NCBI GenBank assembly: GCA_018971745.1
Contig: JAGXAD010000006.1
Location: 1-11,771, forward strand
Direction of reading: 5' to 3'
DNA from: Patescibacteria group bacterium
Lineage (GTDB): Bacteria; Patescibacteriota; Minisyncoccia; Sungbacterales; GWA2-42-14
DNA length: 11,771 bases
Shown here: piece by piece, positions 1 through 11,771 of the stretch
Layout of the letters: each line of letters starts with the position of its first letter
Position numbering within the stretch: the stretch's first letter is position 1
Position numbers and translations under genes: made by a program
The notes under the pieces: model-generated
The model's input: the letters and a program-made list of their open reading frames with translations, nothing else
Told to the model about the DNA's origin: nothing
The model's database searches: none

Positions 1-80
1 TCAACCGATACGATGGAGCGCCCATTGAACCGCGCGCCGTTGTGCAACGAGTAAAGGAGGTGGTGCGCCATGTCCACTAA
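1..80 (+). CDS. korA: 2-oxoacid:ferredoxin oxidoreductase alpha subunit, C-terminal end (partial)
   Basis: Only the last 25 codons are in the window, read in the frame starting at base 3 and ending with TAA at 78-80. The visible peptide begins NRYDGAPIEP and continues into a short basic/valine-rich helix. This matches the usual end of OFOR alpha subunits, which carry a YDGRP-like motif followed by a helix. The stop lies inside the next gene, giving an 11-bp overlap with the beta subunit, as expected for translationally coupled subunits of one alpha/beta complex. A competing frame stops at 52-54 but encodes nothing family-like. The assignment rests on a short peptide plus the identity of the neighbour. 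Confidence 0.75.
   Translation, partial: NRYDGAPIEPRAVVQRVKEVVRHVH
54..60 (+). promoter_or_regulatory. Strong Shine-Dalgarno site for the beta subunit
   Basis: AAGGAGG lies 9 nt upstream of the ATG at 70, inside the end of the alpha-subunit gene. It fixes the start of the beta subunit. It contrasts with the pilus genes downstream, which show no such motif. Confidence 0.8.
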
Positions 81-1089
81 ACAAACGACTCCTGCCTCAA
101 TTTCGTTGCCCACATACAAAGAAGGAGCGGCGAACCCCCAGTGGTGCCCGGGATGCGGAGATTTTGGGGCACTCTCGGCATACACGGAAGCGCTTCGCGA
201 CCTCACCAATCAAGAACTTTTCGGTAAATCATCATGGGAGGCATATCGCTTCGCAAAACCTCTTCTCTTGCCGGACGGTTACTGCCAAAAAACATTTCTC
301 GGCGTTGCTCCGCATACCATAGTAACGGACGGCGGCATCGGTTGTATGGGACAATTTCCGCAATATGTCAACACGTATGCGGTAAAAATGCCCCACGGAC
401 GACTTTTGCCTTTTGCCGCGGGGCTTGGCGCCATGCGGCCAGACCTCATGATCTTCGGAGTTGGCGGCGATGGCGACGGATTTGCCATCGGCGCGGGACA
501 TATTGCAAATTTTCCTGCATGGACAATCAACATTACCTATTTAATCGCCAATAACCGCGTGTACGGACTTACCAAGGGACAAACCGCTCCCGGATCCGTG
601 CGCGGCACAGCGACAAAAGGAACGCCATACGGCTCTCCTCGGCATCAGCAAAATTTTATTGATATCGCGATTGCGAACGGCTGGACCTTTGTCGCCCGAA
701 TTGCCGTATGCGGAAAAACCAAAGACGATTTTGACACCAAAAAACAGGCAGTTGAAATTCTGAAACAGGCAATCGTGCATCCGGGCCCGAGTATCGTCAT
801 TGACGAAACCGAATGTCCCACGTACAACAAAGAAATAACGCCCGAATATCTGCGAGAACATGTGGTGCCGATTGATGCGCTCGGGCCGCATAACCCTGCC
901 GACCAAAATGCCGCGTCGCGTCTCGCGCGCGTTGAAATAAAAGAGAAGAAAGAAAACATAATTTTGACCGGCGTGTATTATCATGCGGAGCGCGAATCAT
1001 TTCATCAGTATCTCGGCATCACCGAGCCGCTTCTGTTCAAAAGGCGAAACCGAGAAGAAGCAAAAAAACTTTTAAACAAATTCGCATAA
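70..1089 (+). CDS. korB: 2-oxoacid:ferredoxin oxidoreductase beta subunit (TPP-binding)
   Basis: A 339-residue beta subunit of a two-subunit 2-oxoacid:ferredoxin oxidoreductase. With the alpha subunit it oxidatively decarboxylates a 2-oxoacid with CoA and reduces ferredoxin in the cytoplasm. Visible motifs are WCPGCG (Cys26, Cys29), GIGC (Cys92) and ECPTYN (Cys249), which correspond to the four [4Fe-4S] ligands of the family; GGDGDG (132-137) for TPP/Mg; and NNRVYGLTKGQ (161-171). The stretch between Cys29 and Cys92 is about 30 residues longer than I recall for the family, with extra sequence around residues 46-76 including Cys72. The start is set by a strong Shine-Dalgarno site. Which 2-oxoacid is used (pyruvate, 2-oxoglutarate or branched-chain) cannot be read from the sequence, so the symbol means family only. 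Confidence 0.93.
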   Translation: MSTKQTTPASISLPTYKEGAANPQWCPGCGDFGALSAYTEALRDLTNQELFGKSSWEAYRFAKPLLLPDGYCQKTFLGVAPHTIVTDGGIGCMGQFPQYVNTYAVKMPHGRLLPFAAGLGAMRPDLMIFGVGGDGDGFAIGAGHIANFPAWTINITYLIANNRVYGLTKGQTAPGSVRGTATKGTPYGSPRHQQNFIDIAIANGWTFVARIAVCGKTKDDFDTKKQAVEILKQAIVHPGPSIVIDETECPTYNKEITPEYLREHVVPIDALGPHNPADQNAASRLARVEIKEKKENIILTGVYYHAERESFHQYLGITEPLLFKRRNREEAKKLLNKFA

Positions 1090-1095
1090 AAAAAT

Positions 1096-1125
1096 ATCCT
1101 TGGAATAACTTTCCAAGGATTTTTT
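1096..1125. terminator. Bidirectional intrinsic terminator between convergent genes
   Basis: Perfect 10-bp stem: ATCCTTGGAA (1096-1105), loop of 5 nt, TTCCAAGGAT (1111-1120). It is followed by a T run (1120-1125) on the + strand and preceded by an A run (1088-1094) that acts as a U tract for the - strand. It sits 6 bp after the beta-subunit stop and next to the stop of the convergent aminotransferase, so it can end transcription from both sides. Confidence 0.9.
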
Positions 1126-1127
1126 GA

Positions 1128-2432
1128 TTATTTGCTTGCGTCAACCATAACTTTTTCAAAAATGTCCAACCCTTTCTGCAAAATATCAATCGGGATGTTC
1201 AACGGCGGCATAAACCGGATTGCTTTTCTGCCGCAACCGAGCAAACTCAAACCGAACTCGTGGCGCATGCACGCCTCCTCACCCAACTTAATAATTTTTT
1301 TCTGCATAGCCACACTTTGAAATTCCAAAGCCCACATTGCGCCAAGACCCCGCGCCTCTTGAAGATAACGAGGATATTTTTCCGCCAAATACGACATGCG
1401 GTGCGAAAGAAATTCCTCAATCCGTTTGATGTGCCCGTTATCAATCAGTTTCTGCGTCTCATCCAACATTACAAGCGCCGCAGGACAGGTCAGCGGATGC
1501 CCGCCGAAGGTGTTCGAATGCATTCCGTGCTTCAGATAACTTAATTCTCTGCGCATAATCGTGACGCCGAACGCAAAAGTGCCGCCCAATGCTTTACCGA
1601 GCGTCAACACGTCGGGCTTGAGCCATTCGTAGCGGTCGCACCCGAAGAGCGTGCCGGTCCGCCCCATACCGCACTGAATTGCGTCAACCCAAAAAAAGAT
1701 ATTGCGCATTTTTATCTGCGTGTACAGATACGCGAGCGCGTCCTCGTCAATCTCAATCACGCCGCCTTCGCCCTGACACGGCACTTCAAGAATCACAAAA
1801 CTTAAATGCGCGGCGTGCAGCGACAACAATCGGTCAATCTCCGCATACCACCGCTTGTCAGTCGCTCCTTTTTTCGGAAACGGGAATTGCAAAACGTTTT
1901 TTTTGTCTTCTTCGGTCCAGAACGGATTGCGCTGAACCTCGGGCTTAGAAGAGGTCAATGCGAGCAATTCAAGCAGTCGCCCGTGAAACGCGTTTTCCGC
2001 GACCAAGCCAACTGTTTTTCTATGCTCGCCACGCGACCGATGATGCGCGCGAAACGCTTTCAGCGCGGCAACATTCGCTTCTGCTCCGGAATTTGAAAAA
2101 AACGCAACGCTCGGCTTGGAAACCGGAGACGATTCGCGCAGGCGCTCCGCCAGCAACACCGCGGATTCATTCGGACCGTAATGGAACTCCCAAAATCCGA
2201 TTTTTGAATCCATCCATTTTCTCACAACATCTTTCAGAAATTCGGGAAATTCTCCAAAACTATTCACGCCGGCGCCGCAATGCAAATCAAGAAATCTGAA
2301 CCCGTCTTTATCTATTACAAACGGGCCTTCCCGTTTTGCCCCGCAAATACGGGATTTTTGGGTATTTCGCGCGTAATACCGTTTGCTTTTATAAAGCAAG
2401 TTTCGCGCAGCCGGACCGGGAAATTGCGTCAT
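1128..2432 (-). CDS. Class-III PLP-dependent aminotransferase
   Basis: A 434-residue fold-type I, class-III aminotransferase, the family of 4-aminobutyrate, acetylornithine and ornithine aminotransferases and some PLP amino-acid racemases. It would act in the cytoplasm, moving an amino group from an amine or amino acid to a 2-oxoacid. Visible motifs are SNSGAEAN (113-120, PLP phosphate region), the PLP-pyridine aspartate in VDAIQCGMGRTG (Asp250), the Schiff-base lysine in TLGKALGG (Lys280), NTFGGHPLT (307-315) and a C-terminal RFMPP (Arg406). The family's usual DEVQ reads DAIQ here. A GGGAG ribosome binding site precedes the ATG. The start resembles archaeal-type GABA aminotransferases (PGP near the N-terminus), but substrate cannot be assigned. 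Convergent with the ferredoxin oxidoreductase, it could supply that enzyme's 2-oxoacid substrate; this is inference. Confidence 0.9.
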   Translation of the reverse strand: MTQFPGPAARNLLYKSKRYYARNTQKSRICGAKREGPFVIDKDGFRFLDLHCGAGVNSFGEFPEFLKDVVRKWMDSKIGFWEFHYGPNESAVLLAERLRESSPVSKPSVAFFSNSGAEANVAALKAFRAHHRSRGEHRKTVGLVAENAFHGRLLELLALTSSKPEVQRNPFWTEEDKKNVLQFPFPKKGATDKRWYAEIDRLLSLHAAHLSFVILEVPCQGEGGVIEIDEDALAYLYTQIKMRNIFFWVDAIQCGMGRTGTLFGCDRYEWLKPDVLTLGKALGGTFAFGVTIMRRELSYLKHGMHSNTFGGHPLTCPAALVMLDETQKLIDNGHIKRIEEFLSHRMSYLAEKYPRYLQEARGLGAMWALEFQSVAMQKKIIKLGEEACMRHEFGLSLLGCGRKAIRFMPPLNIPIDILQKGLDIFEKVMVDASK

Positions 2433-2436
2433 CGTT

Positions 2437-2442
2437 TCTCCC
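2437..2442 (-). promoter_or_regulatory. Ribosome binding site of the aminotransferase
   Basis: On the - strand GGGAGA lies 4 nt upstream of the ATG at 2432-2430. It supports this start codon over internal ones. Confidence 0.65.
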
Positions 2443-2531
2443 TATGAATTGTTAAAGCAAGCTAATGGATTCGTAGCAGATTTTTCCAAAACAGGCAATC
2501 AGTGCGGAATTTCGCTTCACGCAATGTTTTA

Positions 2532-2550
2532 TGCTATACTATTATAGTAT
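2532..2550. promoter_or_regulatory. Palindromic divergent promoter region; extended -10 for the kinase/pilus locus
   Basis: On the + strand TGC-TATACT (2532-2540) is an extended -10 element (TGn plus a TATAAT-like hexamer). No good -35 is present (TTCGCT at 2511-2516 is weak). Transcription would begin near 2547, two bases before the ATG at 2549, giving an essentially leaderless message. On the - strand TATAAT lies directly adjacent (2546-2541) and could serve the aminotransferase with a leader of about 100 nt. Both hexamers belong to a perfect inverted repeat, ATACTAT-T-ATAGTAT (2536-2550), which might also be a protein-binding site. Prediction from sequence only. Confidence 0.5.
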
Positions 2551-3490
2551 GATAGAAAACCGATTTAAAATTATTCACGAATGCAAACGAAACGGGCTTT
2601 CCTTGTGGCAATGTCCGCCGTTTTTGTTTCTGGTCATGGGCTTAGTGAATATCATCGCCATGGTGGGCAGTTATCTTTTGGCGTCGCGTTACGTGGACGA
2701 ACCGGAGATTGCGGCGGTTATCGTGGCGTTAGTGTCCGCGTTCATTCTCATCATCGGCTATTTTATCATTTCCGGCTTCAATAAAATCGCGGAACTCAAT
2801 AAAATGAAAAGCGAATTTATCAGCATCGTATCGCACCAGCTCCGTTCGCCGCTTTCAATCTTTAAGTGGACCGTGGATCTTCTTCTTGGCGACATCATTA
2901 AAAACCAATCCATCGCGCAGGACAACAATTACCTTAAAATCCTCCAAGAAAACACCGAACGGATGATTCGTACCGTGAACATATTGCTTGAAACGAATAA
3001 AATTGAAGCCGACCGCTTTGTCTTAAACAAAAGCATGATATCGTTAGAAGCCGTCACCGAAGAAAGCGTCAAACATTTCACCGACTACGCCAAATCCGCC
3101 GGCATCACCATTGTGTACGCAAAACCCGAAGGACTGCCAAAAATTTTTGCCGACCAAGAACGGCTAAAAATGGTCATTGAAAATCTCATTGACAACGCGT
3201 TACGGTATTCCCGAAAGGGCGGAAACATATTCATCGCCATCACCAGAGGATTTAACCGCCATCTTCGCTGGGAAATCAAAGACGAAGGCGTGGGCATACC
3301 GGAAAAAGACCAAAAATTCATTTTCCAAAAATTCTTCCGCTCCGACAACGCGTCGCGCTATCAGACATCGGGTTCGGGCCTCGGACTCTACATTGCGCGC
3401 GCGCTCGTCAAAGAATCCGGAGGAGACATGCAATTTACTTCCAAAGAAAACGAGGGCTCAACCTTTTGGTTTACCCTACCGATAACATAA
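2549..3490 (+). CDS. Membrane-bound sensor histidine kinase
   Basis: A 313-residue kinase with two adjacent transmembrane helices (about residues 23-45 and 53-77) joined by a very short outer loop, so it has no large extracellular sensor domain. The HisKA helix follows, with H-box SHQLRSP (phospho-acceptor His96). An HATPase_c domain carries the N-box ENLIDNALRYS (Asn211, Asn216), the G1 box DEGVGIP (245-251) and the G2 box GSGLGLYIA (275-283). All catalytic landmarks are present. An in-frame ATG at 2531 exists, but it lies upstream of the predicted transcription start, so 2549 is preferred. It is the first gene of the run containing a receiver protein and pilus assembly genes, so the pair probably senses an envelope or surface cue and controls the pilus. 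The signal is unknown. Confidence 0.9.
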   Translation: MIENRFKIIHECKRNGLSLWQCPPFLFLVMGLVNIIAMVGSYLLASRYVDEPEIAAVIVALVSAFILIIGYFIISGFNKIAELNKMKSEFISIVSHQLRSPLSIFKWTVDLLLGDIIKNQSIAQDNNYLKILQENTERMIRTVNILLETNKIEADRFVLNKSMISLEAVTEESVKHFTDYAKSAGITIVYAKPEGLPKIFADQERLKMVIENLIDNALRYSRKGGNIFIAITRGFNRHLRWEIKDEGVGIPEKDQKFIFQKFFRSDNASRYQTSGSGLGLYIARALVKESGGDMQFTSKENEGSTFWFTLPIT

Positions 3491-3599
3491 AGACGACAAA
3501 GGAAACAAAAGCCGTCAAAGACACAAAGGTTTTATGCGCACCGCAATTTCTGCCCTTGATGCCTTTGTTGCGTTTGCGCCCTTGGCGCCATCAAAAATT
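3491..3599. repeat. Inter-cistronic imperfect inverted repeat, G/C-richer variant (kinase-receiver spacer)
   Basis: The A-rich left arm (about 3496-3529, words such as ACAAAGG, AACAAAAG, GTCAAAG) pairs with the right arm (about 3545-3576, words CTTGATGCC, TTTGTTGCG). I count about 23 of 33 aligned positions complementary. A short separate GC stem, GCGCC-CTT-GGCGC (3576-3588), ends 11 bases before the receiver-gene ATG. It resembles the spacers farther down the locus in layout (A-rich arm, then complementary T-rich arm, then start codon) but its units are richer in G and C. Confidence 0.55.
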
Positions 3600-3968
3600 A
3601 TGTCAAAAAAAATATTGTTCGTTGAAGACGAACCTGATTTGCAAAAAACGCTCGGAAGCGTTCTGGAAAACATCGGTTTTGAAGTCGTCTCGGCTTTTGA
3701 CGGCGAAGCCGCAGTAACGCTCGCCAAACAACATCTCCCCGATTTGATATTGCTTGACCTTATTCTGCCCAAAAAAGACGGATTCCAAGTGCTTGAAGAA
3801 ATTAAAAAAGAAGAAAGCACCAAACGGATTCCGGTCATTATTTTAAGCAACCTTGAAAGCATCAACGAAATTGAGCGCGCCATTGAACTCGGCGCAACCA
3901 CCTATCTCATTAAAACAAACTATCGGCTTGATGAAGTGATTGACAAAATAAAAAATATCATCGGATAA
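3600..3968 (+). CDS. Stand-alone response regulator receiver protein (CheY/PilH-like)
   Basis: A 122-residue single REC domain with no output domain. The acidic pocket is Glu9-Asp10-Glu11, the phospho-acceptor is Asp53 in LILLDLILPKKDG, the switch residue is Ser83 (ILSNLES) and the conserved lysine is Lys105 (YLIKTN). It should be phosphorylated by the kinase encoded just upstream and act by binding a protein partner. Its position directly before pilB makes the pilus machinery a plausible target, as with single-domain regulators in other type IV pilus systems, but this is inferred. An upstream in-frame ATG at 3534 would add 22 residues encoded by the spacer repeat. The start at 3600 gives the normal family N-terminus (SKKILFVEDE). 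No Shine-Dalgarno motif precedes it. Confidence 0.9.
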   Translation: MSKKILFVEDEPDLQKTLGSVLENIGFEVVSAFDGEAAVTLAKQHLPDLILLDLILPKKDGFQVLEEIKKEESTKRIPVIILSNLESINEIERAIELGATTYLIKTNYRLDEVIDKIKNIIG

Positions 3969-4084
3969 AACAAAATTAAAATTTCAAATCTCAAAAATCA
4001 AAATGAACGAAAGAAAATTTTTCTTTCGGAAAAATTTTCCATCCTCAATTTTGAATTTTGACTTTTGCATTTTGAATTTATATT
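3969..4084. repeat. Heptad-built inverted repeat in the receiver-pilB spacer
   Basis: Left arm: five consecutive 7-bp units from 3971 to 4005 (CAAAATT, AAAATTT, CAAATCT, CAAAAAT, CAAAATG). Centre: perfect inverted repeat CGAAAGAAAA-T-TTTTCTTTCG (4008-4028), then a second, GGAAAA-A-TTTTCC (4028-4040). Right arm: four units at 4049-4076 (TTTTGAA, TTTTGAC, TTTTGCA, TTTTGAA). The GTG start of pilB follows 8 bp after the last unit. The arms are largely complementary across more than 30 bp, with a few mismatches and slips. Confidence 0.85.
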
Positions 4085-5536
4085 GTGCCCATTTTTGATT
4101 CTCAATTAAAAGCGTTTCTCCTGGACAAAAAGCTGATCAGCGAATCCGATTTGGCCACAGCCGAAACGGAAGCAAAAAAAACAAAACAGTCCCTTGCCGA
4201 CATTCTGCTTGCCAAACAGCTTATTCCGGAAGAGGAACTGCGAAAACTTGAAGCCTACATCGTCGGGCTTCCTTTTGTTAATTTGGAACGCGAAACCATC
4301 AATCCGGCAGTGCTTAATATTATTCCGGAACCAATCGCCAAAAAAAACAACATCATCTCGTATAAAACCAACGGCAAAGAATTGGAAGTTGCGATCGTCA
4401 ACCCGGACGACATCAGAATCCTTGAATTCGTCAAAAAGAAAACCGGACTTAAAATTCTGCCGCGGCTCGCCACGACCAAAGGCATTGCAAACGCCCTTAG
4501 CCAATACCAAAAAAGTTTGGAAACGGAATTCGGAGAAATCATCAAAAAGGAATCGGACGCAATGAGCATCATAAGCGATACCGCGAACGAAGAAGCGCCT
4601 GAGGATTTAAAAAAAATGGCTGAAGACCTTCCGGTCATCAAAATCGTAGATACGCTTCTCCGGCACGCCATTTTGCAAAACGCATCGGACATCCACGTTG
4701 AACCTGCGGAAAAAGAAATCAACGTGCGTTACCGCATTGACGGAATCCTCCGCAACACCATGGTGCTTCCCAAACAAATCGCCGCGGGAGTTGTCGCGCG
4801 CATCAAGGTTATGGCAAATCTGAAACTTGACGAACATCGCCTGCCGCAAGACGGCAGATTCAAAGTGGAAACGCCGGAATATAAAATTTCCTTTCGCGTT
4901 TCCATCCTGCCGGTCTTTGACGGAGAAAAAATAGTCATGCGCCTGCTTCCCGAATCGTCCAAAGGGTACACCCTGGAGACACTCGGATTTAATGCGCAAG
5001 GCGTTGAAAAACTGCACCGGAACATCAGAAAAACAACCGGCATTATTCTTGCCACCGGCCCGACCGGATCGGGAAAAACAACCACGCTCTACACGCTCCT
5101 TGACATGCTGAACAAACCCGGCGTCAACATTTCAACGGTTGAAGACCCCATTGAATACCGCATGCCGCGCATCAATCAAACCCAAGTTCGTCCGGAAATC
5201 GGCCTATCATTCGCCAACGGCTTGCGCTCGCTCCTGCGCCAGGACCCTGACATCATCATGGTCGGAGAAATCCGAGACAATGAAACCGCGAATCTCGCCA
5301 TTAACGCGGCGCTCACCGGGCATCTTGTTCTTTCAACGCTCCACACCAACTCGGCCGGCGGCGCAATCCCGCGATTACTCGACATGAATGTAGAACCGTT
5401 CCTCATTGCCTCAACGCTCAATGCGGTTATAGCGCAGCGGCTGGTGCGCACCCTGTGCAAAGAAAAAATAAGCCGGACGCTGAAAGATTTTGAAATTGAA
5501 ACGGTAAAAAAAATATCGATCCTGAACGGCTTCTGA
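4085..5536 (+). CDS. pilB: Type IV pilus extension ATPase PilB (main reading frame, C-terminus out of frame)
   Basis: Hexameric secretion-type ATPase that powers pilus assembly from the cytoplasmic face of the membrane with PilC. The N-terminal GspE-N/MSH-like region spans residues 1 to about 145. The ATPase domain has Walker [10 protein letters not shown] (325-333), Asp box EDPIEY (353-358), Walker [13 protein letters not shown] (387-398) and His box [12 protein letters not shown] (411-422), so the catalytic core is intact. The start is GTG at 4085, with no Shine-Dalgarno motif. This frame stops at 5534-5536 after 483 residues, about 100 short of the family. The missing tail is encoded in the -1 frame up to 5832, and joining at the A8 tract gives 582 residues, a normal PilB length. 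The Zn knuckle is reduced to one cysteine per half (Cys458 and Cys513 of the joined protein), where the family usually has CxxC pairs. Confidence 0.93.
5506..5513 (+). other. Putative -1 frameshift or slippage site in pilB (A8 tract)
   Basis: Eight A residues (5506-5513) are read in the pilB frame as A AAA AAA A, which fits the X XXY YYZ form of a -1 slippery heptamer. The zero-frame stop TGA follows at 5534-5536. A -1 shift here continues into the conserved PilB tail. I see no convincing downstream hairpin or upstream Shine-Dalgarno-like stimulator. Transcriptional slippage on the A run, a real frameshift mutation, or a homopolymer sequencing error are all possible. Confidence 0.5.
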
Positions 5537-5832
5537 AAATCCTCTCTGAAGAAAAGATAATAAAAACGGGAACGGCACTGCAAGAAATTTCTTTTGCCGA
5601 ACCGGCGCAATCGGAGTCGTGCCCGGACGGCTACAAAGGGCGAAGCGGCATTCATGAGGTTTTGGAAGTATCGCCCGCCATCAAGGAACTCATAGTAAAA
5701 AACGCGACTTCGGACGACATCCAAAATCAAGCCAGAAAAGAGGGCATGATCACTATGCTTGAAGACGGATTTCTTAAAGCCGCGCAGGGCATCACCTCCA
5801 TTGAAGAAATATTGCGGGTAACGAGCGAATAG
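5512..5832 (+). other. pilB: PilB C-terminal tail in the -1 frame
   Basis: From AAT at 5512 to the TAG at 5830-5832 the -1 frame encodes 106 residues that continue PilB. Family landmarks are CPDGYKGRSGIHEVLEV, then a helix, then GMITMLEDGFLKAAQGI and EEILRVTSE at the end; these are the classic last segments of PilB/GspE ATPases. No good start codon precedes the conserved part (the first ATG, at 5746, would give only 28 residues), so it is unlikely to be an independent gene. The codons and protein look undamaged, which argues that the tail is still used or that the shift is recent or artefactual. Confidence 0.85.
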
Positions 5833-5940
5833 TAAAAATGCAAAATGCAAAAGTCAAAATGCAAAAATTAAGATAGAAAATTTTTCAAAGAACAATTTTC
5901 TATCGTTTATTTTAATTTTTGACATTTGATTTTTAAATTT
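5833..5940. repeat. Heptad-built inverted repeat in the pilB-pilC spacer
   Basis: Left arm: four perfect 7-bp units at 5839-5866 (TGCAAAA, TGCAAAA, GTCAAAA, TGCAAAA). Core: perfect 11-bp stem GATAGAAAATT (5872-5882) with AATTTTCTATC (5894-5904), loop 11 nt. Right arm: units at 5910-5937 (TTTTAAT, TTTTGAC, ATTTGAT, TTTTAAA), followed 3 bp later by the pilC ATG. Arms align at about 25 of 35 positions as complements. The word TTTGATTTTTAAATTT (5925-5940) recurs exactly in the pilM-pilN spacer. Confidence 0.85.
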
Positions 5941-7164
5941 ATGTTATACTCCTACACCGCCGTGGATAAAACGGCGCAAGAAACCAAAGGAGAAGAAGAG
6001 GCGGAAAACGAAACAGAGCTGGCGCTTCATTTGCGCGAACGGGGGCTTTTGTTGTTGGAAACGACCGTACCCGGAGAAAAGGGAAAAGGAAAATCATTTG
6101 CGTGGCTCAACAAACTTCCCTTTTTCAATCGCGTCGGCATCGTGGAACGGATGATGTTTGCGAGAAATCTTGCCGTTATGATCGGCGCGGGGCTTGCCAT
6201 GACCAAAAGCATTGAAGCGGCGCGAAACCAAACCGCCAATGAAACGTTTAAACTTATTCTTGACGACATTCTGGATTCCATCACCAAAGGAAAAACATTC
6301 GCGGACAGTTTGCGGCCGCACGAAAAAATTTTCGGCGCTCTTTTCATCCGCATGATTGCCGCCGCGGAAACTTCGGGAAAACTGGAAAGCACCCTGAAAA
6401 TTCTTGCGCGCCAGATGAAACGGGACCATGATTTAAGCTCCAAAGTGAGAGGCGCGATGATTTATCCGGCAATCATATTTACCGTACTCATCGCCATCGG
6501 AATCCTCATGATGATTTTTGTCATTCCGACTCTCACGCAAACTTTCAACGAATTGGGAGTAGAACTTCCGTTCAGCACCCGCGTCGTTATCGCATCCAGC
6601 AATTTTATCTTGAACTTTTATTGGGTTTTACTTATTGGTATTCCGATGATGCTGTACGGCGCATTCCGATTTCTGAAAACGACTACAGGAAAACGGATCT
6701 TTGACCGAACAATCCTCCGCATGCCTTTATTCGGGCCGCTTATTCAAAAATATAATTCCGCGCGGTTCAGCCGCACGCTTGGTTCTCTGCTTTCGTCAGG
6801 CGTATCCATCATCGGTTCCCTTGAAATTACATCAGGCGTCGTTTCAAACGCGCTGTTTCAAGACGCAATCAAACAAGCTTCAATCGAAGTTGAAAAAGGA
6901 AAACAACTGAATGAAATTTTAAAACAATATCCGCGCATTTTCCCTCCGCTCGTAACGCAAATGGTGGAAGTCGGAGAAGAAACCGGGACCCTGTCGCACA
7001 TGCTGTTCCGCTTGGCGCTTTTTTTTGAAGAAGACGTTACCGCCACGACAAAAAACCTTTCCTCCGTTATTGAACCGGTCTTAATGATTATCGTCGGGAT
7101 TGTAGTCGGATTTTTCGCGGTTGCCATGATGCAGCCCATCTACAACAGCGTGGGGAATCTGTAA
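5941..7164 (+). CDS. pilC: Type IV pilus inner-membrane platform protein PilC
   Basis: A 407-residue GspF/PilC family protein that couples the PilB ATPase to pilin insertion in the cytoplasmic membrane. It opens with the typical MLYSYTAVDK start (family: F-x-Y-x-A-x-D). Two T2SSF domains follow, about residues 70-195 and 275-397, each with the family's glutamate-rich turns (AETSGKLES at 142-150 and VGEETGTLSHML at 344-355). Transmembrane helices lie at about 175-197, 223-245 and 377-400. An in-frame TTG at 5926 would add five residues encoded by the spacer repeat; the ATG at 5941 matches the family and is chosen. Directly after pilB in the usual order, without a pilT between them. Confidence 0.95.
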   Translation: MLYSYTAVDKTAQETKGEEEAENETELALHLRERGLLLLETTVPGEKGKGKSFAWLNKLPFFNRVGIVERMMFARNLAVMIGAGLAMTKSIEAARNQTANETFKLILDDILDSITKGKTFADSLRPHEKIFGALFIRMIAAAETSGKLESTLKILARQMKRDHDLSSKVRGAMIYPAIIFTVLIAIGILMMIFVIPTLTQTFNELGVELPFSTRVVIASSNFILNFYWVLLIGIPMMLYGAFRFLKTTTGKRIFDRTILRMPLFGPLIQKYNSARFSRTLGSLLSSGVSIIGSLEITSGVVSNALFQDAIKQASIEVEKGKQLNEILKQYPRIFPPLVTQMVEVGEETGTLSHMLFRLALFFEEDVTATTKNLSSVIEPVLMIIVGIVVGFFAVAMMQPIYNSVGNL

Positions 7165-7270
7165 CAAAAATGCAAACGTCAAAAGTCAAAAGTCAAAATG
7201 TCGGTGGCAATGTTCGCCGCAGCGAACATTGTTTCCGTAATTTTGCATTTTGCATTTTGCATTTTGACTT
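7165..7270. repeat. Heptad-built inverted repeat with GC stem-loop between pilC and the first minor pilin
   Basis: Left arm: units TGCAAAC, GTCAAAA, GTCAAAA, GTCAAAA (7171-7198). Core: perfect 10-bp stem CAATGTTCGC (7208-7217), loop CGCA, GCGAACATTG (7222-7231). Right arm: TTTTGCA, TTTTGCA, TTTTGCA, TTTTGAC (7241-7268). The frame of the following pilin stays open across the whole element, so the ATG at 7170 and the TTG at 7257 both lie inside repeat units. Confidence 0.85.
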
Positions 7271-7739
7271 TGAGCGTAAACAAATTGGTTTTTCTCTTAT
7301 AGAAATAATTATTGCCGTCGCGGTATTGGGCATTCTTGCCGTTCTTGCCGTAAGCGGGTTTTCGTCGTTTAAAGCGTCAGGCGAACTATTCCGTGCAGCG
7401 GATACGATTGTGGGAGCGCTCAACAATGCGCGCTCCCAAACTTTAGCGTCGCGCGATGATTCTCAATACGGGGTTTTTTTTGATCAAAACCAAAATCAAA
7501 TCGTTTTTTTTGCCGGCAATTACTACAATGCGTCTTCGCCAACCAATGAAATAACCGAACTTCCGACGCAAATAGAAATTTCATCCTTATCGCTCACCAA
7601 TGCCACCACCGCAATCGCGTTTGCCCGCCTTTCCGGCGACCCGAGCGCCACCGGAACCGTTGTGTTGCGAATCAAAGGAAACACGCTTCAAACCAAAACG
7701 ATTCAAATCAACGATTCCGGAACCGCAGAAATTAAATAA
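7170..7739 (+). CDS. GspH/FimT-like minor pilin (type IV prepilin)
   Basis: A secreted pseudopilin with a class III prepilin signal: G-FSLIEIIIAVAVLGILAVLAV, where cleavage follows the Gly and Glu is at mature position 5, then a single hydrophobic helix. The body has the GspH/FimT look (ALNNARSQTLASRD after the helix, a small Ser/Thr-rich beta domain, and FARLSGDPSATG with VVLRIKG near the end). Mature length is about 150 residues, normal for the family. The start is uncertain: ATG 7170 gives a 40-residue leader translated from the spacer repeat, while TTG 7257 gives an 11-residue leader (MHFDFERKQIG), more usual for prepilins. I give the longer limit but favour 7257 biologically. Likely part of a minor-pilin priming or tip complex with the next three genes. 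Confidence 0.85.
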   Translation: MQTSKVKSQNVGGNVRRSEHCFRNFAFCILHFDFERKQIGFSLIEIIIAVAVLGILAVLAVSGFSSFKASGELFRAADTIVGALNNARSQTLASRDDSQYGVFFDQNQNQIVFFAGNYYNASSPTNEITELPTQIEISSLSLTNATTAIAFARLSGDPSATGTVVLRIKGNTLQTKTIQINDSGTAEIK

Positions 7740-7757
7740 TTTTTCAACGTACTATCC

Positions 7758-8225
7758 ATGAAAGGATCCTCGCTTATTGAAATCATCGTCGGGCTTGCCG
7801 TTATTGCGACAGCGCTTCTTTTCCTTGGCAACATCGCGCAATATTCCCTGCGGCTTGTGGAAACAAGCACGATGCGCCTTCAGGCGACATTTCTGTTAAG
7901 CGAAGGCGCGGAGGCCGTTAAAACTATGCGCGATCGCGGCTGGACCGCAAACATCAATCCGTTACCGCTCGATACCGACTCTTATCTTGCGTTCAGCGCA
8001 AACCAATGGCAAGCCACCGCGACTCCGGAAACCATAGATAATGCGTTTAGCCGGAAATTCACGGTTGCCGGCGTCCAACGAAATTCATCCGATGACATCG
8101 TAGCGTCCGGCGGCACCGTTGACCCAAACACAAAAAAAATAACCGTTACGGTATCGTGGAACCAAGGCAGCCGGCCATTCTCGGAATCAATCTCAACCTA
8201 TATCACCAATCTTTTTAATAATTAA
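7758..8225 (+). CDS. PilV/GspI-like minor pilin (type IV prepilin)
   Basis: A 155-residue prepilin with a minimal leader: MKG, then SSLIEIIVGLAVIATALLFLGNIAQYSL. The Gly at -1 and Glu at +5 of the prepilin peptidase site are kept, but mature residue 1 is Ser rather than Phe or Met. The segment LLSEGAEAVKTMRDRGW just after the helix is typical of PilV/GspI-type minor pilins. The C-terminal half ends in beta strands (KKITVTVSWNQG). It follows the GspH-like gene after only 18 bp with no repeat element between them, and lacks a Shine-Dalgarno motif. Confidence 0.85.
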   Translation: MKGSSLIEIIVGLAVIATALLFLGNIAQYSLRLVETSTMRLQATFLLSEGAEAVKTMRDRGWTANINPLPLDTDSYLAFSANQWQATATPETIDNAFSRKFTVAGVQRNSSDDIVASGGTVDPNTKKITVTVSWNQGSRPFSESISTYITNLFNN

Positions 8226-8343
8226 TTTTTCAAACGGTTAAAAAATTCAAATCTCAAAATGCAAAATGACAATGTAATATGTAACATAATTTTGCATTTT
8301 GAATTGTCATTTTGAAACTTGCATTTTGATTTTTGCATTTCTT
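8226..8343. repeat. Heptad-built inverted repeat between the second and third minor pilins
   Basis: Left arm units CAAATCT, CAAAATG, CAAAATG (8248-8268). Right arm units TTTTGCA, TTTTGAA, TTGTCA (one base short), TTTTGAA, ACTTGCA, TTTTGAT, TTTTGCA (8290-8337), ending 6 bp before the ATG at 8344. Several pairing registers are possible: CAAAATGCAAAAT (8255-8267) with 8289-8301, or CAAAATGACAAT (8262-8273) with 8303-8314. The centre is a short TATGT-A-ACATA (8278-8288). TTCAAATCTCAAAA (8246-8259) recurs exactly in the receiver-pilB spacer at 3983-3996. Confidence 0.85.
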
Positions 8344-8844
8344 ATGAAAGGAACCAGCATCATAGAACTCATTATTTACGGCGCGATTCTCGCGTTTATT
8401 TCGCTCTTTGCCGTACATACTCTGCTTACGGTTACCGCCGCATTTTCGCAGGCGAGAACCGAACGGCTCATTAACGAAAACGGCAACAGCATTATGGAAC
8501 GGCTGATGCGAGAAATCCGCTTTGCCCAAGCCGTTGATGACGCAAGCGTGCTTGGCGCAAATCCAAGCGACCTCATACTCAAAACATTTGCGAGCCCGAC
8601 CGACGATACGCCCGCATCAATAGAATTTTCCTCAGCCAACAAAAATTTGCTGTTCAAAACGCGCGCCGGCAACACCATCCAATTAAACGCGGATAGCATT
8701 GCCGTCCCCGTATTCACGGCAACAAAACTAATCAACGGAAGCACCGTCGGAATCAAATTCCAGCTTGCCCTGCAGGCATCTTCCACAAAAATAAACATCC
8801 AAAAAATTTTTTACGGAACCGCGATTTTGCGGGGAAGCTATTAA
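8344..8844 (+). CDS. PilW/GspJ-like minor pilin (type IV prepilin)
   Basis: A 166-residue prepilin again starting MKG, then TSIIELIIYGAILAFISLFAVHTLL: Gly at -1, Glu at +5, one hydrophobic helix. ENGNSIMERLMREIRFAQAV after the helix is characteristic of PilW/GspJ-type minor pilins. The rest is a beta-rich globular domain without cysteines. A longer frame opens at TTG 8299, but those 15 residues come from the spacer repeat; the ATG at 8344 parallels the start of the preceding pilin gene (both begin ATGAAAGGA) and is preferred. With its neighbours it supplies the H-V-W set of minor pilins that prime or cap the pilus. Confidence 0.85.
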   Translation: MKGTSIIELIIYGAILAFISLFAVHTLLTVTAAFSQARTERLINENGNSIMERLMREIRFAQAVDDASVLGANPSDLILKTFASPTDDTPASIEFSSANKNLLFKTRAGNTIQLNADSIAVPVFTATKLINGSTVGIKFQLALQASSTKINIQKIFYGTAILRGSY

Positions 8845-8931
8845 TAAAATTTTCAATTTACAATTTTTAATTTTCAAATTTGAAAATTGTATCATTGAAA
8901 ATTCAATGAAAATTGAAAATTGAAAATGACA
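8845..8931. repeat. Inverted repeat with opposite polarity (T-rich arm first) before the PilX-like gene
   Basis: The T-rich left arm (8848-8875) precedes the A-rich right arm, the reverse of the other elements. Core: perfect palindrome AATTTTCAAATTTGAAAATT (8869-8888). A second small stem is CATTGAA-AA-TTCAATG (8893-8908). 7-bp units TGAAAAT occur at 8881-8887, 8896-8902 and in tandem at 8907-8927. The only usable in-frame start of the next gene (TTG 8913) lies within the array. Confidence 0.75.
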
Positions 8932-10178
8932 AATTTAAACGACAATCGCGAGTACCCGCGGAATGTTCGGAAAAAGGACAGGCACTCATGACGATGGTTA
9001 TCTTCACCCTGCTCATTTCCCTGGGCGGGCTTTTGAGTTTTTCTTCCATTGCTTTAAACGAAACAACAACTTCCCGCGCAGCGCTTTGGGGAGAAAAAAG
9101 TTACTATGTTTCCGAGGCGGGCCTTGAAGACGCGAGCTACCGCATCATGCGAGGAAAGATGTACGCGCCGATCCAAACCATGACGATTGACGGATTCAGC
9201 GCGACAACGACGATTGCCGCCGTCGGCGGAACGAAAGAAGTAACCGCACTCGGCAATGTTCTGCGCGACGAAAGAACCACAAAAACAATTCTTAAATCTT
9301 CAAACGGCGTTTCCTTTTTTTACGGAATCCAGGTGGGCGACGGCGGGGTCGTTATGGGAAACAACACTTCCATTGTCGGGAATGTTTTTTCCAATGGCGA
9401 TATCAACGGCGGAGGCAAAACGCAAAGCACCGTTACCGGGACCGCAATTGCCGCGGGAATCCATACGATCCAAAACATCACCGTCAACCAAAACGGATCA
9501 GCGCAAAATTTTAACAATTGCAATATCGGCGGAACTGCAACATATGTTTCCCAGTGGAACGGCTGCACCGCGGGCTCGACGCAAACCGCATCCCAAGCTC
9601 CAGCCCCGGGAACATTCCCCATCACGGGAGAACAAATTACCAATTGGAAAAACGACGCGGTTGCCGGCGGAACAATCAACAGTATAACCGTCAATACGAA
9701 CACTTCGCTTGGCCCCAAAAAAATAAACGGCAACCTGACGCTTGGAAACAATGTCACGCTTACGATTACCGGAACCGTATGGGTAACCGGAACCATTGCC
9801 TTCGGCAACAATAACACGCTCCGGCTTTCCGCTTCGTACGGCGAGTTAAGCGGGCTCGTTATCGTTGACGGCGCAACCAATGTCGGAAACAACGCGATCT
9901 TTCTTGGTTCGGGAACCGCCGGAAGTTACCTGATGTTGCTTGATACCGCGATCAACGACGCAATTGACATAGGGAATAACGCAAACGGAGCCATCTTCTA
10001 TGCGCCAAACGGAACCATTGACATCGGAAACAATTTAAGCCTGCACGAAGCAACCGCGTACAAATTGGAAATCAGCAATAATTCTTCAATTATCTACGAA
10101 AACGGGCTTGCGAATCTCCAATTTTCATCCGGCCCGAGCGGCGGATACCAGATAGAACGATGGAAAGAAACAGAATAG
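8913..10178 (+). CDS. PilX-like pilus-associated protein with Gly-Asn-rich repetitive body
   Basis: A 421-residue protein with a short cytoplasmic head carrying KGQALM (21-26), one transmembrane helix (about 26-48), then ALWGEKSYYVSEAGLEDASYRIM (57-79), the pattern of PilX N-terminal-type pilus assembly proteins. The remaining 300 residues are rich in Gly, Asn, Thr and Ile, with GNN motifs at 149, 278, 298, 325, 354 and 372 and a variant SNN at 388, usually after an aliphatic residue. This suggests a parallel beta-solenoid exposed outside the cell. Cys203 and Cys218 could form a disulfide. It is about twice the length of a classical PilX. An in-frame TGA at 8907-8909 limits the start to TTG 8913, inside a repeat array; ATG 8988 would remove the KGQAL motif. 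Possible role: tip adhesin or minor-pilin partner. Confidence 0.75.
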   Translation: MKIENDKFKRQSRVPAECSEKGQALMTMVIFTLLISLGGLLSFSSIALNETTTSRAALWGEKSYYVSEAGLEDASYRIMRGKMYAPIQTMTIDGFSATTTIAAVGGTKEVTALGNVLRDERTTKTILKSSNGVSFFYGIQVGDGGVVMGNNTSIVGNVFSNGDINGGGKTQSTVTGTAIAAGIHTIQNITVNQNGSAQNFNNCNIGGTATYVSQWNGCTAGSTQTASQAPAPGTFPITGEQITNWKNDAVAGGTINSITVNTNTSLGPKKINGNLTLGNNVTLTITGTVWVTGTIAFGNNNTLRLSASYGELSGLVIVDGATNVGNNAIFLGSGTAGSYLMLLDTAINDAIDIGNNANGAIFYAPNGTIDIGNNLSLHEATAYKLEISNNSSIIYENGLANLQFSSGPSGGYQIERWKETE

Positions 10179-10187
10179 CATAACCTA

Positions 10188-10196
10188 TGATACAAT
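10188..10196 (+). promoter_or_regulatory. Possible extended -10 promoter before pilM
   Basis: TGA-TACAAT in the 53-bp spacer after the PilX-like gene fits an extended -10 element; no clear -35 is seen. It would start a transcript near 10203, about 29 nt before the pilM ATG. This spacer has no heptad inverted repeat, so pilM onward may form a separately initiated unit. Weak evidence in AT-rich sequence. Confidence 0.35.
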
Positions 10197-10231
10197 AAAA
10201 CAAACGGCGCGCATTCGTATTCGCAACCATT

Positions 10232-11332
10232 ATGTTCCCAAAACTTATACAACAAATTATCAATCCGCCGGCATTCGGTCTGGATATTTCTGATTTAACG
10301 GTAAAATACGCAAAACTTAAAGAGACAAAAGGCGGGAAACGGATTGATTACTTCGGAGAAATAAACATTCCGGACGGCATCGTGGTATCCGGAGAAATCA
10401 AAAACGAAAAGGAGCTCACACGCATCCTGCAAAATGGGCTTCGCGACCGCCAAGGGAAACCAATCAAAGATCGTTTCATCGTTGCGTCATTGCCGGAAGA
10501 AAAAAGTTTTTTGAACATAGTTCAGCTGCCGAAAATAAAACCGGAACAAATTCCGCTTGCCATCCGATGGGAACTTGAAGGAAACATCCCGTTCCCCCTG
10601 AACGAAATTTATTTTGACTACGAGGTAATTCCCTCCGGCGAAGAAAAAACGGACCACGTGGACATTTTGGTCACCGCATTCCCAAAAACCATTGTTGATT
10701 CGTACGTGCGGGTCGTGCAAGGCGCCGGCTTTATGCCGGCCGTGCTTGAACTTGAATCGCAGGCAATAAGCCGGGCGCTTATTGACAAGAAAAATCTGAA
10801 CCGCGCAATTATCATTCTTGATCTCGGCGCAACCAAAACAAGCTTTATCACTTTCAGCAAAAACGCGCTCACCCTGACGCTCGGCATTAATTTGGGAGGA
10901 AGAAATTTTGACCAGTCAATCGCAAAAAATCTCGGCATTAGCATCACTGAGGCGGAACAAATTAAAAAAGAAAACGGCCTTGATAAAAACTATAAAAACG
11001 GCGTCATTCTTGAATCCGTTATTCCGCTGCTTTCCGAACTCGTTGACGCCATCAAACATCAGGTTATTTTTTATCAGGAACATTCGCTTCACCGCCATAA
11101 CGCGGAACCGGACATTTCCGCCGTTATTCTTTCGGGCGGCGACGCAAATTTAATCGGCATTGAACGATATCTCAATATTAATCTTAAAAAAACCGTTGTG
11201 CTCGGCAATCCGCTTATCAACATCTACGGGGAAAACCCGAAAGAAATTCCTCCAATTCCAAAAAACAAAACGTTAAAATACGCCACCGCATTCGGGCTGG
11301 CGCTCCGCGGCATGGACTGGAACGAATCTTAA
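10232..11332 (+). CDS. pilM: Type IV pilus assembly actin-like ATPase PilM
   Basis: A 366-residue cytoplasmic protein with the FtsA/ParM-like actin fold. The phosphate-1 motif is FGLDIS (15-20), phosphate-2 is ILDLGATKTS (195-204), and the adenosine motif is VILSGGDANL (298-307). VASLPEEKSFLNIVQLP (84-100) is a typical PilM block, as is IRWELEGNIPFPLNE (111-125). PilM binds the N-terminal tail of PilN and forms the inner-membrane alignment complex with PilN and PilO, linking the ATPase/platform to the rest of the machine. PilN follows downstream, as expected. The ATG start gives the normal N-terminus; no Shine-Dalgarno motif is visible. Confidence 0.95.
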   Translation: MFPKLIQQIINPPAFGLDISDLTVKYAKLKETKGGKRIDYFGEINIPDGIVVSGEIKNEKELTRILQNGLRDRQGKPIKDRFIVASLPEEKSFLNIVQLPKIKPEQIPLAIRWELEGNIPFPLNEIYFDYEVIPSGEEKTDHVDILVTAFPKTIVDSYVRVVQGAGFMPAVLELESQAISRALIDKKNLNRAIIILDLGATKTSFITFSKNALTLTLGINLGGRNFDQSIAKNLGISITEAEQIKKENGLDKNYKNGVILESVIPLLSELVDAIKHQVIFYQEHSLHRHNAEPDISAVILSGGDANLIGIERYLNINLKKTVVLGNPLINIYGENPKEIPPIPKNKTLKYATAFGLALRGMDWNES

Positions 11333-11466
11333 AATGGGTACAAAAGCGTGTTCGAAAATTTTTAAAACGCAAAATTAAAATTTAAAAATGGTTGTATTTT
11401 GCCCGCTGGCAAAATACAATTCACCGCAATTTTAACTTTTGATTTTTAAATTTTGAATTGGATATT
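11333..11466. repeat. Heptad-built inverted repeat with 12-bp core stem between pilM and pilN
   Basis: Left arm units CAAAATT, AAAATTT, AAAAATG (11370-11390). Core: perfect 12-bp stem TTGTATTTTGCC (11392-11403), loop CGCT, GGCAAAATACAA (11408-11419). Right arm units TTTTAAC, TTTTGAT, TTTTAAA, TTTTGAA (11430-11457), ending 9 bp before the pilN ATG. CAAAATTAAAATTT (11370-11383) is identical to 3971-3984, and TTTGATTTTTAAATTT (11438-11453) to 5925-5940. No T run directly follows the core, so a simple terminator is unlikely. Confidence 0.85.
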
Positions 11467-11771
11467 ATGTTCAACCTCAATCTGCTTCCCGAAAAAGAAA
11501 AACAAAACGTCATATGGGAAAAACGAACCAGCCAAACGTTCTATTTTGGTTCGCTTGCGATTGCGTCAGTGTTTATTTTTTTAATCTTGCTCTTTCCTTC
11601 CTACATATTTCTTGCGCTTCAAAACGATGAAATCGCGCGCAACCTTGAACTTGAAAAAAAAGCGCAGGAAACATTGCAGATAACAACCGTTGAAAACCGA
11701 ATTGTTGCAATCAACGCAAATACGCGGCGCATCGTCCAAAACAACACCGAACCGTTCACGCCGGGAATTTT
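11467..11771 (+). CDS. pilN: Type IV pilus assembly protein PilN (5' part, cut by window edge)
   Basis: The first 101 codons of an open frame running off the window. The N-terminus FNLNLLPEKEK matches the conserved NLLP motif by which PilN's cytoplasmic tail binds PilM. A single transmembrane helix follows at about residues 28-50 (SLAIASVFIFLILLFPSYIFL), then a long charged helix likely to form a coiled coil (about 51-90), as in PilN. Position right after pilM agrees. PilO would be expected next, outside the window. The ATG has only a weak GGA 4 nt upstream. Confidence 0.88.
   Translation, partial: MFNLNLLPEKEKQNVIWEKRTSQTFYFGSLAIASVFIFLILLFPSYIFLALQNDEIARNLELEKKAQETLQITTVENRIVAINANTRRIVQNNTEPFTPGI

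Follow-up and report, generated by a model that had tools for sequence, protein, structure and literature searches.

Heptad-armed palindromic repeats in the spacers of a type IV pilus locus of a Patescibacteria group bacterium

The window, that is, the whole stretch of 11,771 nucleotides analysed here from a Patescibacteria group bacterium, carries a type IV pilus locus with genes for a pilB-type ATPase, a pilC-type inner membrane protein, a pilin-like protein and PilM (Table 1). Several spacers of this locus are occupied by palindromic elements, in which CAAAA units repeated with a 7-bp phase face TTTTG units, with a central stem between them. The preliminary description had claimed this common design for five spacers, and all five carry it; a sixth element (element 6), with other inverted heptads, had been overlooked, and the short spacer 7740-7757 contains no element. 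Several arms of elements 1-3 show the strict 7-bp phase described earlier; in elements 4 and 5 it is weaker. A central stem-loop is indeed present in each of the five named spacers, but the stems are not one sequence and were sorted by eye into four core types. By eye, second copies were seen of core type 2 (L027:4020-4134) and core type 3 (L016:2864-2971), and a unit resembling the ATTGT unit of element 4 was seen in the Patescibacteria records L104, L107, L144 and L168. The start codon said to follow each element is ambiguous for element 3, as the pilin frame is open across the whole element from the ATG at 7170.

Table 1 Genes and heptad elements of the pilus locus, in positions of the window
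Feature	Position	Strand	Description
Element 1	3969..4084	.	Response-regulator gene / pilB spacer
Element 1, CAAAA arm	3985-4003		Exact units 2/3
Element 1, stem	4013-4023 / 4029-4039		Core type 1; GAAAATTTTTC / GAAAAATTTTC
Element 1, TTTTG arm	4049-4074		Exact units 4/4
pilB-type ATPase	4085..5832	+	T2SSE 3.3e-112 for 4085-5533; frame broken after 5536
Element 2	5833..5940	.	pilB / pilC spacer
Element 2, CAAAA arm	5834-5866		Exact units 4/5
Element 2, stem	5872-5886 / 5890-5904		Core type 1; orientation opposite to element 1
Element 2, TTTTG arm	ends 5935		Degenerate
pilC-type inner membrane protein	5941..7164	+	T2SSF 1.9e-53
Element 3	7165..7270	.	pilC / pilin gene spacer
Element 3, CAAAA arm	7166-7198		Exact units 3/5
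Element 3, stem	7208-7217 / 7222-7231		Core type 2; CAATGTTCGC / GCGAACATTG
Element 3, TTTTG arm	7241-7266		Exact units 4/4
Pilin-like reading frame	7170..7739	+	N_methyl 1.4e-06; open through element 3
Element 4	8226..8343	.	Core type 4; 5' of reading frame at 8344
Element 4, CAAAA arm	8241-8266		Exact units 2/4
Element 4, TTTTG arms	8290-8301 and 8324-8335		Exact units 2/2 each; ATTGT unit within T arm
Element 6	8845..8934	.	Inverted heptads AATTTTC / GAAAATT, other than CAAAA/TTTTG
pilM	10232..11332	+	PilM_2 9.9e-49
Element 5	11333..11466	.	pilM / reading frame at 11467 spacer
Element 5, left arm	11356-11389		Degenerate
Element 5, stem	11392-11403 / 11408-11419		Core type 3; TTGTATTTTGCC / GGCAAAATACAA
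Element 5, TTTTG arm	11430-11455		Exact units 2/4

These spacers are more ordered than plain AT-rich sequence, as had been proposed, and both the 7-bp spacing and the folding lie outside the range of shuffled spacers. CAAAA/TTTTG pairs 7 bp apart numbered 15 in the six spacers, compared with a mean of 0.17 and a maximum of 3 in 2000 dinucleotide shuffles; the five originally named spacers alone also gave 15 (mean 0.15 and maximum 2 in their own 2000 shuffles). All six spacers folded as RNA below 200 shuffles, with z = -4.5, -5.4, -5.5, -4.0, -4.2 and -3.0 in window order, -4.2 being that of element 6. Rfam gave 0 matches at gathering score in the window, so no known RNA family was identified there. 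Terminator-like structures, consisting of a G+C-rich stem and a T run, were counted 17 times in 3900-11771, compared with 13.7 (sd 3.6) in shuffles, and the only element cores that scored as terminators were those at 4008-4028 and 11392-11419, both on the minus strand. The region's promoter-like matches were in modest excess only (16 vs 10.2 in shuffles, sd 3.3). Arrays of terminators or promoters were unsupported.

In the draft source genome, the exact three-unit pattern gave 86 matches and the reversed pattern 0, and the elements were spread over many contigs. Pilus-specific control was therefore rejected: the association with the pilus locus is incidental, and the elements found there are probably passengers. 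Among 26 paired elements in sampled contigs, the core measured 41-49 nt in 19 and both arms had 4-5 units in 16; only 2 of 99 arrays in the genome exceeded 5 units. A search with core type 1 alone located 15 places, namely element 1 and 14 others, in 290 kb of sampled contigs, of which 28 of the 48 stretches had been selected for having matches. Heptad arms flanked nearly all of these copies (copy L026 is decayed, and the left arm of L023 is poor). Where the neighbouring genes were co-directional, the core pointed either way relative to them (7/10 and 3/10). By eye, many elements were placed after one stop codon and before the next start codon. Enrichment for a gene arrangement was not clear, with 20 of 25 elements and 92 of 130 background spacers (60-400 nt) being co-directional. 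Twenty contigs without matches, which were hand-picked and not random, held 2 arrays repeating at a lag of 7 nt in 82,836 bases.

The units themselves are unevenly conserved. In the 15 core-type-1 copies, which were selected by their core, the mean consensus fraction of CAAAA/TTTTG was 0.85, compared with 0.64 and 0.49 for the two-base linkers of the left and right arms, respectively; after removal of L026 and L023 these comparisons became 0.91/0.67 and 0.85/0.54. A short and a longer rule for choosing the strand gave equal numbers, both taking for copy L011:888 the strand opposite to that preferred in the core alignment. Neutral decay alone would not produce such sparing of CAAAA/TTTTG, which calls for either selection or exchange among units. 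The linkers come mainly from a small set, TG, GT, TT and AT, which is also common across phyla, with GG in addition there. Linker agreement between arms was lower within elements (0.45) than between elements (0.59), and 500 of 500 shuffles reached or exceeded the observed value; this may reflect two different arms placed in either orientation rather than avoidance of pairing.

When 40 stretches from 37 relatives were scanned motif-blind, lag 7 accounted for 74 arrays and no other lag for more than 9; the same scan found no lag-7 array in 50 kb of E. coli. Lag 7 also led for unrelated motifs, not only in the relatives but also in the source-genome contigs with matches and in loci of other phyla. 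A facing complement scored above all 6 flank shuffles for 46 of the 74 arrays and did not for the other 28. The check in relatives that had been suggested thus gave a divided answer, in that the design (7-bp phase and facing arms) is kept but the sequence is not. Exact paired CAAAA elements were found in many phyla and in 0 viral contigs, and several unrelated heptads coexist in one genome. Relative G029 and its family mate G038 had 39 vs 6 exact CAAAA array matches, with similar motif-blind array loads (48 in 240 kb and 51 in 357 kb). In G029, arrays also lie in frame within miaA, mnmA and gyrA, on residues that are extra compared with homologues of solved structure. The gyrA gene has 15 residues in G029 where G038 has 8, a net difference of 21 nt, or three heptads. 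The in-gene cases are single arrays rather than whole palindromes, the pilin leader being a possible exception.

Comparisons between sister genomes showed that a spacer with an element in one genome is often empty in the other, or carries a hairpin of different heptads there. Of 43 orthologous spacer pairs, 38 were classed, with an array defined by lag 7 or 8, and 5 with a spacer >450 nt were dropped. At least one genome had an array in 16 of the 38 pairs; in these, the other spacer was <40 nt in 4, missed the array criterion in 7 and also held an array in 5. Three of the five pairs with arrays in both showed no spacer similarity above 50 shuffles. Five of the seven spacers that missed the criterion scored 14-15 of 21, narrowly below the threshold of 16, so the counts may understate replacement and overstate loss; in two of these near-cut pairs, similarity was slightly above shuffles. 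Arrays co-occurred at orthologous spacers more than expected, but not significantly (odds 3.7, p = 0.12; p = 0.10 with both spacers >=40 nt). Classing by hand had given Fisher p = 0.001 and 0.048, and the uniform criterion on 38 pairs was preferred. Co-occurrence, if real, would favour function or hot spots. The spacer 5' of pilC was <=45 nt in 12 of 27 parsed relatives, the adjoining gene not always being pilB, so the element is dispensable at that site.

Three readings had been offered for the elements: an RNA element controlling the operon, a protein-bound DNA array and a dispersed repeat. The third fits best with elements on many contigs, mixed orientation, no clear enrichment in a gene arrangement, arrays within genes and orthologous sites that lack the element or differ. 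On balance, we consider that the elements are probably dispersed, fast-changing palindromic repeats with heptad arms, which settle in spacers and are mostly dispensable, and not a dedicated pilus switch. Each repeat consists of a hairpin core flanked by two arrays that face each other, with about four 7-bp units apiece, ~100 bases overall. Spread and change would occur at the DNA level, with whole elements copied to new sites as core families and arrays gaining, losing or swapping heptads through slippage during replication or through template switching among repeats. Accumulation between genes would follow from the little harm done there, and insertions into genes would persist only where they keep the frame and fall in tolerant loops. 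The rarity of arrays with more than 5 units in the source genome speaks against open-ended slippage. The sparing of CAAAA/TTTTG, the similar motif-blind array loads of G029 and G038, and the failure to find a target-site duplication (by eye) or an autonomous partner (Y1_Tnp only) also count against this reading. It is from these patterns that we infer both the copying mechanism and the absence of function in most copies; a selected RNA or protein-bound role may exist.

A selected RNA element is conceivable but rather doubtful. Here a heptad hairpin transcribed between cistrons would govern how the mRNA of the following gene is processed, how stable it is or how it is translated. Each U-rich heptamer (UUUUGNN) would bind one OB-fold protein of the cold-shock or S1 type, with the design kept and the sequence free. 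The many copies between stop and start codons, the spared CAAAA positions, the arm pairing kept across unrelated motifs and the folding of all six spacers agree with this, and the available text of PMC4679880 proposes binding of S1, Csp or Csr, with one CspB per heptamer, to TAACTGA heptamers before start codons. It accords poorly with the mixed orientation of cores relative to genes, arrays inside genes, several sister genomes without the element at the same junctions, the unclear co-directional enrichment and the lack of an Rfam match in the window. We also think it unlikely that the spacers form a class defined by design, in which hairpin arms stepped at 7 nt are read by some nucleic-acid machine of wide occurrence, either a polymerase or an OB-fold protein bound once per heptamer, and the heptad sequence is freely swapped with spacing and pairing kept. 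If this were true, orthologous spacers of sister genomes may hold unrelated, equally built hairpins, and selection on design would mean operon-spacer RNA or DNA structure invisible to sequence-based family searches. Binding of a protein to the DNA, as an inverted operator or nucleoid site spaced at 7 bp, would suit the spared CAAAA, the narrow unit number and the inverted arrangement; the unrelated heptads within one genome, the different heptads at orthologous sites and the modest promoter-like excess make it extremely improbable.

Discrete size, core families at unrelated sites, both orientations and presence or absence at orthologous spacers would be expected of a non-autonomous MITE mobilised by a transposase through recognition of its heptad arms, an explanation that we regard as distinctly unlikely. 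By eye, no target-site duplication was seen in copies of the source genome, for which the search gave no genome of the same genus, or in those of G029, and no autonomous partner was found with Y1_Tnp (PF01797), the sole transposase family searched. Y1_Tnp is uncoupled from array load: the array-rich G029 (100% complete) has 0 matches, as do the array-bearing G011 and G015, whereas G001, with 4 matches, lacks lag-7 arrays in the one stretch scanned. A Y1/RAYT mover was accordingly rejected. The many unrelated heptads per genome would also demand many enzymes, and the CAAAA pattern is absent from the viral contigs. Plain heptanucleotide microsatellites born of slippage, with complementary arms incidental, seem very unlikely. 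The lead of lag 7 for unrelated motifs favours them, and most of the prokaryote genomes studied are reported to have heptamers as their most frequent class of simple repeat, for which a polymerase contact of ~7 nt has been proposed as the cause (Mrazek 2007, as relayed in the available parts of PMC4679880 and PMC4692102). Lag 7 was nevertheless not found in the E. coli sequence and formed only two runs in the match-free source contigs, the CAAAA units are degenerate and not identical, arrays of the source genome seldom go beyond 5 units, and the complementary arrays lie opposite one another on either side of repeated cores.

For that heptamer excess, the accessible text of the same two articles (PMC4679880, PMC4692102) offers only hypothetical causes. 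As dispersed palindromic repeats, the elements supply an anatomy for it, namely degenerate, complementary facing arrays of about four units, repeated cores and several unrelated heptads per genome, and sister-genome pairs let gain, loss and replacement be read. Some caution also follows for protein analysis, as peptides like KSKVKNQN in conserved proteins may be repeat inserts.

The literature search, with thin coverage of subscription journals, found no account of facing CAAAA-heptad hairpins, and the elements were compared with several known systems. Rickettsia palindromic elements (RPE) are ~100-bp palindromic repeats that occur in spacers and in frame in genes, and they form sequence families not known to show a 7-bp phase. 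By this description, RPE share in-frame gene insertion with the elements here, which in miaA, mnmA and gyrA of G029 involves single arrays, and differ in the phase. REP, REPIN and BIME sequences, associated with TnpA-REP (RAYT), are likewise dispersed intergenic hairpins, of 20-40 bp with a tetranucleotide tag alongside; the arms here are longer and phased, inspection of 16 aligned copies by eye showed no GTAG/CGTC-type tag next to the core, and PF01797, with 2 matches in the source genome, does not accompany the arrays of G029, G011 and G015. Prokaryotic MITEs are short non-coding inverted-repeat elements in copy families, a resemblance that stands beside the missing target-site duplication (by eye) and partner (Y1_Tnp only). 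Compared with heptanucleotide simple sequence repeats (STRR, TAACTGA type), the 7-bp tandem unit is present, near-identical heptamer copies are not (in CAAAA arrays the linker varies and the other 5 of 7 positions are largely constant), and arrays are not simply single and direct, a facing complement being found for 46 of 74. Among heptanucleotide repeats, TAACTGA of marine Beggiatoaceae is described as also occurring in some Cyanobacteria and Bacteroidetes, mainly near start codons, with 169 direct sets vs one indirect set in the Maribeggiatoa genome (available text of PMC4679880). GGGAATC of Xanthomonas prefers four units and has one inverted-repeat example (PMC4692102, in part), and CAAAATT units appear, without comment in the text consulted, in the promoter-section table for a cyanobacterial cluster (PMC2799420, in part). 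In the accessible portions of these reports, the heptanucleotide repeats (long simple sequence repeats, Calothrix, TAACTGA and GGGAATC) share with the present elements the 7-bp unit, the intergenic bias and a scattered phylogeny; they are mostly direct arrays of one heptamer, whereas the elements described here combine degenerate units, facing complementary arrays, repeated cores and many heptads per genome.

Palindromic elements were observed in six spacers (90-134 bp) of the window, which carries a type IV pilus locus with pilB, pilC, a pilin-like frame and pilM. Five of the six have NNCAAAA units as left arms and TTTTGNN units as right arms in strict or near-strict 7-bp phase, and the sixth is built from other heptads (table below). 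Pairs spaced 7 bp numbered 15 in the window spacers, compared with a mean of 0.17 and a maximum of 3 in 2000 shuffles. Patescibacteria records show, by eye, an element landmark in common with this genome, which together with its small size makes a Patescibacteria lineage probable. Near an A-run the pilB frame changes: ORF 4085-5536 stops and a different frame stays open up to 5832. The break may be genuine or may come from misassembly.

The CAAAANNCAAAANNCAAAA pattern gave 86 matches, some overlapping, in the 842-kb draft genome from which the window comes, and the reversed control gave 0. Exact four-unit matches numbered 39, with five exact units at one place, by overlap. In a sample of 48 stretches of this genome (290,162 bases; 28 with hits and 20 picked without hits), we found 26 paired elements, with a core gap of 41-49 nt in 19 and with 4-5 units in both arms in 16. 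Allowing at most one mismatch per unit, arrays of 2, 3, 4, 5, 6 and 7 units occurred 25, 12, 39, 21, 1 and 1 times, respectively. By eye, many elements lie tightly between one gene's stop codon and the following start codon, and crude gene calls placed 20 of 25 elements between co-directional neighbours, compared with 92 of 130 for background spacers (60-400 nt). At several elements, a short TTTGAGCGTCAGCGATTATG-like sequence recurs in the interval from the right arm to the probable start codon of the following gene.

At least four core types, that is, sequence families of the central stem-loop, were distinguished by eye. Core type 1 (GAAAATTTTTC / GAAAAATTTTC) was found at 15 places when searched by core alone, and its copies have clear heptad arms except in stretches L026 (decayed) and L023 (poor left arm). 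Seven of the ten copies with co-directional neighbours are oriented one way and three the opposite way, and elements 1 and 2 of the window are themselves oppositely oriented. Across the 15 copies, mean consensus was 0.85 in the CAAAA and TTTTG columns, 0.64 in the left linkers and 0.49 in the right linkers. Linkers were TG, GT, TT or AT in 201 of 236 cases in the genome's own stretches. Two pilin-like frames, one in the window and one in L027, each stay open across a core-type-2 element; their leader peptides, ahead of the cleavage motif, are alike (KSQN..GGNV..EHCF.NFAFCILHFDF), and their start codons are ambiguous.

Locations of individual features
Feature	Location	Detail
Window element 1	window 3969-4084	
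Window element 2	window 5833-5940	
Sixth window element	window 8845-8934	heptads AATTTTC / GAAAATT
pilB frame change	window 5517-5550	
Core-type-2 element within pilin-like frames	window 7170-7300; L027:3999-4200	
TTTGAGCGTCAGCGATTATG-like sequence	L012:4375-4394; L012:6080-6100; L013:5926-5946; left flanks of L019 and L017	
Hairpins with 8-bp units	L253:6778-6858; L253:15859-15945; spacers in L351	G029 (L253); G038 (L351)
Non-heptad palindrome	L238:14807-14981	G022

Outside this genome, the paired CAAAA pattern matched at least 116 stretches, and the matches listed included, by record title, Bacteroidetes, Acidobacteria, Planctomycetota, Proteobacteria, cyanobacteria, Oscillochloris, Omnitrophota, Patescibacteria and others; the viral contigs searched with this pattern gave no match. 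Linkers at 116 loci of other records were GG, GT, TT, TG or AT in 976 of 1083 cases. In Proteobacteria SKS1.bin131 and Thiobacillus UBA6205 (L106, L130, L146, L173), one arm bears long CAAAAGG runs, and a core-like stretch is common to several loci of these two genomes; these CAAAAGG loci look like a separate expanded family.

Motif-blind scans for self-matching under a shift (17/21 matches per lag, lags 4 to 15, runs explained by a shorter lag removed) gave 74 lag-7 runs in 40 stretches from 37 relatives (720,870 bases) and at most 9 runs at each of the remaining lags. No lag-7 run arose when these stretches were replaced by second-order Markov versions in three rounds; 50 kb of E. coli likewise contained none, with one run at lag 12. 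The lag-7 units in the relatives were diverse (GCTATAA, CTAAAAG, TTAGAAC, CATGAAN, ATTAGGA and others), and 46 of the 74 arrays had a facing complement scoring above all 6 flank shuffles, for which chance is about 1/7. With a crude gene caller, the relatives' spacers alone (74,184 bases) contained 28 runs at lag 7 and never more than 4 at another lag, and the called frames alone (643,860 bases) contained 36, many at frame edges. The 116 loci of other records, with CAAAA elements excluded, gave 83 runs at lag 7 and a maximum of 16 for the remaining lags. The 20 contigs of the window's own genome without hits gave 2 lag-7 runs in 82,836 bases. Some spacer hairpins in the family mates G029 and G038 have 8-bp units instead of 7 (TCGTTAAC, CGTCAACC, AGCTTCTT), and units of about 9-10 bp were seen by eye in L048 (genome G031).

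Arrays were also located inside genes. In G029 they lie within miaA, mnmA and gyrA, named from solved homologues, and coincide with extra residues when aligned to these homologues. The mnmA array sits in a variable-length loop, and an AATTTCC array occupies roughly that position in G038. The gyrA array is absent from G038 (15 residues in G029 versus 8 in G038, net 21 nt).

Orthologous spacers were compared between G029 and G038 and between two genomes of the same genus, G022 and G015. Excluding 5 of the 43 pairs, in which a spacer exceeded 450 nt, left 38; under a uniform criterion (16/21 at lag 7 or 8), 16 of these had an array in one or both genomes. The other genome had less than 40 nt in 4 of these and missed the array criterion in 7 (narrowly in 5); both were arrayed in 5, of which 3 showed no similarity above 50 shuffles. 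Co-occurrence of arrays at orthologous spacers (odds 3.7, p = 0.12) is only suggestive. Ahead of a gene that we take, from its N-terminus, to be S4-like, the spacer carries CAAAANN in G029 and NNCAATT/GGAAATT in G038; the orthologous spacers of L094 and L272 carry CAAAA versus AATAACC; and those of L093 and L264 both carry CAAAA elements with the core inverted, according to its asymmetry and BLAST (82% over 115 nt, reverse). CAAAA matches numbered 39 in G029 and 6 in G038, and the motif-blind array load was similar (48 in 240 kb versus 51 in 357 kb). In the pilus locus of G005, from the same family, heptad hairpins of other sequence (GCTACAA, NNGAAAA) flank pilC on both sides, and at most 45 nt lie upstream of pilC in 12 of 27 parsed relatives (2 additional loci were unparsable). 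A non-heptad long-arm palindrome of G022 (TGATGCGGTTTTCTCGG...CCGAGTCCGCATCA) has a well-kept orthologue in L350 of G015 (local score 223 versus a shuffle maximum of 23), so some spacer hairpins turn over less quickly. Many more partial matches to this palindrome were found in G015.

The repeated cores, both orientations, the arrays inside genes and the presence or absence between genomes incline us, by a modest preference, to regard the elements as dispersed repeats changing as DNA. The preference for 7 holds across motifs that are not related to one another, which suggests a physical unit, as Mrazek reportedly proposed for heptamer simple repeats in 2007. Four features are left unexplained by slippage alone: complementary arrays that face each other, few arrays longer than 5 units, the sparing of CAAAA, and linkers drawn from a narrow set. 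Exchange of units between arms and arrays could produce them, as could selection on an RNA or DNA structure. We consider a selected RNA element unlikely.
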